Assembly: GCF_001647545.1 (NCBI RefSeq)
Contig: NZ_LSZH01000001.1
Span: 62,001 to 126,000 of the forward strand
Length of the DNA: 64,000 nucleotides
Source of the DNA: Acinetobacter sp. SFB
Lineage (GTDB): Bacteria; Pseudomonadota; Gammaproteobacteria; Pseudomonadales; Moraxellaceae
Direction: 5' to 3'
The notes beneath the pieces are model-generated. The model was not told the origin of the DNA, did not search any database, and saw nothing but the letters and a program-made list of their open reading frames with translations. Positions 1 through 64,000 of the stretch are shown here, piece by piece. Both the position numbers and the translations under genes were made by a program. The stretch's first letter is position 1. Every line of letters starts with the position of its first letter.

Positions 1-1194
1 GAAACGGTAACCGATTTTCATACCATAGCCAATGGCGTGATTGTCTTCAAAATCACCTACCGGAGTACCACCAGTTTGTGCAGTTGCGTCACCTAACCAG
101 AAGTATTTTACACCCGCTTGGATAAAATAATTTTCTGCAGGGCTGTATTGACCGCCTAGACCCACACTCCAGTAACCTTCAGTCGGTCCTAAAGTCGTTA
201 CAGGGTTACCAGCGCCAGAATCGAATCCAACTGCTGCTGTACCCGACCATTTGTTAGTAAATTTATGACCTAAGCCAACGGTTGCAGACCATTGATCATC
301 GGAGTAGTCAATTAAATTTTGTGCTTTGCCTTTAGCCAGCGCAGAAGCTTGCGCTAATAATTCTGGCTTAACAGCAAATTGGTCCCAATGTACCCAACGA
401 AGATTTGCAAATGCTAAAGTGTTTTGAGCAATACCTGTTTGTAAATCGATATTAACAGATTGTGGAGTAGTCGCTTCTACAATGCTTTCTCTAGCACCCA
501 TAGTTGCCAATATCGGTTTAGCAGGGCTTAATGGATGACCTGTTGCAGGTAACTGTTGTCCTAACAGAGCTAAGCCTGACGTTTCATTAGCTTGGGCTTC
601 ATGTTTAATTTCAGAACGATAGGTTACTGCTGCTTTAAGAGCAATTTCAGGAATTTGATAAGCAAAACCAGCGAGCCAACCGAAAGCTTCTTCTTGATCA
701 ACTTTAATATTATAGCCACTCAATAAGGAGTAAGCTGCACCACGTAATTTAATATCAGCTTCAACAGTCTGCCAAACTGGACCGGCATAAAAATTCCAGT
801 TTTCAGTTGGCTGATACCCGATTAAAGCTGTGAGGGTATTTGTTTTTACTTCTACAGAAGTGCCTTCTGTACCATTACCAAATGAACCAGCAGTTGAAGC
901 ATATTGAGAGTCAGCACCAAATGGTTGGTCGTATAAGAGACCTACAGAAATTTTATCAGTTGCTTGAACTTTTATTGCGGCAGAAGGGAAGTAATAATCT
1001 TCTGCCATATCGCTAACATTGAGTTGGTTTGATTTTACTTCAGGATCTAGAACAGAAATACCTGCTTCAGCATAATTCCCTGGCTGTAAAAAAGCCGAAA
1101 TGGATTGACCTGAACGGTCTAAACCGCCTGCAATTACTGAAGTAAGTGGAAGAGTGCTAATAAAGATAGCAATAGATAAGGTATTGAGCTTCAT
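1..1194 (-). CDS. FadL/OmpP1-family outer-membrane protein, copy A (stop codon lies just outside the window)
   Basis: Outer-membrane beta-barrel of the FadL/OmpP1 family, which lets hydrophobic substrates such as long-chain fatty acids cross the outer membrane. The 398 readable codons start at an ATG at 1194 (MKLNTLSIAIF), preceded by a good AGGGA ribosome site, and run to the terminal GYRF at the window edge. Only the stop codon is missing, so this is effectively full length. A signal peptide is followed by the family N-terminal segment LDRSGQSISAFLQPGNYAE. It ends in an aromatic residue, as barrel proteins do. It is clearly paralogous to the next gene (shared LYDQPFGAD, PTENWN, NPVTTLGPTEGYW), suggesting tandem duplication. 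Substrate unknown. Confidence 0.85.
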   Translation of the reverse strand, partial: MKLNTLSIAIFISTLPLTSVIAGGLDRSGQSISAFLQPGNYAEAGISVLDPEVKSNQLNVSDMAEDYYFPSAAIKVQATDKISVGLLYDQPFGADSQYASTAGSFGNGTEGTSVEVKTNTLTALIGYQPTENWNFYAGPVWQTVEADIKLRGAAYSLLSGYNIKVDQEEAFGWLAGFAYQIPEIALKAAVTYRSEIKHEAQANETSGLALLGQQLPATGHPLSPAKPILATMGARESIVEATTPQSVNIDLQTGIAQNTLAFANLRWVHWDQFAVKPELLAQASALAKGKAQNLIDYSDDQWSATVGLGHKFTNKWSGTAAVGFDSGAGNPVTTLGPTEGYWSVGLGGQYSPAENYFIQAGVKYFWLGDATAQTGGTPVGDFEDNHAIGYGMKIGYRF

Positions 1195-1474
1195 AGTTCT
1201 TTCCCTGATGCCATTTTGTAACTAAAAGTCATGGAAAAGTAACATAAATAAAAAAAGAGTAAATGCTCAGCTATGATTAGATAATGAACTGATCAATTCA
1301 AAAAATGAACTTGAATAGAGTAAAAGTACTAACAATACTTTTGTATATTAATGATTTATAAGTAAAAAAATAGAGTAATAAGCTTAAATAATTAGGAAGC
1401 TACAAGTAATTCTTTTTGATCAAATTTGAAACATATAGATTGAGATATTAAAAAAACAAGAGATGTAATGTAAA

Positions 1475-1500
1475 AAAGGCCATTGTAAACAATGGCCTTT
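1475..1500 (-). terminator. Rho-independent terminator of FadL copy B
   Basis: A perfect 11-bp stem (AAAGGCCATTG with its complement) and a TAAA loop lie 22 nt beyond the stop of the 1522-3069 gene. The stem is A/T flanked on both sides. It is the only structured element in the 1195-1521 spacer; the rest is AT-rich and should carry the promoter of copy A. Confidence 0.75.
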
Positions 1501-1521
1501 ATATTAATTTATTTAATGATT

Positions 1522-3069
1522 TTAGAAGCGGTAGCCGATTTTCAGACCATATGCGATGGCATTGTTATCTTCAAAGTTAGCAACGTATTCATTTCCACCA
1601 GCTTGAGCACCAGTTTGGGCTTTTGCATCACCCAACCAGAAGTATTTCACACCACCAGCGATAAAGTAATTTGGTGCTGGACTGAACTGTAGTCCTAAAC
1701 CAACATTCCAGTAGCCTTCTGTAGGACCTAAAGTAGAAACGGGGTTACCCGCACCAGAATCCCAACCTACAGATAAATTACCAGCCCATTGTTCGTTTAG
1801 TTTACGACCAACACCGACAGTTGCTGAAATTTGGTCATCAGAATATTCAACTAAGTTAAAACCATTTGGACGTTGGACTAGAGGACCCACTGCATCAGAT
1901 AATAGACCAAATTTATAAGGACGAATTGAGAAACTAGACCAATCTACCCAGCGAACATTAGCAAAAGCAACGGTATTTGCCATTATACCGGTTTGAAAAT
2001 CTAGATTTACAGATTGTGGAGTCGTGATTTTAGTCTCGCCACTTGCTGCTGCAATCCCTGCTGCTGCTGCTGCACCATTTGGAAGTAATGTTAACGCTGG
2101 TAGAGTGGGGATACTCTCATTAATATTTACATCGTGATCAATTTCAGAACGATAAGTCAAAGATGCTTTCAAAGCAATATCAGGAATTTGAAATGCTAGA
2201 CCTGCTAACCAACCTGTACCACTTGTTTCTTTAATACTTGCATCATAGCCATTGAATATGCTGTATGCCTGACCGCGCAAACTTAGATTACCTTTAACAG
2301 TTTGATAAACTGGACCAGCATAGATATTCCAGTTTTCAGTTGGTTGGAAACCTGCAATAAATGATAAGTTTTGAGTGTCTACTTCAACTCGGGTATTTCC
2401 AGTACCAAGTAAACCATTAATATTAGCTAATCCAGCATCTACTGTTGTAGCAACTGTATTATTTACTTGTTGTGTGATTGAAGCTGTTACGCCTTGAGTA
2501 ATTGCAGTCATTGCAGCTGTATCATTGCGGATTGCTGATTCTGCAGTAGCTTGGTCTGGTGCTACACCCGCAGTTACTAATGCAGCAGCTCGTTGTGTAA
2601 CTTGATTGTTTACACCTGGTGTTAAATTAGTAGCAAGTGCCCCTGGTAAGACCGCTGCAACATTCGTATTAATAGTATTTTGACGAATTTCAGCTAATGC
2701 TGTTGGAGCCAAAATAGTATTTGAAGCCTCAGAAACAAAAACATTATTGCCTTTATATTCAGCATCTGCACCAAAAGGTTGGTCATACAAAATACCAAAT
2801 GAAAATTTGCTAGTAGGCTGAAATTTTAGGGCTGCACTTGGGAAATAATAATCACCCGCCATATCTGAAATATTGCGTTGTGTTGCACTGGTACCAGCTT
2901 CTTGGCCTTCTACAGTAGGATCTAAAACAGAAATACCCGCTTCAAAATAATTCCCTGGCTGCAAAAATGCAGATATTGATTGACCAGAGCGGTCCATTGC
3001 GGCTGCGAATACACCAGTCATTGGCACAGTTGCTAGAAGAATCGCTGTACTAAGAGTTTTTAATTTCAT
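1522..3069 (-). CDS. FadL/OmpP1-family outer-membrane protein, copy B, with Ala/Thr-rich insertion
   Basis: Second FadL-family barrel, 515 residues from ATG 3069 (MKLKTLSTAILLATVP signal peptide). I chose this start over one eight codons upstream because AAGGAAAG sits just before it and it matches the start of copy A. It shares the N-terminal MDRSGQSISAFLQPGNYFE region, the barrel blocks and the terminal GYRF with copy A. Between about residues 115 and 215 it carries roughly 95 extra residues, rich in Ala, Thr, Val, Asn and Gln, absent from copy A and predicted mostly non-barrel. This may be an enlarged surface loop. Probable fatty-acid or other hydrophobic-compound channel; substrate not determinable. 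Confidence 0.87.
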   Translation of the reverse strand: MKLKTLSTAILLATVPMTGVFAAAMDRSGQSISAFLQPGNYFEAGISVLDPTVEGQEAGTSATQRNISDMAGDYYFPSAALKFQPTSKFSFGILYDQPFGADAEYKGNNVFVSEASNTILAPTALAEIRQNTINTNVAAVLPGALATNLTPGVNNQVTQRAAALVTAGVAPDQATAESAIRNDTAAMTAITQGVTASITQQVNNTVATTVDAGLANINGLLGTGNTRVEVDTQNLSFIAGFQPTENWNIYAGPVYQTVKGNLSLRGQAYSIFNGYDASIKETSGTGWLAGLAFQIPDIALKASLTYRSEIDHDVNINESIPTLPALTLLPNGAAAAAGIAAASGETKITTPQSVNLDFQTGIMANTVAFANVRWVDWSSFSIRPYKFGLLSDAVGPLVQRPNGFNLVEYSDDQISATVGVGRKLNEQWAGNLSVGWDSGAGNPVSTLGPTEGYWNVGLGLQFSPAPNYFIAGGVKYFWLGDAKAQTGAQAGGNEYVANFEDNNAIAYGLKIGYRF

Positions 3070-3597
3070 TGTGTGTCTTTCCTTGAGGTACAAATTTTTT
3101 TTTACTGCGGCTTTATGTTATTTATGCTGAGTATTAATTTTTGGTAACATCGGTCTTTCAACCAGATATCATTTGTTACTCCATGTGACAAAAATAACAC
3201 AATAAAAAAAAGAGTAAATGCTCTAGAAAAACTAATTAGAATAAAAATACCACTTATTAGCGTTTTTAATTTTAATCTGATTATTTTTTGATTTTAAGTT
3301 TTTGATAAATAATCATATATTTAATTTAGACTCAAAATCTTATTTGGTCAAAAAATAACCATTTAGCGTGAGAAGTGTAGTAATAATTTGTTATCTAGAT
3401 CACATTATTTTTTTACTTAAAAATTACAACATAAATCTAAGATCTGGAAGGAGTAAATCGTAATAGGGTAAATTCTTATTTTAGCTTAAATTCTTTAATA
3501 TTTATTTTTAATTGTTAAACAAATCATACTCTTATTCATGGAGAGCTGCATCTAAGAGATTCTTGATACGAATTTTTATTTTTTATTGGTACGCTTG
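3070..3597. other. AT-rich intergenic region upstream of FadL copy B
   Basis: About 530 bases with no credible gene on either strand. It must contain the leftward promoter of FadL copy B and lies downstream of the tRNA-Arg gene. I see no convincing terminator hairpin, operator palindrome or repeat in it. Confidence 0.6.
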
Positions 3598-3670
3598 TGC
3601 GCCCTGCGGGAGTCGAACCCGCGTCGGTCACTTAGGAGGCAACTGCTCTATCCAGTTAAGCTAAGGGCAC
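3598..3670 (-). tRNA. tRNA-Arg (anticodon CCU)
   Basis: On the minus strand the segment folds into a cloverleaf. The acceptor GTGCCCT pairs with AGGGCGC (one G-U), the D arm is GCTT/GAGC, and the anticodon arm is GTTGC/GTGAC around loop CTCCTAA. The T arm is GCGGG-TTCGACT-CCCGC. The loop gives anticodon CCU, reading the rare arginine codon AGG. The 3' CCA is not encoded and the discriminator base is A. The gene stands alone, downstream of the permease terminator. Confidence 0.93.
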
Positions 3671-3705
3671 AATGCGCAGCTAATTTAGCGCAAATACTGA
3701 TAAAA

Positions 3706-3735
3706 AAAAAGTTATTGTCGAAACAATAACTTTTT
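3706..3735 (-). terminator. Terminator of the aromatic amino-acid permease gene
   Basis: A 13-bp stem (AAAAAGTTATTGT and complement) with a CGAA loop lies 26 nt beyond the permease stop. Flanking A and T runs make it plausible on either strand. The tRNA-Arg gene follows, so the tRNA probably has its own promoter. Confidence 0.8.
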
Positions 3736-3761
3736 AAAAGACTGCTCTTTATAGTATCTGC

Positions 3762-5117
3762 TTAAGATTTATTCATCTTGAGGACTTTAAATAGACCCAA
3801 CATGATCACAATCCAGATCGGAATCATCAGTACAGATTCTTTAAAACCTTGCATCCACATAATATAAAGTACGGTCACAATAAAGATGAGTACTAAATAA
3901 TTACTGATTGGAGACCAAAGTGCAGGGAACTTGGTTTGGATGGAAGCTTGTTTAATCGCCTGTCTAAATTTCAAGTGCGTCAATGTAATCATGGCCCAGT
4001 TGAGTACTAATGCACCCACCACCACATAGATTAGATGGCTTAAGGCATTTTCTGGCACAAAGTAGTTTAAAAGTACACAACCAAAAATTAACAGTGCTGA
4101 GAATAAAACAGCAGGGATAGGCACCCCTTGTTTATTTACTTTATTAAATACTTTAGGTGCATTGCCTTGTTGTGCTAAACCGTAAAGCATACGGCTATTG
4201 GCATACATACCGCTATTATAAACAGACAGCGCCGCAGTCAAGATAATGAAATTCAGTAAGTGAGCTGCCCAGCCAATCCCAAGTTGACTGAAAATCATTA
4301 CAAATGGACTTTTATCCAGACCACCTAATTCCAGCTGATCCCATGGCACCAACGATAAAAGAATCGTCAATGAACCGATATAGAACAGCAAAATTCGGAA
4401 CACCACCTGGTTAATGGCTTTAGGAATCGTTTTTTCAGGATCTTTAGCTTCTGCTGCAGCCATCCCAATCAGCTCAATCCCACCAAAGGCGAACATGAGG
4501 AAGGCAAGCATATAGAACAGGCCTTCAAAACCATTGGGGAAGAAACCACCATGTGTCCAAAGATTGCTAAACGAAGAAGTTGAGCCTGCATCTGCGGTGA
4601 GCAGCAAATACACACCAAAGACAATCATGGAAATAACAGCGGTTACTTTGATGATGGAAAGCCAGAATTCCGATTCACCATAAAATTTTACATTGCCGAG
4701 ATTGACCAAGGTGATGACAACGAAAAAGAACAGTACCGATGCCCATGCAGGAATAAAAGGCCACCAGTAATTAATATATTTAGCGACAGCAGTCAGCTCT
4801 GTCATGGCGACTAAAATATATAAAATCCAGTAATTCCAACCCGCTAAAAAGCCGGGAAATTTCCCCCAATATTTAAAGGCAAAATGGCTGAATGATCCTG
4901 CTACAGGCTCATGTACAATCATTTCACCCAGTTGACGCATGATTAAAAATGCAATCAAACCACCAATGGCATAACCCAAAATGATGGAAGGACCTGCAGA
5001 TTGAATCACCTGTGCGGAACCTAAGAATAAGCCTGTACCAATTGCTCCGCCCATGGCGATGAGTTGGATATGACGGTTCTTTAAGCCACGCTGAAGTGTA
5101 GAAGACTCGCTATTCAA
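3762..5117 (-). CDS. aroP: Aromatic amino-acid permease, AroP/PheP type (APC family)
   Basis: Inner-membrane proton-coupled permease of the amino acid-polyamine-organocation family, about 12 membrane segments, 451 residues. The opening LQRGLKNRHIQLIAMGGAIG, followed by GTGLFLGSAQVIQSAGP, is the signature of the AroP/PheP/LysP group. GWNYWILYILVAMTELTAV and VNLGNVKFYGESEFW resemble AroP and PheP most closely, so uptake of Phe, Tyr or Trp is expected. The start is a TTG at 5117; the next in-frame Met falls inside the first conserved block, so a later start is unlikely, but the ribosome site is weak. Divergent from prpF. Other APC substrates cannot be ruled out. Confidence 0.8.
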   Translation of the reverse strand: MNSESSTLQRGLKNRHIQLIAMGGAIGTGLFLGSAQVIQSAGPSIILGYAIGGLIAFLIMRQLGEMIVHEPVAGSFSHFAFKYWGKFPGFLAGWNYWILYILVAMTELTAVAKYINYWWPFIPAWASVLFFFVVITLVNLGNVKFYGESEFWLSIIKVTAVISMIVFGVYLLLTADAGSTSSFSNLWTHGGFFPNGFEGLFYMLAFLMFAFGGIELIGMAAAEAKDPEKTIPKAINQVVFRILLFYIGSLTILLSLVPWDQLELGGLDKSPFVMIFSQLGIGWAAHLLNFIILTAALSVYNSGMYANSRMLYGLAQQGNAPKVFNKVNKQGVPIPAVLFSALLIFGCVLLNYFVPENALSHLIYVVVGALVLNWAMITLTHLKFRQAIKQASIQTKFPALWSPISNYLVLIFIVTVLYIMWMQGFKESVLMIPIWIVIMLGLFKVLKMNKS

Positions 5118-5438
5118 AGTAATCAGCCCGACAATGGATAAGTGAAGTGATTGTAATGGATTGATTTGTATTAGCCTAGTACAACCCCAGTAAGGTCATG
5201 ATTATGTGAACAAGTGCAAAATATGATTTGCATAGAATTAATAAATGAATCAATAGATTAATTTTATTAATACAATGACTTGTAAGTTATAAATGCTTTT
5301 TATCAATAAGATTGAGCGTTTCTTTTTTATACTTAAGTCCTGTGGTAAATGCTTTTGCTGAAAAAAGCATTATGATAAAAGTGATCAACACTCCCCATAT
5401 ATTGTGTAAAACAATGATAAATATCAAGGATCAATGAA
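5118..5438. promoter_or_regulatory. Divergent promoter region aroP/prpF with an inverted repeat
   Basis: The 321-bp spacer between two divergent genes must hold both promoters. At 5215-5232 there is an inverted repeat, TGCAAA-N6-TTTGCA, about 100 bp from the permease start and 200 bp from prpF. That spacing would suit a dimeric regulator. No regulator gene is adjacent, and no family can be assigned. Confidence 0.35.
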
Positions 5439-6629
5439 ATGAGTTTTGCTGCACAAATCAAAATTCCAGCAACCTATATGCGTGGCGGTACCAGTAAAGG
5501 TGTGTTCTTTAAACTCGATGACTTGCCCGAAGCCGCACAGCAGGCTGGAACAATTCGCGATCAATTGTTATTACGTGTGATTGGCAGTCCAGATCCATAT
5601 GGTAAGCAAATTGATGGCATGGGTGGAGCAAGTTCAAGTACCAGTAAAACCGTGATCTTGGCCAAAAGTTCACAGCCCGATCATGATGTGGATTATTTAT
5701 TTGGACAAGTCGCCATTGATCAGCCTTTTGTTGACTGGAGTGGGAACTGCGGCAACTTAACAGCTGCCGTGGGATCATTTGCGATTTCCAATGGTTTGGT
5801 CAGTCCAGAGCGCATTCCTGAAAATGGCATCTGTACGGTACGAATCTGGCAGGTGAATATTCGGAAAACCATTATTGCACATGTGCCTATGACCAACGGA
5901 CAAGTGCAGGAAACCGGGGATTTTGAACTCGATGGCGTGACTTTCCCTGCAGCAGAAGTTCAGATTGAATTTCTAGACCCGGCAGATGATGGTGAAGATG
6001 GCGGTGCCATGTTCCCGACTGGCAATGTGGTCGATACTTTTGAAGTTCCCAATATCGGCACTTTTCAGGCGACTTTTATTAATGCCGGTATTCCGACCAT
6101 CTTCTTAAATGCAGAAGAGATTGGCTATACAGGAACTGAATTACAAGAAGCCATTAATGGTGATGCGCAAGCATTGGCACGTTTTGAAACCATTCGTGCT
6201 TATGGTGCAAAACAGATGGGCTTGATTCAGGATATTTCCGAAGCTGAAAAACGTCAGCACACCCCAAAAATTGCCTTTGTCTCGAAACCTAAAGCCTATA
6301 CATCTTCTAGCGGCAAGCACATTCAACCCGATGATGTGGATTTACTGGTGCGTGCCTTGTCGATGGGAAAACTGCATCATGCCATGATGGGAACCGCGGC
6401 TGTTGCCATTGGCACTGCTGCTGCAATTCCCGGAACCTTGGTGAATTTGGCTGCCGGCGGTGGGGCACGTGAAGCTGTGCGTTTTGGGCATCCTTCAGGC
6501 ACTTTACGTGTCGGTGCGCAAGCAGTGCAGGAAAATGGACAATGGCAGGTGAAGAAGGCGGTGATGAGCCGTAGTGCACGCGTGTTAATGGAAGGCTGGG
6601 TTCGAATTCCAGAAGATAGCTTGAAATAA
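5439..6629 (+). CDS. prpF: 2-methylaconitate cis-trans isomerase PrpF
   Basis: PrpF isomerises 2-methylaconitate in the AcnD-dependent version of the 2-methylcitrate cycle, which turns propionyl-CoA into pyruvate and succinate. The 396-residue protein opens with IPATYMRGGTSKGVFF, the family hallmark. It also has GGASSSTSKTVIL, the conserved WSGNCGNLTAAVG segment containing the active-site Cys, and a C-terminal EGWVRIP. Its fold is diaminopimelate-epimerase-like. The ATG at 5439 has AAGGA eight bases upstream. The usual partners prpB, prpC and acnD are absent on either side. It could instead be a PrpF-like isomerase for another substrate. Confidence 0.82.
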   Translation: MSFAAQIKIPATYMRGGTSKGVFFKLDDLPEAAQQAGTIRDQLLLRVIGSPDPYGKQIDGMGGASSSTSKTVILAKSSQPDHDVDYLFGQVAIDQPFVDWSGNCGNLTAAVGSFAISNGLVSPERIPENGICTVRIWQVNIRKTIIAHVPMTNGQVQETGDFELDGVTFPAAEVQIEFLDPADDGEDGGAMFPTGNVVDTFEVPNIGTFQATFINAGIPTIFLNAEEIGYTGTELQEAINGDAQALARFETIRAYGAKQMGLIQDISEAEKRQHTPKIAFVSKPKAYTSSSGKHIQPDDVDLLVRALSMGKLHHAMMGTAAVAIGTAAAIPGTLVNLAAGGGAREAVRFGHPSGTLRVGAQAVQENGQWQVKKAVMSRSARVLMEGWVRIPEDSLK

Positions 6630-6783
6630 CAAACCAGATAGAGAATCTTGCGAGAAAGCAGTATGATGAGTCGCAAGTTCTCTGTCGATGATGACAAGAG
6701 CGTTGTAGATTAGATTAAGCTAGATCTGGCAGTATTCCTGTGGATTTAGATTTACTCACCAAAGCAAAGTATTCGAGGCGAAT

Positions 6784-7692
6784 GTGTCATCTTTAACTGA
6801 CGTACATGCAAATGTATTAACCCCAGCACAGCAACGTATCCAACAAGATTTATTGACGGCATTAGACGCATTTTCCATTCCAGAACCGCTGAAAGGCGCT
6901 GTGCATCATGCGGTGATGCTCGGTGGCAAACGTGTACGTCCAGCGCTTTGTTATGCCACAGCGGTCATCAAACCGAATGCAAATTTTGCGGCAGTACGCC
7001 GTGCGGCAGTAGCCATTGAAATGATTCATTGTTATTCACTGGCACACGATGATTTGCCGTGTATGGACAATGATTTACTGCGTCGTGGTCAGCCAACCTG
7101 TCATGTGGCTTTTGGTGAAGATACAGCCTTACTTGCCGGCGATCTTTTGCAGTCGATGGCCTTTGAAATATTAGGCAGCCGCCTGTTTGATCAAGGTCCT
7201 GCGGTTGCTCCATCCATTGTGTTAAAACAGATGCAAATTTTGGCGACTGCCAGTTCAAAAATGGTCTGTGGTCAGGTACTGGATTTACAAGCCGAAGGCA
7301 AGCATGTCAATCAGCAAGCTTTGGAAAATATTCACTGTAATAAAACCGGTGCACTCATTTCTGCTGCAGTGATGATGGCTACGGTATGTGTGTTTGAAGG
7401 CACCGATCAAGCGATTCCTAAATTACGTGAATATGCGCAAGCGATTGGACTGGCTTTTCAAGTGCAAGATGACATTCTGGATATTACTTCCGATACAGAA
7501 GTTCTAGGAAAAACTGCAGGCAAAGACCAGCAAGTGGATAAATCGACGTATCCTGCATTGATGGGATTGGACAAAGCTCAGGCTTATGCTCAAGAGTTGC
7601 ATGATCAGGCCTTGAGCGCTTTAGAAATTTTTGGTGACAGTGCAGATGAACTGAATCAGATTTCACAGTTTTTGTTGTCGCGTAAAAGCTAA
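6784..7692 (+). CDS. ispA: (2E,6E)-farnesyl diphosphate synthase
   Basis: Cytosolic prenyltransferase condensing isopentenyl diphosphate with DMAPP and GPP to give farnesyl diphosphate, precursor of undecaprenyl phosphate and quinone side chains. The 302 residues carry GGKRVRP, the first aspartate-rich motif DDLPCMD with its two-residue insertion typical of short-chain FPP synthases, and the second motif DDILD. The length is normal for IspA. The start is a GTG at 6784 behind a GAGG site; an ATG two bases earlier is out of frame and closes at once. It stands alone, without xseB or dxs neighbours, and converges on putP across a shared terminator. Confidence 0.92.
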   Translation: MSSLTDVHANVLTPAQQRIQQDLLTALDAFSIPEPLKGAVHHAVMLGGKRVRPALCYATAVIKPNANFAAVRRAAVAIEMIHCYSLAHDDLPCMDNDLLRRGQPTCHVAFGEDTALLAGDLLQSMAFEILGSRLFDQGPAVAPSIVLKQMQILATASSKMVCGQVLDLQAEGKHVNQQALENIHCNKTGALISAAVMMATVCVFEGTDQAIPKLREYAQAIGLAFQVQDDILDITSDTEVLGKTAGKDQQVDKSTYPALMGLDKAQAYAQELHDQALSALEIFGDSADELNQISQFLLSRKS

Positions 7693-7725
7693 ATACTGGA
7701 TTTGAAAGTATGATCTAGAAAAATT

Positions 7726-7765
7726 GCATCAAAAAAAGAGGACTTATAAGTCCTCTTTTTGATGC
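7726..7765. terminator. Bidirectional terminator between ispA and putP
   Basis: A long stem centred on AAGAGGACTT/AAGTCCTCTT, extended outward through A/T runs to GCATC/GATGC with a small bulge, separates two convergent genes. The A run on one side and T run on the other allow termination in both directions. Confidence 0.85.
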
Positions 7766-7773
7766 ATTCAAGA

Positions 7774-9264
7774 TTATTTAGAGTCTTGATATAAACGGTC
7801 ACCTTCATCGAAACGCGTGGTGATTTCTTCAGTAGGTGCCTTACCCATTAAGCTGACCACAATAATGGCAATCAATGAGCAAATGAAGCCGGGAATGATT
7901 TCATACAGCCCGGTCGCACTGAACATATTTTTCCAGAAAATCACCACAACGGCACCAATCAACATGCCGGCAAGTGCACCATTTAAAGTCATACGACGCC
8001 AGAACAATGACAGAATAATTAGTGGGCCAAAAGCTGCGCCAAAGCCTGCCCAAGCATATGCCACTAAGCCCAGAACTTTAGATTCAGGATTTCCAGCCAT
8101 CCAGATTGCAAGCAGGGCAATCAGGAGGACCATCAAGCGACCAATCCACACCAATTCTTTTTGCGTTGCATTTTTGCGTAAGAATGATTTGTAAAAGTCT
8201 TCAGTCAAGGTACTTGAGCACACCAGTAACTGGCAGCTTAAGGTACTCATCACCGCGGCTAAAATGGCAGCCAGCACAATTCCGGCAATCCATGGATTAA
8301 ACAGGATTTTGGTCAGTTCCATAAATACGGTTTCTGGATTGACAGTTACCGCACCGGCAAGTTCAGGGTGTTGCTGGAAGTAGGCAATACCAAAGAAACC
8401 GGCAGCAACGGCACCGCCTAAGCACAGAATCATCCAGGTCATGCCAATACGGCGTGCATTTGGAATGGATTTGACTGAATCGGCAGCCATAAAACGCACC
8501 AGAATATGCGGTTGGCCAAAGTAGCCCAGGCCCCAGGCCAATAATGAAAGAATCGCGACGAAGCTTAAATTGCCAATCACGTCAGTTGCTTGGGGACGAG
8601 CAGCTTCAAGTGCCAAAGTCAGCTGATTCATATCGGAAAAACTTAACACGACCACCACAGGCGTCAGCAACAAGGCAAAAATCATCAGGCTGGCTTGAAT
8701 AGTATCGGTCCAGCTGACTGCCAAGAAGCCACCAATAAATACATAACTGATGGTCGCAATCGCACTGATCCAAAGCGCCGTGTTGTAAGACAAGTCAAAC
8801 ATGTTTTCAAATAAACGTGCGCCAGCCACCATGCCTGAAGCACAATAAATCGCAAAGAAAATCAAAATGATGAAAGCAGATGCTATACGCAGAATTTTCT
8901 TTTGATCGTTGAAACGGTTGGAGAAATAGTCTGGCAAGGTCAAGGCATTGTGCTGAACTTCGGTGTGCACGCGAAGACGTCCGGCCACCAGTCGCCAGTT
9001 CAACCATGCGCCAATAATCAGGCCAATGGCAATCCACATTTCAGACAAACCTGAAAGATAAATTGCACCAGGCAGACCCATCAGCAACCAGCCACTCATA
9101 TCTGAAGCACCCGCAGAAAGCGCCGTTACGAAACTACCTAAACGACGACCCCCCAAAATATAATCAGAGAAATTGGCTGTTGCACGATAAGCCATCAGGC
9201 CAATCGCAATCATGGCGACAATATAAAAAAGAAAGGTAATTAAGGTCGGATTCAGGGAGCTCAT
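7774..9264 (-). CDS. putP: Sodium/proline symporter
   Basis: Sodium-solute symporter (SSS family) importing proline, with about 13 membrane segments. From the ATG at 9264 (MSSLNPTLITFLFY) it has 496 residues, the usual PutP length. An in-frame start 23 codons earlier would add a non-hydrophobic extension and is rejected. PutP features include ILGGRRLGSFVTALSAGASDMSGW early in the protein, FGQPHILVRFMAA, and the sodium-site region MSTLSCQLLVCSSTLTEDFY. No putA or regulator is adjacent, so uptake for osmoprotection and for catabolism are both possible. Confidence 0.9.
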   Translation of the reverse strand: MSSLNPTLITFLFYIVAMIAIGLMAYRATANFSDYILGGRRLGSFVTALSAGASDMSGWLLMGLPGAIYLSGLSEMWIAIGLIIGAWLNWRLVAGRLRVHTEVQHNALTLPDYFSNRFNDQKKILRIASAFIILIFFAIYCASGMVAGARLFENMFDLSYNTALWISAIATISYVFIGGFLAVSWTDTIQASLMIFALLLTPVVVVLSFSDMNQLTLALEAARPQATDVIGNLSFVAILSLLAWGLGYFGQPHILVRFMAADSVKSIPNARRIGMTWMILCLGGAVAAGFFGIAYFQQHPELAGAVTVNPETVFMELTKILFNPWIAGIVLAAILAAVMSTLSCQLLVCSSTLTEDFYKSFLRKNATQKELVWIGRLMVLLIALLAIWMAGNPESKVLGLVAYAWAGFGAAFGPLIILSLFWRRMTLNGALAGMLIGAVVVIFWKNMFSATGLYEIIPGFICSLIAIIVVSLMGKAPTEEITTRFDEGDRLYQDSK

Positions 9265-9395
9265 ACGGTATCCATTTACAAGGTGGACAGTAGATCGAAA
9301 TAAAGGCTTATAAAAAAGCACAAATAATTTCAAAAAATAACGCGAAATTTAATCATAATTTCACAATGATTGCAGAGTTTTTCGCAGCTGAAATA

Positions 9396-9423
9396 AAAAT
9401 AGACAGCCAATGCTGTCTATTTT
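9396..9423 (-). terminator. Terminator of the NfeD-SPFH unit
   Basis: A 12-bp stem (AAAATAGACAGC and complement) with a four-base loop lies 18 nt beyond the SPFH stop. On the minus strand it is followed by a T-rich tract. It separates this unit from putP downstream. Confidence 0.8.
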
Positions 9424-9440
9424 ATAGAAAAATGCAGAGC

Positions 9441-10295
9441 TTATGGATTACGACCCATCACGCCGCGAATGGTGTTCATGATATCTGCAGGCAACACCAC
9501 AGTTTTGGCATTATTCGATTTCGCCATCTCTTGCATGGCTTTGACATACTGTTCACCAAGCAAGTAGGCCACCGGAACTTCTTTATCACCGACCGCAGAA
9601 GTAATCATCTCAATCGCACGTTGTGATGATTCAGCCAAGACCACTTGTGCTTCAGCATCACGACGTGAAGCTTCCAAACGGCCATCTGCTTCTAAAATAG
9701 CGGCCTGTTTTTCACCATCTGCTTTGGTCACGGTGGCACGGCGCTGACGTTCGGCCGCGGCTTGCGCTTCCATCGCCGATTGCATAGTGCTTGATGGCTG
9801 AATATCCTGAATTTCAACCGTTTTTAGGGTAATACCCCAGTCTGAAATATCATCAGAAATAGCGGCTTTCAGTTTTGCCTTAATGTGATCACGTGATGAT
9901 AACGCATCATCCAGATCCATTTCACCGACAATTGAACGCAGTGAAGTCTGTACCAGGTTTTGAATGGCCCAGGTATAATTTTCAATACCGTAGACCGCTT
10001 TTTCTGGAGTGGTGATATTGATATAGGCCATAGCATTCATCAGTAAAACCGCATTATCCCGGGTAATCACTTCCTGAGAAGGAATATCCATCACAATGTC
10101 TTTGGTGGTGACTTTATAAGCGACTTCATCGACATAAGGAATCACAAAGTTTAGACCCGGTGTCAGGGTGGTATGGTATTTACCCAGACGTTGTACAATC
10201 CATTTATAACCCTGTGGGACAATGCGTACCCCTTTAAAAATGGTAACGCCTGCAAATACCAGGATGGCTAAAACAATAATAGATCCGCCAGACAT
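9441..10295 (-). CDS. SPFH/stomatin-prohibitin family membrane protein (QmcA-like)
   Basis: Membrane-anchored scaffold protein of the stomatin/prohibitin/flotillin group, thought to organise membrane microdomains and modulate membrane proteases such as FtsH. The 284 residues show one N-terminal membrane segment, then the SPFH core beginning RIVPQGYKWIVQRLGKYHTTLTPG. The long Ala/Glu-rich segment AMEAQAAAERQRRATVTKAD is expected to form a coiled coil and oligomerise. It lies 14 nt downstream of an NfeD gene. Conserved NfeD-SPFH pairs of this kind form one membrane system. Confidence 0.9.
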   Translation of the reverse strand: MSGGSIIVLAILVFAGVTIFKGVRIVPQGYKWIVQRLGKYHTTLTPGLNFVIPYVDEVAYKVTTKDIVMDIPSQEVITRDNAVLLMNAMAYINITTPEKAVYGIENYTWAIQNLVQTSLRSIVGEMDLDDALSSRDHIKAKLKAAISDDISDWGITLKTVEIQDIQPSSTMQSAMEAQAAAERQRRATVTKADGEKQAAILEADGRLEASRRDAEAQVVLAESSQRAIEMITSAVGDKEVPVAYLLGEQYVKAMQEMAKSNNAKTVVLPADIMNTIRGVMGRNP

Positions 10296-10309
10296 GTTAT
10301 TTCCTCGCT

Positions 10310-10783
10310 TTATGTATTTTCATTATGTGAATTGTGGGGTTTTACCACCAGATCATTGCCGAGAATATCGACTACGCGCACGCGATCTCCAACACGCACA
10401 GGTTCTAAGCTACGGCAGTTCCATTCATCAGAACCCAAAACCGGCATGGGGAAACGTACTGTAATCAGGTCATGTTCCATATGGATTTGAATGACCATAC
10501 CCACCTGACCAATGGTCGCTTCACGGGATAAACCGGCTTTGGTCTTATCGGTTGAAAGCGGTTTAATAAATTTAAACCAGAGTAAGGTGCACAGAACGGA
10601 CAGGATAATCCAGGTGACGAGTTGGGTGGTGAAGCCCATCATCGGAAACAACCAAAATAAAACACCCACCATGATGGCTGCGATGCCAAACCATAGTGCA
10701 GCAAAAGCGGGGAGTACCAATTCAGAAAGAATAAGTAAAACACCCAATACAAACCAATGCCAAGGTTCGAAAGCAAATTCCAT
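10310..10783 (-). CDS. NfeD family membrane protein
   Basis: 157-residue NfeD-type protein: two or three N-terminal membrane segments (FEPWHWFVLGVLLILSELVL, then a VGVLFWLF hairpin) and a C-terminal beta-barrel (OB-like) domain beginning LSREATIGQVG, with RVGDRVRVVDILGNDLVV. NfeD proteins partner SPFH proteins encoded next to them, as here with 14 bp between the genes, and probably dock onto the scaffold in the inner membrane. This short form lacks the N-terminal ClpP-like protease domain of long NfeD proteins. Confidence 0.87.
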   Translation of the reverse strand: MEFAFEPWHWFVLGVLLILSELVLPAFAALWFGIAAIMVGVLFWLFPMMGFTTQLVTWIILSVLCTLLWFKFIKPLSTDKTKAGLSREATIGQVGMVIQIHMEHDLITVRFPMPVLGSDEWNCRSLEPVRVGDRVRVVDILGNDLVVKPHNSHNENT

Positions 10784-10881
10784 ACATCTACTCGTGTATT
10801 GTTAAAATTGATATAGATAACCAAGCGTCTATATCAATCTAGCAGATGAGTAAGTCTTTGAATATTAAAAAAGCATCTTTT

Positions 10882-11799
10882 TTAGATTTTGGCTTTTGCT
10901 GCAGGTTTGAAGGCGGCTGGAGACTTTTTGAAATCGGTAATGGCTTTCTCAATTGCGATGATTTTCAGTTGAGCTGCTTTTTCACCTTCCAGAATCGACT
11001 GGTTACTGGCTTTCAAATCCAGTGTGCCCAAGTGTCCCACTTTAGGTTGAATCACCACAGTCGCTTGGCTGAGTTCTTCATTAATACTTTGCTGTCCCAT
11101 AATGTTTATGGTTTGATCAAGCAAGCCCCACATGTTGAGCGACTTAGCACCGACTGGACGTGCAGAAATATCCACTGCAATCACAATATCAGCACCCATA
11201 TCCTTCGCCGTCTTCACCGGAATAGGACTGACCAAACCGCCATCAACATATTGTTTGCCCCCAATGGTCGCAGGCACAAAGACATTTGGAATACTGCACG
11301 AGGCACGAACCGCCTGACCTGCATTACCTTTAATAAATTCGGCTTTACGTCCGGTGTCGAGGCGCGTTGCAACTGCGGCAAAACGAATCGGAAACTGTTC
11401 AATCGGTTTGTTGGCAATGTGCTTGTTGACATAGTTCTGCAATTTTTGGCCTTGCACCACGCCTTGACTGTTGAAGGTTAAATCGCGAATGTCAGATTCT
11501 TTTAAAGTAAGGGCAATTTGCTGTAGTTGGTAAGGCGTTTTACCACTGGCATAAATACTGCCGACAAAACTGCCAGCACTGGTGCCTGTAACAATTTTCG
11601 GTTTAATACCATGTGACTCTAAAACTTTCAGCACCCCAATATGGGCAAAACCTTTGGCTCCGCCACCCCCTAAAGCAATGGCAATTACAGGTTCACGCGC
11701 TTTTATCGTTGTGGTTTGTGAGGAGGTTTTTATGGCTTTATCACAGCCGATCAGGCTAAACGCAAGGAGACCGATTAAAGAGTATTGCACAAACTTCAT
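10882..11799 (-). CDS. Patatin-like phospholipase, RssA type, predicted lipoprotein
   Basis: Patatin-fold serine lipase/esterase of 305 residues. The N-terminus MKFVQYSLIGLLAFSLIGC is a lipoprotein signal with the lipobox LIGC, so the enzyme should be anchored to an envelope membrane. The catalytic dyad is visible: GTSAG (nucleophile Ser) and YVDGGLVSPIP (Asp in DGG). The oxyanion motif GGGGAKGFAHIG precedes them. The closest well-known relatives are RssA/YchK-type proteins, most of which are cytoplasmic, so the lipobox is notable. Substrate and physiological role are unknown. It lies upstream of the NfeD-SPFH pair in the same orientation, without an obvious terminator between. Confidence 0.85.
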   Translation of the reverse strand: MKFVQYSLIGLLAFSLIGCDKAIKTSSQTTTIKAREPVIAIALGGGGAKGFAHIGVLKVLESHGIKPKIVTGTSAGSFVGSIYASGKTPYQLQQIALTLKESDIRDLTFNSQGVVQGQKLQNYVNKHIANKPIEQFPIRFAAVATRLDTGRKAEFIKGNAGQAVRASCSIPNVFVPATIGGKQYVDGGLVSPIPVKTAKDMGADIVIAVDISARPVGAKSLNMWGLLDQTINIMGQQSINEELSQATVVIQPKVGHLGTLDLKASNQSILEGEKAAQLKIIAIEKAITDFKKSPAAFKPAAKAKI

Positions 11800-11864
11800 A
11801 ATTAAAATTGAACGCTAAATAGACAAAAAGTTGCGCACATGACAGCAGATTGTTGTCATTATGG

Positions 11865-12492
11865 CTAGCTATTTTTTATACGATTTTGTAACGGTCTGGC
11901 TAACCATTTCGGATTTTTGGGAGAAAATTTCCCCCGATAGTGATCTAAAATTTGCTCTACATCTTGTTGATAATTTCCCGTTGGGTGAAACACACCTAAG
12001 CAGTGAATGGTCTTATGCTGGTAATCAAAAGCAAACATCACAATCGGGATATGGGCGCCCACGGCAATACGGTAAAAACCACTTCTAAACGATGCTGCCT
12101 GTTTTGCGCGTGCCTTCAGGTGCCATACCGACCCAGATCCGATCTTGGGCATCAATAAAGTCGATAATTTGCTGAGTTGTGCCTTGCTGAATACTGCGAT
12201 TGACCGGAATTACGCCAATCCATTCCAATAAGGGTTTCAGCGGTGTGTTAAATAAGGTGTGTTTGCCAAAAATGGTAATTTTAATGCCCAGTCCAAGCAG
12301 GGCGGTGAAACCATGCCATGCATCTATATTGGAGGTGTGTGGGGAAATAATGGCGACGGCTTTAGGCAGGTTTGGAAATTCGCCTTCAAAACGCCAGCCT
12401 TGGGCCATAAATAATTTTTTGAACATCGTTCGGCTCAAGCTGCTACCGCGAGCAGGCACTTGATCGGGCAAGGTTGGGAAATGGGCTGACAT
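11865..12492 (-). pseudogene. 1-acyl-glycerol-3-phosphate acyltransferase-like gene (PlsC family), frameshifted
   Basis: Two overlapping reading frames together make one PlsC-family acyltransferase of about 210 residues. The first frame, from ATG 12492 (GGAGG upstream), contains the catalytic HTSNID (HX4D) box and the acceptor motif APEGTR, then runs into a stop at 12085. The second frame supplies SFRSGFYRIAVGAHIPIVM and the C-terminus down to 11865. Removing one base from the four-T run at 12102-12105 (AAAA on the coding strand) restores a continuous TRKQAASFRSGFYRIA. The intact enzyme would acylate a lysophospholipid or a related acceptor. Either a real recent inactivation or a homopolymer sequencing error. 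Confidence 0.8.
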
Positions 12493-12638
12493 GGTTTTAT
12501 CGGCCTCCCTGATAAAAAAATATCGCATTTTAATGATGTTAAGCTTTTGTTAAATAAGATTCATTGGCAAAAAGTAAACTACAATTCAGCTGGTTTGATA
12601 TAAATAATCAGTCTGCTTTTTTCATCATAAGGGATGCT

Positions 12639-13886
12639 ATGCCGAGTACACGTAATATTTATATCGTGTTGTTTTCTTTATATTGGGCACAAGGTTTACC
12701 GGTCGGTTTTATGACCCATGCCTTACCGGTAATTTTACGTGCACAAGGGGTGTCACTGGCACAGATCGGTGGTTTTGGATTATTGATGCTGCCATGGTCG
12801 ATTAAAATTTTTTGGGCACCTTGGGTCGATCGTTTTGGCTATTCAACTTTTGGACATTACCGGAGCTGGATTGTTCCGACTCAGTTATTGAGTGTGGTGG
12901 TACTGATCGGCCTATCCTTTCTCCCGATCCAGGCTTTAAATCAACCTGAATATTTACTGGCATTTTTTGTGGCTTTACTCAGCATGAATCTGCTCGGTGC
13001 CACCCAAGATATTGCAACCGATGGCTTGGCCGTCAATATTCTAAAAAATGAGCAGCAGCATTGGGGCAATACTTTTCAGGTGATCGGTTCACGGCTGGGT
13101 TTTATTGTCGGAGGTGGCGCGATTTTATGGGCACTGGATTGGCTGGATTGGCAAATTACGTTTTTAGTTTTGGCAGGACTGGTACTTTTAAACACGCTAC
13201 CTGTTTTATGCTTTAAAGAACCTTCTCGATTCCAGCATATTCAGCAAGCGACTGACAAAGAATCATTTAGCTGGAGCAAAGTAAAAAGTTATCTATCCTA
13301 TTTTCATCAAGACCGCAGTCTGATTTTATGGCTAGGGGTGCTGATCACTTTTAAAATTGCTGATGGTTTAGCCGGTCCTTTGCTGAAACCTTTAATGGTT
13401 GATTTAGGATTAACATTTTCCCAAATTGGCATTTATGTGACCATGCTGGGGGCATTGGCCGCACTTCTGGGCGCGGGATTGGCCGGCCTAAGTTTGAAGT
13501 ACATTTCTCGTGCCAATGCACTGCTTAGTTTTTCTATTTTGAAAATTTTCAGCTTGGCTGCATACACCTGGCTGGCATTTCAATATGAGGCACAACAGTC
13601 AATTAAACCGTGGCTTATTTATTTAATTAATGCCGCTGAAGATATGATTTCAGCCATGCTGCTGGTGGTGATGCTGACTTTGATCATGCAATATAGCCGT
13701 AAACATTTGGCAGGCACAGATTTTACTTTTCAGGTGGCGCTGATGGCGACGGTCAGTGGGGGACTATATAGCCTAAGTGGAATATTGGGTGATTTTTTGG
13801 GTTATGCAGCTTATTTGGCCTTTATTACCTTGGTTGCTGTCATCTGTTTATGGCCGGTTGTTAGATGGAAAATTAGCCTAAAATAA
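12639..13886 (+). CDS. MFS transporter, AmpG-like
   Basis: Inner-membrane major facilitator of 415 residues with about 12 membrane segments. The start LFSLYWAQGLPVGFMTHALP, then PWSIKIFWAPWVDRFG and the block GATQDIATDGLAV, are typical of the AmpG/acetyl-CoA-transporter branch, whose best-known member imports anhydro-muropeptides during wall recycling. I chose ATG 12639, where MPSTRNIYIVLF leads straight into segment one and a GGGA site sits just before it. An upstream in-frame start at 12564 adds 25 polar residues. AmpG itself is usually longer, so the substrate may differ. Divergent from the broken acyltransferase gene. Confidence 0.75.
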   Translation: MPSTRNIYIVLFSLYWAQGLPVGFMTHALPVILRAQGVSLAQIGGFGLLMLPWSIKIFWAPWVDRFGYSTFGHYRSWIVPTQLLSVVVLIGLSFLPIQALNQPEYLLAFFVALLSMNLLGATQDIATDGLAVNILKNEQQHWGNTFQVIGSRLGFIVGGGAILWALDWLDWQITFLVLAGLVLLNTLPVLCFKEPSRFQHIQQATDKESFSWSKVKSYLSYFHQDRSLILWLGVLITFKIADGLAGPLLKPLMVDLGLTFSQIGIYVTMLGALAALLGAGLAGLSLKYISRANALLSFSILKIFSLAAYTWLAFQYEAQQSIKPWLIYLINAAEDMISAMLLVVMLTLIMQYSRKHLAGTDFTFQVALMATVSGGLYSLSGILGDFLGYAAYLAFITLVAVICLWPVVRWKISLK

Positions 13887-13989
13887 TGCATACAATCGTT
13901 TTAATTCAATTCAATATCTATTTAAAATCTAAGCAGTAAAAAAGATAACTTAATAAAATCTAAATCATTTTTTTAAATATTTCTAAACA

Positions 13990-14003
13990 GTAACATCTGT
14001 TAC
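13990..14003. promoter_or_regulatory. Perfect palindrome just upstream of the porin start
   Basis: GTAACA-TC-TGTTAC, a perfect 6-2-6 inverted repeat, ends 24 nt before the porin ATG. It lies where the early leader or core promoter should be, so it could be a repressor site or a leader hairpin affecting translation. The regulator is not known. Confidence 0.35.
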
Positions 14004-14027
14004 AAAATAACTTAGGGGTATTTAAAA

Positions 14028-15179
14028 ATGAAAAGCAAAATTGCAGCAGCAATTACTTTAACGCTACTTGCAGGCTCTACTTTTGCCGCGCCAACATTCT
14101 ATGGGGAAATCGATGCTTCTATCGATTATTTACCAGAAGATAATGCATCACCCGTTTCTGATCGTGACGTTGTTGAAGTCAGTTCGAATAGCTCGTTCAT
14201 TGGTGTTAAAGGTGATGAAAAGCTGACTGAGCAATTAAGCGCAGTTTATGCTATTGAGTGGGGCCTAAGTGCAGATGGTGATAGTACAGACTGGACCACG
14301 CGTAACCGTTTTGTTGGTTTAAAAGATGCTCAATTAGGGACTTTAAAAGTGGGTGCGCATGACACTCCATTGAAACAACTTTCTAGTTCTGTTGATACAT
14401 TCAATAACTATGTTGCCAATAAAGCTGACGTTAACGGTATTTTTACTGGTGAAGCCCGTATATCTAATGCCGTCATTTATGAGTCTCCAGCTATTAAATT
14501 ACCTGCAGGTGCAATCAAAGTGAATGCCTTGTTGGCTTCTGGTGAAGATTCAGGCATTGCCAAAGGGAATGGATCATCTAAGACTGCTGGTCGTGGCTTA
14601 GGCGATGCCTGGTCTGCATCAGTTGTTTATGATAGCCCAGCGGTTGTGGCCGGTATTGCGTATGATAAAGCGATTCCAACGGGGTTTTTAGGTCGTGGTT
14701 TCGATAATTCAAATGTAGGTGAAATTTTTGCACCAACTTCCAGCTCAATTTTTGCTGCAGCTAATACACTTCGTGCAATTGGACGTGTAAATTTTGAGGG
14801 TGGTTTAGTTTTAAAAGCACTTTACCAAACATCAGAAGTTGAAGAAGCTAATGGTAATGGAAACTCTTCGGCTACTTTAAGTAATAATGTAGTTCTTCGT
14901 GCAAATGATATTGATGATTCACAAGGCTGGTTAGTAGGCGCTGAATATAACATTCCGACCGCTAAAGCTTGGACTGTAAAAGCTCAATATAGCCAAAATA
15001 CAACCAGTTTTAAAAATGCAACGGCAGACTTTGAAGCGAAGCAAATTTTTGCAGGTGCAGATTATGCCTTTAACAAACAAGTTAAGGCATATGGTTATGC
15101 AGGTTATTTAACCCTTGAACAAGGTTCTAATGAAACCAAACAACCTGTTGTGGGTACAGGTTTGGAATATAAGTTCTAA
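14028..15179 (+). CDS. General outer-membrane porin (Gram-negative porin family)
   Basis: 383-residue outer-membrane porin. MKSKIAAAITLTLLAGSTFA is a clean signal peptide cleaved before APTFYGEIDASIDY, the usual first strand of trimeric porins. NSSFIGVKGDEKL, FVGLKDAQLGTLKVG and the terminal phenylalanine in GTGLEYKF fit the 16-strand porin_4/OmpC-like family. It should passively admit small hydrophilic solutes. The ATG follows a GGGG ribosome site. A palindrome lies just upstream and a strong terminator follows. It is not closely recognisable to me as OmpA, CarO, Omp33 or DcaP. Confidence 0.82.
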   Translation: MKSKIAAAITLTLLAGSTFAAPTFYGEIDASIDYLPEDNASPVSDRDVVEVSSNSSFIGVKGDEKLTEQLSAVYAIEWGLSADGDSTDWTTRNRFVGLKDAQLGTLKVGAHDTPLKQLSSSVDTFNNYVANKADVNGIFTGEARISNAVIYESPAIKLPAGAIKVNALLASGEDSGIAKGNGSSKTAGRGLGDAWSASVVYDSPAVVAGIAYDKAIPTGFLGRGFDNSNVGEIFAPTSSSIFAAANTLRAIGRVNFEGGLVLKALYQTSEVEEANGNGNSSATLSNNVVLRANDIDDSQGWLVGAEYNIPTAKAWTVKAQYSQNTTSFKNATADFEAKQIFAGADYAFNKQVKAYGYAGYLTLEQGSNETKQPVVGTGLEYKF

Positions 15180-15202
15180 TCAACTATTCCTTTTAGGTGA
15201 TC

Positions 15203-15228
15203 AAAAGGCGATGTTTACATCGCCTTTT
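15203..15228 (+). terminator. Porin gene terminator
   Basis: An 11-bp stem (AAAAGGCGATG and complement) with a TTTA loop is followed by a T run, 23 nt past the porin stop. It insulates the following pmrC promoter, whose PmrA box begins five bases later. Confidence 0.88.
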
Positions 15229-15232
15229 TTTA

Positions 15233-15249
15233 TTTAAGTGAGTTTTAAG
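15233..15249 (+). promoter_or_regulatory. PmrA box upstream of pmrC
   Basis: TTTAAG-TGAGT-TTTAAG is an exact match to the described PmrA consensus YTTAAK-N5-YTTAAK, two half-sites one helical turn apart. It lies 45 bp upstream of the pmrC start and directly after the porin terminator, as expected for autogenous activation of pmrCAB by phosphorylated PmrA. No confident -10 element can be fixed by eye. Confidence 0.75.
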
Positions 15250-15294
15250 TTTAATATTCTAGATTAAAGCATCAGTAAAAAGACTCGCTACAAA

Positions 15295-16965
15295 ATGATG
15301 CTAAATACGATTACTCGACTACGGAATAAAATTAAGCCAATTTCTTTAAGCCAATTTAATTTGTTGCTCGCCATTTGGTTGGGTGTGATTCTAAACTTTG
15401 CTTTTTTTCAAAAAATACAAAATTTAACGCCTTATCAAGGTCCTAAAGCCTACTTGTTTTTAATGGCAACCGTATTGGTGATTGTTGCAGCTTATAACTT
15501 CATTTTTCAACTGATCCAATGGAAATGGAATGCAAAAATATTTGCTTGTATATTGCTTTTCATTGGCGGTTTTACTGCATATTTTGTGAATAGTCTGGGT
15601 GTGGTGATTTCACCTGAACAAGTTCAGAATATGATGCAAACCGATGCACGTGAAGTCCGGGGCTTATTGTCTTTACGCTTTGTACTGTGGACAGTGTTCT
15701 TGGTGATCTGTCCGCTCATTGTAGTGGCGCTGGTTCGTATCAAGCCTGAAGTCTTTTTATCTAAAGTGACTAAAAAACTCATCAATAGTATCGTTTCATT
15801 GTTATTGGTGGGTGGATTGTTGTTTCTTTTCTATGTCGATTACGCCGCGATTTTTCGGGAACATCGTGATTTAAAAGGCATGATTTCTCCACAAAATACC
15901 ATCTCATCGACACTATCTTATTATCATAAATCTAAACCTGTGCAGAATTTACCTTTAGTGACTTATGGTGAGGATGCACATTTGCTTGCGCCTGTAAGTC
16001 AGCATCCTAAACCTAAACTGATGGTTTTGGTGGTAGGTGAAACGGCACGAGCAGAAAGTTTTTCTTTAAATGGTTATGCGAAAAATACCAACCCTGAACT
16101 TTCTAAACTGGATATTATTAATTTTAATCAGGTCAGCTCATGTGGTACGGCAACAGCAGTTTCAGTACCTTGCATGTTCTCTGGTATGCCGCGTAAAGAT
16201 TATGACGAACAGTTGGCCAGTCACCGTGAAGGATTGCTCGATATTGCACAGCGAGCAGGCTATAAAGTGACTTGGATTGACAATAATTCAGGCTGTAAAG
16301 GCACCTGTAACCGGATAGAGCAGTATCAAATTCCGCAACAGTTAAAAGACAAATGGTGTGCTAAAGACGGGGATTGTTATGATGAAATTCTGGTAGACAG
16401 TTTAAAGACTTATCTTGCAGCGATTCCTGAAAATGACCAGACACCGCGTTTAATTGTACTTCACCAAATGGGAAGTCATGGACCTGCTTATTACCAGCGT
16501 TCCACAGATAAATTCCAACCGTTTAAACCCAGCTGTGATACCAATGCGATTCAAGGCTGTAGCAGCACAGAATTATTGAACAGTTATGATAATTCGATTG
16601 TATATACCGACCATGTTTTAAGCTCGCTCATTCAGGTGTTAAAAGGCAATTCCACCCATCAAGCAGGTTTCTGGTATTTGTCCGACCATGGTGAATCGAC
16701 AGGAGAGCATGGTTTATATTTACATGGCTCACCGTATGCCATTGCACCCACGCAACAAACCCATATTCCAATGTTGATGTGGTTTTCCCCTGAATGGACT
16801 CAACACAATTCTGCACAAATTGCTTGCTTAGCCAAGCAAAAAAGCAAAGAATTGAGCCAAGATAACTTATTCCCAAGTCTGCTCAGTTTGTTGGATGTTA
16901 AAAGCCAAGTTATTGATGAACAGCATAATATGTTGCAGCAATGTGAATCAAAAAAGAAAGCGTGA
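15295..16965 (+). CDS. pmrC: Phosphoethanolamine-lipid A transferase PmrC (EptA)
   Basis: Inner-membrane enzyme with a periplasmic catalytic domain that moves phosphoethanolamine from phosphatidylethanolamine to lipid A phosphates. This lowers negative charge and reduces polymyxin binding. The 556 residues begin with five hydrophobic segments (to about residue 185), then the alkaline-phosphatase-like domain. Its nucleophile lies in SSCGTATAVSVPCMFSGMP, Thr at about residue 285. VVGETARAESF supplies a zinc-binding Glu and LSDHGESTGEHGLYLHG supplies zinc-binding Asp and His. Paired Cys suit periplasmic disulfides. It heads the pmrCAB operon; pmrA starts nine bases after its stop. Two adjacent ATGs (15295, 15298) are equally possible starts. 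Confidence 0.94.
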   Translation: MMLNTITRLRNKIKPISLSQFNLLLAIWLGVILNFAFFQKIQNLTPYQGPKAYLFLMATVLVIVAAYNFIFQLIQWKWNAKIFACILLFIGGFTAYFVNSLGVVISPEQVQNMMQTDAREVRGLLSLRFVLWTVFLVICPLIVVALVRIKPEVFLSKVTKKLINSIVSLLLVGGLLFLFYVDYAAIFREHRDLKGMISPQNTISSTLSYYHKSKPVQNLPLVTYGEDAHLLAPVSQHPKPKLMVLVVGETARAESFSLNGYAKNTNPELSKLDIINFNQVSSCGTATAVSVPCMFSGMPRKDYDEQLASHREGLLDIAQRAGYKVTWIDNNSGCKGTCNRIEQYQIPQQLKDKWCAKDGDCYDEILVDSLKTYLAAIPENDQTPRLIVLHQMGSHGPAYYQRSTDKFQPFKPSCDTNAIQGCSSTELLNSYDNSIVYTDHVLSSLIQVLKGNSTHQAGFWYLSDHGESTGEHGLYLHGSPYAIAPTQQTHIPMLMWFSPEWTQHNSAQIACLAKQKSKELSQDNLFPSLLSLLDVKSQVIDEQHNMLQQCESKKKA

Positions 16966-16974
16966 GTTTAAGGC

Positions 16975-17652
16975 ATGACTAAAATATTAATAATTGAAGA
17001 TGATTTTATGATTGCTGAATCCAGCATGACTTTGTTGAAATATCAGCAATTTGATGTGGAGTGGGTCAACAATGGGATTGATGGTTTAAAAAAACTGACC
17101 CAAGCAAAGTTTGATATTGTTTTGCTCGACCTGGGCTTACCGATGATGGATGGTATGCAAGTGTTAAAACAGATTCGTCAGCAGTGGCCGGCTTTGCCGG
17201 TACTGATTATTTCTGCACGTGATCAATTACAAAACCGTGTAGACGGATTGAACCATGGGGCAGATGACTATTTGATCAAGCCCTATGAGTTTGATGAATT
17301 GTTGGCGCGCATTCATGCTTTGTTACGCCGTAGTGGCGCAGAATCGGCATTGCAAGACAGTCTGAAAATTTTAAGTTATGGTGATTTGGTTCTGGATGTC
17401 GAACAGCATATTGCCAAGTTCAAAGGTCAATATATTGATTTGTCTAATCGTGAATGGGCAATTTTAACGCCTTTGGTGAGTCATCCGAACAAGATTTTTT
17501 CTAAGGCCAATTTAGAAGATAAGTTATATGATCTGGATAGTGAAGTAAGCAGTAATACTATAGAGGTCTATGTGCATCATTTGCGTGCCAAACTTGGAAA
17601 AGATTTCATTCGCACCATTCGTGGTTTAGGCTATCGACTCGGACAACTATAA
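16975..17652 (+). CDS. pmrA: Response regulator PmrA
   Basis: OmpR/PhoB-type response regulator, 225 residues: receiver domain about 1-120 with acidic pocket EDD near residue 8, phospho-acceptor Asp52 in LLDLGLP and conserved Lys in LIKPYEFDE, then a C-terminal winged-helix DNA-binding domain (VYVHHLRAKLG, IRTIRGLGYRLG). It sits between its target pmrC and its kinase pmrB in one transcription unit. It should activate pmrC through the box at 15233-15249. The receiver, linker and C-terminal domain read intact; whether any residue is a resistance substitution cannot be judged without a reference. Confidence 0.94.
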   Translation: MTKILIIEDDFMIAESSMTLLKYQQFDVEWVNNGIDGLKKLTQAKFDIVLLDLGLPMMDGMQVLKQIRQQWPALPVLIISARDQLQNRVDGLNHGADDYLIKPYEFDELLARIHALLRRSGAESALQDSLKILSYGDLVLDVEQHIAKFKGQYIDLSNREWAILTPLVSHPNKIFSKANLEDKLYDLDSEVSSNTIEVYVHHLRAKLGKDFIRTIRGLGYRLGQL

Positions 17653-17664
17653 GGTTAGCATTTG

Positions 17665-18987
17665 GTGCAGTCACAGTATTCATTAAGAAAACGCCTGATT
17701 ATTTATATTTCTGTTTTTAGTATTGCCTTGGGTTGTCTGCTGATTTTTTCTGCGTATCGGATTGCACTACAAGAAATTAATGAAGTTTTAGATGCGCAGA
17801 TGAAAAATTTAGCAGAACGCGTCGCGGCTCATGATCCTGTGCCGGTTAAAAGCCAGTTTGATCCATCCAAGCATTATCATGAAGAAGATTTGTTTGTTGA
17901 TGTGTGGTCTTATGCACGTGAAGAACATAAAAGCCATACTTTAAATTTATTGATTCATCCGGTTCATAAAGCAGGATTTTACACCCACAAAACCCCACAA
18001 GACATTTGGCATACTTATGTTTTGCCTTTAGAGCATTATCAGATTCAGGTCAGCCAGCAGCAATCGACACGGCAGCGTTTAGCACTCGAGCTTGCGGGAA
18101 ATATGTTTATTCCTTATCTGCTGTTTATGCCTTTTGTGATCTGGGGTTTAAGCTGGATTATTAGCCGCAGTTTACAACCAATTGATGATTTTAAAGCGGA
18201 ATTGGCACAGCGTGATTTAGATGAGCTAAGTGCAATACAACTTAATAATTATCCTGTGGAAATTGTTCCTACCATTACCGAAATGAATCATTTGTTTGAG
18301 CGTATTCTACATTCGCAACAGGAACAGCGACAGTTTATTGCCGATGCTGCACATGAGTTACGCACGCCCATCACTGCATTAAATTTGCAAATGCAAATTC
18401 TGTTAAAACAATTTCCAGAAGATCATGATTTACAAAATTTAAGTAAAGGATTAATCCGTATTCAACATTTGGTTAGCCAGTTACTCAATCTGGCAAAACA
18501 AGATGCTTCAATTCTGGAAGTTGAAAGCAAGCAGCAGTTTTTACTCAATCAGGTGGCAGTCAATTGTGTAGAACAGTTGATTCATTTGGCGATGCAAAAA
18601 GAAATTGATTTGGGGATGGAGCGCCAGGAAGAGATACTGCTAAATAGCCAGGAATCTGCGGTGCATTCGATTATTTTCAACCTGATTGATAACGCGATTA
18701 AATACACCCCGAACCAAGGGGTGATTAATGTTTCTGTGTTTGAACAAGATGGTTTCGCCATGGTTCAAGTCGAAGATAGTGGCCCGGGGATAGCCCCCGA
18801 GTTACACCAGCAGATTGTTAAGCGTTTCTACCGGATTCATCATCATTTAGAAATGGGTAGCGGTTTAGGACTTTCTATTGTCGATAAAGCCACGGAACGA
18901 TTAGGGGGCCGTATTTCTTTCTCAACGAGTGCCAGTCTGGGTGGTTTACAAGTGAATGTACAATTGCCACTGGTCAAGCAGATTTAA
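17665..18987 (+). CDS. pmrB: Sensor histidine kinase PmrB
   Basis: Membrane sensor kinase of the PmrAB system, about 440 residues. The first membrane segment (IYISVFSIALGCLLIFSAYRI) is followed by a periplasmic sensor loop, a second segment (NMFIPYLLFMPFVIWGLSWI) and a HAMP-like linker. The dimerisation helix carries the phospho-accepting His at about residue 230 in DAAHELRTPITALN. The ATPase domain has N-box FNLIDNAIKYTPN, DSGPGIAP and GSGLGLSIV. The start is GTG 17665 or TTG one codon earlier; both fit the AAGG site at 17651. Its stop lies only seven bases from the convergent PAP2 gene. Confidence 0.93.
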   Translation: MQSQYSLRKRLIIYISVFSIALGCLLIFSAYRIALQEINEVLDAQMKNLAERVAAHDPVPVKSQFDPSKHYHEEDLFVDVWSYAREEHKSHTLNLLIHPVHKAGFYTHKTPQDIWHTYVLPLEHYQIQVSQQQSTRQRLALELAGNMFIPYLLFMPFVIWGLSWIISRSLQPIDDFKAELAQRDLDELSAIQLNNYPVEIVPTITEMNHLFERILHSQQEQRQFIADAAHELRTPITALNLQMQILLKQFPEDHDLQNLSKGLIRIQHLVSQLLNLAKQDASILEVESKQQFLLNQVAVNCVEQLIHLAMQKEIDLGMERQEEILLNSQESAVHSIIFNLIDNAIKYTPNQGVINVSVFEQDGFAMVQVEDSGPGIAPELHQQIVKRFYRIHHHLEMGSGLGLSIVDKATERLGGRISFSTSASLGGLQVNVQLPLVKQI

Positions 18988-18994
18988 ACAACCC

Positions 18995-19681
18995 TTATTC
19001 TTGAGATGAGGGAGTCGTGATAAAATGCTTGTAATTGAAAAAGTAAAAAACCACATTAACCAGCCAGATAACCCAAGCTGTCCACAGGTTATGACTGAGA
19101 AAATGCGCTCCACGCATCATCTGGGCCCAGCCCATGGCAAAACCTAAAATACAGCCCGCGACCAGAAAAAAGTAGGCACGCTTTTTATTGGATAGGCGAA
19201 ACACTGCGTAACCTGCCATGAGCGAAAAACCGGTAGCCGCATGCCCACCCGGGAAACAATGCCCTTTAGTGGTTGAAAAATCCCAAAAGAAGCCTTGAGG
19301 TGTAGGGATGGTGATATTCCAAGGGCAGGCGTGTGCCGATTGGGACTTTAACAGCCCAATGATTGAGGTTGATAGAATGACCATGCCGAAAAAATAACCA
19401 TAGCTCCAGCGTAACGGTCTTAACTTTTCAAGTTTAAAGGAAGCGAGCCAGAGTATAAAAAAAATGACATAGACCAAAATGATCAGATCTTTGACATAAC
19501 GGTGATTCAGTTCGGCTAAATACCAGTTATCACGCAACAAAAATTGTCCAGATTCACTTACCCAAGGATGAATCAATGCAAGGTCGATTGATCCACCGAT
19601 AGGAAAAAATACCCAAAGCATGCAAAAACTAATGACCAGGAAACAGCCTTGATAGAGAATGAAGCGTTGCTTGTCGTGCAT
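18995..19681 (-). CDS. PAP2-family membrane phosphatase, probable PmrA-regulon member
   Basis: Integral-membrane phosphatidic-acid-phosphatase-2 type enzyme, 228 residues, about six membrane segments. The central phosphatase motif appears as CFPGGHAATGF (the usual PSGH motif with Gly for Ser), preceded by a Cys/Trp segment (HACPWNITIPTPQGF). The third motif is RGAHFLSHNLWTAW. Relatives of this shape include LpxE/LpxT-like lipid phosphatases encoded near two-component systems. It faces pmrB tail to tail. A PmrA box lies 48 bp upstream of its ATG, so I infer a role in lipid A or undecaprenyl phosphate chemistry during PmrAB induction. Substrate unproven. Confidence 0.82.
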   Translation of the reverse strand: MHDKQRFILYQGCFLVISFCMLWVFFPIGGSIDLALIHPWVSESGQFLLRDNWYLAELNHRYVKDLIILVYVIFFILWLASFKLEKLRPLRWSYGYFFGMVILSTSIIGLLKSQSAHACPWNITIPTPQGFFWDFSTTKGHCFPGGHAATGFSLMAGYAVFRLSNKKRAYFFLVAGCILGFAMGWAQMMRGAHFLSHNLWTAWVIWLVNVVFYFFNYKHFITTPSSQE

Positions 19682-19728
19682 AAAGAGAAGATCGATTGAT
19701 TTTATTTGCGCTATTACAACAACAAAAA

Positions 19729-19745
19729 CTTAATCTAGACTTAAG
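19729..19745 (-). promoter_or_regulatory. PmrA box upstream of the PAP2 phosphatase
   Basis: CTTAAT-CTAGA-CTTAAG on the plus strand matches YTTAAK-N5-YTTAAK exactly. Because TTAA is symmetric, it also reads as a good site on the minus strand (CTTAAG-TCTAG-ATTAAG). It is 48 bp upstream of the PAP2 start and about 150 bp upstream of the divergent HAD gene, so the PAP2 gene is the likelier target. Confidence 0.65.
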
Positions 19746-19896
19746 TCATGCTCGAACAGGCAGTCTAAACACCTAGAAAGTTGTATATAGATAGACAATA
19801 GCGTTGTACTGAATCGTAATAAACATATAAAGCAAACTGCTTAAGCCTGTATGGCTTCGATGCTACATTAGTCGACAAGATTTGTGAGCTATTAAA

Positions 19897-20583
19897 ATGA
19901 CCATTCGTGCTGTTTTATTTGATCTGGATAATACCTTAACCCATCGTGATGAAAGTATTTTGGCCTATAGCCAGCATTTGGCTCGTACATATCAGCATCA
20001 ATTAGCGCATGATCAGATCAGTCAAATTCAGCCGATTATTCGCCGTATTGATAATGGCGGTTACCCTAAAAAAGAGTTGCTCACTCATCCGAGTATTGCT
20101 GCTTCTGTAGCTGATGCACTGCTGCAAGAACTGAACTGGAACAGTGTTCCTGAACTGGATGAATTGACTCAATTCTGGTTTCAGCAATTTGGATTATCTG
20201 CAGTTGCCATGCAAGGTGCCGATACTCTGCTGGTCGATTTAAAACAGCAAGGTTATAAACTGGCAGTCGTTTCCAATGGTGGACATGCCACCCGTTTAAC
20301 CATTCTGCAAGGTTTGGGTTTTAGCCATTATTTTGACGAAATTGTCAGTTCTGAATTAGTCGGTATGAGTAAGCCGAATCCTGAAATTTTTCTGTATACC
20401 AGCCGTCAGTTGCAGGTCGAGCCGCAACAGTGTCTATTTATTGGCGATCATCCAGTCAATGATATACAAGGCGCGACCCAAGCCGGCATGAAAGCCTTAT
20501 GGCTACAAGGTTTTCATGAGATCGAAGCGCATAAACCCATTAATAAAATTCAAAATTTAGCTGACATTCAGCAATATTTATAA
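19897..20583 (+). CDS. HAD-superfamily phosphohydrolase
   Basis: Haloacid-dehalogenase-type hydrolase of 228 residues. Motif I is FDLDNTLTH (nucleophile Asp and acid/base Asp), motif II is VVSNGG, the motif III Lys is in MSKPNPEIF, and motif IV is IGDHPVNDIQGA. A helical C1 cap lies between motifs I and II, as in phosphoglycolate phosphatase, YjjG and YigB. It probably dephosphorylates a small sugar phosphate or nucleotide in the cytosol; the substrate cannot be told from sequence. The downstream spacer holds only a weak A/T-rich stem without a T run. Confidence 0.85.
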   Translation: MTIRAVLFDLDNTLTHRDESILAYSQHLARTYQHQLAHDQISQIQPIIRRIDNGGYPKKELLTHPSIAASVADALLQELNWNSVPELDELTQFWFQQFGLSAVAMQGADTLLVDLKQQGYKLAVVSNGGHATRLTILQGLGFSHYFDEIVSSELVGMSKPNPEIFLYTSRQLQVEPQQCLFIGDHPVNDIQGATQAGMKALWLQGFHEIEAHKPINKIQNLADIQQYL

Positions 20584-20719
20584 TGCTCATTGTCCCTTAG
20601 CTATTTTCAGAAATAGAAATGACAGGGATACAGATAAAAAAACGACCCTTTCGAGTCGCGCTGAAAATCGTAATCAAATTTTAAAAGCCGGGTTTAAAAT
20701 AAGGTTTATAATTTAAGCC

Positions 20720-21925
20720 TTAAAATAGGGCGTCTTCTGAATTGGCTGAGATTTTGTGAATAGATAAGTCCGCACCCCGAAATTCATCTTCTTGCGATAA
20801 ACGAATGCCCATAGTGATCTTGAGTGCACCGTAAACCAGAAAGCCGCCCGTAAGTGCAATCGAGATTGCCAGCAATGTACCAATAATTTGAGAAATCATG
20901 GAAACATTGCCTAGACCACCTAACCATTGTTGTCCGAAAATACCTACGGCTAAGCCACCAAATGTCCCGCATACGCCGTGCAATGGCCAAACCCCCAATA
21001 CGTCATCGACTTTAAGTTTATTTTGGGTATAGGTAAACAGTTTCACGAAGATCACCCCTGCAATGGCTCCAATAATCAGTGCTCCAACCGGATGCACCAC
21101 ATCAGAACCGGCACAGATGGCCACTAAGCCCGCCAAAGGACCATTGTGTAAAAAGCCGGGGTCATTTTTACCGATGAAGTTGGCAGCAATGGTTCCACCG
21201 ACCATGGCCATGAGCGAGTTAATGGCCACTAGTCCTGAAATAGCATCTAAACGTTGCGCGCTCATCACGTTAAAACCAAACCAGCCCACGATTAAAATCC
21301 ATGAACCCAAAGCCAGAAAAGGAATAGAAGAGGGTGGATGTGCACTTACTCGGCCATCTTTTTTATAACGGCCGTGACGCGCACCGAGCAAGATGACAGC
21401 GACTAAAGCGATCCATCCGCCCATGGCATGCACGACTACAGAACCGGCAAAGTCATGGAAACTTGCCCCAAATGTGCTTGCTAACCATTTTTGTAGTCCT
21501 AAATTACCATTCCAGGCAATGCCTTCAAAGAAAGGATAGATCAAGGCGACCAATAACAAGGTGGCAATGGCTTGGGAACGCATTTTGGCACGTTCGGCAA
21601 TACCGCCAGAAATAATGGCAGGAATAGCGGCAGCAAAAGTCAGCAAGAAGAAACAGCGCATCAGGTTATAGCCATGATCCGCAGCTAAGGTTGTACCCAT
21701 ATGAAAAAAATGTTGTCCATAAGCAATATAATAGCCAACAAAAAAATAGGCGATGGCTGAAATGGAAAAATCAGTCAGAATTTTACTCAGCGCATTGACC
21801 TGGTTTTTATGTCGGACTGTGCCCAGCTCCAAAAATGCAAAACCTGCATGCATGGCTAAAACTAAAACCGCACCAAGAAGGAGAAAGAGTAAATCCATAT
21901 TTTGCATATTTTGCATATTTTGCAT
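20720..21925 (-). CDS. amtB: Ammonium transporter
   Basis: Inner-membrane ammonium channel of the Amt/Rh family with 11 expected membrane segments. The twin pore histidines are in GSVVVHAMGGW and LHGVCGTFGGLA; MHAGFAFLELGTVRHKNQ is the first-helix region and VVHPVGALIIG lies later. From ATG 21925 it has about 401 residues. That start has TGGAG seven bases upstream, and it is the first of four in-frame ATGs supplied by a 9-bp tandem repeat. An upstream frame reaching 22024 adds a polar stretch and is less likely. No glnK lies adjacent, unlike the usual glnK-amtB arrangement. Confidence 0.9.
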   Translation of the reverse strand: MQNMQNMQNMDLLFLLLGAVLVLAMHAGFAFLELGTVRHKNQVNALSKILTDFSISAIAYFFVGYYIAYGQHFFHMGTTLAADHGYNLMRCFFLLTFAAAIPAIISGGIAERAKMRSQAIATLLLVALIYPFFEGIAWNGNLGLQKWLASTFGASFHDFAGSVVVHAMGGWIALVAVILLGARHGRYKKDGRVSAHPPSSIPFLALGSWILIVGWFGFNVMSAQRLDAISGLVAINSLMAMVGGTIAANFIGKNDPGFLHNGPLAGLVAICAGSDVVHPVGALIIGAIAGVIFVKLFTYTQNKLKVDDVLGVWPLHGVCGTFGGLAVGIFGQQWLGGLGNVSMISQIIGTLLAISIALTGGFLVYGALKITMGIRLSQEDEFRGADLSIHKISANSEDALF

Positions 21926-21931
21926 ATTTTG
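21896..21931 (-). repeat. Four-copy 9-bp tandem repeat at the amtB start
   Basis: Exactly four copies of CATATTTTG (coding strand CAAAATATG) encode Gln-Asn-Met repeats right at the start of amtB. Each copy offers an in-frame ATG at 21925, 21916, 21907 or 21898. Because the unit is nine bases, copy-number change keeps the frame but changes the distance between the ribosome site and the last ATG. Confidence 0.9.
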
Positions 21932-22522
21932 GCTCCATTTTAGTGCTGTTTTCACAAAAAGAAGATCAGTATATCGAGGCATAGGATTTGAGGAAGAGCT
22001 TTGAAAAAGGGAAATATTGATCATTCATTTAAAAAAATGCTCAAGACTCGATATAAAGCAAAGTATTATTTTTAGATGCATTTGATGCACTAAAATGAGG
22101 CAAAATGGTTAAATTAAAGTATAAATAAATATATGATTATTAGATTAAATTTAGATTTTATTATTTTTACTATTTTTTCAGTTTTTTTGCAGAGCACTGA
22201 ATAGTGGCAATGTAATTAATTTTAACTATTAAAAATAATTTAAAGATAAAGGCATAAATGCATTTTGATAAAGCAATTCTAGCTGATTTTATAATCTATG
22301 ATGCTGCGTTTGGAAAATTCTTGCTCATTCTCAAGCTAAATCGAGGAGGGTATAGATGCTAATACACGCGAGCTAAACTGAGCATATTTAAAGTAGATAA
22401 GGTGAATAATTAAACAATATGGGATACAAAACCTATAATGAATTGGTAGCTTTAGTTTTGATATCGCAGTTGCAACCCTAGAAGATAAGTGCTCATTTTA
22501 TATTGTATTTTAAGGTTTAAAG
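21932..22522. other. Long AT-rich intergenic region between amtB and the carbonic anhydrase gene
   Basis: Nearly 600 bases separate these divergent genes. No plausible coding frame is seen beyond the short upstream extension of the amtB frame, and no strong hairpin or long repeat. The right end carries the AAGG ribosome site for the carbonic anhydrase gene. Both promoters must lie here. The length leaves room for a small RNA, but nothing I can see supports one. Confidence 0.5.
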
Positions 22523-23257
22523 ATGAAACGGAGTTTGCTCGCATTACTGGCATTGGTTGGTTTTAATTCATTTGCAGCAGAAGGAACTCAATTTGATTGG
22601 GGCTATTCTAAAGAGACTGCACCTGAACAATGGAGCAAAATCAAACCTGAGTACCAAACCTGCGAAGGGCTGAATCAAGCACCGATTAATATTGATCAAA
22701 CCATCTCCGCACAACTACCGGCTTTAAAATTGAATTACAGTTCAAAAGCAGACACGATTATCAATAATCAACGTACCGTACAAATCAATTTTTCCGAAGG
22801 CAGTACCTTGGAATTAGAGCAGAAAGTATTTCATCTCAAACAGTTCCATTTACATAGTCCGAGCGAACATACCATTAAAGCAAAAAGCTTTGCCATGGAA
22901 ATGCATTTTGTGCACGTCACTGAACAAGACGAGTTAGCCGTGGTCGCAGTAATGTTTGAAGAAGGTGAGGAAAATAAAAAGCTGAAACAACTGTGGAAAG
23001 AATTACCGAAAAAATCAGGCAATACCGTACAGCTGAAACATCAAGATTTAGCTACAGCATTCTTACCTGTAAAATTAGATTACTATCGTTTTAATGGTTC
23101 TTTGACTACGCCGCCGTGTTCAGAAGGGGTACGCTGGATTGTACTTAAAGATATTCAACAGGCATCAAAACAACAGATTCAGATATTTTCAAGCTTGATG
23201 GAACATCCGAATAATCGTCCTGTGCAACCGACCAATGCACGCTTAGTGCTTGAATAA
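22523..23257 (+). CDS. Alpha-class carbonic anhydrase, periplasmic
   Basis: Zinc enzyme interconverting carbon dioxide and bicarbonate. 244 residues beginning with a signal peptide (MKRSLLALLALVGFNSFAAE), so it acts in the periplasm. The alpha-class zinc triad is clear: His109 and His111 in QFHLHSPSEH and His128 in MEMHFVHV. The substrate-pocket motif LTTPPCSEGVRW and the N-terminal FDWGY and QAPINI segments complete the family pattern. The length is normal for bacterial alpha enzymes. The ATG follows an AAGG site. It is monocistronic, with a strong terminator behind it. Confidence 0.93.
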   Translation: MKRSLLALLALVGFNSFAAEGTQFDWGYSKETAPEQWSKIKPEYQTCEGLNQAPINIDQTISAQLPALKLNYSSKADTIINNQRTVQINFSEGSTLELEQKVFHLKQFHLHSPSEHTIKAKSFAMEMHFVHVTEQDELAVVAVMFEEGEENKKLKQLWKELPKKSGNTVQLKHQDLATAFLPVKLDYYRFNGSLTTPPCSEGVRWIVLKDIQQASKQQIQIFSSLMEHPNNRPVQPTNARLVLE

Positions 23258-23270
23258 TTTCATTCCAATA

Positions 23271-23298
23271 AAAAAGCAGATCATTTGATCTGCTTTTT
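23271..23298. terminator. Bidirectional terminator, carbonic anhydrase / gltL
   Basis: A 13-bp near-perfect stem (AAAAAGCAGATCA and complement) with T and A runs lies between two convergent genes, 13 bp past one stop and 15 bp past the other. It can serve both. Confidence 0.88.
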
Positions 23299-23313
23299 TA
23301 AATGCTGATATAT

Positions 23314-24057
23314 TTAGTGCAAAATTTTATTTAGGAATTGTTGCGCCCGTTCACCACGTTGGCTATTAAAGAATTCATCCTTGGTACAATCTTCTACAAT
23401 TTTGCCCTGATCCATAAAGATCACACGGTTGGCCACCTGACGTGCGAAGCCCATTTCATGCGTGACACACATCATGGTCATGCCTTCTTTAGCCAGACCT
23501 ACCATCACGTCTAATACTTCTGTAATCATTTCAGGATCAAGCGCGGAGGTTGGTTCATCAAACAGCATGGCAATCGGGTCCATGCTTAAGGCGCGGGCAA
23601 TGGCAACACGTTGTTGCTGTCCGCCAGAAAGCTGTGCAGGGAATTTATCTGCCTGAGCACTGAGTCCAACACGGTCCAAGTAAGCCAAACCTTTTTGCTT
23701 AGCTTCTGCTTCCGAACGTCCCAAAACTTTAATCTGGGCAATGGTCAAGTTTTCAGTAATGCTCAAATGGGGAAACAGTTCAAAATGCTGAAATACCATG
23801 CCGACGCGACTGCGCAACAGGTTTAAATTGGTTTTTGGATCTTTAATGGAAATACCATCGACCGTGATGTTGCCTTGCTGAAAGGCTTCCAGACCATTTA
23901 CCGTTTTAATTAATGTGGATTTCCCTGAACCCGAAGGACCACAGACCACCACCACTTCACCTTGACGAATTTGCGTACTGCAATCTGTGAGTACCTGAAA
24001 TTTGTCGTACCATTTACTCACGTTCTGAATGTCGATCATCACTTTGTTATCATTCAT
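23314..24057 (-). CDS. gltL: Glutamate/aspartate ABC transporter, ATP-binding protein
   Basis: Cytosolic ATPase of a polar amino-acid ABC importer, 247 residues. Walker A GPSGSGKSTLIKTVNGLE, signature LSGGQQQRVAIARAL, Walker B AMLFDEPTSALDPE and the switch His in VTHEMGF are all present. The short length and PEMITEVLDVM are typical of GlnQ/GltL/HisP. It is the last gene of a gltIJKL operon; its start overlaps the permease stop by four bases, indicating translational coupling. Glutamate/aspartate specificity is inferred from the operon order and the binding protein. Confidence 0.92.
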   Translation of the reverse strand: MNDNKVMIDIQNVSKWYDKFQVLTDCSTQIRQGEVVVVCGPSGSGKSTLIKTVNGLEAFQQGNITVDGISIKDPKTNLNLLRSRVGMVFQHFELFPHLSITENLTIAQIKVLGRSEAEAKQKGLAYLDRVGLSAQADKFPAQLSGGQQQRVAIARALSMDPIAMLFDEPTSALDPEMITEVLDVMVGLAKEGMTMMCVTHEMGFARQVANRVIFMDQGKIVEDCTKDEFFNSQRGERAQQFLNKILH

Positions 24058-24737
24058 ACGTGTAACCTTCTTTGTAATTTTTTAACAGTATAGGTGGCCA
24101 AAAGACTAATGGTGAAATATACCAACCCTGCAAATAAAATGTACTGGGTCAGCAATGACATCAGGTCACCCCGGACATAGTTGGTTCTGAAAAAGTCCAG
24201 TAGGCCAATGGCATAGACCATGGTTGAATCCTGAAATAAGATAATGGTTTGTTGCAGCAGTAAAGGGGTCATTTTACGAAAGGCTTGCGGCAAGATGATG
24301 AGACGCATCGATTGCCCATAACTCATGCCTAAAGCCGAAGCTGCAGCGGATTGTCCACGCGAAATCGACTGAATGCCGGCACGTACAATTTCAGAAAAGT
24401 AGGCGGCTTCAAACAGCATAAAGGCCACAATACTGGAGACCAATGCAGTATCAATGGTCAGGTAATTCCCCGTGACTGCGGTATAGATAAAAGGCACCGC
24501 AAAGTAGAACCACATCAGCACCAACAGCAAAGGAATGGAGCGGAACAGGTTCACATACCCTTGTGCAATAAAGTTAAAAACTTTAATCGAAGACAAGCGC
24601 ATTAAAGCCAGTATGGTGCCAATTAAAATTCCACCGACGGTTGCAATACAGACCACTTTTAAAGTGATACTAAAGCCATGCCATAAGGCAGGAGCAGAGA
24701 GTTGCAAGTCATTTAAAAATGCAGAGAGCCATTCCAT
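24054..24737 (-). CDS. gltK: Glutamate/aspartate ABC transporter permease
   Basis: Inner-membrane permease of the HisMQ class, 227 residues with about five membrane segments. The coupling-helix (EAA) loop ASALGMSYGQSMRLIILPQAFR docks onto the ATPase GltL. Its partner permease GltJ lies immediately upstream and the two stop/start codons overlap by a base. Together they form the heterodimeric pore. Confidence 0.9.
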   Translation of the reverse strand: MEWLSAFLNDLQLSAPALWHGFSITLKVVCIATVGGILIGTILALMRLSSIKVFNFIAQGYVNLFRSIPLLLVLMWFYFAVPFIYTAVTGNYLTIDTALVSSIVAFMLFEAAYFSEIVRAGIQSISRGQSAAASALGMSYGQSMRLIILPQAFRKMTPLLLQQTIILFQDSTMVYAIGLLDFFRTNYVRGDLMSLLTQYILFAGLVYFTISLLATYTVKKLQRRLHV

Positions 24738-25480
24738 TATTTACCTCCTGCAATTAAACCGGGCACATATAAGCGCTTTTCCAGCAAGGTCATCGCCGAG
24801 ATTAAGCAGACATTAATCACAATGAAAATCACGGTCACGATGGTGTAAATTTCAATGGTATTTTGCGTATATTCACTGATGGTTTTCATTTGGGAAATAA
24901 TTTCTGCAACACCGACTAATGATGCTACGGAAGTATTTTTGACACAGTTGGTCAGCTCGGAACTGAGGGGAGGTAAAATCGTGCGAAAGGACTGCGGTAA
25001 AATCACGTAGCGATAGAGCTGAGCCGTACTAAAACCCATGGCATAACCGGCATTAACCTGTCCGACCGGCAAGGCTTCAATGCCTGTGCGTACCTGTTCA
25101 CACACCCGTGCAGCTGTAAATAAACCCAAACCGACACTGGCTGAAATCAGTGCAGTGGTGTTGGCGCCTAGGTCATTGATCCACCAGTCGCGAATGACTG
25201 CTGGTAAAAAATTGGGAACCACATAAAACCAGATAAATAATTGAATCAGCAACGGTATATTTCGGAAAATGGTGACATAGCCTGTACCAATGGCACGTGC
25301 AGTCTTATTCGGCAAGGTTCGCATGATGCCCAGAATGCTGCCCAAAACCATGGCAATAGTCCATGCGACAAAAGCAATCACCAACAACCAGCCCAGACCC
25401 ACTAAAACCCATTGCAAATAGGTACTGCCACCGACCCCTGTGGATTGCCACAAAACACTCCAATTCCAACTATAATTCAT
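24737..25480 (-). CDS. gltJ: Glutamate/aspartate ABC transporter permease
   Basis: HisMQ-class permease, 247 residues, about five membrane segments. The EAA loop is AGYAMGFSTAQLYRYVILPQ. The N-terminus MNYSWNWSVLW and the block YVTIFRNIPLLIQLFIWFY are characteristic of GltJ. It follows the binding-protein gene by 69 bp, enough for partial attenuation or processing after the highly expressed binding protein. Confidence 0.9.
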   Translation of the reverse strand: MNYSWNWSVLWQSTGVGGSTYLQWVLVGLGWLLVIAFVAWTIAMVLGSILGIMRTLPNKTARAIGTGYVTIFRNIPLLIQLFIWFYVVPNFLPAVIRDWWINDLGANTTALISASVGLGLFTAARVCEQVRTGIEALPVGQVNAGYAMGFSTAQLYRYVILPQSFRTILPPLSSELTNCVKNTSVASLVGVAEIISQMKTISEYTQNTIEIYTIVTVIFIVINVCLISAMTLLEKRLYVPGLIAGGK

Positions 25481-25549
25481 AGTGACTCCACCGAAGAATC
25501 AGGTAAAAATCCATGTTTACCTGATCTTGAAAGTATGTTGTTTTAAAGT

Positions 25550-26500
25550 TTATTGATCGCGATCGTGCGGTTTAGCAATTAACGCTTTAAGCTGATCTGA
25601 CATTTTGAAGTTTAGATTGATATTTTTTGGTGGAATTGGCTGCTGGAACCATTTTTCGTACATTTTGTTGATTTCACCCGAACTATAGGTAGTCTTAATC
25701 GCATCATCGACCACTTGCTTAAAGCCGGTGTCGCCTTTACGCATCATACAGCCGTAAATTTCATGAATCGGGGCGGTGCCGACAATGACCCATTTATCCG
25801 GATCGGAGGCTTTGGATTTTTCACCGGCCAGCAAGATGTCATCCATCATAAAGGCAGCAGCACGACCGTTTTGCAGCATCAAGAATGACTCTGCATGGTC
25901 TTTGGCAGAAATAATTTCACCAATACCAAGTTCTTGCTGATGTTGGCGGATATAACGCTCGGATGTTGTTCCGGCTGTAGTTACCAGTTTTTTACCTTTC
26001 AGGTCAGTAAAATCTTTCACCCCTGAATCTTTGGCGGTAAGCAGACGGGAACCGACTTCAAAGAAACCGACAGAGAAATCGACTTGTTGCTGGCGTTCCT
26101 TGTTGTTGGTGGTTGAGCCACATTCTAAATCGACCGTGCCATTTGAAACCAGCGGAATACGGTTCTGGCTGGTGACCAGGTTATAGCGAATTTTTAGGTC
26201 CGGCATATTCAGTTTTTGTTTTACCGCGTCTACCACTTTTAATTGCAGGTCATGTGCATAACCGACCGGCTGATTCGGGTTGTCTGCGATGTAAGAAAAA
26301 GGAATGGAAGAGTCGCGATAGCCCAGCACAATAGTGCCGGATTTTTTGATTTTATCGAGGGTACCTGAAGTAGTGGCATCGGAACCGGTTCCCGCTGCCT
26401 TTTCGCCCGCTGCTGGAGCCTTATTGTCACTACAAGCACTTAGGCCAAGCATGAGTGCACTTGCACAAAGTAGGGATGTTACGCTGCGTTTATGGGTCAT
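25550..26500 (-). CDS. gltI: Glutamate/aspartate-binding protein, predicted lipoprotein
   Basis: Solute-binding protein (SBP family 3) of the GltIJKL importer, 316 residues. The leader MTHKRSVTSLLCASALMLG ends in the lipobox LSAC, so it is probably tethered to the inner membrane although E. coli GltI is soluble. The mature domain opens TLDKIKKSGTIVLGYRDSSI; RIPLVSNGTVDLECGSTTN and the closing GYFEV-like core match dicarboxylate-amino-acid binders. The ATG is preceded by AAGGAG. First gene of the operon. Confidence 0.9.
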   Translation of the reverse strand: MTHKRSVTSLLCASALMLGLSACSDNKAPAAGEKAAGTGSDATTSGTLDKIKKSGTIVLGYRDSSIPFSYIADNPNQPVGYAHDLQLKVVDAVKQKLNMPDLKIRYNLVTSQNRIPLVSNGTVDLECGSTTNNKERQQQVDFSVGFFEVGSRLLTAKDSGVKDFTDLKGKKLVTTAGTTSERYIRQHQQELGIGEIISAKDHAESFLMLQNGRAAAFMMDDILLAGEKSKASDPDKWVIVGTAPIHEIYGCMMRKGDTGFKQVVDDAIKTTYSSGEINKMYEKWFQQPIPPKNINLNFKMSDQLKALIAKPHDRDQ

Positions 26501-26838
26501 CTATAAAACTCCTTTTTTATTTCATTATCATCAAGTGCTAAGTTGTTGGTGGAACGCCACCAGTTTTTATGCATAAGATGTTTTTTTCTATGTATATATA
26601 AATACATCAGATTTCATCTTAAGCGAGTTTTGAACAATTGCTCAAGCAAAATTTTGGCAGAATTTGTTAATGATAAATATTGAGGAAATAACCAGTTTTT
26701 AGGACCAAAGCGGTATAGCACGTGACTTTAACTGCAGCAGAAAACATGCCAGATTGAGTCTGATTTTCAGACTCACGACTAAAGTTTAACAGGGCATCAT
26801 TTGAACAAAAGATAAAATTATTTAGTTTTTAGACTATT
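26501..26838 (-). promoter_or_regulatory. gltI promoter and leader region with a hairpin
   Basis: This 338-bp region follows DUF421 and precedes gltI on the same strand. A 6-bp stem at about 26546-26562 (TGGTGG/CCACCA, loop AACG) would lie in the gltI leader, about 45-60 nt before the ATG. A second stem near 26755-26774 (GAGTCTGA/TCAGACTC) has no T run. No promoter could be fixed confidently. Confidence 0.35.
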
Positions 26839-27519
26839 TTATCTGAGCATCTGCTCATTCATGGCTTTGGCCCAGCGGCAGCATTTACAACGTGAACACT
26901 GCTGATCCGGCTTGGAAATATAAGCGACATAACCGCAGTACATGCAGGCATAGCAGATTTCCGGTTTTACTTGAGTGGTTTGCTGATACTGTTTGGGGAA
27001 GAGCGGCAGGCCGTAACGCACTTCCTCTGGTTTGAACAATAAAATACTAAATTCACCGTCGGTTTCCAGCAAGCCGGCACGCACCTGACCCAAATGTTCG
27101 ATGCCTTGCTGACGCATTTCAGCAAAGAATTCATCATGCGACATTTTTCCGCGTTTAATCTTGTCTAGAACCAGCATGCCATCTTCCACAATATACAGCG
27201 AGGTTCCTTCAATTAAGTCTTCAAAAGGTTGATATTTCATCATCAGCCAAGTGGTCAGACGGTAAAGGATGATCACAATACTCATAATCAGCAGGGCTTG
27301 AATCAGCGGCAGGTCTTCAGTGAACATCGGGTCACCGGCAATGGAACCGAGGGATAAAATAATTGCCAGCTCAAAAATGGACAGTTGCCGAATACCGCGT
27401 TTACCGGTTAGGCGCAGAAAGATCATGATCATGCTAAACATAAGCACTACGCGTATGCTGATTTCTGCGGCAAAGGTCCAAGTGGTGTCATGAATAAAGA
27501 TAGTTGCCCAATCCATCAA
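26839..27519 (-). CDS. DUF421 (YetF-type) membrane protein with C-terminal cysteine cluster
   Basis: 226-residue member of the DUF421/YetF family, function unknown. Three membrane segments at the N-terminus (MFSMIMIFLRLTGKRGIRQL, then LGSIAGDPMF and ALLIMSIVIILYRL) lead into the small cytoplasmic alpha/beta domain (DKIKRGKMSHDEFFAEMRQQ). Distinctively, the last 45 residues carry seven Cys arranged like two zinc knuckles (CYACMYCGY and CSRCKCC), resembling a rubredoxin-type or zinc-ribbon tail. Single gene between gltI and the J-domain gene. Metal binding is inferred only from the cysteines. Confidence 0.82.
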   Translation of the reverse strand: MMDWATIFIHDTTWTFAAEISIRVVLMFSMIMIFLRLTGKRGIRQLSIFELAIILSLGSIAGDPMFTEDLPLIQALLIMSIVIILYRLTTWLMMKYQPFEDLIEGTSLYIVEDGMLVLDKIKRGKMSHDEFFAEMRQQGIEHLGQVRAGLLETDGEFSILLFKPEEVRYGLPLFPKQYQQTTQVKPEICYACMYCGYVAYISKPDQQCSRCKCCRWAKAMNEQMLR

Positions 27520-27783
27520 TGTCGTTCCTTTTTATTATTGGTTCATCATTCTCTTTATACTATGCCCCAGTAGAGCGGAATGTATGTTTATATTTAGGTA
27601 AAGAACTGCCAGTATTTTAGCAACTTACTGAACTTAAAATAACCAGTATTACGCAATAAAAAAATGAATAATCCAATAACTCAATGTGCATTTTTAACTT
27701 TTGCTTAGCTGTACAATGTCTGCGGTTATCTGTCATTGAGTCAGGAATATTGCTATAGTTTTTCTTTTGCTTTTTTCCTCTCT

Positions 27784-28833
27784 ATGTCTTTCGATTTAAA
27801 AACCACAGTTCAGCCAGATACAGAGCTTTCACCACAACAGAAAAAGCTCAATCGACTGATTGAAAAAATCGAACAGCAAAAAATACACCTGATAGCCTGG
27901 GAAAGAGCGCAAAACGACATTCAGCAATATGCACGTCAAACCTTGATGCCTGCTTATAACGAATTACATACTGTATTGTTTCAGCAGCTTGAACAGCTAT
28001 GGAAACACTTACATGGCGGTGAATTTTCAAAAGCAGAAATGGTACAGCTTGATGAAAAAATCCAGCACCTTGCAGCATACCTAAAAGATTCAAATGCCTT
28101 GTCAGCGCAACAAGCCAATACAGTCGATGAAATTGATACTTTTTATCAGCAATATGCAGAGCATACCAACGCAAAGAAAACCAAGAAAAAGCCTTTCGTG
28201 GAAATGGATTCTAACGTTGAAGATATTGATTCAGATGAAGAGGAAACAGCATTTGATCTCTTTGAGGATTGGGACAGTACACAGCACGAACAGCAACGGG
28301 CACAGGCCAAGTTCAAACGGCAACAGGAGAAGCGCAAACAAGCAGAGAAAATGGCAGAGCAATCTTTAAAAACTGTTTATTTGAAAATTGCAGCGACCAT
28401 TCACCCTGACCGTGAACAAGATGAAAGCAAAAAAATTGAAAAAACAGAAATGCTGCAACATGCCAATGCCGCTTACAAGCAGCAGGATTTATTCTATTTA
28501 CTGAAACTGCAAATACAGATTGAGCAGAATAGAGGGACAAGGCAAAAGGGTTTAACTGCAGATCAAGTGAAGTTTTATCAGCTGGCATTGAATGCACAAA
28601 GTCAGCAGTTAGATAGTCAAATAGATGAGATTATTGATTCATTGGTCTGGACAGAAAATGCCAAAATTGCAGTGCAAAAGTCCAAAGGGAAGCTTCAGAT
28701 TAACGACCTGTATAAGCAGATTGATGCAGATACCGCAGCAATTAAACAGCAAATGAAATGGGAAAAAGATCGGTTGAAATATATGAGTCGGTTAAAAGGT
28801 TTGGAGATGTTGTTGGAGAATGGGGCATTATAA
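27784..28833 (+). CDS. J-domain protein (DnaJ-like co-chaperone)
   Basis: 349-residue protein with a J-domain core placed late: KIAATIHPDREQDE, HPD at about residues 207-209, followed by helix III/IV-like AYKQQDLFYLLKL. HPD is the motif by which J proteins stimulate DnaK ATPase. The first 180 residues are Gln/Lys/Glu-rich helical sequence, probably coiled coil, with an acidic patch (VEDIDSDEEETAFDLF) before the J core. I chose ATG 27784 (MSFDLKTT); an upstream TTG adds 16 residues. The ribosome site is poor either way. It lacks the Gly/Phe and zinc-finger regions of DnaJ. Client unknown. Confidence 0.78.
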   Translation: MSFDLKTTVQPDTELSPQQKKLNRLIEKIEQQKIHLIAWERAQNDIQQYARQTLMPAYNELHTVLFQQLEQLWKHLHGGEFSKAEMVQLDEKIQHLAAYLKDSNALSAQQANTVDEIDTFYQQYAEHTNAKKTKKKPFVEMDSNVEDIDSDEEETAFDLFEDWDSTQHEQQRAQAKFKRQQEKRKQAEKMAEQSLKTVYLKIAATIHPDREQDESKKIEKTEMLQHANAAYKQQDLFYLLKLQIQIEQNRGTRQKGLTADQVKFYQLALNAQSQQLDSQIDEIIDSLVWTENAKIAVQKSKGKLQINDLYKQIDADTAAIKQQMKWEKDRLKYMSRLKGLEMLLENGAL

Positions 28834-28843
28834 TTCTTTATTT

Positions 28844-28968
28844 ACCTCTCCCTCTTGCGAAGCAGTGCTTCTCATCGCATAGGCAGAGGGAGTAGCAAGT
28901 GATTTTATACCTACATAAATTTAATAATGGACGCTCCCTCTCCTTTTAGGAGAGGGCTAGGGAGAGGT
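28844..28968. repeat. REP-like inverted pair, left of the DUF559 gene
   Basis: Two palindromic units facing each other. The first, 28844-28892, is a long hairpin: CTCCCTCT pairs with AGAGGGAG around an inner GAAGC/GCTTC hairpin. The second, 28933-28968, is a 36-nt unit, GCTCCCTCTCC to the terminal GGGAGAGGT. The pair is bounded by ACCTCTCCCT and AGGGAGAGGT. Not coding. Confidence 0.8.
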
Positions 28969-29011
28969 TATAAATTCTGCTAATCTAAAGAAAAAATAAA
29001 ACTAAAATCCT

Positions 29012-29383
29012 ATGAACAAAAAGCTCGAGCCTCACCTTTTATTCTTCGCCAAATCCATGCGCCAATCTGCCACCGATGCAGAACATTTGATGTGGCAATT
29101 ACTCCGTGCTAAGCAATTTATGAATCTGAAATTTCGTCGTCAGCATGTGATTGCACCGTATATTATGGATTTTTACTGTCATGAAATTGGCTTAGTAATC
29201 GAGCTAGATGGTGGTCAACATGGTACGGCTGATGCGATTGAATATGATGCTGAGCGAAGTAAGTTTTTAGAGGCTTTGGGTTTAAAAGTGGTGCGGTATT
29301 GGAATCATGAGGTTTTGAATCAGGTAGATTCCGTATTAGAAAATTTATGGGAAATTTGCTTAAAACTAAAAGATGATAAGTAA
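29012..29383 (+). CDS. DUF559 protein, predicted Vsr-like PD-(D/E)XK endonuclease
   Basis: 123-residue stand-alone DUF559 protein, a family placed near the very-short-patch-repair endonuclease fold. It shows the family N-terminus AKSMRQSATDAEHLMWQLLR, then FRRQHVIAPYIMDFYC (catalytic Asp) and VIELDGGQHG (the E-x-D pair plus His), then ALGLKVVRYWNHEVL. Metal-dependent DNA cleavage or nicking is therefore likely but unproven. The ATG has no good ribosome site. The gene sits alone between two inverted pairs of REP-like repeats, with only 43 and 9 bases on either side, so gene and repeats look like one unit. Confidence 0.85.
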   Translation: MNKKLEPHLLFFAKSMRQSATDAEHLMWQLLRAKQFMNLKFRRQHVIAPYIMDFYCHEIGLVIELDGGQHGTADAIEYDAERSKFLEALGLKVVRYWNHEVLNQVDSVLENLWEICLKLKDDK

Positions 29384-29392
29384 TGGAAGCAG

Positions 29393-29503
29393 ACCTCTCC
29401 CTAACCCTCTCCTAAAAGGAGAGGGAACTTCATTGCGTATCAAATGAAAAGTGAATTCACAAAGAATGCTCCCTCTCCCTATGGGAGAGGGCTGGGGTGA
29501 TGG
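29393..29503. repeat. REP-like inverted pair, right of the DUF559 gene
   Basis: Two 36-nt palindromic units, 29393-29428 and 29468-29503, face each other across a 39-nt spacer. The first is the reverse complement of the 28933-28968 unit at 34 of 36 positions; the second is the same type in direct orientation. The pair fills the space between the DUF559 stop and the stop of the convergent DUF6414-like gene and may serve as its terminator. Confidence 0.85.
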
Positions 29504-29504
29504 A

Positions 29505-30458
29505 TTAGATGCAAATCGACATGGCTCGAATTCTTACAGCTGGACCTTTAATTTTTAATCTCAACACTTGGTTAAGTTTTTCCATAATAATATCTTTGAT
29601 TAATAAAAATTGGGTAGCTTTTTGATGGTCTTGCCAAGCAACAAATCCATGTTGAAGAATGCGAAGTAAGGGAGAAATTAAGCTACGCTGAATTAAATCA
29701 ATTTCACCATCTGGACTAACAATCTTTGTAATTTTTCCATAAATATGAAAATATCCATCTGTTAGTTGAGCCTTAATTCTTTTTGGATCTTGATCGTTAA
29801 TATCTAAATCTACGATTCCAATGCATTCACCATCTTCATTTAGAATCATCATTTCAAGTAAATTAGACTCTAGATAATTTTTCTCCAGTTCATTAATCAC
29901 ACCGGTTAAAATTTGAATACCATTTTTTGCATTTATAGCTTGATTATTCACCGGACTTTTTTTATGTGAAGTTACAGGTGTATTAAAAATTTGATTGCCA
30001 AATAAATTAAAAATAGTTTCAAAATGTGGTGTTAATGATTTTATTATTTGAATAATCTCGAAGAAATCAACTGGCTGTAAAATTCCTTCAATTTTTTTAT
30101 ATGGAATCTCATTTTTAATATTTGATATATTGCTGATTTCATAAACAAATTTTTGTTGGTAAAGCTCTTTTAGGACTTTCATATGCAGAGCTCCCAAAGT
30201 TAAATATTTGGTTGAGCTTCTAGAGTAATTATTATTATTTTGATTATCTAATTGTCCTTCAAAGTTGCCTTCTGCTTTTGCTAACCACTCTAGAATGCCA
30301 TTAGTTCCTAATACAGCAGTTCCTTTAAGATGATTATTTGATTGATTAGAATTCGTCTGAGAAATATTAGTAGATGTTTCGACTCCATCAAATAAATACC
30401 CAGCACAGTTAAGTAACATTTTTTCATTTAGGTAAATTGGTTCTAATAAGTCTTTCAT
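29505..30458 (-). CDS. Uncharacterised accessory protein, DUF6414-like
   Basis: 317 residues from ATG 30458 (MKDLLEPIYLNEKMLLN). The opening pattern of an acidic residue, a short strand PIYLNE, then a Ser/Asn-rich linker resembles the DUF6414 family of unknown function, but I recognise it only weakly. There is no signal peptide and no membrane segment. A C-terminal beta domain (AQLTDGYFHIYGKITKIVS) could be a small barrel. The gene is Asn/Ile/Lys-rich and more AT-rich than its neighbours, as is common for acquired genes. It begins 13 nt after the valS terminator without a visible ribosome site and ends two bases from a REP-like unit. Confidence 0.65.
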   Translation of the reverse strand: MKDLLEPIYLNEKMLLNCAGYLFDGVETSTNISQTNSNQSNNHLKGTAVLGTNGILEWLAKAEGNFEGQLDNQNNNNYSRSSTKYLTLGALHMKVLKELYQQKFVYEISNISNIKNEIPYKKIEGILQPVDFFEIIQIIKSLTPHFETIFNLFGNQIFNTPVTSHKKSPVNNQAINAKNGIQILTGVINELEKNYLESNLLEMMILNEDGECIGIVDLDINDQDPKRIKAQLTDGYFHIYGKITKIVSPDGEIDLIQRSLISPLLRILQHGFVAWQDHQKATQFLLIKDIIMEKLNQVLRLKIKGPAVRIRAMSICI

Positions 30459-30470
30459 ATTTATAAAAAT

Positions 30471-30494
30471 AAAGGGCTGAATAATCAGCCCTTT
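30471..30494 (-). terminator. valS terminator
   Basis: A 10-bp perfect stem (AAAGGGCTGA and complement) with a four-base loop, followed on the minus strand by ATTTTTAT, lies 30 nt beyond the valS stop. It directly precedes the DUF6414-like gene. Confidence 0.88.
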
Positions 30495-30523
30495 ATACAC
30501 ACATTAGATCAAACTAACAACAC

Positions 30524-33415
30524 TTAAAGCGCTGCAATCTGATCCATATTCGCTTGAATCTTCACTAACTGATCAGCAAATTCAGCCAATTTAACTTTCT
30601 CGCCTTCAACCACAGCAGCAGGTGCTTTTGCCACAAAACCTTCATTCGAAAGTTTGCCTGCAATTTGGTCATGCTGCTTTTGAACTTTATCAAAGTCTTT
30701 CTGCAAACGACCGAGTTCCGCTTTAGGGTCAATTAAGCCCTTCATCGGAACGAATACAGAGGCATGACCGACTACAGATGAAGATGACAATGGTGGTTGT
30801 TCGTCATTTGCCAAGTAAGTAATGCTTTCCACTTTTGCTAGCGCTTTAAACAATGGCTCGATACGTGAAATTTGCGCCACTTCAGCATCAGTGATGTTTT
30901 GCATCAATACCGGAAGTAAACGTGCATTACCTAAGCCCATTTCACCACGGATGTTACGTACCGCACCAATCAAACCTTGTAGCCAGTGCATATCTGCTTC
31001 AGCTTGGTCATTGATTTTCGCTGGGTCAGCAACAGGGTAAGCCGCAGTCATAATGGTTTCGCCGCCCAAACCAATCATCGGCGCAAGAGTTTGCCAAATT
31101 TCTTCAGTCAAGTACGGCATGATTGGATGCGCAAGACGTAAAGATGCTTCCATCACCGCAAGAAGAACACGACGAACTTCCGCTTTACGTTCCTCAGCCA
31201 CATTTTCATCATTCAGAACCGGTTTAGTCAGTTCGACATACCAGTCACAGTATTCATTCCAGATAAACTCATAAATCGCTTGTGCAGCCAAGTCTAAACG
31301 ATAGGTCGCAAACGCTTGTTGAACAGCAAGTTCCGCTTTTTGTAGGCGGCTGACGATCCATTGTTCAGGTAATTCCCAAAGATCAGGACGTGCAGTTTGA
31401 CCAACCGTTTGACCTTCCACATTCATCAGAACGAAACGTGTACCGTTCCAGATTTTGTTACAGAAGTTACGGTAGCCTTCAACACGTTTCATGTCGAATT
31501 TAATGTCACGACCGGTGTTGGCAAGTGCGCAGAAGGTGAAGCGAACTGCATCTGTACCGTAAGACTGAATGCCTTCAGGGAATTCTTTACGGGTTGATTT
31601 TTCAATCTTCGCCGCTTGTTTCGGGTTCATCAAACCTGTAGTACGTTTTTGTACCAGAGTTTCTAAATCTACACCGTCAATCAGGTCTAAAGGATCAAGC
31701 ACGTTACCCTTAGATTTAGACATTTTCTGACCTTCGCCATCACGTACCAAACCATGTACATACACAGTTTTAAACGGGACTTGCGGTGTGCCATCTTCAT
31801 TCTTCATGAAGTGCATGGTCATCATGATCATGCGGGCCACCCAGAAGAAGATGATGTCAAAACCGGTCACCAACACATCGGTTGGGTGGAAAGTATTGAG
31901 GAAATAGTTTTCCGCATCTTTCTTGGCATCGCCAGTCCAACCGAGTGTTGAGAACGTCCAAAGACCAGACGAGAACCAGGTATCTAAAACGTCTTCGTCT
32001 TGTTTCAGTTCTACATCAGCCGCAATGCCGTTTTCCGCGCGCACTTCCGCTTCCGAACGACCCACATAGATGTTGCCATCTACATCGTACCAAGCCGGAA
32101 TACGGTGACCCCACCAGAGTTGACGTGAGATACACCAGTCTTGAATGTTGTTCATCCAGGCCATGTACATGTTGCTGTATTGCTCAGGCACAAATTTAAT
32201 GTCGCCATCTTTCACTGCTTGAATGGCAGGTTCAGCAAGTGGTGCAATTTTCACATACCACTGATCCGTCAATAACGGTTCAACGATCACGCCTGAACGG
32301 TCACCGCGAGGGGCTTTCAAGTCATACGGCTGGATTTGATCGAGCCAGCCTTCGCTTTCCGCTTGTTCAACCAGTTTTTTACGCGCAGCAAAACGTTCTA
32401 AACCAATATACTCTGCAGGTGCAGCAATGGTTTTAGAAATCTGTTCGCCCGCTTTGGCAATGTATTCAAACTCAGCCAGCACTTCAGCATTTTTATTGAA
32501 GATGTTGATGATTGGTAAGTTGCAACGTTTACCCACTTCATAGTCATTGAAGTCATGTGCAGGTGTGATTTTTACACAGCCTGTACCGAAGTCTTTTTCG
32601 ACATATTCGTCGGCAACCACAGGAACCAAACGACCTGAAATTGGCAGAACAATATTCTTGCCGACAAGATGTGCATAACGTTCATCTTCAGGGTGTACCG
32701 CAACAGCCGAGTCACCGAGTAATGTTTCAGGACGAGTCGTTGCGACAACCAGGAAGTCTTTGCCATCTTTGGTGCGCAGATCTTTATCTTCAAAGAAATA
32801 CTTAAAGTGCCAAAGTGAACCTTTTTCTTCTACTGATTCAACTTCAAGGTCAGACAGGGCAGTTTGCAGTTTCGGATCCCAGTTCACCAGGCGTTTACCA
32901 CGGTAAATCAAGCCTTCTTTATGTAAACGTACGAAGACTTCTTTCACCGCATTCGATAAACCATCATCCATGGTGAAGCGTTCACGTGACCAGTCTACTG
33001 ATGAACCTAAACGGCGAATCTGGTTGGTAATGTTGCCGCCAGACTGTTCTTTCCATTCCCAGACTTTTTCAATGAACTTTTCACGGCCCAAGTCATGACG
33101 GCTGATGTCTTGTGCAGCCAGTTGACGTTCTACCACCATTTGGGTTGCGATCCCGGCATGGTCAGTTCCCGGTTGCCACAGGGTATTTTTACCTGACATG
33201 CGGTTATAACGGGTCAAGGCATCCATAATGGCATTGTTAAAACCATGACCCATGTGCAAGTTACCAGTGACGTTTGGGGGCGGAATCATGATACAGAAAG
33301 AGTCGCCTTTTTCAGACGGCTTAAAGTAGCCGTTTTCTTCCCAAGTCTTGTACCATTTTTTCTCGATCTCGGTAGGATCGTATGTCGTAGCAATATTTTG
33401 CGCAGAATCAGTCAT
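30524..33415 (-). CDS. valS: Valine-tRNA ligase
   Basis: Class I aminoacyl-tRNA synthetase charging tRNA-Val, 963 residues, cytosolic. The HIGH-type motif is [14 protein letters not shown] (about residue 50) and [12 protein letters not shown] is near residue 562. Between them lies the CP1 editing domain ([19 protein letters not shown]) that removes Thr-tRNA-Val. [14 protein letters not shown] marks the anticodon-binding region, and a C-terminal coiled-coil tail ([20 protein letters not shown]) is typical of ValS. Length and domains are complete. Its own terminator follows. Confidence 0.97.
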
Positions 33416-33600
33416 AGTCAGAACAGATCAAAAGTGAATGAAAAATTAGGACTATTGTAGCAAAAAAATTACCGAATGAGGCAGCTTCGCCAAATGCAAA
33501 CTTTATGCAATTGGCATAGACTAAATAAGATCTTATGATAAGAGTTGAATAAAAACAGCGCGAATGGTCGCATAACAATTCTAAAAAGGACATTATCGGT

Positions 33601-34263
33601 ATGAGCTATTTTATTTCTTTAAAATTAACCCGGGAAACCCATCAGCGTTTTCAGCAGATTCATCAGCAATTGAATCAGGGTGAAAGTCAGAGTCTAGCCA
33701 AACCTTTAGGTGAGGTTTTGGCTGATATTTCCTGTGAAATTGTCGATCAGGTATTTGGCGAAATTGCGCGGTTATCGACTTCGGCTGATCGGGAATCGGA
33801 AAAGATGGTGCAGCACATTTTAGATACCGTACGCAAATATATGCCATGGTCGGTTTCATTCTTTGGTAATGATCGCTTGGTCCCGATGGTGAATTATTTA
33901 AAAGATAAGGCCTATGAAAAAAATGGTCAAAATTATATTTCTTATAGCGTCGATCATGTCTTGGTGGTGGAATTGCTGGAATGTGTAGAGCAAATGAAAC
34001 AGGGTAATACGCATTATGTTTCGCCCGGTTTAAAAGCATTTACCCGGTTGGTCGATCAAGGGGTGACCAGTCTGGTTCGTGAGCCTAAAAACATATTGAA
34101 ATTCAATTTGGTGGTCGATAAAACCTTAAATGGGGTGATTCATTTAACCACCCAGATGGGTTATAAGCGTTTAGAAAAGCTGGGTACACAGTACGATTCA
34201 CAAATGACCCACCGTTATTTTGATCATTTTCTGATGTTTTTAAATCACGAGCAAAAACATTAA
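33601..34263 (+). CDS. Conserved protein of unknown function
   Basis: 220-residue soluble protein I do not recognise. It opens MSYFISLKLTRETHQRFQQI and is predicted mostly helical, with an amphipathic Gln-rich start, a central KYMPWSVSFFGNDRLVPMV segment and a C-terminus rich in His and Phe (THRYFDHFLMFLNHEQKH). No signal peptide, membrane segment or catalytic motif is evident. AAGGA lies nine bases before the ATG. It is divergent from valS and precedes an SDR enzyme gene by 65 bp, so the two may be co-transcribed. Confidence 0.7.
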   Translation: MSYFISLKLTRETHQRFQQIHQQLNQGESQSLAKPLGEVLADISCEIVDQVFGEIARLSTSADRESEKMVQHILDTVRKYMPWSVSFFGNDRLVPMVNYLKDKAYEKNGQNYISYSVDHVLVVELLECVEQMKQGNTHYVSPGLKAFTRLVDQGVTSLVREPKNILKFNLVVDKTLNGVIHLTTQMGYKRLEKLGTQYDSQMTHRYFDHFLMFLNHEQKH

Positions 34264-34328
34264 TAAGGTATCAATGCATTAAGGTATCAACACATTATCA
34301 ATCTATAAGTGGAATGAGGAACAACAAG

Positions 34329-35135
34329 ATGGCGCAGCAGAACAGTTTAGACAATAAAGTGGTATGGATTACCGGTGCATCTTCAGGTTTGGGTAAGGCG
34401 CTAGCACAGGAGTGTGCTTTACACGGTGCACAGATTGTACTTACTGCCCGCCGTAAGGATGAACTGGAAAATGTGCGTCAAAGTTTAGTCAATCCGGATC
34501 AGCATATTTGTATCAGTGCCGATATTACTGATGAAACGCAAGTTCGCCATGCATATGAACAGGTTTTAAATGAGAAAGGGCGTATTGACTGGTTAATTAA
34601 TAACGCCGGCCTGAGTCAGCGTGCCTTAATTGCCGATACCACCATGCAAACTGAACGCGCAATTATGGAAGTGGATTATTTCTCTCAAGTGTTCCTCACC
34701 AAAACCGTTTTGCCGACGTTCTTAAAGCAAAAATCAGGTCGAATTGCGTTTGTTTCCAGCGTTGCAGGTTTATTGGGAACCCAATACCGCGCAAGCTATT
34801 CAGCAGCTAAAGCCGCGATTCATATGTGGGCAAACAGCTTAAGAGCAGAAGTGGCGGATGAAGGCGTGGGCGTTTCTGTTATTTTCCCCGGTTTTATTAA
34901 AACTAATGTTTCATTTAATGCCTTAAATGGCGAAGGCAAAGCACAAGGCCATCAAGATGAAGCGATTGAAAATGGCTTGCAACCTGAAGAATTTGCCAAA
35001 ACTGTCGTTAAATCCCTCCTGAATGATGAAGAATATATTGTGGTTGGGGGGACTAAAGAAAAACTTGGTGTTTTGGTTTCGCGTTTATCACCAACCACAC
35101 TGTATAAAATGATTCGCAAGATGAAGGTGAAGTAA
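34329..35135 (+). CDS. SDR-family NAD(P)-dependent oxidoreductase
   Basis: Classical short-chain dehydrogenase/reductase, 268 residues from ATG 34329 (MAQQNSLDNKVVWITG), with GAGGA eight bases upstream; an ATG five codons earlier overlaps that site. The cofactor motif is TGASSGLGKAL; the Arg-rich segment TARRKDEL after beta-2 suggests NADP. NNAG, the catalytic Ser in FVSSVAG and YSAAK complete the active site. It resembles the DHRS7-like branch acting on lipids or steroids, but the substrate is unknown. Confidence 0.88.
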   Translation: MAQQNSLDNKVVWITGASSGLGKALAQECALHGAQIVLTARRKDELENVRQSLVNPDQHICISADITDETQVRHAYEQVLNEKGRIDWLINNAGLSQRALIADTTMQTERAIMEVDYFSQVFLTKTVLPTFLKQKSGRIAFVSSVAGLLGTQYRASYSAAKAAIHMWANSLRAEVADEGVGVSVIFPGFIKTNVSFNALNGEGKAQGHQDEAIENGLQPEEFAKTVVKSLLNDEEYIVVGGTKEKLGVLVSRLSPTTLYKMIRKMKVK

Positions 35136-35205
35136 GCAAAGCTTTCTCACTTTTTAAAGTGCAGAAATATTTGTATATCGAGTGGAAGTTGAACTCAAAA
35201 GGGAT

Positions 35206-35305
35206 GCTCCCTCTACCTGTAGAAGAGGGTGGGGAGGAAGGTAGATTTTATGAAAATATAATCCCTCCCTTAGGCAACATTGTTGTCACCTTTCATAAAG
35301 GGAGG
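35206..35305. repeat. Third REP-like inverted pair, without a nuclease gene
   Basis: 35206-35241 is a diverged 36-nt unit of the same family as 29468-29503 (GCTCCCTCT start, AGAGGG core, GG end). 35264-35305 is a facing hairpin: CCTCCCTT pairs with AAGGGAGG around an inner CAACA/TGTTG palindrome. The order, short unit plus long double hairpin, matches the pair left of DUF559. It lies between the convergent SDR and YbjQ genes. Confidence 0.7.
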
Positions 35306-35371
35306 AGCTATTAAAAATCTCTCTTATGCAGTTGTAGTTCTTGGTTTGAGCAAAGGAAGATTTTTATAAAT

Positions 35372-35806
35372 TTAAGGTTTAATTGCCGTTCCATAAGCAA
35401 ATACTTCTACTACCCCGCCTTGCATGCCCAGTTCAGTGGTACTCAATCGCAAGCCCAGAATATGCGATGCGCCTATTTTTTCAGCTTCCAGTTTTAAACG
35501 CACAATAGCTTCACGTCTAGCACGCTCAACTACGCTTTCATAACTGGTTAAACGGCCACCCAAAAAGTTCTGAATATTGGCAATCACATATTTGAAGTAA
35601 TCATGTGAAATGACGACATTGCTGCTCACCAACTGTCCCTCATGAGCTGAAGTCTTAAAGCGACTATTATCCAGCGTGATATAAGCTAGCCGCTGTTCTT
35701 GTTCATCCAATTCATTTAAATGCTTTCTTTCTACATGGCGACCAAAGCCCCAGCCAATCGCAAATAAAATCACAAAGATGACAATTTTTAATATCAAGGC
35801 ATCCAT
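35372..35806 (-). CDS. YbjQ/UPF0145-type protein with N-terminal membrane anchor
   Basis: 144 residues. An N-terminal membrane helix (ALILKIVIFVILFAIGWGFG) precedes a YbjQ domain (NVVISHDYFKYVIANIQNFLGG, then AEKIGASHILGLRLSTTEL), a family sometimes annotated as heavy-metal binding and thought to form pentameric rings. Function unknown. It follows the soluble paralogue by three bases, so the two are co-transcribed and probably co-assemble, with this one providing membrane attachment. Confidence 0.83.
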   Translation of the reverse strand: MDALILKIVIFVILFAIGWGFGRHVERKHLNELDEQEQRLAYITLDNSRFKTSAHEGQLVSSNVVISHDYFKYVIANIQNFLGGRLTSYESVVERARREAIVRLKLEAEKIGASHILGLRLSTTELGMQGGVVEVFAYGTAIKP

Positions 35807-35809
35807 AGC

Positions 35810-36166
35810 TTAGCCTTGAGTCGGGAAGGGATCAGGCAGATTTTGTGCATTTGCTTCAACCACTACCGCAGTGCCATATACAAACAGTTCAGAAGCACCT
35901 TGGGCAATATTTGAAGTCGAAAAGCGGATACCGACCACTGCGTTTGCCCCGATGGATTTTGCTTTCTCAATCATGCGGCTCATGGCTTCCTGGCGTGATT
36001 CTTCAAGCAATTCGGTATATGCCGTCAGCTCACCACCGACTATATTTTTTAAGCCGGCCAGCAGGTCGCGTCCAACGTGTTTGCTACGCACCGTGCTGCC
36101 ATAGACCACATCAACTTGACGGAGAATGGTATGTCCCGGAACAGATTCTAGATTACTTAAAAGCAT
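35810..36166 (-). CDS. YbjQ/UPF0145 family protein
   Basis: 118-residue soluble YbjQ domain: LESVPGHTILRQVDVVYGST, then GRDLLAGLKNIVGGELTAYTE, EAMSRMIEKAKSIGANAVVG and IRFSTSNI. This is the complete single-domain form. First gene of a two-gene unit with the anchored paralogue. No metal-binding residues are conserved enough to assert metal binding. Confidence 0.85.
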   Translation of the reverse strand: MLLSNLESVPGHTILRQVDVVYGSTVRSKHVGRDLLAGLKNIVGGELTAYTELLEESRQEAMSRMIEKAKSIGANAVVGIRFSTSNIAQGASELFVYGTAVVVEANAQNLPDPFPTQG

Positions 36167-36226
36167 TTTTTAATATTCAAATAAGGGGTTGTAGTGAAGA
36201 TAGGAAATCATGCTTTAAAAAGCAAT

Positions 36227-36255
36227 AAAAAAGCCTGCAGAGTGCAGGCTTTTTT
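36227..36255 (-). terminator. Terminator of the adeIJK operon
   Basis: A 13-bp stem (AAAAAAGCCTGCA and complement) with a three-base loop lies 15 nt beyond the adeK stop, followed by a T run on the minus strand. Confidence 0.88.
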
Positions 36256-36269
36256 ACAATGGTTAAATA

Positions 36270-37733
36270 TTATTGAGTGCTGTTTTCAGCTTTACGTTCA
36301 GCAGTAGAAGCTGGTTGTATAACGACATCCCCAGTGTTGGCTTTAATACCTCCACCGAGGGTTTTATACACTTCAACCTGATTATTCATGTTGGCTTGTT
36401 CAAGCAACAATAAACCTTGTTCAGCTGCATAAGATGCACGTTGCGCATCCAGTACCGTCAAGTAACTGTCAATACCTGCGCGGAAGCGGGCATTAGACAG
36501 TCGGTAGGTGGTATTGGTGGCATCAACCAAACGACGTTGTGCTGCCAAGCGGTCACCGATATTTTGGCGAACGGCCAAAGCATCATTCACTTCGCGGAAA
36601 GCGGACTGAATCGATTTTTCATAGTCAGATAATGCAATTTGCTGATCTGTTTCTGAAATTTTGATATTGGCTTTACGTGTGCCCCAATCGAAGATTGGAA
36701 GATCAATACTTGGACCAATTGACCAGACGAATCCACCAGATTTAAACAAGTCACTTAAGCTGCTTGAAGCATAGCCTGCATTACCCGTCAAACTAATGGT
36801 CGGGAACAAGCGTGCTTTAGCTGCAGCAATATTGGCACCCGCTGCAGAAAGTTGGTATTCGGCAGCACGGACATCAGGACGGTTGTTCAGCAAGTCACTT
36901 GGTAAACCCGCACTAAAGGCATTGCTTTTGCTAATACGTGTTACACGTTGAGTCGGTAACAAGTTTGCAGGAACTGGTTCACCTACAAGCAAGTTAAGCA
37001 AATTCTGTGCTTGCGCAATTTGAGTCTTGTAATTGGCAACATCATTACGTGCAGTTTCTACAGAAATCTGTGCCTGACGAACAGGAACTTCACTGTCGAT
37101 TCCCACATCGAAACGTTTTTTGTTGAGGTTATAAGATTCAAGTTGAGCTTTTAAGGTTTGGTCTGCAAGTTTTAAATTTGCATTTGCAAACGAATAGTTC
37201 AACCAGGCTTGAGCCACCTGACCTATAAGCGCAATTTGAGTAGCATCACGTGCACTCGACGTTGCCAGATAAAGATCTAAAGCATTGTCTTTTAAGCTAC
37301 GCACACGACCCCAAAAATCCAGCTCATAGGCAGTTACGCCCAGTCCAACATTGTAACTGGTCATTGCACCATTGGTATTGAGCGTATCTTGACGCAGCAC
37401 ACTACCGCTGGCACCAATTGTTGGCAGCTGATTGTTCTGGGTAATTTGATACTGTTGCTGCGCACGTTGAATATTCAAGGTCGAAGTACGTAAATCACGG
37501 TTATTGGCTAATGCCAGATCGAGCACCTGTAATAGGCGCTGATCGGCAAAAAAGTCCTTATAACCCTGTTCAGCAATAGAAGGACCAGAGTTACTGGTTA
37601 GATAACCTTGCTCTGGAATATTGGCTTGAGCGACGGGCTCTGGCCCACGCATGCTTTGACACGCTGTCAAAGCAAGCGCAAGTGCAGATACCGCAATGCT
37701 ACGACCTGTAACAGACCATACCTTTTGCATCAC
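36270..37733 (-). CDS. adeK: Outer-membrane efflux channel AdeK (OprM/TolC type)
   Basis: Outer-membrane factor of the AdeIJK tripartite drug pump, 487 residues. The leader ends in lipobox LTAC, so it is a lipoprotein like OprM. Two internal repeats of the TolC fold are seen (LLQVLDLALANNRDLRTSTL and the AEYQLSAAGANIAAAKARLF region), with long periplasmic helices. The start overlaps the adeJ stop by four bases. It completes the channel that lets AdeJ discharge substrates to the medium. Confidence 0.93.
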   Translation of the reverse strand: MMQKVWSVTGRSIAVSALALALTACQSMRGPEPVAQANIPEQGYLTSNSGPSIAEQGYKDFFADQRLLQVLDLALANNRDLRTSTLNIQRAQQQYQITQNNQLPTIGASGSVLRQDTLNTNGAMTSYNVGLGVTAYELDFWGRVRSLKDNALDLYLATSSARDATQIALIGQVAQAWLNYSFANANLKLADQTLKAQLESYNLNKKRFDVGIDSEVPVRQAQISVETARNDVANYKTQIAQAQNLLNLLVGEPVPANLLPTQRVTRISKSNAFSAGLPSDLLNNRPDVRAAEYQLSAAGANIAAAKARLFPTISLTGNAGYASSSLSDLFKSGGFVWSIGPSIDLPIFDWGTRKANIKISETDQQIALSDYEKSIQSAFREVNDALAVRQNIGDRLAAQRRLVDATNTTYRLSNARFRAGIDSYLTVLDAQRASYAAEQGLLLLEQANMNNQVEVYKTLGGGIKANTGDVVIQPASTAERKAENSTQ

Positions 37734-40700
37734 GATGTTTGCTCCTGATTATTTGGCTTTTTAGGTTTAAATTTAAAGATACTTCGAATCCAGACATAGA
37801 ACACAGGAATAAAGAAAATACCCAATAGAGTTGAACTGATTACGCCACCCAGTACACCATAACCGACAGAGTGCTGGCTACCTGCGCCTGCACCCGAAGA
37901 AAGGGCAAGCGGAAGTACACCAAAACCGAAGGCTAGGGTAGTCATGATAATTGGACGTAAACGCATTTTTGCTGCATGCAAGGTTGCGTCAAGTAAAGGC
38001 TCGCCTTTATCTTCTTGCAGTTCCTTGGCGAATTCTACAATCAGGATCGCATTTTTTGCAGCCAAACCAATGACGGCAATAATCGCGACCTGGAAGTAAA
38101 TGTTATTGGTCAGATTTGGATCTTTCAGCAGAACCATACCCAGGAAAGTCAGACCCACTGCACCGACAATACCCAGTGGAATCACCAGCATAACCGAGAA
38201 TGGAATTGACCAGCTCTCATACAGTGCTGCAAGACACAGGAATACAATCAGCATTGAAAGTGCATACAAGCCAAGCGTTTGTGAGCCAGATTCGCGCTCT
38301 TCCAAAGATAAACCTGTCCATTCATAGTCAAAACCGTTCATACCCATTTCAGGTAATTTGGCAATGATTTCTTCCATGGCAGCCATGGCATCACCCGAGC
38401 TGACACCTGGAGCAGGCGTACCCTGAATGTTGACTGATGAAATACCGTTATAACGCTCTAAACGTGGTGAGCCATAGGTCCATTCACCGGTGGCAAATGA
38501 TGAAAACGGAACCATTTGACCTGTGCTGCTACGTACATACCACTTGTTGAGATCTTCCGGCATCATTCGTGCATCAGGAATGGCCTGTACATACACCTTC
38601 TTCACACGACCACGGTCGACGAAGTCATTAATGTATGAACCACCCCATGCAATACTCATGGTGCTGTTGATTTCTGCAATGCTGACGCCCATAGCACTGG
38701 CTTTTTCATTATCGACATAGATCTTGTACTGTGGCGTATCTTCCTGACCATTTGGACGGACACCGGCCAAACGTTTGTCCTGAGCGGCCATTCCTAAGAT
38801 CATGTTACGTGCGGCCAGCATTTTTTCATGCCCATTACCCGCAGCATCTTTCAACATCAAGTTAAAGCCCGCAGAAACACCCAGTTCAGGCATTGCTGGA
38901 AGCTGTAAAGGCATCACATAAGAGGCATCTTTGGCAATCACGTTAAGCGCCATACCACGTTGAATAATGGCACCCACAGTAGATTCTTTACTGGTCCGTT
39001 CTTTCCAGTCTTTCAGCTTAATAAAGGCAAGACCGGCATTTTGACCAACACCGGTGAAAGAGAAGCCGGCAACACTAAAGACAGAGTCGACATTGGCCTT
39101 TTCACTTTCCAGAAAGAAATTCGTCATCTGGTCAATGACTTTTTCAGTACGATTCAGCGTAGCATTTGGAGGCAGCTGAACCAGCGTCATGACCACACCT
39201 TGGTCTTCATCCGGTAAGAATGAGCTTGGCAGGCTTTTGAACAAGAACAGCAGACCGACAATCACTACCGCATAAATCGCGCCGGCAATGATTTTATGAA
39301 TCAGCAGTTTTCCAACCCAGTTTTGGTAGCCTTGCGCCATACGGTCGAAACGACTATTGAAGCCACGGAAGAAACGGGCAGAGTAACCATTGCTCTGTTC
39401 TTTGTCTTGATCATGCTGCTTTAATAAGGTTGCACACAGTGCGGGGGTGAATGTTAATGCCACAATCAGTGACAGAACCATTGCGGTAACCAAGGTAATC
39501 GAGAACTGACGGTAAATCACCCCGGTGGTTCCACTAAAGAACGCCATTGGCACGAATACCGCGGACAATACCGTGGTAATACCAATCAGTGCACCTGAGA
39601 TCTGACTCATCGACTTTTCAGTCGCTTCAACAGGCTCGAGGTGTTCTTCCACCATAATACGTTCAACGTTTTCGACCACCACAATCGCATCGTCGACCAG
39701 TAGACCAATGGCAAGAACCATGGCAAACATCGTCAGCGTATTAATCGAGAAGCCGAATAAGTTAATAATAGCAAAGGTACCCAATACCACCACAGGCACT
39801 GCCATGGTTGGAATAATGGTTGCGCGCCAGTTCTGCAAGAACAGGAACATCACCAGGAACACAAGGATAATTGCCTCAATTAAAGTGTGAACTACACTTT
39901 CAATTGAAAGTTTGATAAATGGTGTTGTATCAAACGCCAGCTGATCTTTTAAACCAGTGGGATAATTTTTACGTAACTGTACTAAACGTTCTTCTACCGC
40001 AGTTGCTGTATCTAATGCATTTGCACCAGTGGCCAGTTTAATCGCTACACCGCCCGCAGGCTTGCCGTTAAATTTAGAGGTAAACTGATAGTTGTCCGAG
40101 CCTAATTCAACTTTGGCAACATCACCCAGAGTTACTTTTGCTCCAGTACCGGCACTTTTTAGATAAATATTACGGAACTGATCTACTGTTTGTAGCAGGC
40201 TTTGCGCATTTACGGTCGCATTTAAAACCTGACCTTCAACAGCAGGAGCACCGCCCAATTGACCCACCGCAACCTGTGCATTTTGGGTGCGCAGGGCGGC
40301 TACCACATCACTTGGAGAAAGCTGGTAGCTGGCTAGTTTGGCAGGATCAAGCCAAATACGCATTGCATATGAACCACCAAACACCTGAACTTCACCGACA
40401 CCGGCAACGCGGCTGAGCGGTTCAGAAATATTCGAGTTCACATAGTCTTTAATGTCGGCATCGCTCAGTTCACCATTCGGTGAATAGAAAGCCAATACCT
40501 GCAAGAAGCTTGCACCTGACTTGGTTACTCGAAGTCCTTGACGTTGTACATCTTCAGGTAAAAGTGCAGTTGCAGACTGTAATTTGTTCTGGACTTGAAC
40601 TTGGGCAATATCAGCATCGATCCCTTGTTCAAAGTTCAAGGCGATAGAAGCTTGACCATTACCCGCACTATTTGAAGAAATATAGCGCAAGCCATCCAGG

Positions 40701-40912
40701 CCATTCATTTGCTGCTCGATGATCTGGGTCACTGTATTTTCTACAGTTTCCGCAGATGCACCTGGATAAGTCGCAGAAATACTAACCGTTGGCGGAGCAA
40801 TGGTCGGATATTGTGCAATCGGCATTTTGCTGATGGTTAAAATACCCGCCAGCATAATCACCAATGCAATCACCCATGCAAAAATCGGGCGATGAATAAA
40901 AAAGTGAGCCAT
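37730..40912 (-). CDS. adeJ: RND multidrug efflux permease AdeJ
   Basis: Inner-membrane proton-driven pump of the HAE1 RND family, 1060 residues with 12 expected membrane helices and two large periplasmic domains. MAHFFIHRPIFAWVIALVIM is the conserved start. The proton-relay Asp pair lies in LLVDDAIVVVENVER, about residues 406-408. The sequence matches AdeJ/MexB-type pumps along its length. The AdeIJK system of Acinetobacter gives intrinsic resistance to beta-lactams, tetracyclines, fluoroquinolones and chloramphenicol. The operon order I-J-K is normal and the gene is intact. Confidence 0.95.
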   Translation of the reverse strand: MAHFFIHRPIFAWVIALVIMLAGILTISKMPIAQYPTIAPPTVSISATYPGASAETVENTVTQIIEQQMNGLDGLRYISSNSAGNGQASIALNFEQGIDADIAQVQVQNKLQSATALLPEDVQRQGLRVTKSGASFLQVLAFYSPNGELSDADIKDYVNSNISEPLSRVAGVGEVQVFGGSYAMRIWLDPAKLASYQLSPSDVVAALRTQNAQVAVGQLGGAPAVEGQVLNATVNAQSLLQTVDQFRNIYLKSAGTGAKVTLGDVAKVELGSDNYQFTSKFNGKPAGGVAIKLATGANALDTATAVEERLVQLRKNYPTGLKDQLAFDTTPFIKLSIESVVHTLIEAIILVFLVMFLFLQNWRATIIPTMAVPVVVLGTFAIINLFGFSINTLTMFAMVLAIGLLVDDAIVVVENVERIMVEEHLEPVEATEKSMSQISGALIGITTVLSAVFVPMAFFSGTTGVIYRQFSITLVTAMVLSLIVALTFTPALCATLLKQHDQDKEQSNGYSARFFRGFNSRFDRMAQGYQNWVGKLLIHKIIAGAIYAVVIVGLLFLFKSLPSSFLPDEDQGVVMTLVQLPPNATLNRTEKVIDQMTNFFLESEKANVDSVFSVAGFSFTGVGQNAGLAFIKLKDWKERTSKESTVGAIIQRGMALNVIAKDASYVMPLQLPAMPELGVSAGFNLMLKDAAGNGHEKMLAARNMILGMAAQDKRLAGVRPNGQEDTPQYKIYVDNEKASAMGVSIAEINSTMSIAWGGSYINDFVDRGRVKKVYVQAIPDARMMPEDLNKWYVRSSTGQMVPFSSFATGEWTYGSPRLERYNGISSVNIQGTPAPGVSSGDAMAAMEEIIAKLPEMGMNGFDYEWTGLSLEERESGSQTLGLYALSMLIVFLCLAALYESWSIPFSVMLVIPLGIVGAVGLTFLGMVLLKDPNLTNNIYFQVAIIAVIGLAAKNAILIVEFAKELQEDKGEPLLDATLHAAKMRLRPIIMTTLAFGFGVLPLALSSGAGAGSQHSVGYGVLGGVISSTLLGIFFIPVFYVWIRSIFKFKPKKPNNQEQTS

Positions 40913-40925
40913 TATCGTCTACCCC

Positions 40926-42191
40926 TTATGTATTTGAAGTAGATTTTTGTTCAGTTTTAGGTTGTGCTTGCTGCGCAGGTTGAGCGGCTTTATTGGCTTC
41001 TGCTGCAGGCTGACCTGCACCTTGAGGAGCAGCGGCCGGTTGATAAGGCTTGGCAACCACAGTTGCACCTTCTTTAACCTTGGCAATACCATCAACAATC
41101 ACTTTTTCACCGGTTTTTAAACCAGAAGTTACGATCCAGTCTTTACCTTGTACACCGGCAGTTTCCACAGGACGTGTTTCAACTTTACCTTCAGCATTCA
41201 CAATCATGGCAATCGCTTGGCCAGTCGGAGTACGGGTAATCGCTGCTTGTGGAATCAACATGGCATTTGGAATTACACCTTGTACAATTTTAGCAGTGGC
41301 ATACATTCCCGGAAGCAACAAATGGTTCGGGTTCGGAAATACAGCACGTAAAGTTACGGTACCAGTTTCCGGATTCACACTGGCATCAGAGAAGGCAAGG
41401 CGGCCTTCAACCGGGTAGTCGCTACCATCTTCAAGCTTAAGTTTGACTTTGGTATTATTGCTGCTGTCTAAACTGCCTTTGCTCAATTGTTGGCGTAAAC
41501 GCAATAATTCAGCACTTGACTGGTTAATGTCGATATAGATGGGATCTAAACGTTGCACAGTGACCAAAGGATCTGCCTGGCTCGCCGTGACTAAAGCACC
41601 TACGGTAACAGTTGAACGGTTGGTTTGACCTGAAATTGGTGCACGCACAGTTGAATAACCGAGGTTGATTTCGGCATTTTTAAGTTCTGCCTGTGTTGCC
41701 GCAAGATCAGCTTCAGCCAATTTTACTTGCGCAGCAATATCATCATATTCTTGTTTTGAAATGGCATTGCTGCCGACAAGTTGACGATAACGTCCTTCTT
41801 TAACGCGTAATACATTCAAGTTGGCTTGTTGACGATTCAGTGCGGCACGGGCACTATCGACGCCAGCACGATTGGTACGCGAGTCAATTTCATACAAGGC
41901 TTGCCCTTCACGAACATAACTGCCTTCAGTGAAAAGTCGTTTTTGAATGACGCCACTGGTTTGTGGGCGCACTTCAGAAATTTCAAATGCCGTGGTCCGA
42001 CCTGAAAGTTCCACCGATTGTTCAACGCTTTGGGGTTGAGCAACAATGACACCAACTTCAGTCGGTGGCATCTTTTGGGCTGCTGCAGCTTGCTGCGCAT
42101 CCTTTGGATCTTTGCTACAACCAACAAGTGCAATACTTGTTGCTAATGCGCAAGCGGTAAGGGCGGGCGCCCATAGCTTTGCAGACATCAT
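40926..42191 (-). CDS. adeI: RND efflux periplasmic adaptor AdeI
   Basis: Membrane-fusion lipoprotein linking AdeJ to AdeK, 421 residues. The leader ends in ALVGC (lipobox). Lipoyl/barrel-sandwich halves are VRPQTSGVIQKRLFTEGSYV and YSTVRAPISGQTNRSTVTVG, joined by an alpha-hairpin (NRQQANLNVLRVKEGRYRQL), then the beta-barrel and membrane-proximal domains. The Pro/Gln/Ala-rich tail is unstructured. GAGG sits seven bases before ATG 42191. It follows the PAP2 gene by 32 bp on the same strand, so the pump may share that gene's promoter. Confidence 0.94.
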   Translation of the reverse strand: MMSAKLWAPALTACALATSIALVGCSKDPKDAQQAAAAQKMPPTEVGVIVAQPQSVEQSVELSGRTTAFEISEVRPQTSGVIQKRLFTEGSYVREGQALYEIDSRTNRAGVDSARAALNRQQANLNVLRVKEGRYRQLVGSNAISKQEYDDIAAQVKLAEADLAATQAELKNAEINLGYSTVRAPISGQTNRSTVTVGALVTASQADPLVTVQRLDPIYIDINQSSAELLRLRQQLSKGSLDSSNNTKVKLKLEDGSDYPVEGRLAFSDASVNPETGTVTLRAVFPNPNHLLLPGMYATAKIVQGVIPNAMLIPQAAITRTPTGQAIAMIVNAEGKVETRPVETAGVQGKDWIVTSGLKTGEKVIVDGIAKVKEGATVVAKPYQPAAAPQGAGQPAAEANKAAQPAQQAQPKTEQKSTSNT

Positions 42192-42223
42192 TGTTCCACC
42201 TCGATTAGATTTTTATCTAAAAA

Positions 42224-42829
42224 TTAATTTGTTTTCGCTCTACTGAATTTGACGTACAGCATATAAAGTAGTGTGATCCAAATAAAACTTATGCTCCAAC
42301 CAGCCAAAACATCAGAGGGGAAATGTACCCCAAGGTAAACCCTTGAAATTCCCATAATTAACAACCATATAAAAGCACAAATACAAATCAGTGTGTGCTG
42401 TGGATGTTTTTGACTCAGATAAATTGCAAGACAGCCCAAGGCAGCGGCATAAATACTATGAGCACTGGGAAATGAAGCACCATAGCTGTTGACCAGATGA
42501 TACATTTCGGGTGGACGAGGTCTTGAAATTATATATTTAAGCAGCCAAACCGTGGCAATGCTTCCAATAAGCCCTAAACTTATAAAAATAACATTTGTGT
42601 ATTTTTTATACCATACTTGGTGTAAACACCAGATTGTGGTTAAAAATAGCACAAATGGCATGCCACCTATAATAGAAAGTGTGATAGTAATCGTATTTAA
42701 TTGCACTGTGCGATGCTGACTTATCCATTCAACCATCGCTAAATCATACTGATGAAGTGATGGAATAAAAAGCATTAATACACTGAAAATAAATAAGAAA
42801 AAACCTACACCGAGCAATAGGTACGGCAT
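42224..42829 (-). CDS. PAP2-family phosphatase upstream of adeIJK
   Basis: Integral-membrane PAP2 phosphatase, 201 residues from ATG 42829 (AAGG upstream); a TTG nine codons earlier is the alternative start. All three motifs are present: KYIISRPRPP, YGASFPSAHSIYAA and SRVYLGVHFPSDVLAGW, the last carrying the catalytic His and the Asp. Such proteins recycle undecaprenyl pyrophosphate or dephosphorylate lipid phosphates on the periplasmic face. It lies first in line before adeIJK behind a palindrome-bearing promoter, so co-regulation with the pump is likely. It is unlike the 18995-19681 enzyme, which has a degenerate central motif. Confidence 0.87.
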   Translation of the reverse strand: MPYLLLGVGFFLFIFSVLMLFIPSLHQYDLAMVEWISQHRTVQLNTITITLSIIGGMPFVLFLTTIWCLHQVWYKKYTNVIFISLGLIGSIATVWLLKYIISRPRPPEMYHLVNSYGASFPSAHSIYAAALGCLAIYLSQKHPQHTLICICAFIWLLIMGISRVYLGVHFPSDVLAGWSISFIWITLLYMLYVKFSRAKTN

Positions 42830-42881
42830 GTAAGGAACCTTTGTTATCTTGGTCAATTAGAGTAAGACTAATTTAATGGTT

Positions 42882-42912
42882 AAAGTGTACTCATCAGTAC
42901 ACTTTATTTCAA
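42882..42912 (-). promoter_or_regulatory. Candidate promoter and operator of the PAP2-adeIJK unit
   Basis: On the minus strand TTGAAA (42912-42907), a 17-bp spacer and TACACT (42889-42884) make a plausible sigma-70 promoter. A perfect 24-bp palindrome, AAAGTGTACT-N4-AGTACACTTT (42882-42905), fills the spacer and covers the -10, the classical place for a repressor. In Acinetobacter the TetR-type AdeN represses adeIJK. The same palindrome could also form a weak terminator hairpin for the upstream gene, though no strong T run follows it. Confidence 0.55.
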
Positions 42913-42979
42913 GTGTGTGTAAATTATGCTAATTACTTTTTTGCTAATTTTAAAGCTGAATTAAAAAAAAAATAACCAA

Positions 42980-45034
42980 TTATTTATGTGTCATTTTTTG
43001 TGAAGGTAATGATTCATCTACTTCTAACGGAATCTTGGGAGGCCAAAAGAAGTCACTGGGGCGGGTCAAGAAATGAGTAAGCACCAGTTTGGCTAAAGGC
43101 TTCCATTGTTCAAATCGAACTCTTCGTGCGCGTAAGGCCACAATAATGGTCAGACTAAAACTCACAAATAAGTTCGTCAGTCCAATCAGCAGCACCCCTA
43201 AAAATGATACAAAAATCAGACCGATTTCAGGGCTACCATTAATATCGATCAAACCCTGAATAAAGTTGGCTGAAGCAAAGGCAATATGTCGAATATCAAG
43301 GGGAAGACCCAAAATAAAACCAATGGTTCCCATACTTCCAAGCATAATCCCGAATAAGAAGTTCCCCGCCAGCGCGCCTAAATTTAGTTCAATATAAAGC
43401 GCGAAACGATTCAGGCGTTCTTCTCCCATCCATTGTTTTAATCGTGCATGTGCCTGCAAACGCGGACCGACTTTACGGTATACCGCCATATTGTCGAAAT
43501 AACCGGCAATCAAACCCGAGAAAAACAGACAAACTCCAGCAATGGCAGCATGTGGAATGGCCAGTGAAATAAATGGATTAAGTGAATGTAAGGTTGCAGT
43601 CGCCTTGGCATGAGACAGCAGTGGTTCATTCATTCCATATTGCCAGAGCAGGCTAATGACTGCAGCCGTTGGAATGGCAATCGAAATATTTCCGAGAATG
43701 GCAATAAACTGGGTTCGAATAATATTAATGATCAGTGCAGCAAGTTCAGCAATTTGTGCAGTTTTAGAGCCTTTTCGATGCTGTACAGTAGCGGCAAGCG
43801 CTGCTGCTGTCATCGCCGGTTGTTTGGTCGCAACGGTAAAATGCAGCACATGAATTAGCATGAAACCGAGTGAATAGTTCATGCTAAACATAAACGCCTG
43901 CATCAATGGTGCCATGACCAGTCTTGCCGCCAATATTTTTAAGGTCGCCATAGCAGCAATAATGACGCCAGCGCCTGCGGCCGCCTTGTACATCGACCAA
44001 AAACCTTTTTTGTCGGTACTTACATAGTGCTCGCCGGTTTTACTGGCATTTTCGGTCACTTGTAAGGCAATCAATTCACTGTTGTTGGCAAGTAAAGAAC
44101 GTACACTCCGTTCGCTATAAATGGCAGAGGTAATATCGACCAGTAAAGCACTGAGCGACTCATAACGAATTTTGTCTTCTTCAACAATTAAGTTAATTAA
44201 CAGTTCGATTCGATCTAGACACTGTTCCAGCAGTGATAATAAGTAAGTCAGACTGATACTTACCCCAATCCGTTTGATGGCACGACGAATTTTTAAAACC
44301 ACATCGCGACATTGCTCAATCATGACCAACGCTTGTGAGGCATCGGGGGGAATAATGACGGCCAGAGGATCGGTATTTTGATGCAGCTTTTTATAATGCT
44401 GAATGAATTCAACAATTTCACGATTTTGAACCAGAAAAGGTGATTCGTATTCAGTTAAATCGGGTTGTGCATTGATAAATTCCGGATATAGACCAATTCC
44501 GCTAATCCGGTAAGATAAAACGGTAATAGCTTTAATTAGCTCACTGTTAATTTTAAGTTTTTCAGCCTGATTGCCATGACCTTGCCCCAGTAATGCAAAT
44601 AACTTTTGCCAATCCTCACTGGAAATGCTGTCCAACCAATATTTATCACTACGTTGATAAAAAACGCGACGGACTAAATCTTGCAATTGGCTTTCGTCAT
44701 TAATTAGCGGTAAAAAATGAGCGCCTACGCGTTGTGCGAGCTGATTCCAAAAACCATCCAGAGATAAAATACCGGTATCGGCATACAAACTGGTCTGTTT
44801 GTACTGGCTAATCAGTTTTATGACAAAATTTTGTAAGGTAGAAACGGCATTGGGGGTAATCAGTAATGCTTGTACAAGTGCACGAAATTTGCAGTTAATT
44901 TCTTCAGTATTGGTTGAGTCATCTGGTCGAATTCGGTTAACCAGCTCAATTAACAGTGAGTCATCAAGAACAGCTTGATGAGATTCAAGCTGCTCCTGCA
45001 TTTTTAAAAATAGATCATTAAAATTTATATGCAT
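42980..45034 (-). CDS. Gcr-family protein, usually labelled 'site-specific recombinase', predicted membrane protein
   Basis: 684 residues matching the family that databases label site-specific recombinase (Gcr-like). The N-terminal half is soluble and helical. The C-terminal half carries a series of hydrophobic segments (AAAGAGVIIAAMATLKILAA, FISLAIPHAAIAGVCLFF, IGLIFVSFLGVLLIGLTNLF and others), so it is an integral membrane protein. I see neither the Tyr-recombinase Arg/His/Tyr set nor a resolvase Ser motif. The enzyme label is therefore doubtful; the role is unknown. It stands between ispB and the PAP2-adeIJK unit on the same strand. Confidence 0.75.
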   Translation of the reverse strand: MHINFNDLFLKMQEQLESHQAVLDDSLLIELVNRIRPDDSTNTEEINCKFRALVQALLITPNAVSTLQNFVIKLISQYKQTSLYADTGILSLDGFWNQLAQRVGAHFLPLINDESQLQDLVRRVFYQRSDKYWLDSISSEDWQKLFALLGQGHGNQAEKLKINSELIKAITVLSYRISGIGLYPEFINAQPDLTEYESPFLVQNREIVEFIQHYKKLHQNTDPLAVIIPPDASQALVMIEQCRDVVLKIRRAIKRIGVSISLTYLLSLLEQCLDRIELLINLIVEEDKIRYESLSALLVDITSAIYSERSVRSLLANNSELIALQVTENASKTGEHYVSTDKKGFWSMYKAAAGAGVIIAAMATLKILAARLVMAPLMQAFMFSMNYSLGFMLIHVLHFTVATKQPAMTAAALAATVQHRKGSKTAQIAELAALIINIIRTQFIAILGNISIAIPTAAVISLLWQYGMNEPLLSHAKATATLHSLNPFISLAIPHAAIAGVCLFFSGLIAGYFDNMAVYRKVGPRLQAHARLKQWMGEERLNRFALYIELNLGALAGNFLFGIMLGSMGTIGFILGLPLDIRHIAFASANFIQGLIDINGSPEIGLIFVSFLGVLLIGLTNLFVSFSLTIIVALRARRVRFEQWKPLAKLVLTHFLTRPSDFFWPPKIPLEVDESLPSQKMTHK

Positions 45035-45067
45035 AGGCGAGGGTTAAGTCTATTTTTTCAACATCCA

Positions 45068-46045
45068 TCATTGAATTCGGTTTAAGGCAAGTTGGGTCAG
45101 GTTAATCAGTGCTTGGCGATATTCGCTATGCGGAAGCGCATCTAAAGCTTGCAGCGCAGATTCGGTTTCTTCTGTTGCACGTTGGCGGCAGTAATCAAGC
45201 GCGCCACAATTTTGTACAATGTCAATAACACGTTCTAATTGGGCTGTGCCACCGGTGGCAATGCTGCTGCGAACAATTTCATGTTCTTCATCGGTGGTTT
45301 TTTGCAGTGCAGAGATTAAGGGCAAAGTGGGTTTACCTTCCATTAAATCATCACCAATATTTTTACCTAATGTTTCAGCATCTGAGGTGTAGTCCAAAAT
45401 ATCGTCAATAATTTGAAAGGCATTACCAAAGTGACCGGCAAAAATTCGTAGCGGTTCACGGTATTGCGGTGTACCGGCTAAAATGGCCGCACCTTCTGTC
45501 GCCAGTTCAAATAAACGTGAAGTTTTACCGTGAATAATATCAAGATAAGTCTGTTCTGAGGTTTCAGGCTGATGCTGTGCTTGTAATTGTAGCACTTCTC
45601 CTTCAGCAATTTCACAGGTTCCGGTCGAGAAATCTTTGAGCAAGGTCATATCGTTTAAATCGACCAACAAATCGAAAGCACGCGAAATCAGGAAGTCACC
45701 GACCAAAACCGCAGTTTGATTATTCCAGGTGGCATTGGCAGTTGGACGACCACGACGCAAGCCTGATTCATCGACGACATCATCATGGACCAACGTTGCA
45801 GTGTGTAGCATTTCAATAACCGCCGCCAGTTTACGTTGACGTTCTATATCGGTCGCGCCGCAGGCTTTTGCCGCCAATAAGCACATAATCGGGCGCATAC
45901 GTTTACCGCCTGCTTCCACTACGTGCTTACTTACTGCCATCACCAAGGCAACTTTCGAAGTAATCCCTTCATTAATAAACGTGTCCATCGCAGCAAAGTC
46001 TGAAGCAACAGGAGCGAGAATATCTTGCTTAAAGTCGATGGCCAT
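45068..46045 (-). CDS. ispB: Polyprenyl (octaprenyl/nonaprenyl) diphosphate synthase
   Basis: Trans-prenyltransferase making the ubiquinone side chain, 325 residues. GGKRMRP, the first aspartate motif LVHDDVVDESGLRRG (simple DDxxD without insertion, as in long-chain enzymes) and the second, IIDDILDYTSD, are present. FARM-region residues near AAVIEMLHTATL should set the product length. It is divergent from rplU-rpmA, the arrangement found widely in gammaproteobacteria, which supports the IspB assignment over IspA. The ATG follows an AGAGG site. Confidence 0.93.
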   Translation of the reverse strand: MAIDFKQDILAPVASDFAAMDTFINEGITSKVALVMAVSKHVVEAGGKRMRPIMCLLAAKACGATDIERQRKLAAVIEMLHTATLVHDDVVDESGLRRGRPTANATWNNQTAVLVGDFLISRAFDLLVDLNDMTLLKDFSTGTCEIAEGEVLQLQAQHQPETSEQTYLDIIHGKTSRLFELATEGAAILAGTPQYREPLRIFAGHFGNAFQIIDDILDYTSDAETLGKNIGDDLMEGKPTLPLISALQKTTDEEHEIVRSSIATGGTAQLERVIDIVQNCGALDYCRQRATEETESALQALDALPHSEYRQALINLTQLALNRIQ

Positions 46046-46475
46046 GTGAAGAGAAACCTCTAAAAATTGAATTGCTTATTCTATAGTGTAACAACTATAT
46101 CTAATGATATAGCTAAGATCTTAAGATAGTTGCTCAAATCCTGACTAGGCAACTAGTTTTAAGCGAGTGCCCGTTCTAATACCTCATCTCATATGTGACT
46201 GAGCCGGTATTGCGTAGTCTATAGTAGCGGATTGATTTCAAAAATCTATTTCATTTTATAAAATGTAAAATTTCGAGCTAAAAGTCATTTATTTTCGAGA
46301 TTTAGATCGTTTATAAAATAAACATCCAATCCGCGCAAAAAAACCTTAAAATGGCTTGTTGTTTGATTTATTATCACTTACTATGTTTGCCCTAATATAT
46401 ACCCCAGTGGCGCTCGTATTAAGATCGGTATATTCCTTTATCGACACGACGACACGGGCATGTTTGGAGTACATT
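46046..46475 (+). promoter_or_regulatory. ispB/rplU divergent region with rplU promoter and leader
   Basis: A 430-bp spacer without a gene. At 46356-46384 TTGTTG, 17 bp, TACTAT forms a good sigma-70 promoter facing rplU. It would give an rplU leader of about 85 nt, which contains no stable hairpin I can see. The ispB promoter must lie further left and is not assigned. Confidence 0.5.
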
Positions 46476-46787
46476 ATGTACGCAGTAATCCAAAGCGGTG
46501 GTAAACAGCACCGTGTTATTGAGGGTGAAACCCTTAAAGTAGAATTGTTGAAAGCTGAAACTGGTACAACTATTACGTTTGATGACGTATTAATGCTTGT
46601 AAACGGCGAAAGCATTCAAATTGGTGCTCCAGTTGTTGCTGGTGCTACAGTAACTGCTGAAGTAGTTAGCCACGGTCGTCACGACAAAATCCGTATTGTT
46701 AAAATGCGTCGTCGTAAACATTACCGTAAACAACAAGGTCACCGTCAATGGTTTACCGAGTTGAAAATTACTGCTATTTCAGGCTAA
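46476..46787 (+). CDS. rplU: 50S ribosomal protein L21
   Basis: 103-residue L21: [20 protein letters not shown] at the start and the basic [20 protein letters not shown] segment that contacts 23S rRNA. The start at 46476 is fixed by TTGGAG seven bases before it; the reading frame continues 40 codons upstream but that part is non-coding leader. Co-transcribed with rpmA, 18 bp downstream. Confidence 0.97.
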
Positions 46788-46805
46788 TTACGAGGATTAT
46801 GAAAC

Positions 46806-47060
46806 ATGGCTACTAAAAAAGCTGGTGGATCGACACGTAACGGTCGTGACTCGAACCCTAAAATGTTAGGTGTTAAAATGTATGGCGGTCAATCTGTGAC
46901 TGCTGGTAACATTATCGTTCGTCAACGTGGTACAGAATTCCATGCTGGTACAAACGTAGGTATGGGCCGTGACCATACTTTATTTGCTACCGCTGATGGC
47001 GTGATCAAATTCGAAGTGAAAGGCCAGTTCGGTCGTCGCTACGTATCTGTTGAAGCGTAA
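46806..47060 (+). CDS. rpmA: 50S ribosomal protein L27
   Basis: 84-residue L27. The N-terminal [20 protein letters not shown] reaches toward the peptidyl-transferase centre and needs no processing here (no Firmicutes-type extension). [17 protein letters not shown] and [13 protein letters not shown] are canonical. Second gene of rplU-rpmA. Confidence 0.97.
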
Positions 47061-47071
47061 GCTTAAATAGA

Positions 47072-47100
47072 AAAAAACCCACATTTGATGTGGGTTTTTT
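47072..47100 (+). terminator. rplU-rpmA terminator
   Basis: A 13-bp stem (AAAAAACCCACAT and complement) with a TTG loop and a T run, 11 nt past rpmA. Confidence 0.9.
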
Positions 47101-47272
47101 ATGTCTGTAAATTGGTTGAAAATAATCAGCGTCTTCATAATGATGTAGAAAAAACGACATTGAACATTAATAACAATACAAAACTTCTTATTTTCTCAAT
47201 TATTAGAAAGAAAAATTGGTTTAAGATGGCACATTGAAGAAATTGTAATACAGCAAATAAAAAGGTGATGAG

Positions 47273-47971
47273 ATGAAAATGCTTCGTAAAACCCTATGTG
47301 CTATGACATTAGGTACAGCAACGCTTGCACCGATCATGAGTACTGCTGTTTTTGCTGCGCCTGTTGCAGCGTCGGAGCAGCAAGCAACCAACAACTTGGT
47401 CAAACAGTTAACTAATATCCGTAGTTTGTCAGCAAATTTTGAACAAACGACCAAAGCCACTTCGGGGAGTAAAGTAGCTCAGAAAAAAGGCTTAACCGGA
47501 CAACATATGAATCAGACCTTTAAAGGTGTAATGAAGGTTGCCCGTCCTGGTAAGTTTTTCTGGGAAACCACCAGTCCGTCAAAACAGACTATTGTGACTT
47601 CAGGTAAAACCGTCTGGATTTATGACCCTGACTTGCAACAAGCAGTTCGTCAAAGTCTGGATGATCAAGTTGCGAATACACCAGCTTTATTATTGTCGGG
47701 CGATACCAGCCAGATTATGCAATCTTACCGGGTGACACAACCGGATAAAGGCAAGACTTATTACACCTTGCTGCCTAAAGACCGTGATGGTGCATTCCAA
47801 AGCTTGACCATTAGTTTTGGTGTCAACAAAGCACCAAGTTTAATGATTTTGGAAGATTCACTGGGTCAAACCACCTATGTTCGATTTAACAATGTGAAAG
47901 TGAATCCTTCAATTCCAGCATCAACTTTTAATTTTACACCGCCTAAAGGCACAGATATTATTGATCAGTAA
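47273..47971 (+). CDS. lolA: Outer-membrane lipoprotein carrier protein LolA
   Basis: Periplasmic chaperone that receives lipoproteins from LolCDE and hands them to LolB at the outer membrane. 232 residues with a signal peptide ending in AVFAAPVAA. LTNIRSLSANFEQTT, GVMKVARPGKFFWETTSPSK and TVWIYDPDLQQAVRQ are the LolA fold core. Relative to E. coli LolA there is a short extra lysine/Ser-rich loop (SGSKVAQKKGLTGQHM) common in Acinetobacter-type sequences. No lolB adjacent. Monocistronic. Confidence 0.92.
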   Translation: MKMLRKTLCAMTLGTATLAPIMSTAVFAAPVAASEQQATNNLVKQLTNIRSLSANFEQTTKATSGSKVAQKKGLTGQHMNQTFKGVMKVARPGKFFWETTSPSKQTIVTSGKTVWIYDPDLQQAVRQSLDDQVANTPALLLSGDTSQIMQSYRVTQPDKGKTYYTLLPKDRDGAFQSLTISFGVNKAPSLMILEDSLGQTTYVRFNNVKVNPSIPASTFNFTPPKGTDIIDQ

Positions 47972-48011
47972 TTAATTAATTTATAATGAGTTAATTAAGT
48001 AATTATTATTT

Positions 48012-48039
48012 AAAAGCAGTCATCCGTGACTGCTTTTTT
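48012..48039 (+). terminator. lolA terminator
   Basis: An 11-bp stem (AAAAGCAGTCA and complement) with a TCCG loop and six-T tail, 40 nt beyond lolA. Confidence 0.85.
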
Positions 48040-48249
48040 AGTTTATATTGCGCTAAAAATATAGCGATGCTTTTATAGACAAAATAAACTTAGGCAAAAA
48101 TAAATCTAAGCTGCAGAATAAATGTTCTAATTGCTCAGATATAAAGATAATAAGCGAAGGGGGGAAATAACCAAGATCAATGGTTCCTTAAAAAAACAAA
48201 AAATAAAAAATGAAAGCAGCAGAGAAAAAAGCTCAGGAGAATTTAAAAA

Positions 48250-49734
48250 GTGAAAAATAAAAATGTACTGAACCCAGTTGTGGATTATCCGCGTTTCACA
48301 GATTTAAAATCAAAATTTAATACTTATCGTCAAAAATTCATGGGACTGGGGGTGACTTGGCTACAAAAACGATCCATAGCTTCATCCAAAAATAAAACGA
48401 AAAATCCTTATCTTCATGGGATATTTGCTCCCGTAGGTGAAGTTGAAAACAGGGAGTTCAATATTATTGGTGAAATTCCAAAGCAATTAACGGGGCTATT
48501 GTTAAGACTAGGACCAAATCCGATTCATGTGGAAAATCAAGATGCCTATCATTGGTTTACAGGCGATGGAATGCTGCATGCTTTAAAAATTGAACAGGGT
48601 CAAGCAGTGTGGTTTAAAAGCCATTATATTGAAACGGATGCCCTGCAAAAGCAAAAGAACAAGCCTGTTAAAGCTGGATTTCGCCGTGGTCCCAGTGATG
48701 TGGTGAATACCAATGTTTTTTATCATGCCAATAAAATTTGGGCGAGTGTGGAAGCGGGTACTTTGCCAGCTCGCATAGATCTAGACCTGAATACAGAAGA
48801 ACACCGTTTTTTTAATACCGATGCAGACCTGCCTTTTACTGCACATCCGCATAAAGACAATAAAACCGCCCATTTACATGCCATTTGCTATGATGCGCTG
48901 GATATTAAGCATGCCTATTATGAAGTCATTGATCAGCAAGAAATGTTGCTGCATTGGGCTAAAATACCTGTGCAACACGGTCCCATGATTCATGATTGTG
49001 CCATTACCGAGCAGGATATTTTAATTTTTGATTTGCCGGTAACATTCTCTTTCAAGCAACTTATCAAAGGGAATCCCTTGCCTTATGCGTGGAATGAAAA
49101 GCATGCTGCACGCATTGGTATTTTGCCTAAATATGGTCGTGTAGATGAAGTACAATGGATTTCTATAGAGCCTTGTTTTATTTTCCATGCTGCAAATGCT
49201 TATCGGAGTGATCAACAGCAAATCATTCTGGATGTAGTGGTTCATCGCTACATGTTTAAAAAATCCCATCAAGGTCCATTTGAGCAGCAGAATACTCAAT
49301 TGCAGCGCTGGACAATTGATCTAAAGCAAAATACTGTCGACCGACAGGTATTGGATGCACAGGCGCAAGAATTTCCGAGAATTGACGAGCGCTATACCGG
49401 TGAAAAGCATCGTTATATTTATAGTATTAGTTTTGATCCTATGACAATGATCAAAGCCAATCACTTGATTTGTCACGACCTGCAAATAAATGAAAAAGCC
49501 ACATATAAATTTGGTGATCAATAGGTGACCGGAGAAGTCGTTTTTATTCCCGAGTCATCTAATGCGGCTGAGGGCGAGGGTTACTTATTATCCTATGTAC
49601 ATCACATCAATAAAGAAGGTTCAAAAGTGGGGATTTTAAAAGCCCAAGGTTTAAATATTCAGCCTCAAGCAGAAATTTTGCTTGGTGTACATGTGCCATT
49701 GGGCTTTCACGGAAATTGGGTCGATTTATCATAA
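48250..49734 (+). pseudogene. Carotenoid oxygenase (RPE65/lignostilbene-dioxygenase family), interrupted by an in-frame TAG
   Basis: An iron(II) oxygenase that would cleave carotenoid-type or stilbene-like double bonds, about 494 residues if read through. The frame begins at GTG 48250 (AGGAGA nine bases upstream) and meets TAG at codon 425 (49522-49524); the same frame then continues VTGEVVFIPESS without a shift to 49734. Three iron ligands lie before the stop: the AHPHKD segment (about 199), HDCAIT (248) and FHAANAY (313). The fourth, GFHGNW (about 487), lies after it. The truncated product would therefore lack one iron His and should be inactive. Confidence 0.8.
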
Positions 49735-49867
49735 AATTAGGGAATGTTTATTTTGTTTATCACGATTAGATTAAATATTTTTAAAGATACAATTTAAAAT
49801 TTCATTTAGTTACTGAGCTTTGTATAGTGAAGCCGCATGATAAAAGGCACTAGGTTGTTAAAATAAG

Positions 49868-50656
49868 ATGAAAATACGCATGAATCAACAATGGCTCTGG
49901 ATACTTCCTTTTTCTTTTGCTGCACTGGTGATGACCGGATGTCAGGAGCGAACTGCCCCACAAGCTGAACAGGCAGTAACAACAAAGCAGGAAAAGGCAG
50001 AATCCATTGCATTAATTCAAGCCAAAGTTGTTCCTGTGAAACTGAGCAAACCTGAAGCTTGCGATGCAGATGGCTGTATGCAGTACGACATTCAGACGGT
50101 AAAGACCAATCTTAATTGGATTGACGATTATTTTATCGAGCGAATTAAAAAAGCCGATCCTATTGCTTTTTCAACCGCACCGAATCAAAAAATCAATACT
50201 GCTGAAGGTGCTAATCCCAATCTAAGTCAAAGTTCGACCTATGTACGTTTTATTGGGCAGCAATATGACCGCGCGACCTTTGCCATTCAGACTTACAATT
50301 ATTCATCGGGTGCAGCACATGGCATGTATCACCAGGAATTTGTGAATTTTGATTTGAAAAACCAGAAACGTCTGGCGCTACAGGATATTCTGGTGAAGGG
50401 TACAGAACAGCAAGTATTAGATGCGCTTTATGATTCAAATAGCATCTGGTTAGATCAGCATAGTATTGAGCGCAGTAAGCTGAAGTTAAGTGATAATTTT
50501 TACTATGGGGCGAATGGGATTGTATTTGTCTATCCTCTATATGAGTTGGCTTCCTATGCAGAAGGGATGACCGAACTGACCTTGCCTTATGTTGCATTGA
50601 CCAAATTGATCAAAGCAGAATATTTGCCAAGTTTGCCGCACTATTCGATGCCTTGA
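49868..50656 (+). CDS. DUF3298/RsiV-domain lipoprotein
   Basis: 262 residues. The leader MKIRMNQQWLWILPFSFAALVMTGC ends with lipobox MTGC, so it is an envelope lipoprotein. The body matches the DUF3298 group related to the C-terminal part of RsiV: YNYSSGAAHGMYHQEFVNFD, then LALQDILVKG, and YYGANGIVFVYPLYELASYA. RsiV itself is an anti-sigma factor that binds lysozyme, but the helical anti-sigma segment is absent, so only the extracytoplasmic binding domain is shared. Function unknown. Confidence 0.8.
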   Translation: MKIRMNQQWLWILPFSFAALVMTGCQERTAPQAEQAVTTKQEKAESIALIQAKVVPVKLSKPEACDADGCMQYDIQTVKTNLNWIDDYFIERIKKADPIAFSTAPNQKINTAEGANPNLSQSSTYVRFIGQQYDRATFAIQTYNYSSGAAHGMYHQEFVNFDLKNQKRLALQDILVKGTEQQVLDALYDSNSIWLDQHSIERSKLKLSDNFYYGANGIVFVYPLYELASYAEGMTELTLPYVALTKLIKAEYLPSLPHYSMP

Positions 50657-50703
50657 TTTTTAGTTAATTCGGTTGAATTTGCTTTAATAAGGCGCAGCTG
50701 TAA

Positions 50704-52047
<1,344 letters not shown>

Positions 52048-52138
52048 TCTCCGGATTGATCAATAAATCTACAAATAGCACAGTTTTGTGCATGAAAATT
52101 GTTTAAGACAGTCAGATTTAAAAATACTGAGGTAATTC

Positions 52139-53515
52139 GTGGATATCTTTCCAATCTCTTTAAAGTTGCAACAGCAACCTTGTCTGATTGTCGGTGGCGG
52201 ACGTATTGCTTACCGTAAAGCGGTACTTTTGGCAAAAGCAGGTGCAATCATTCACGTGATAGCACCTGAAATTGAAGCCAATCTTCTTGAGATTGTGCAA
52301 GCGTACCACGGGCAATATGTCCAAGCGCCTTTTAGTCCAGATATTCCGTTACGCAATTACCGTTTGGTGATTGCCGCAACCAATGATAAAGCGACCAATA
52401 TTCAAGTTTTTGAAGCGTGTGAAGCTGAAAAAATATTGGTAAATAGTGTAGATGATCCACCGCATTGCCGTTTTATGGTTCCCGCCATTATTGACCGTTC
52501 ACCCCTAGTGGTTTCGATTGCCACCAATGGCACATCACCGGTTTTATCCCGTCAAATCCGTACCCAGTTAGAAGCAAGCATTCCATATGGTATGGGAAAA
52601 CTGGCTGATTTTTCCGGGAAATGGCGTGCTGCCGTCAAAGCTAAAATTGAAAATCCAGATGAACGTCGTATTTTTTGGGAAGACTTGTATGCAAGTCCCC
52701 TCAAGGAACAGGTGTTTAATGGCAATATGGCAGAAGCGGATCGTTTAATTGAACAAGCTTTAATGGAGTGGCAAACCCCAAAAGGTGAGGTTTATTTGGT
52801 CGGTGCAGGTCCGGGTGATCCGGAACTTTTGACCTTAAAAGCTTTACGCTTGATGCAACAGGCTGATGTGGTTATTTATGACCGTTTGGTGTCACTGCCG
52901 ATTTTAGATTTATGTCGCCGTGATGCAGAAAAAATCTATGTCGGCAAGGCCCGTTCCAATCATAGTGTTCCTCAAGATGGTATTAATGCTTTATTGGTGG
53001 AATATGCAGCGCAAGGTAAGCGTGTTTGCCGTTTAAAAGGCGGTGATCCATTTATCTTTGGTCGTGGTGGTGAAGAGATTCAAGAACTCTTTGCTGCAGG
53101 TGTGGCTTTTCAGGTGGTGCCGGGGATTACCGCGGCATCGGGCTGTTCTGCTTATGCCGGTATTCCTTTAACGCATCGTGATTATGCGCAAAGTGTCCGC
53201 TTCCTGACTGGACATTTGAAAGAAGGTTCGCCTGAATTGCCGTGGCATGAACTGGTCTATGAAAACCAGACCCTGGTGTTGTATATGGGCTTGGTCGGAT
53301 TGGAAAAAATCTGTGCCCAACTGATTGCACATGGCCAGCGTTCTAATATGCCAGTAGCCCTTATTTCTAAAGGTACAACACCGGACCAGAAAGTGGTGGT
53401 AGGAACTTTGGCAGACATTGCATCAAAAGTGACAGAACATCAAATTAAGGCACCCACCCTGACCATTATTGGTGAAGTAGTAAGTTTGCGCGAACAGTTA
53501 CAGTGGCAAGGCTAA
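52139..53515 (+). CDS. cysG: Siroheme synthase CysG (trifunctional)
   Basis: 458 residues combining two modules. An N-terminal precorrin-2 dehydrogenase/ferrochelatase (CysG_N, GGGRIAYRKAVLLAKAGA, about 1-200) is fused to a C-terminal SAM uroporphyrinogen-III methyltransferase (VYLVGAGPGDPELLTLKALR, then RLKGGDPFIFGRGGEE). It converts uroporphyrinogen III to siroheme, the cofactor of sulfite and nitrite reductases. The start is GTG 52139 with GAGG seven bases upstream. No cysJI or nirBD nearby. Confidence 0.93.
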   Translation: MDIFPISLKLQQQPCLIVGGGRIAYRKAVLLAKAGAIIHVIAPEIEANLLEIVQAYHGQYVQAPFSPDIPLRNYRLVIAATNDKATNIQVFEACEAEKILVNSVDDPPHCRFMVPAIIDRSPLVVSIATNGTSPVLSRQIRTQLEASIPYGMGKLADFSGKWRAAVKAKIENPDERRIFWEDLYASPLKEQVFNGNMAEADRLIEQALMEWQTPKGEVYLVGAGPGDPELLTLKALRLMQQADVVIYDRLVSLPILDLCRRDAEKIYVGKARSNHSVPQDGINALLVEYAAQGKRVCRLKGGDPFIFGRGGEEIQELFAAGVAFQVVPGITAASGCSAYAGIPLTHRDYAQSVRFLTGHLKEGSPELPWHELVYENQTLVLYMGLVGLEKICAQLIAHGQRSNMPVALISKGTTPDQKVVVGTLADIASKVTEHQIKAPTLTIIGEVVSLREQLQWQG

Positions 53516-53552
53516 TTCAAGCTTGTCATTTTATTTAAAGTAGAGAAATCCC

Positions 53553-54032
53553 GTGATTCATGTTGTATTGTATGAGCCAGAAATTCCTGCAAATACAGGG
53601 AATATTATTCGTTTATGTGCCAATACCGGTGCGCAACTTCATTTGGTAAAACCGCTTGGTTTTGAGCTGGATGATAAAAAGCTCAGACGTGCAGGTTTGG
53701 ATTATCATGAATGGGCACATATGAAAGTTTGGGAAAACTTTGCAGAATGTGTTGCTCATTTAAAAGAGCAGGGTATTGAAAATGATGCAATTTATCCTTT
53801 AACCACCAAAGGTGTTGAAACCCCGCATACTTCAAATTTAAACCGTCCGGTAGCATTATTGATGGGACCTGAAACACGGGGTTTGCCTGAAGATGTACGT
53901 ATGATGTTCCCGAAAGAACACTGGATTCGGTTGCCGATGGCAGAAAATTCACGCAGTTTGAATTTATCCAATGCAACTGCTGTGATCCTTTATGAAGCAT
54001 GGCGTCAGCAAGGCTTTCAAGAATTAAAATAA
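53553..54032 (+). CDS. trmL: tRNA (cytidine/uridine(34)-2'-O)-methyltransferase TrmL
   Basis: SPOUT-class methyltransferase of 159 residues modifying the wobble base of tRNA-Leu. MIHVVLYEPEIPANTGNIIR at the start and LLMGPETRGLPEDV plus IRLPMAENSRSLNLSNATAV near the C-terminus form the knotted SAM site. GTG start at 53553. It follows cysG by 37 bp and may be co-transcribed with it. Confidence 0.93.
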   Translation: MIHVVLYEPEIPANTGNIIRLCANTGAQLHLVKPLGFELDDKKLRRAGLDYHEWAHMKVWENFAECVAHLKEQGIENDAIYPLTTKGVETPHTSNLNRPVALLMGPETRGLPEDVRMMFPKEHWIRLPMAENSRSLNLSNATAVILYEAWRQQGFQELK

Positions 54033-54048
54033 GTTCTTCAAGTTTTAT

Positions 54049-54073
54049 AAAAACCACTTTCGGGTGGTTTTTT
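54049..54073 (+). terminator. trmL terminator
   Basis: A nine-bp stem (AAAAACCAC and complement) with a six-base loop and long T run, 16 nt past trmL. Confidence 0.85.
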
Positions 54074-54154
54074 TATGTAAGTTTCATTGATTTATCTTCA
54101 AAAAATGATCAATTTTAGTTATAAAAACTAAAACAGCGAAATAAGATAATCAAC

Positions 54155-54613
54155 ATGTTGAACTTTATAAGAAGCGTAAAATTTCAAAGTAGCTGGGGTG
54201 GTTTAATTAAGATTGTAGCACTTACTGCTTCTATATCTGCTTTTGCTAATCCGACAGCAGAGCGTGTATCTGAAAAAGTAGAACCACTTACACAAGCGGA
54301 AATCCAACAAAGCCTAAAAGATATGCAGACACGTATGAACCAGCAGATTGAAGCTTGGGGGAAGACATTAAAAGCAGAGGATTTTGAGCGGAGTTGGACG
54401 GGGCGGCAGTTGAAGAAATACAAGCGTCAGGAAGTGTGTGGAATTTATCAAAACATCATTAATGATATCTACCGGATGGCGGTTGAAAACAAGGCACGTT
54501 TAGCGGAGCAAGATCAAAAACTGTTGCATGATCGAAATGCCTTTATTCAGCGTCTGGGATATAAGGACAATATTGTAGATACCCAGATGGATTTTAACTG
54601 CCGGATTAAATAA
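54155..54613 (+). CDS. Exported protein of unknown function
   Basis: 152 residues. The first 32 form a signal peptide (ALTASISAFA cleaved before NP), so the product should be periplasmic or secreted. The mature part is helical, with Gln/Lys-rich segments (EIQQSLKDMQTRMNQQIEAW) and two Cys (EVCGIY, DFNCRIK) that could form a disulfide. I do not recognise a domain. It is monocistronic, with a clean terminator on each side. Confidence 0.72.
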   Translation: MLNFIRSVKFQSSWGGLIKIVALTASISAFANPTAERVSEKVEPLTQAEIQQSLKDMQTRMNQQIEAWGKTLKAEDFERSWTGRQLKKYKRQEVCGIYQNIINDIYRMAVENKARLAEQDQKLLHDRNAFIQRLGYKDNIVDTQMDFNCRIK

Positions 54614-54624
54614 CAGCTATAAAT

Positions 54625-54651
54625 AAAAAAGACGCATCAAGCGTCTTTTTT
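54625..54651. terminator. Bidirectional terminator between the exported protein and the PuuP-like permease
   Basis: An 11-bp stem (AAAAAAGACGC and complement) with an ATCAA loop and T run, 11 nt beyond one stop and 18 nt from the convergent permease stop. Confidence 0.87.
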
Positions 54652-54669
54652 ATGCAGTGAATGAAGCTA

Positions 54670-56067
54670 TTAATGAGAATCATCAAACTCGTTATGTTGG
54701 GGAGCTGGGTGTTTAAAACCTTTGGTTTTATAACCAAGATATAAAATACCGAACATTGCCCACCATAAGCCATATTTCAACGATGTTTCTTCAATTTCTA
54801 ACCACAGTGCAAACACACTAATGAAACCCAGTAATGGCACAATCACAAAGTTTAAAATATCTTTAAAGTTTTTGGTGCGTCCATCACGCAGTGCATAACG
54901 TGAAATGACTGACAGGTTAACAAAGGTAAATGCAGTTAAAGCACCGAAACTGATCAGTGAGATCACTGTATCAAGATTCATAAAGCCTGCAGTTAAAGCA
55001 ACCGCACCGACAATTAAAATATTGTATGAAGGTGTCAGGCTTTTAGGACTGATATGGCCAAAGATTTTCTTGTTAATGACGCCATCACGACCCATAGCAA
55101 ACATTAAGCGTGATACACCAGCATGTGCTGAAATACCTGATGCCAAAACCGTCACAATCGCAAAAGCAAGCACATAGGATTGGAATAGTGAACCCCCCAC
55201 CAACATTAAAATATCGGGCTGAGTCGCTGCAATATCCTCAAAATATGTTTTTGGATCGTTCGGGAAGTAAATTTGCATGAAGTAGGTGCTGACAATAAAA
55301 ATCACACCGGCAATCAAAGCAGTCAAGAAAATGGCTTTAGGCAAAGTCTTTTCAGTATCTTTGGTTTCTTCAGCAAGTGAACTTAAGGAGTCAAAACCGG
55401 TGAAGGAGAAGCACAGTAAAGTTGCACCGGTAATCAGTGCACCGACTGAAGTCAGCTCGTTCCAAAACGGTTCAAGGCTCCAAAGCTGATAGCGCTGATC
55501 TGCAGAGATTGGACCATCTGCATTAAAGCCCGCTTGTAGCTTGGTGTAAACCAAATAGGTAAATACAGCAATTACCACCAACTGTACCAACACAATCAAG
55601 CTATTGAAGTTCGCAACAAAGCGCGCACCCTTTAAGTTAACACCAGTCATGAATGCTGTAAGTACAACCACCCAAACCCAGTGGTTTACATCCGGGAAGA
55701 GCGCTTCCAGGTAAATTACTGCAAGAATGATGTTGACCATTGGGGACAGCAAGTAATCTAACCAAGATGACCAGCCGACCATAAAGCCGACATTGGGATG
55801 AATCGATTTTTGGGCATAGGTATACGCCGAACCCGAAGAAGGATAGCGACGAATCATATGACCATAACTCAGGGATGTTAATAAAATTGCAACGAGTGCA
55901 AATATGTAGGATGTCGGTACGTGAAAATGACTTTCTTCCGATACTAGGCCGAAAGTGTCAAATAACGTCATGGGCTGTATATAAGCTAAACCGATAATAA
56001 TGATGTGCCAGAGTCCCAGCGTTTTTTGCAGTTTAGCTGCCGATGGAGTCCCAGAGATATTTGTCAA
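54670..56067 (-). CDS. APC-family permease, putrescine importer PuuP-like
   Basis: 465-residue inner-membrane permease, about 12 membrane segments. LWHIIIIGLAYIQPMTLFDT, SYGHMIRRYPSSGSAYTYAQ and KSIHPNVGFMVGWSSWLDYL resemble E. coli PuuP closely, so uptake of putrescine or a similar amine is likely. It lacks neighbouring puu catabolic genes, so the substrate is inferred only. ATG at 56067. Confidence 0.78.
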   Translation of the reverse strand: MTNISGTPSAAKLQKTLGLWHIIIIGLAYIQPMTLFDTFGLVSEESHFHVPTSYIFALVAILLTSLSYGHMIRRYPSSGSAYTYAQKSIHPNVGFMVGWSSWLDYLLSPMVNIILAVIYLEALFPDVNHWVWVVVLTAFMTGVNLKGARFVANFNSLIVLVQLVVIAVFTYLVYTKLQAGFNADGPISADQRYQLWSLEPFWNELTSVGALITGATLLCFSFTGFDSLSSLAEETKDTEKTLPKAIFLTALIAGVIFIVSTYFMQIYFPNDPKTYFEDIAATQPDILMLVGGSLFQSYVLAFAIVTVLASGISAHAGVSRLMFAMGRDGVINKKIFGHISPKSLTPSYNILIVGAVALTAGFMNLDTVISLISFGALTAFTFVNLSVISRYALRDGRTKNFKDILNFVIVPLLGFISVFALWLEIEETSLKYGLWWAMFGILYLGYKTKGFKHPAPQHNEFDDSH

Positions 56068-56271
56068 CGGCGTTATCCTCTTAATCGTTGATCAAGGATC
56101 AGTCATGTTTATAAGGATCGTTTGAGACGAACGATCCCCCCTATACGAATAAAACAAAAGTGCGCCAATCTACTCTAGTTTGGTATCTTTTGCCAGTATC
56201 TTTGTAAATTGTTAATGCAGAAAATATGCCATTCGATATAAATAATTAGCTTTATCTTTCCACAAAGCAAA

Positions 56272-56299
56272 AGCCCGATGCTTAAAAAAACATCAGGCT
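56272..56299 (-). terminator. Terminator of the SCP2-like/adh unit
   Basis: A nine-position stem (AGCCCGATG with CATCAGGCT, one mismatch) with a ten-base loop and CTTTTG tail on the minus strand, 33 nt past the alcohol dehydrogenase stop. Confidence 0.65.
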
Positions 56300-56332
56300 A
56301 ATATTTTGCTATATTGGCTTATTTTTCAATAT

Positions 56333-57517
56333 TTACCAAGCTTTTTTTAGAATCGCTTTTAAATCACTTAAGGTCGCTTCTTTAGGGTTATAAATAATAG
56401 AACCATCATTTAATGCTTTTTCTGCTACTTCATCTAACTGTGCTTCAGATACCTTACCTGTTTCACGTAATGTACGTGGTAATTTGGTCAGGGTATTTAA
56501 GCGATCACGCATGGTGAGAATTGTTGCAATGGCCTTATCTGCCCGTAAGTGCGCAGGGGTCTGGGCGTAAATATCTGCACCGGCTAAAGGAAGCAATAAT
56601 TCTGCTATTTTGTCGCCATTCACTTCTTTATTGTATTCCAGTACATACGGAAGGAACAGGTTCATGCATAAACCATGCGGTAGATGCGCAACAGCACCCA
56701 AGGCATGTCCTAATGAATGCACCAAGCCCACCATTGAGTTAGAGAAGGCGATACCTGCCATGGTAGACGCTTGAGCCAATTCCAGGCGACCAAACTCATC
56801 TGTTGGATTGTTGAGTACATTGAACAAACTATTGCTGACTTTTTTGATCGCAGCAGTGGCATAGGCATCACTAATCGGATTTGCAGCCATACAGGTATAA
56901 GCTTCAACTGCATGGGTCAATGCATCCATTGCAGTCATTGCCGTGAGGTGTGGTGGCAAGGTTTGGGTCATGCGCGGATCAAGAATGGCTGCATGCGGCA
57001 TCAAATAATAAGATGCAAATGGCATTTTGACATTTTTTTCAAGGTCAGAAACTACAGCCACCATGGTCACTTCTGAACCGGTGCCTGAAGTCGTTGGAAT
57101 AACGAAAAATGGTTTTAACGGTTTTGGAAGATTATGCGCACCTGAGAACTTCAGCAGGTCATCACCGCCTTCAGTCACCAAAATATTGGTGGCCTTAGAC
57201 GTATCAATGACTGAGCCGCCACCGACCGCAATAATCGCATCACAGTTGTTGTCGCGATAGGCTTTTGCCGCATTACGAACGGTTTGTACGCTCGAATCAG
57301 GTGGTACATCATCAAAAATATAACCAATCACGGCATCGGTAGATTCAAATGCAGCTTCGATCGGTATTAGTAAATTATTTGCGCGTACGCCTTTATCGGT
57401 AATGATCAGTGGGCGTTTGGCACCCAAAGTCGCAAGTTCAAATGGGATGTGTTCTAACGCGGCATGACCTGCGATAACTTTTACTGGGCAGAAAAATTCG
57501 TAATAAGGCTTAGCCAT
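56333..57517 (-). CDS. Iron-containing alcohol dehydrogenase
   Basis: Group III NAD(P)-dependent alcohol dehydrogenase, 394 residues from ATG 57517 (MAKPYYEFF), with GGAG eight bases upstream. The cofactor motif is GGGSVIDTSKA. The metal site is formed by Asp/His in MDALTHAVEAYT and the two His-rich segments GLVHSLGHALGAVAHLPHG. Substrate classes in this family include ethanol, butanol, 1,3-propanediol and longer alcohols. It starts one base after the stop of the SCP2-like gene, so the pair is translationally coupled, which hints at a lipid-derived alcohol. Confidence 0.87.
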   Translation of the reverse strand: MAKPYYEFFCPVKVIAGHAALEHIPFELATLGAKRPLIITDKGVRANNLLIPIEAAFESTDAVIGYIFDDVPPDSSVQTVRNAAKAYRDNNCDAIIAVGGGSVIDTSKATNILVTEGGDDLLKFSGAHNLPKPLKPFFVIPTTSGTGSEVTMVAVVSDLEKNVKMPFASYYLMPHAAILDPRMTQTLPPHLTAMTAMDALTHAVEAYTCMAANPISDAYATAAIKKVSNSLFNVLNNPTDEFGRLELAQASTMAGIAFSNSMVGLVHSLGHALGAVAHLPHGLCMNLFLPYVLEYNKEVNGDKIAELLLPLAGADIYAQTPAHLRADKAIATILTMRDRLNTLTKLPRTLRETGKVSEAQLDEVAEKALNDGSIIYNPKEATLSDLKAILKKAW

Positions 57518-57518
57518 G

Positions 57519-58052
57519 TTATGCACTCCGTTTAAAATATGATTGAGCTAGTTTCAAATAAATATTTGCAGCTCCGCTAAGTTTTTGTTTTAGGCTCAAT
57601 TCCGTTGGATATTGTTTTACCGCAAGTTCGGCCAGGAGTTTAGGTAAAATCAGCGATTCCATTTTATTTAAGCAACGGACCAGACGAATGGCGTTTGACA
57701 CATCACCATCTGCAATCATGCGGTCGTGCGCAAAGGCTTGTGCAGTACTTTCTTGAAAAGAAAAGACTAAAAAAGCATGGGTTAAATGCTTAAAAGTAAT
57801 GGTTAAATCAGGCTTGATGTCTACAGATTTTAGTAATTTTAATTGATGGTCTTCCGTGACTTTCGCAATAAAAGCTGGGCCATTGGGAAATACTTTCATC
57901 GATAGAACAAAACCGACAGGGAAGTTGGCGACTTCCTGTTTTACTTCATCATCGACTTGACTCGCCATTACCAGACCTCTGCCAATCACATCCATCATGA
58001 GTTTGACATAGGTCAGTTGTAAAGCGGGCTTTACGGATTTGGTTGAAATCAC
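57519..58052 (-). CDS. SCP2-sterol-carrier-like protein
   Basis: 177 residues from GTG 58052 with AAGGGA seven bases upstream. The central part (DHQLKLLKSVDIKPDLTITFKH) resembles an SCP2 lipid-binding domain: beta strands followed by helices with a hydrophobic cavity. The later GDVSNAIRLVRCLNKMESLI segment fits the same fold. No signal peptide, no catalytic motif. It is coupled to the iron alcohol dehydrogenase one base downstream. A lipid-presentation role for that enzyme is inference. Confidence 0.68.
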   Translation of the reverse strand: MISTKSVKPALQLTYVKLMMDVIGRGLVMASQVDDEVKQEVANFPVGFVLSMKVFPNGPAFIAKVTEDHQLKLLKSVDIKPDLTITFKHLTHAFLVFSFQESTAQAFAHDRMIADGDVSNAIRLVRCLNKMESLILPKLLAELAVKQYPTELSLKQKLSGAANIYLKLAQSYFKRSA

Positions 58053-58128
58053 TCGCGCATCCCTTATCTAAAAGTATTTTATTGATTTAGAGTAAATACT
58101 CTAATTTATTTTTATGTCAAAAGCAAAG

Positions 58129-58788
58129 TTATTGTTGCATGACTTGAATGTGATTAAAGTAACCGCTGTTGTTTAAAGTTTCAATGATGTCGACGCACAA
58201 GTTCTCGAATTTGGGATAGTTTGGCACCAAGTCCATGACACGGATCATTTCCAGTCCTGCATAACCGCATGGGTTAATTGTGTGGAAGCCCGACAGGTCG
58301 CAATCAATATTCAGTGCCAGCCCATGATAGCTGCGTCCTTTACGGATTTTAAAACCTAGAGAGCCAATTTTACGTTCCGTGACATATACGCCGGGTGCAT
58401 CCGCTTTGGCGTAGGCTTCAATCCCGTATTTTTTGAGCAGTTCAATCATAAGGTTTTCGGCATAAGATACTAAGGTACGCACATTCCAGCCTAAACGGTT
58501 AAGGTCAAACATAAAGTAGGCAACCAACTGACCGGGGCCATGCCAGGTGACTTGTCCGCCACGATCGGTTTGCACTACTGGAATGTTGCTGGGCATCAGA
58601 ATATGTTCAGGTTTTCCGGCTTGACCTTGCGTTAAAACTTGATGATGCTGCAAAATCCACAGTTCATCGGGAGTGTTTTCATCTCGGCTCTCCGTCAGGT
58701 TTTTCATGTCCTGAAAACGATCGAGATAGGGGGTGAGCTGGTTGAACTGACGAATAATCAGGGTTGGTTTTAGAACAGCAGCAGTCAC
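58129..58788 (-). CDS. lipB: Lipoyl(octanoyl) transferase
   Basis: Moves the octanoyl group from acyl-carrier protein to lipoyl domains, the first step of lipoate assembly. 219 residues. DRGGQVTWHGPGQLVAYFMF is the signature. The catalytic Lys lies in KIGSLGFKI and the acyl-thioester Cys in INPCGYAG. The start is GTG 58788 with AAGGA upstream. Its usual neighbour, a DUF493 gene, lies upstream in the same orientation, but a terminator stands between them. Confidence 0.94.
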   Translation of the reverse strand: MTAAVLKPTLIIRQFNQLTPYLDRFQDMKNLTESRDENTPDELWILQHHQVLTQGQAGKPEHILMPSNIPVVQTDRGGQVTWHGPGQLVAYFMFDLNRLGWNVRTLVSYAENLMIELLKKYGIEAYAKADAPGVYVTERKIGSLGFKIRKGRSYHGLALNIDCDLSGFHTINPCGYAGLEMIRVMDLVPNYPKFENLCVDIIETLNNSGYFNHIQVMQQ

Positions 58789-58915
58789 GTAAAGTGCGTC
58801 CTTAAAGAAGTTTAATATTGTGAATGATTATAATGAAATCATGCTGGGATAGGGGCAATCCCCAGATGATTTGCCATTTTTATTGAAAAGGAATTCCATG
58901 ATTTTCTGTAGATAT

Positions 58916-58945
58916 AAAAAAACACGCCTCGAAGCGTGTTTTTTT
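58916..58945 (-). terminator. Terminator of the DUF493 gene
   Basis: A 12-bp stem (AAAAAAACACGC and complement) with a CTCGAA loop and T run, 8 nt past the DUF493 stop. It separates that gene from lipB. Confidence 0.87.
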
Positions 58946-58952
58946 ATTTGTC

Positions 58953-59246
58953 TTAAAGCGCTGTTTTAATCAATGGACATGCGGCTAAATCGGCATAAAG
59001 CGCATGAACTTGTTCAAGCTCCAAGAAAAGCAGTTGTGCAGTTAAAGAGTGATATTTACCTGTGCGAGATACTTGAATTTTAATACTCGTGCTATCAAAG
59101 TCAGGAAAGTGTTTCACTAAAATGTCTACAACAGCGACATGTAAATCATCACTTGCTTCACCAATCAGTTTGATTGGATAATCCATAGGGAAAACCCATA
59201 GATCTTCTTGAAGTTCGCGAGATGGCGTACGGTCTAACATGGTCAT
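58953..59246 (-). CDS. DUF493/YbeD-family protein
   Basis: 97 residues from ATG 59246, chosen for AAGGGG six bases upstream; upstream in-frame codons belong to the leader. Small ferredoxin-like alpha/beta protein of the YbeD group (WVFPMDYPIKLIGEASDDLH, then IKIQVSRTGKYHSLTAQLLF), thought to be a regulatory ACT-like domain. In many gammaproteobacteria it is encoded beside lipB, as here. Function undefined. Confidence 0.87.
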   Translation of the reverse strand: MTMLDRTPSRELQEDLWVFPMDYPIKLIGEASDDLHVAVVDILVKHFPDFDSTSIKIQVSRTGKYHSLTAQLLFLELEQVHALYADLAACPLIKTAL

Positions 59247-59265
59247 AGTGGACCCCTTTATATCA

Positions 59266-59289
59266 AACGCCTGCATGAATGCAGGCGTT
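59266..59289 (-). terminator. Candidate rpoD terminator
   Basis: A perfect 11-bp GC-rich palindrome (AACGCCTGCAT and complement) lies 69 nt past the rpoD stop and just before the DUF493 leader. Only a short T tract follows on the minus strand, so it may be an attenuator or processing site instead. Confidence 0.5.
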
Positions 59290-59357
59290 ATATGTCTTCT
59301 GAATACTAAATGGGGATACCTGAATCGTTTTCAAGTCCCCATCGGTATCATCAAGGA

Positions 59358-61244
59358 TTAGTCATTTTCTAGGAATGAACGTAAGTGTTCAGAACGAGAA
59401 GGATGACGTAATTTGCGTAATGCTTTGGCTTCAATCTGACGAATACGCTCACGTGTTACGTCAAACTGTTTACCGACTTCTTCCAAGGTATGGTCAGTTG
59501 GCATATCAATACCAAAACGCATTTTCAAGACTTTGGCTTCACGTTCGGTCAAGTTTTCAAGTACTTCACGAGTCGCTTCTTTTAAGCCTTCTGAAGTTGC
59601 AGCATCAATTGGAGAGGTAATGTTGCCATCTTCAATGAAGTCACCCAAATGCGAATCTTCATCATCACCAATCGGCGTTTCCATGGAAATCGGCTCTTTG
59701 GCAATTTTGAGTACTTTACGCACTTTAACTTCATCCATTTCCAGACGTTCGCCCAATTCTTCAGGAGTCGGTTCACGGCCCATTTCTTGAAGAAGTTGAC
59801 GTGATACACGGTTGATCTTGTTAATGGTTTCGATCATGTGTACTGGAATACGAATGGTACGTGCCTGATCGGCAATAGAACGGGTAATCGCCTGACGAAT
59901 CCACCAAGTTGCATAAGTCGAGAATTTATAACCACGACGGTATTCAAACTTGTCTACGGCTTTCATCAAGCCAATGTTACCTTCTTGAATCAAGTCAAGG
60001 AATTGCAAACCACGGTTGGTGTATTTTTTCGCAATCGAAATTACCAGACGCAAGTTTGCTTCAACCATTTCTTTTTTCGCGCGGCGTGCTTTGGCTTCAC
60101 CAATCGACATGCGTTTAGAAATGTCTTTAATGCCTTTAACATCAAGACCCAGTTCTTTTTCAATGTCTGCAATCTTTTGTTGGAATGCAAGCACATCTGG
60201 ACGTACTTTTTCTAAATAAGCTTTTTGATCAGCAGGTGCTTTGGCAATTTGTTCATCTAACCAGGCTGGATTTGATTCCTGACCCGGGAACGACGTACGG
60301 AAGTGGTCGCGGTCCATACGACCACGACGTACTGCGTAACGCATAACTTCACGTTCAGAAGCACGAATTTGTTCATGCGTACCCCGAATCATTTCTGAAA
60401 TGATATCAAATAAACGTGGGGTAAATTTAAACATCATAAACACAGTTGCAAGCGCTTGCTGTGCTTCTTCAGCCTGTTTGCTGCCACGACCATACTTTTC
60501 AATCGCGATTTTGGTTAATTTCCAGGCATCTTCCAATTCGGTGAAGCGAATGCGGGCAATTTCTGGATCTGGACCTGACTCAACTTCAGAATCATCATCA
60601 CTTTCAGCTTCTTCATCCTCGTCATCATCCAGTTTTACATCTTTGGTTGTTTTAGTTGCAGCTTCAGGTTCTTCAACAACAATTTCAGCTTCTTCTATAA
60701 CTTCTGGAATTTCTTCATTAGATTCTGGGTCTAAATAACCAGATAAAATATCAGCAAGACGACGTTCGCCTTCGGCAACATCGCTATATTCTTTTAATAC
60801 AACTTCAACCGCATTTGGCCAGTACGCAATAGAGTGAAGAACGTCACGAATACCTTCTTCAATACGTTTAGCAATGCTAATTTCGCCTTCACGGGTTAAA
60901 AGTTCAACCGTTCCCATTTCACGCATGTACATACGTACTGGATCCGTGGTACGACCAGGTTCGCTTTCAACTGAAGCAAGAACAGCAGCCGCTTCTTCTT
61001 CAGCGACTTCATCGGTTGCTTCTGCATTGTTACCGTCGAACATGGTGTCATCAGATTCAGGAGCACGTTCATGCACAGGAATACCAACGTCTTGAAGCAT
61101 TTGAATAATGTCTTCAATCTGTTCGCTTTCCGTAATCGAGGCTGGGAGATGATCGTTAACTTCAGCGTAAGTTAAGTAACCTTGCTCTTTGCCTCGCTTA
61201 ATCAGAGCCGCTACTTGCGAAGTAGGGGAAGTTATATCGCTCAT
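59358..61244 (-). CDS. rpoD: RNA polymerase primary sigma factor RpoD (sigma-70)
   Basis: 628-residue group 1 sigma factor. Region 1.1 is at the N-terminus ([20 protein letters not shown]). An acidic non-conserved insert, about residues 175-225 ([19 protein letters not shown]), precedes the sigma-70 non-essential domain. Region 2 ([40 protein letters not shown]) binds the -10, and region 4.2 ([18 protein letters not shown]) reads the -35. Complete and normal. No dnaG or rpsU lies adjacent in the window. Confidence 0.97.
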
Positions 61245-61615
61245 CTTTGCTTACTCTTCATTGAATCTGTGGCGGTGAAAAACCGTGCATGATAGCACAA
61301 TTCGCTTAAAATAGTTCTGAATTGATTGTTCAAGTCTCATTCGGAAAGATGACTTTGATTTAACAGTTGTTTTCAATATTGGGTTGGAATTTTATTTTTC
61401 AAGTCTGTTTGCTGGAATGTATTCAAAATATAATGCGTTTCTGCATGTGTCATGAATAAAATTCTACATCTTCATGAATACACAATTTTAGGGTCAAAAA
61501 ACAAGACTAAATTGAGTTTGTTATATAAAAAATTAAAAAAAACTTGACAATAATTCGGAACAAAGATAAATAGCGCCTAGACCCATTCACTTTTTTTCAC
61601 CATGAGGTAGTTTTA
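61245..61615 (+). promoter_or_regulatory. rpoD/small acidic gene divergent region with a strong promoter
   Basis: A 371-bp gene-free region. TTGACA (consensus -35, 61544-61549), 17 bp, TAAATA (61567-61572) faces the small acidic gene, with an A-rich UP-like tract just before it. A short leader and GAGG follow. The rpoD promoter, toward the left end, could not be pinned down. Confidence 0.5.
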
Positions 61616-61825
61616 GTGTCTTCTACAGATTTTGAACTAGATGATAGCTTCAGTGAGGATGACGTTAGCTTTGATGAAGCCTCAAGCAAAATTAGTGCTA
61701 AAGAGTCTTTGGAAAAACGTCGTCTGATTGATGACCTGCTCGCACAACGTCGTTTGGAGCGTGAACTGAAAGATTTTGATTATGATCTGGATGATGACGA
61801 CGATTTTGACGATGAAGAAGACTAA
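61616..61825 (+). CDS. Small highly acidic protein, PA3496-like
   Basis: 69 residues from GTG 61616, with GAGG eight bases upstream. An Asp/Glu-rich start and end (LDDDDDFDDEED) flank a basic helix (SLEKRRLIDDLLAQRRLERE). This acidic-basic-acidic layout recalls the PA3496 family described as putative envelope-integrity proteins, but the resemblance is loose. It has no signal peptide. The strong promoter upstream and the good ribosome site make it a real gene. Confidence 0.65.
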   Translation: MSSTDFELDDSFSEDDVSFDEASSKISAKESLEKRRLIDDLLAQRRLERELKDFDYDLDDDDDFDDEED

Positions 61826-61894
61826 ATTGTGATTTAGCATAGCCGGCTAAAATGCTATGCTATCCGCAGTTATTTTACTGAACTTGGATTTTAA

Positions 61895-62419
61895 ATGAGT
61901 GCTTTAGATTTAGACCTATTGAGCGAATATCTAGATGGCGACCAAAATGAGCATGGTCTAGATTTTGCGGCAACTCATGGTTTTTTATGTGCAACTGCTG
62001 TTGGACCAACTTTTGATAAATGGCTCGATGAACTTTTCGATAACAATCAAAAGAAAGTACCTGCTGAAATGATTGCACAGGTAAAAGCATGGTTAGAAGC
62101 AATTCGTCAAAACTTGGCCAATGAAGAAGGGATTACATTCCCATTTGAAATTGAAGAAGCAGATACTGAATCAAGCTTGGGTGACTGGAGTGTGGGCTTT
62201 GTAGATGCCATGTTCTTAAATGAAGATGCTTGGTTCACACCTGAACATGAAGAACAGGTGGTCGATTTAACTTTACCAATGATGGTATTCAGCGGTGTGG
62301 ATGACGAAGACCCACAAATGGAATCTTTCCGTCGCAATGGTCAGCTTATGGACGAAATTGCTGAAGAAATTCCAGAAAACTTAAATGAAATTTATTTGAT
62401 GTATCACACACCAAAATAA
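61895..62419 (+). CDS. UPF0149 (YgfB/YecA-like) family protein
   Basis: 174-residue helical protein of the YgfB/YecA group. LSEYLDGDQNEHGLDFAATH, GFLCATAVGPTFDKW and WSVGFVDAMFLNEDAWF mark the family, and the C-terminus lacks the SEC-C metal-binding tail seen in some YecA proteins. Very acidic. Function unclear; YgfB-type proteins have been linked to regulation of wall-recycling and antibiotic responses in Pseudomonas. It follows the small acidic gene by 69 bp. Confidence 0.85.
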   Translation: MSALDLDLLSEYLDGDQNEHGLDFAATHGFLCATAVGPTFDKWLDELFDNNQKKVPAEMIAQVKAWLEAIRQNLANEEGITFPFEIEEADTESSLGDWSVGFVDAMFLNEDAWFTPEHEEQVVDLTLPMMVFSGVDDEDPQMESFRRNGQLMDEIAEEIPENLNEIYLMYHTPK

Positions 62420-62433
62420 TTCAGACAAGTTTT

Positions 62434-62461
62434 AAAAAAGCACCTTTTGAGGTGCTTTTTT
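62434..62461 (+). terminator. Terminator after the UPF0149 gene
   Basis: A 12-bp stem (AAAAAAGCACCT and complement), TTTG loop and T run, 14 nt past the stop; it may also serve the convergent membrane-protein gene. Confidence 0.87.
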
Positions 62462-62500
62462 ATGGGGCGTTTTTTTTCATTTTATGCTGAGAGGAATTCA

Positions 62501-62902
62501 TCAGCAAAATTTATTTAAGCTATATCGGGCATAACCATTATAGGCGATATGAAAGATCAGTCCATGTAAAGCAATGGCAATCGCGACCAGAAATGAATTG
62601 CCGGCTCTACCAGCATAGCCTATGGTAATCAGAATTTCTTCAGCACGCGGATGTAGAAATATCAAGATAAAGCCTATGCTCATGGCGATGACTGTGGATC
62701 CCCAAACCAGTTTGTTTTTTTCGTTGTTGTTGGGTAAGTGCTGTTCTTTTTTAACAAAATGTCTGGTACTTAGAAAAGCAGACGCGATCAGAGCGGGTAG
62801 CAAGGTAATGGCACCGAGCTTCAGAGCATAAATCAATATGCTGAACAAAAGGATCAAGGCAATACTATAAACGATTGCAAAATATTTAAGATAATGCGAC
62901 AT
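62501..62902 (-). CDS. Small membrane protein, ABZJ_00895-like
   Basis: 133 residues with four predicted membrane segments (YFAIVYSIALILLFSILIYA, ITLLPALIASAFLS, LVWGSTVIAMSIGFILIFL and FLVAIAIALHGLIFHIAY). The first pair is followed by the basic loop RHFVKKEQHLPNNNEKNK, the pattern of the Acinetobacter-enriched ABZJ_00895 family. Function unknown. It lies 29 bp downstream of the DedA gene, so co-transcription is likely. Confidence 0.65.
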   Translation of the reverse strand: MSHYLKYFAIVYSIALILLFSILIYALKLGAITLLPALIASAFLSTRHFVKKEQHLPNNNEKNKLVWGSTVIAMSIGFILIFLHPRAEEILITIGYAGRAGNSFLVAIAIALHGLIFHIAYNGYARYSLNKFC

Positions 62903-62931
62903 CGTCTTAGTCTCCTGACAAGAGTCTGTGA

Positions 62932-63549
62932 TCAGGATGGATGATTTTTACGCTGATGTCTACGGTATAGAATCCAGATAATAATGGCGGTTACGAGGAT
63001 AATAATAAAATGGCTGATTTGGCTAAAAATATTCTGCATCAAGGCTTGGTTTTCGCCAAAATAAAAACCCACACAAGCCAACAATGTCGTCCAGATGACC
63101 GTACCTAAGCTACTGTAGAACATAAATTTCCAGAACGGCATGTGACTCATACCCGCAGGGATGCTAATTAACGAACGAACAGCTGGAATCATACGACCAA
63201 AAAACACAATACGATCTCCATATTGCTCAAACCAGTCGAGTGATTTTTTGACATCGAGGGATTTTATAAAAAGATATTTGCCGTAGCGATCTACAAAACG
63301 AAAAATACTGGCGTGATTAAACTTATAGCCAATCCAATACAGTATGGCAGCAGCGATGAGCGAGCCTATAGAACCCGCAATAATCACACCCACTAAAAAG
63401 AGTTGACCTTGTGATGCAGAATAGCCAGCGGATGGCATAATGATTTCAGAGGGAATGGGCGGAAAAATATTGTCGAGAAACATGAGTAGGGCAATACCGA
63501 AGTAGCCCAATTGTTCCATAATGGAAATAATCCATTCAGTCAGATTCAT
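62932..63549 (-). CDS. DedA-family inner-membrane protein
   Basis: 205 residues, DedA/VTT family. The family core is FLDNIFPPIPSEIIMPSAGY and the conserved Arg segment is FFGRMIPAVRSLISIPAGMS. Re-entrant and membrane helices fill the rest. DedA proteins include lipid-carrier transporters that return undecaprenyl phosphate or phosphatidylethanolamine across the inner membrane and affect polymyxin susceptibility. Specificity cannot be told here. Confidence 0.9.
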   Translation of the reverse strand: MNLTEWIISIMEQLGYFGIALLMFLDNIFPPIPSEIIMPSAGYSASQGQLFLVGVIIAGSIGSLIAAAILYWIGYKFNHASIFRFVDRYGKYLFIKSLDVKKSLDWFEQYGDRIVFFGRMIPAVRSLISIPAGMSHMPFWKFMFYSSLGTVIWTTLLACVGFYFGENQALMQNIFSQISHFIIILVTAIIIWILYRRHQRKNHPS

Positions 63550-63631
63550 AAGTTTATAAAAATAATAATATCTGAACTATCCTAAAGTTTATTTATTGCA
63601 GGGTAAAGTATAGCCAAGTAATCAAAGTTGT

Positions 63632-63916
63632 TTATTCTTGGCTATATACCAGTGTGTGAATGTAGACCTTTCTTAAACTATACGACAATGCAAAAGGAAT
63701 CACACTGAGCATTGCATATTCCAGTAGATTGGGTTTTAAGTGGTATGCAATAAATATAGATAAAATAGTGCCAATGACAGCGCCTAAGATCACAATAAAA
63801 AGATGTGATTCTTGTTCTAAAACTCTTTTTATTTCTTCTAATTTTTGATAATTTTTTTCACGAATGATATTAAAACGTCGCGTATAGTTGGCTGAACGGC
63901 TAATTGATCTTGGCAT
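63632..63916 (-). CDS. Small two-helix membrane protein of unknown function
   Basis: 94 residues: a basic N-terminus and short amphipathic helix (NYQKLEEIKRVLEQESH), then two membrane segments (LFIVILGAVIGTILSIFIAY and LEYAMLSVIPFALSYSLRKV). No recognisable family. It lies 82 bp upstream of dedA on the same strand and could share its transcript. Confidence 0.6.
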   Translation of the reverse strand: MPRSISRSANYTRRFNIIREKNYQKLEEIKRVLEQESHLFIVILGAVIGTILSIFIAYHLKPNLLEYAMLSVIPFALSYSLRKVYIHTLVYSQE

Positions 63917-64000
63917 AATTTAATTCCTTTTCACGTTATAAATGAACAAGTTAGCTATTTATTGTGTTTTAAGTTTCAGATTATCAAATATTGAGTGACT

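Follow-up and report, generated by a model that had tools for sequence, protein, structure and literature searches.

RAYTs, which are HUH/Y1 transposases, have clade-specific repeats. RAYTs are regarded as the movers of GTAG REPs (PMC3733652, PMC8049555), and RAYT–REPIN systems consist of dispersed palindromes, inverted pairs and a vertically inherited partner gene, with more repeats in the genomes that hold the gene (PMC8049555). The boxC, PIT or triplex motif (TM) repeats have been known since the 1990s, and a G/C-rich form of them has been reported from >260 genomes (PMC4666352). They combine a purine-motif hairpin with a third strand, have TTA or CCG as the second loop and occur as inverted pairs of a type A and a type B unit; the E. 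coli motif is reported to form a triplex in vitro, and footprinting in living cells gave no support for a stable triplex (PMC4666352). In the available text of Holder et al. (2015), no mobility genes, no common neighbour function and no enzyme behind the repeats are reported (PMC4666352).

The protein described here belongs to DUF559. Its E. coli representative, YcjD, has been counted among known PD-(D/E)XK members in a study whose profile detects Vsr (PMC1189080). The Caulobacter DUF559 protein VsrA triggers the SOS response upon loss of a methyltransferase, and a role in mismatch repair has been proposed for it (PMC12907096). In evolved Legionella, segments carrying both a transposase and DUF559 act as hotspots of recombination (PMC12308824). 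In the literature that we searched, which lay mostly outside subscription journals, DUF559 was found together neither with triplexes nor with repeats and Vsr, and the examined portions of texts on DUF559 with REP or palindromic elements held no link to these repeats; such a link may be in print elsewhere.

The window, a 64-kb stretch of the Acinetobacter sp. SFB genome, contains a DUF559 gene with repeat units on both sides. The features of the locus are as follows.

27736-28833, + strand: neighbour gene, HPD-bearing and J-domain-like by eye; context, outside the repeat–gene unit
28844-28892, − strand: degenerate outer left unit; ACCTCTCCC followed by a segment with a small internal hairpin, GAAGC-agt-GCTTC
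28936-28968, + strand: inner left complete unit, CCCTCTCCT-TTT-AGGAGAGGG-CTA-GGGAGAGGT; tail towards the gene, mirror 9/9 (T for A allowed)
29012-29383, + strand: DUF559 nuclease gene, an ORF of 123 aa, type A, PF04480
29393-29425, − strand: inner right complete unit of the same class as the inner left, inverted; tail towards the gene, mirror 9/9 (T for A allowed)
29471-29503, + strand: outer right unit, CCCTCTCCC-TAT-GGGAGAGGG-CTG-GGGTGATGG; mirror 8/9 (T for A allowed)

A preliminary description of this DNA had the gene enclosed by two pairs of REP-like palindromes. The enclosure is confirmed, with a degenerate outer left unit: the reverse complement of one inner unit (28933-28968) agrees with the other (29393-29428) at 34 of 36 positions, and a separate comparison gave 92 per cent over 39 nt. 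The three complete units (28936-28968, 29393-29425 and 29471-29503) are each exactly 33 nt long and fold with z-scores of -3.1 to -3.6 against shuffles; the degenerate unit (28844-28892) reaches -3.2. Hairpin-bearing units resembling the latter were seen by eye at orthologous sites in relatives, and it is probably a decayed unit. Filters applied to the whole window recovered just these three complete units, all beside the DUF559 gene, and no purine/pyrimidine hairpin apart from the three that they contain. A weaker palindrome at 35209-35229 (CCCTCTACCTGTAGAAGAGGG, two mismatches to the stem) falls outside the complete-unit filter. Across the SFB genome, the 21-nt palindrome occurs at 23 places with up to two mismatches and the reversed control pattern at none. 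Three of the 23 adjoin the DUF559 gene at 29012-29383, and several others are paired, 25 to 81 nt apart.

The neighbour gene (27736-28833) had no match in a Pfam profile search. At 29505-30500, in the gap between 28833 and a ValS-like ORF (30524-33415), the ORFs differ among Acinetobacter genomes, with a DUF6414 gene present here; the stretch 3' of the HPD-bearing gene looks like a hotspot of variable genes.

Membership of the 29012-29383 protein in DUF559 is clear from its PF04480 match (E 5.4e-36; 123.2 bits against a curated cut-off of 20.6). Its predicted model (pLDDT 90.4) has as best PDB fold match 3hrl, a gonococcal endonuclease-like protein of the DUF559 family, which our family profile A1 also matches at E 2.1e-42. 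The model further resembles the homing endonuclease I-Bth0305I (3r3p; E 8.3e-5) and, more weakly, Vsr (1cw0; Foldseek TMq 0.65, E 0.019), with 5hmC restriction enzymes among the weaker predicted matches. Conserved residues among 40 sequences include D53, E64, D66, Q69 and H70. The likeness to I-Bth0305I and Vsr is one of fold, and for Vsr, which nicks T:G mismatches at a methylation motif, it is from the fold that the likeness is known here. Unlike in those systems, neither an intron nor a single long target site was seen at this locus, and short repeats accompany the gene. The gene is intergenic, between repeat units, and an exact empty target was not found among 30 loci of the neighbour gene.

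A defence system was considered and rejected: PADLOC gave three weak matches, the best to DpdF (E 1e-5) over 48 residues of a 1078-position profile. A phage origin was likewise rejected, with matches in 3 of 50,697 phage records. A third PF04480 match in the SFB genome (L003, C13:168060-168215) fits DUF2726 better (53.4 bits, against 31.6 for DUF559), and no purine/pyrimidine hairpin was found near it. Many short Acinetobacter matches to PF04480, covering profile positions of about 39-90, may be of this DUF2726 kind.

The complete units share the layout Y9-N3-R9-N3-(R/T)9, a purine/pyrimidine hairpin followed by a 3-nt linker and a 9-nt tail. The tail is a mirror image of the purine arm, T being tolerated opposite an arm A. 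Judged by its sequence, the unit is arranged as an antiparallel purine-motif intrastrand triplex, i.e. the published boxC/PIT/TM motif; the units have each of the elements that define such a motif (purine/pyrimidine hairpin, short linker and mirror third strand). Thus, of the term 'REP-like', the palindrome stands and the likeness to an ordinary REP does not, since the unit continues into the mirror tail. By inspection, the units also lack the GTAG tag of the repeats moved by RAYTs.

We read 71 Acinetobacter DUF559 loci out of 84 places at E <=1.2e-27 (the top 71 rows except for one that lies at a contig end, together with the second SFB copy). They comprise 38 type-A and 33 type-B genes. Within each type all genes come from separate genomes, so that none of the genomes contributed two genes of the same type to this set. 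Type-A genes had A-class units within 400 nt in 36/38 cases and type-B genes had B-class units in 24/33; no locus (0/71) paired an A gene with B units or the reverse. Eleven of the 71 (two type A, nine type B) had no complete unit near the gene. As in RAYT–REPIN systems, repeats were more frequent where the gene is present: units occurred in 70/71 Acinetobacter genomes with DUF559 (E < 1e-11) and in 22/48 without it (Fisher 5e-12, a value inflated by relatedness), the 48 possibly including missed copies. The control line of the PF04480 searches omits E. coli, yet K-12 YcjD scores 167 bits, so that either the search can miss copies or its control strain lacks the gene. Some genomes without detected DUF559 are rich in units (42 in G012, 31 in G059). 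Truncated DUF559 matches, some of them containing stops, occur in several Acinetobacter genomes and suggest gene decay.

Genome-wide, the mix of A and B units tracks the DUF559 type only as a trend. The median share of A units was 46 per cent in A-only and 17 per cent in B-only genomes (p 2e-4, inflated by relatedness; labels judged on the 71 loci read), with A units in 10/16 B-only and B units in 19/21 A-only genomes.

The type-A gene adjoins an orthologue of the 27736-28833 gene in 33/38 loci, and the type-B gene does so in 0/33. This single neighbour points to vertical inheritance of type-A DUF559, a likeness to the partner genes of RAYT–REPIN systems that holds less clearly for type B. Type-B genes adjoin several different genes (one family in 14/33, another in 8, others fewer). 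Among 30 loci of the neighbour gene, DUF559 was present in 15 and, within the stretch examined, not in the other 15, four of which run into a contig end within 300 nt. A unit or remnant lies about 12 nt past the neighbour in three of these 15 (G018, G082 and G059); the other 12 show none.

The preliminary description raised the possibility that the block 28844-29503 is a self-contained mobile unit. The inverted flanks recall IS and MITE elements, type-B genes sit beside several different genes and DUF559 occurs in 44 plasmid-collection records (some of them chromosome-sized), as a mobile gene cassette would predict. Such a cassette is nonetheless improbable: type A lies at one site in 33/38 loci, which weakens the idea for that type.

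The repeats behave differently from the gene. At three orthologous intergenic sites, inspection by eye showed that some relatives share the doublet, while others have a different doublet facing the opposite way, other palindromes or nothing of the kind; these are three of four dispersed doublets, the flank of the fourth (L004) having failed to align. Repeat doublets thus turn over while the gene mostly stays put, the part about the gene applying to type A.

We then looked beyond the genus. In a Pseudomonadota sample of 398 genomes, 145 had a PF04480 match, and the 70 best-scoring DUF559 places, not all matches, were taken (30 from the top of the rows that had loci and 40 from the rows that followed, which had none). 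Purine/pyrimidine hairpins were present within 250 bp of 65/70 of these loci, compared with 7/139 control window pairs. Complete units occurred in 35/70 loci and 2/138 controls with equal 300-bp windows (35/70 and 3/139 with unequal windows). A set of 80 named loci had complete units within 400 bp in 46, a count biased upward by an underlying alignment rich in unit-bearing loci, for which reason the phylum-wide sample was added. Around the named loci there were 93 units per 61.8 kb near the gene versus 19 per 318 kb far from it, and hairpins lay within 250 bp in 69 loci versus 10/193 control pairs. The hairpin rate beside DUF559 is therefore about 17-18 times that of control windows, across many genera. 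Unit-bearing named loci include Chlorobaculum, a Nitrospirae MAG, Zixibacteria, Brocadia, Gastranaerophilales, an Actinomycetes MAG and Coatesbacteria. Two findings were named in advance as grounds for abandoning the link, namely DUF559 genes mostly lacking such repeats and repeats equally frequent beside unrelated genes. Instead, repeats accompany most DUF559 genes in the Acinetobacter, named and phylum-wide sets alike, and among 60 dispersed-unit loci the most recurrent neighbours were DUF559 and its neighbour gene, with 6 loci each (the next had 5, 4, 4 and 3).

A single change suffices to place the two repeat classes on a 182-protein tree (119 labelled rows), compared with a minimum of 31 and a mean of 38 in 200 shuffles. 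Leaving out the 71-locus Acinetobacter set gave 61 labelled rows, two of them still from Acinetobacter (L213 and L222), and again one change. The labels are measured repeat classes only; of the 63/182 unlabelled rows, 4 are mixed or other and 59 lack a complete unit nearby. Few columns underlie the tree and its forks are mostly weak, with a support of 82 for the split in the first tree. Residue 42 separates the classes in the 119 labelled proteins (C class: R 66, K 3, L 1; T class: Y 46, N 3), a signal confounded by the single split on the tree. The link of these repeats to DUF559 is strong and the pairing well supported, each lineage of the nuclease going with a repeat version of its own.

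One could suppose that some other enzyme moves the repeats, which then gather beside DUF559 at a tolerant site. DUF559 lies <=400 bp from 7/60 dispersed-unit loci and the remaining 53/60 are far from any copy, and units persist in genomes without detected DUF559, as such hitch-hiking would predict. The class pairing makes it very unlikely: hitch-hiking would not account for the absence of A/B crossing within the genus, the single change on the tree or the excess of hairpins over controls.

The mirror rule was examined in T-class units, those with a stem ending TTT-loop-AAA, using the first 80 strings of a unit listing, which are related copies. The mirror register averaged 5.84/6 matches with 69/80 perfect, the direct register 3.69/6 with 0 perfect, and shuffled tails 4.39/6 with <=29 perfect in any of 2000 shuffles. 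Because five of the six compared arm/tail positions are free in the search pattern (one is fixed as G, in real and shuffled strings alike), this agreement is a genuine test. Over the 16 distinct arm/tail pairs the mirror register scored 5.19 versus 3.44, and the 69 perfect strings fall into five stem types, each with its own matching tail. Among 149 hairpins of the 80 named loci, a perfect tail within 45 nt was mirror in 58, direct in 28 and inverted in 4 cases; shuffling predicts 1.3 mirror tails, and the linker was 3 nt in 38/58. Phylum-wide loci with complete units, mostly with C-class stems, had 61 mirror, 65 direct and 26 inverted of 83 at >=7/8 matches (mirror expected 10.9). The mirror and direct registers are inseparable there, and the mirror claim accordingly rests on the T-class repeats and the 80-locus count.

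Phylum-wide loci without the 3-nt form gave 34 mirror, 24 direct and 7 inverted of 65 (mirror expected 7.8), and several of these mirror tails follow hairpin linkers, e.g. GGGAGAAGG-tgcccgaagggc-GGATGAGG. A hairpin replaces the 3-nt linker at L115, L110, L326, L274, L116 and L232, which include some alphaproteobacterial and clostridial loci; in L232 and L116 it is GTCC-ggca-GGAC. Such a linker would join its own two ends, as a folded three-stranded unit needs. Covarying mirror tails and hairpin linkers are evolutionary evidence, drawn from sequence comparison, that a three-stranded fold, or at least mirror symmetry, is under selection.

Two individual arrangements were also seen. At L088, eight T-class units lie within about 0.9 kb 3' of the DUF559 gene, spaced by about 95 nt or double that. 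Some DUF559 proteins end in PSPxPSP (e.g. L095, L109), which by eye resembles translated repeat units; the repeat may run into the gene end in these cases.

The DUF559 gene of E. coli is ycjD. Strain 118UI has two boxC-type units 3' of ycjD, each with one stem mismatch, and K-12 has one with one stem mismatch and one shortened; no boxC unit was found on the 5' side in either strain. These are the TM_ECO kind of Holder et al. (PMC4666352). That report gives no function common to the neighbours; here one partner, DUF559 (ycjD in E. coli), recurs and is matched to the repeat class. A K-12-like ycjD was present in 3365/5426 E. coli genomes (megablast). We did not find a clean empty site for it; two genomes without a match that we viewed hold a TetR/RND efflux locus next to fabI. 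A gonococcal DUF559 locus carries units whose stem differs again and whose tail is an exact mirror; it comes from a chromosome-sized record in the plasmid collection. A DUF559 locus on a Synechocystis plasmid has no full unit beside the gene.

The preliminary description further suggested a distinct repeat-associated system with a Vsr-like nuclease rather than a RAYT, and the PF04480 match, the fold and the class pairing bear this out. Movement of the units by RAYT-type (Y1/HUH) transposases would fit the role these enzymes are held to have for GTAG REPs (PMC3733652, PMC8049555). The gene content speaks heavily against it: PF01797 was found in 22/119 Acinetobacter genomes, and units occur in 73 of the 97 without it. 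As the SFB genome is among those 97 and the units are without the tag, we rejected RAYTs as the mover and regard this origin as extremely unlikely.

From the observed pairing, class specificity, mirror architecture and doublet turnover, we infer that DUF559 recognises, cuts and mobilises the repeats. As we picture it, DUF559 would be the dedicated partner nuclease of intrastrand-triplex repeats, its gene mostly inherited in place (type A), with inverted pairs of the matching repeat class around it or near it. When single-stranded or under torsion, the repeat would fold into a purine/pyrimidine hairpin with a third strand. DUF559 would recognise the fold or the sequence of its cognate unit and nick at or near it, and host replication or repair would then copy or move the inverted doublets into other intergenic regions, the part that RAYTs play for REPINs. 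A hydrolytic nuclease would require host enzymes to finish the reaction.

Support for a partner nuclease comes from the uncrossed classes, the hairpin enrichment, the one change on the tree, the mirror rule and hairpin linkers, the doublet differences, the co-occurrence of units and gene, and the 97/119 genomes in which no Y1 transposase was found. It is weakened by the units in 22/48 genomes without DUF559, the 11/71 loci without units, the 7/60 dispersed loci near DUF559, the inseparable mirror and direct registers phylum-wide and the one-sided placement of units at ycjD. The in vivo footprinting result (PMC4666352) and the repair role proposed for VsrA (PMC12907096) weaken it too. A Vsr-like repair or guard nuclease would cut damaged or structured DNA, with the repeats as regulatory or substrate sites spread by something else. 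The predicted structural likeness to Vsr and the SOS response to methyltransferase loss in Caulobacter (PMC12907096) are in its favour, and a general repair enzyme would not predict clade-specific repeat classes or inverted framing pairs; we think it unlikely. The partner-nuclease explanation as a whole, from pairing and recognition to nicking and the spread of doublets, is probably right, with considerable room for doubt. A wider proposal, that DUF559 proteins are dedicated mobilisers of triplex repeats, reading folds in a clade-specific manner and having seeded boxC-type repeats across phyla by a route unrelated to HUH transposition, is more tentative and falls somewhat short of an even chance.

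By analogy, the best reading is a nuclease–repeat system that may work like RAYT–REPIN and is built from unrelated parts. Both parts are known singly. What is new is that neither the enzyme nor the repeat belongs to the RAYT–REP family, the logic alone being common. If true, this would be a second, independent solution to the task that RAYTs perform for REPINs, and DUF559 would be a candidate enzyme for a puzzling repeat family of many bacteria, E. coli included. A class-specific partner nuclease would make the origin of boxC/PIT repeats directly testable in E. coli through ycjD.
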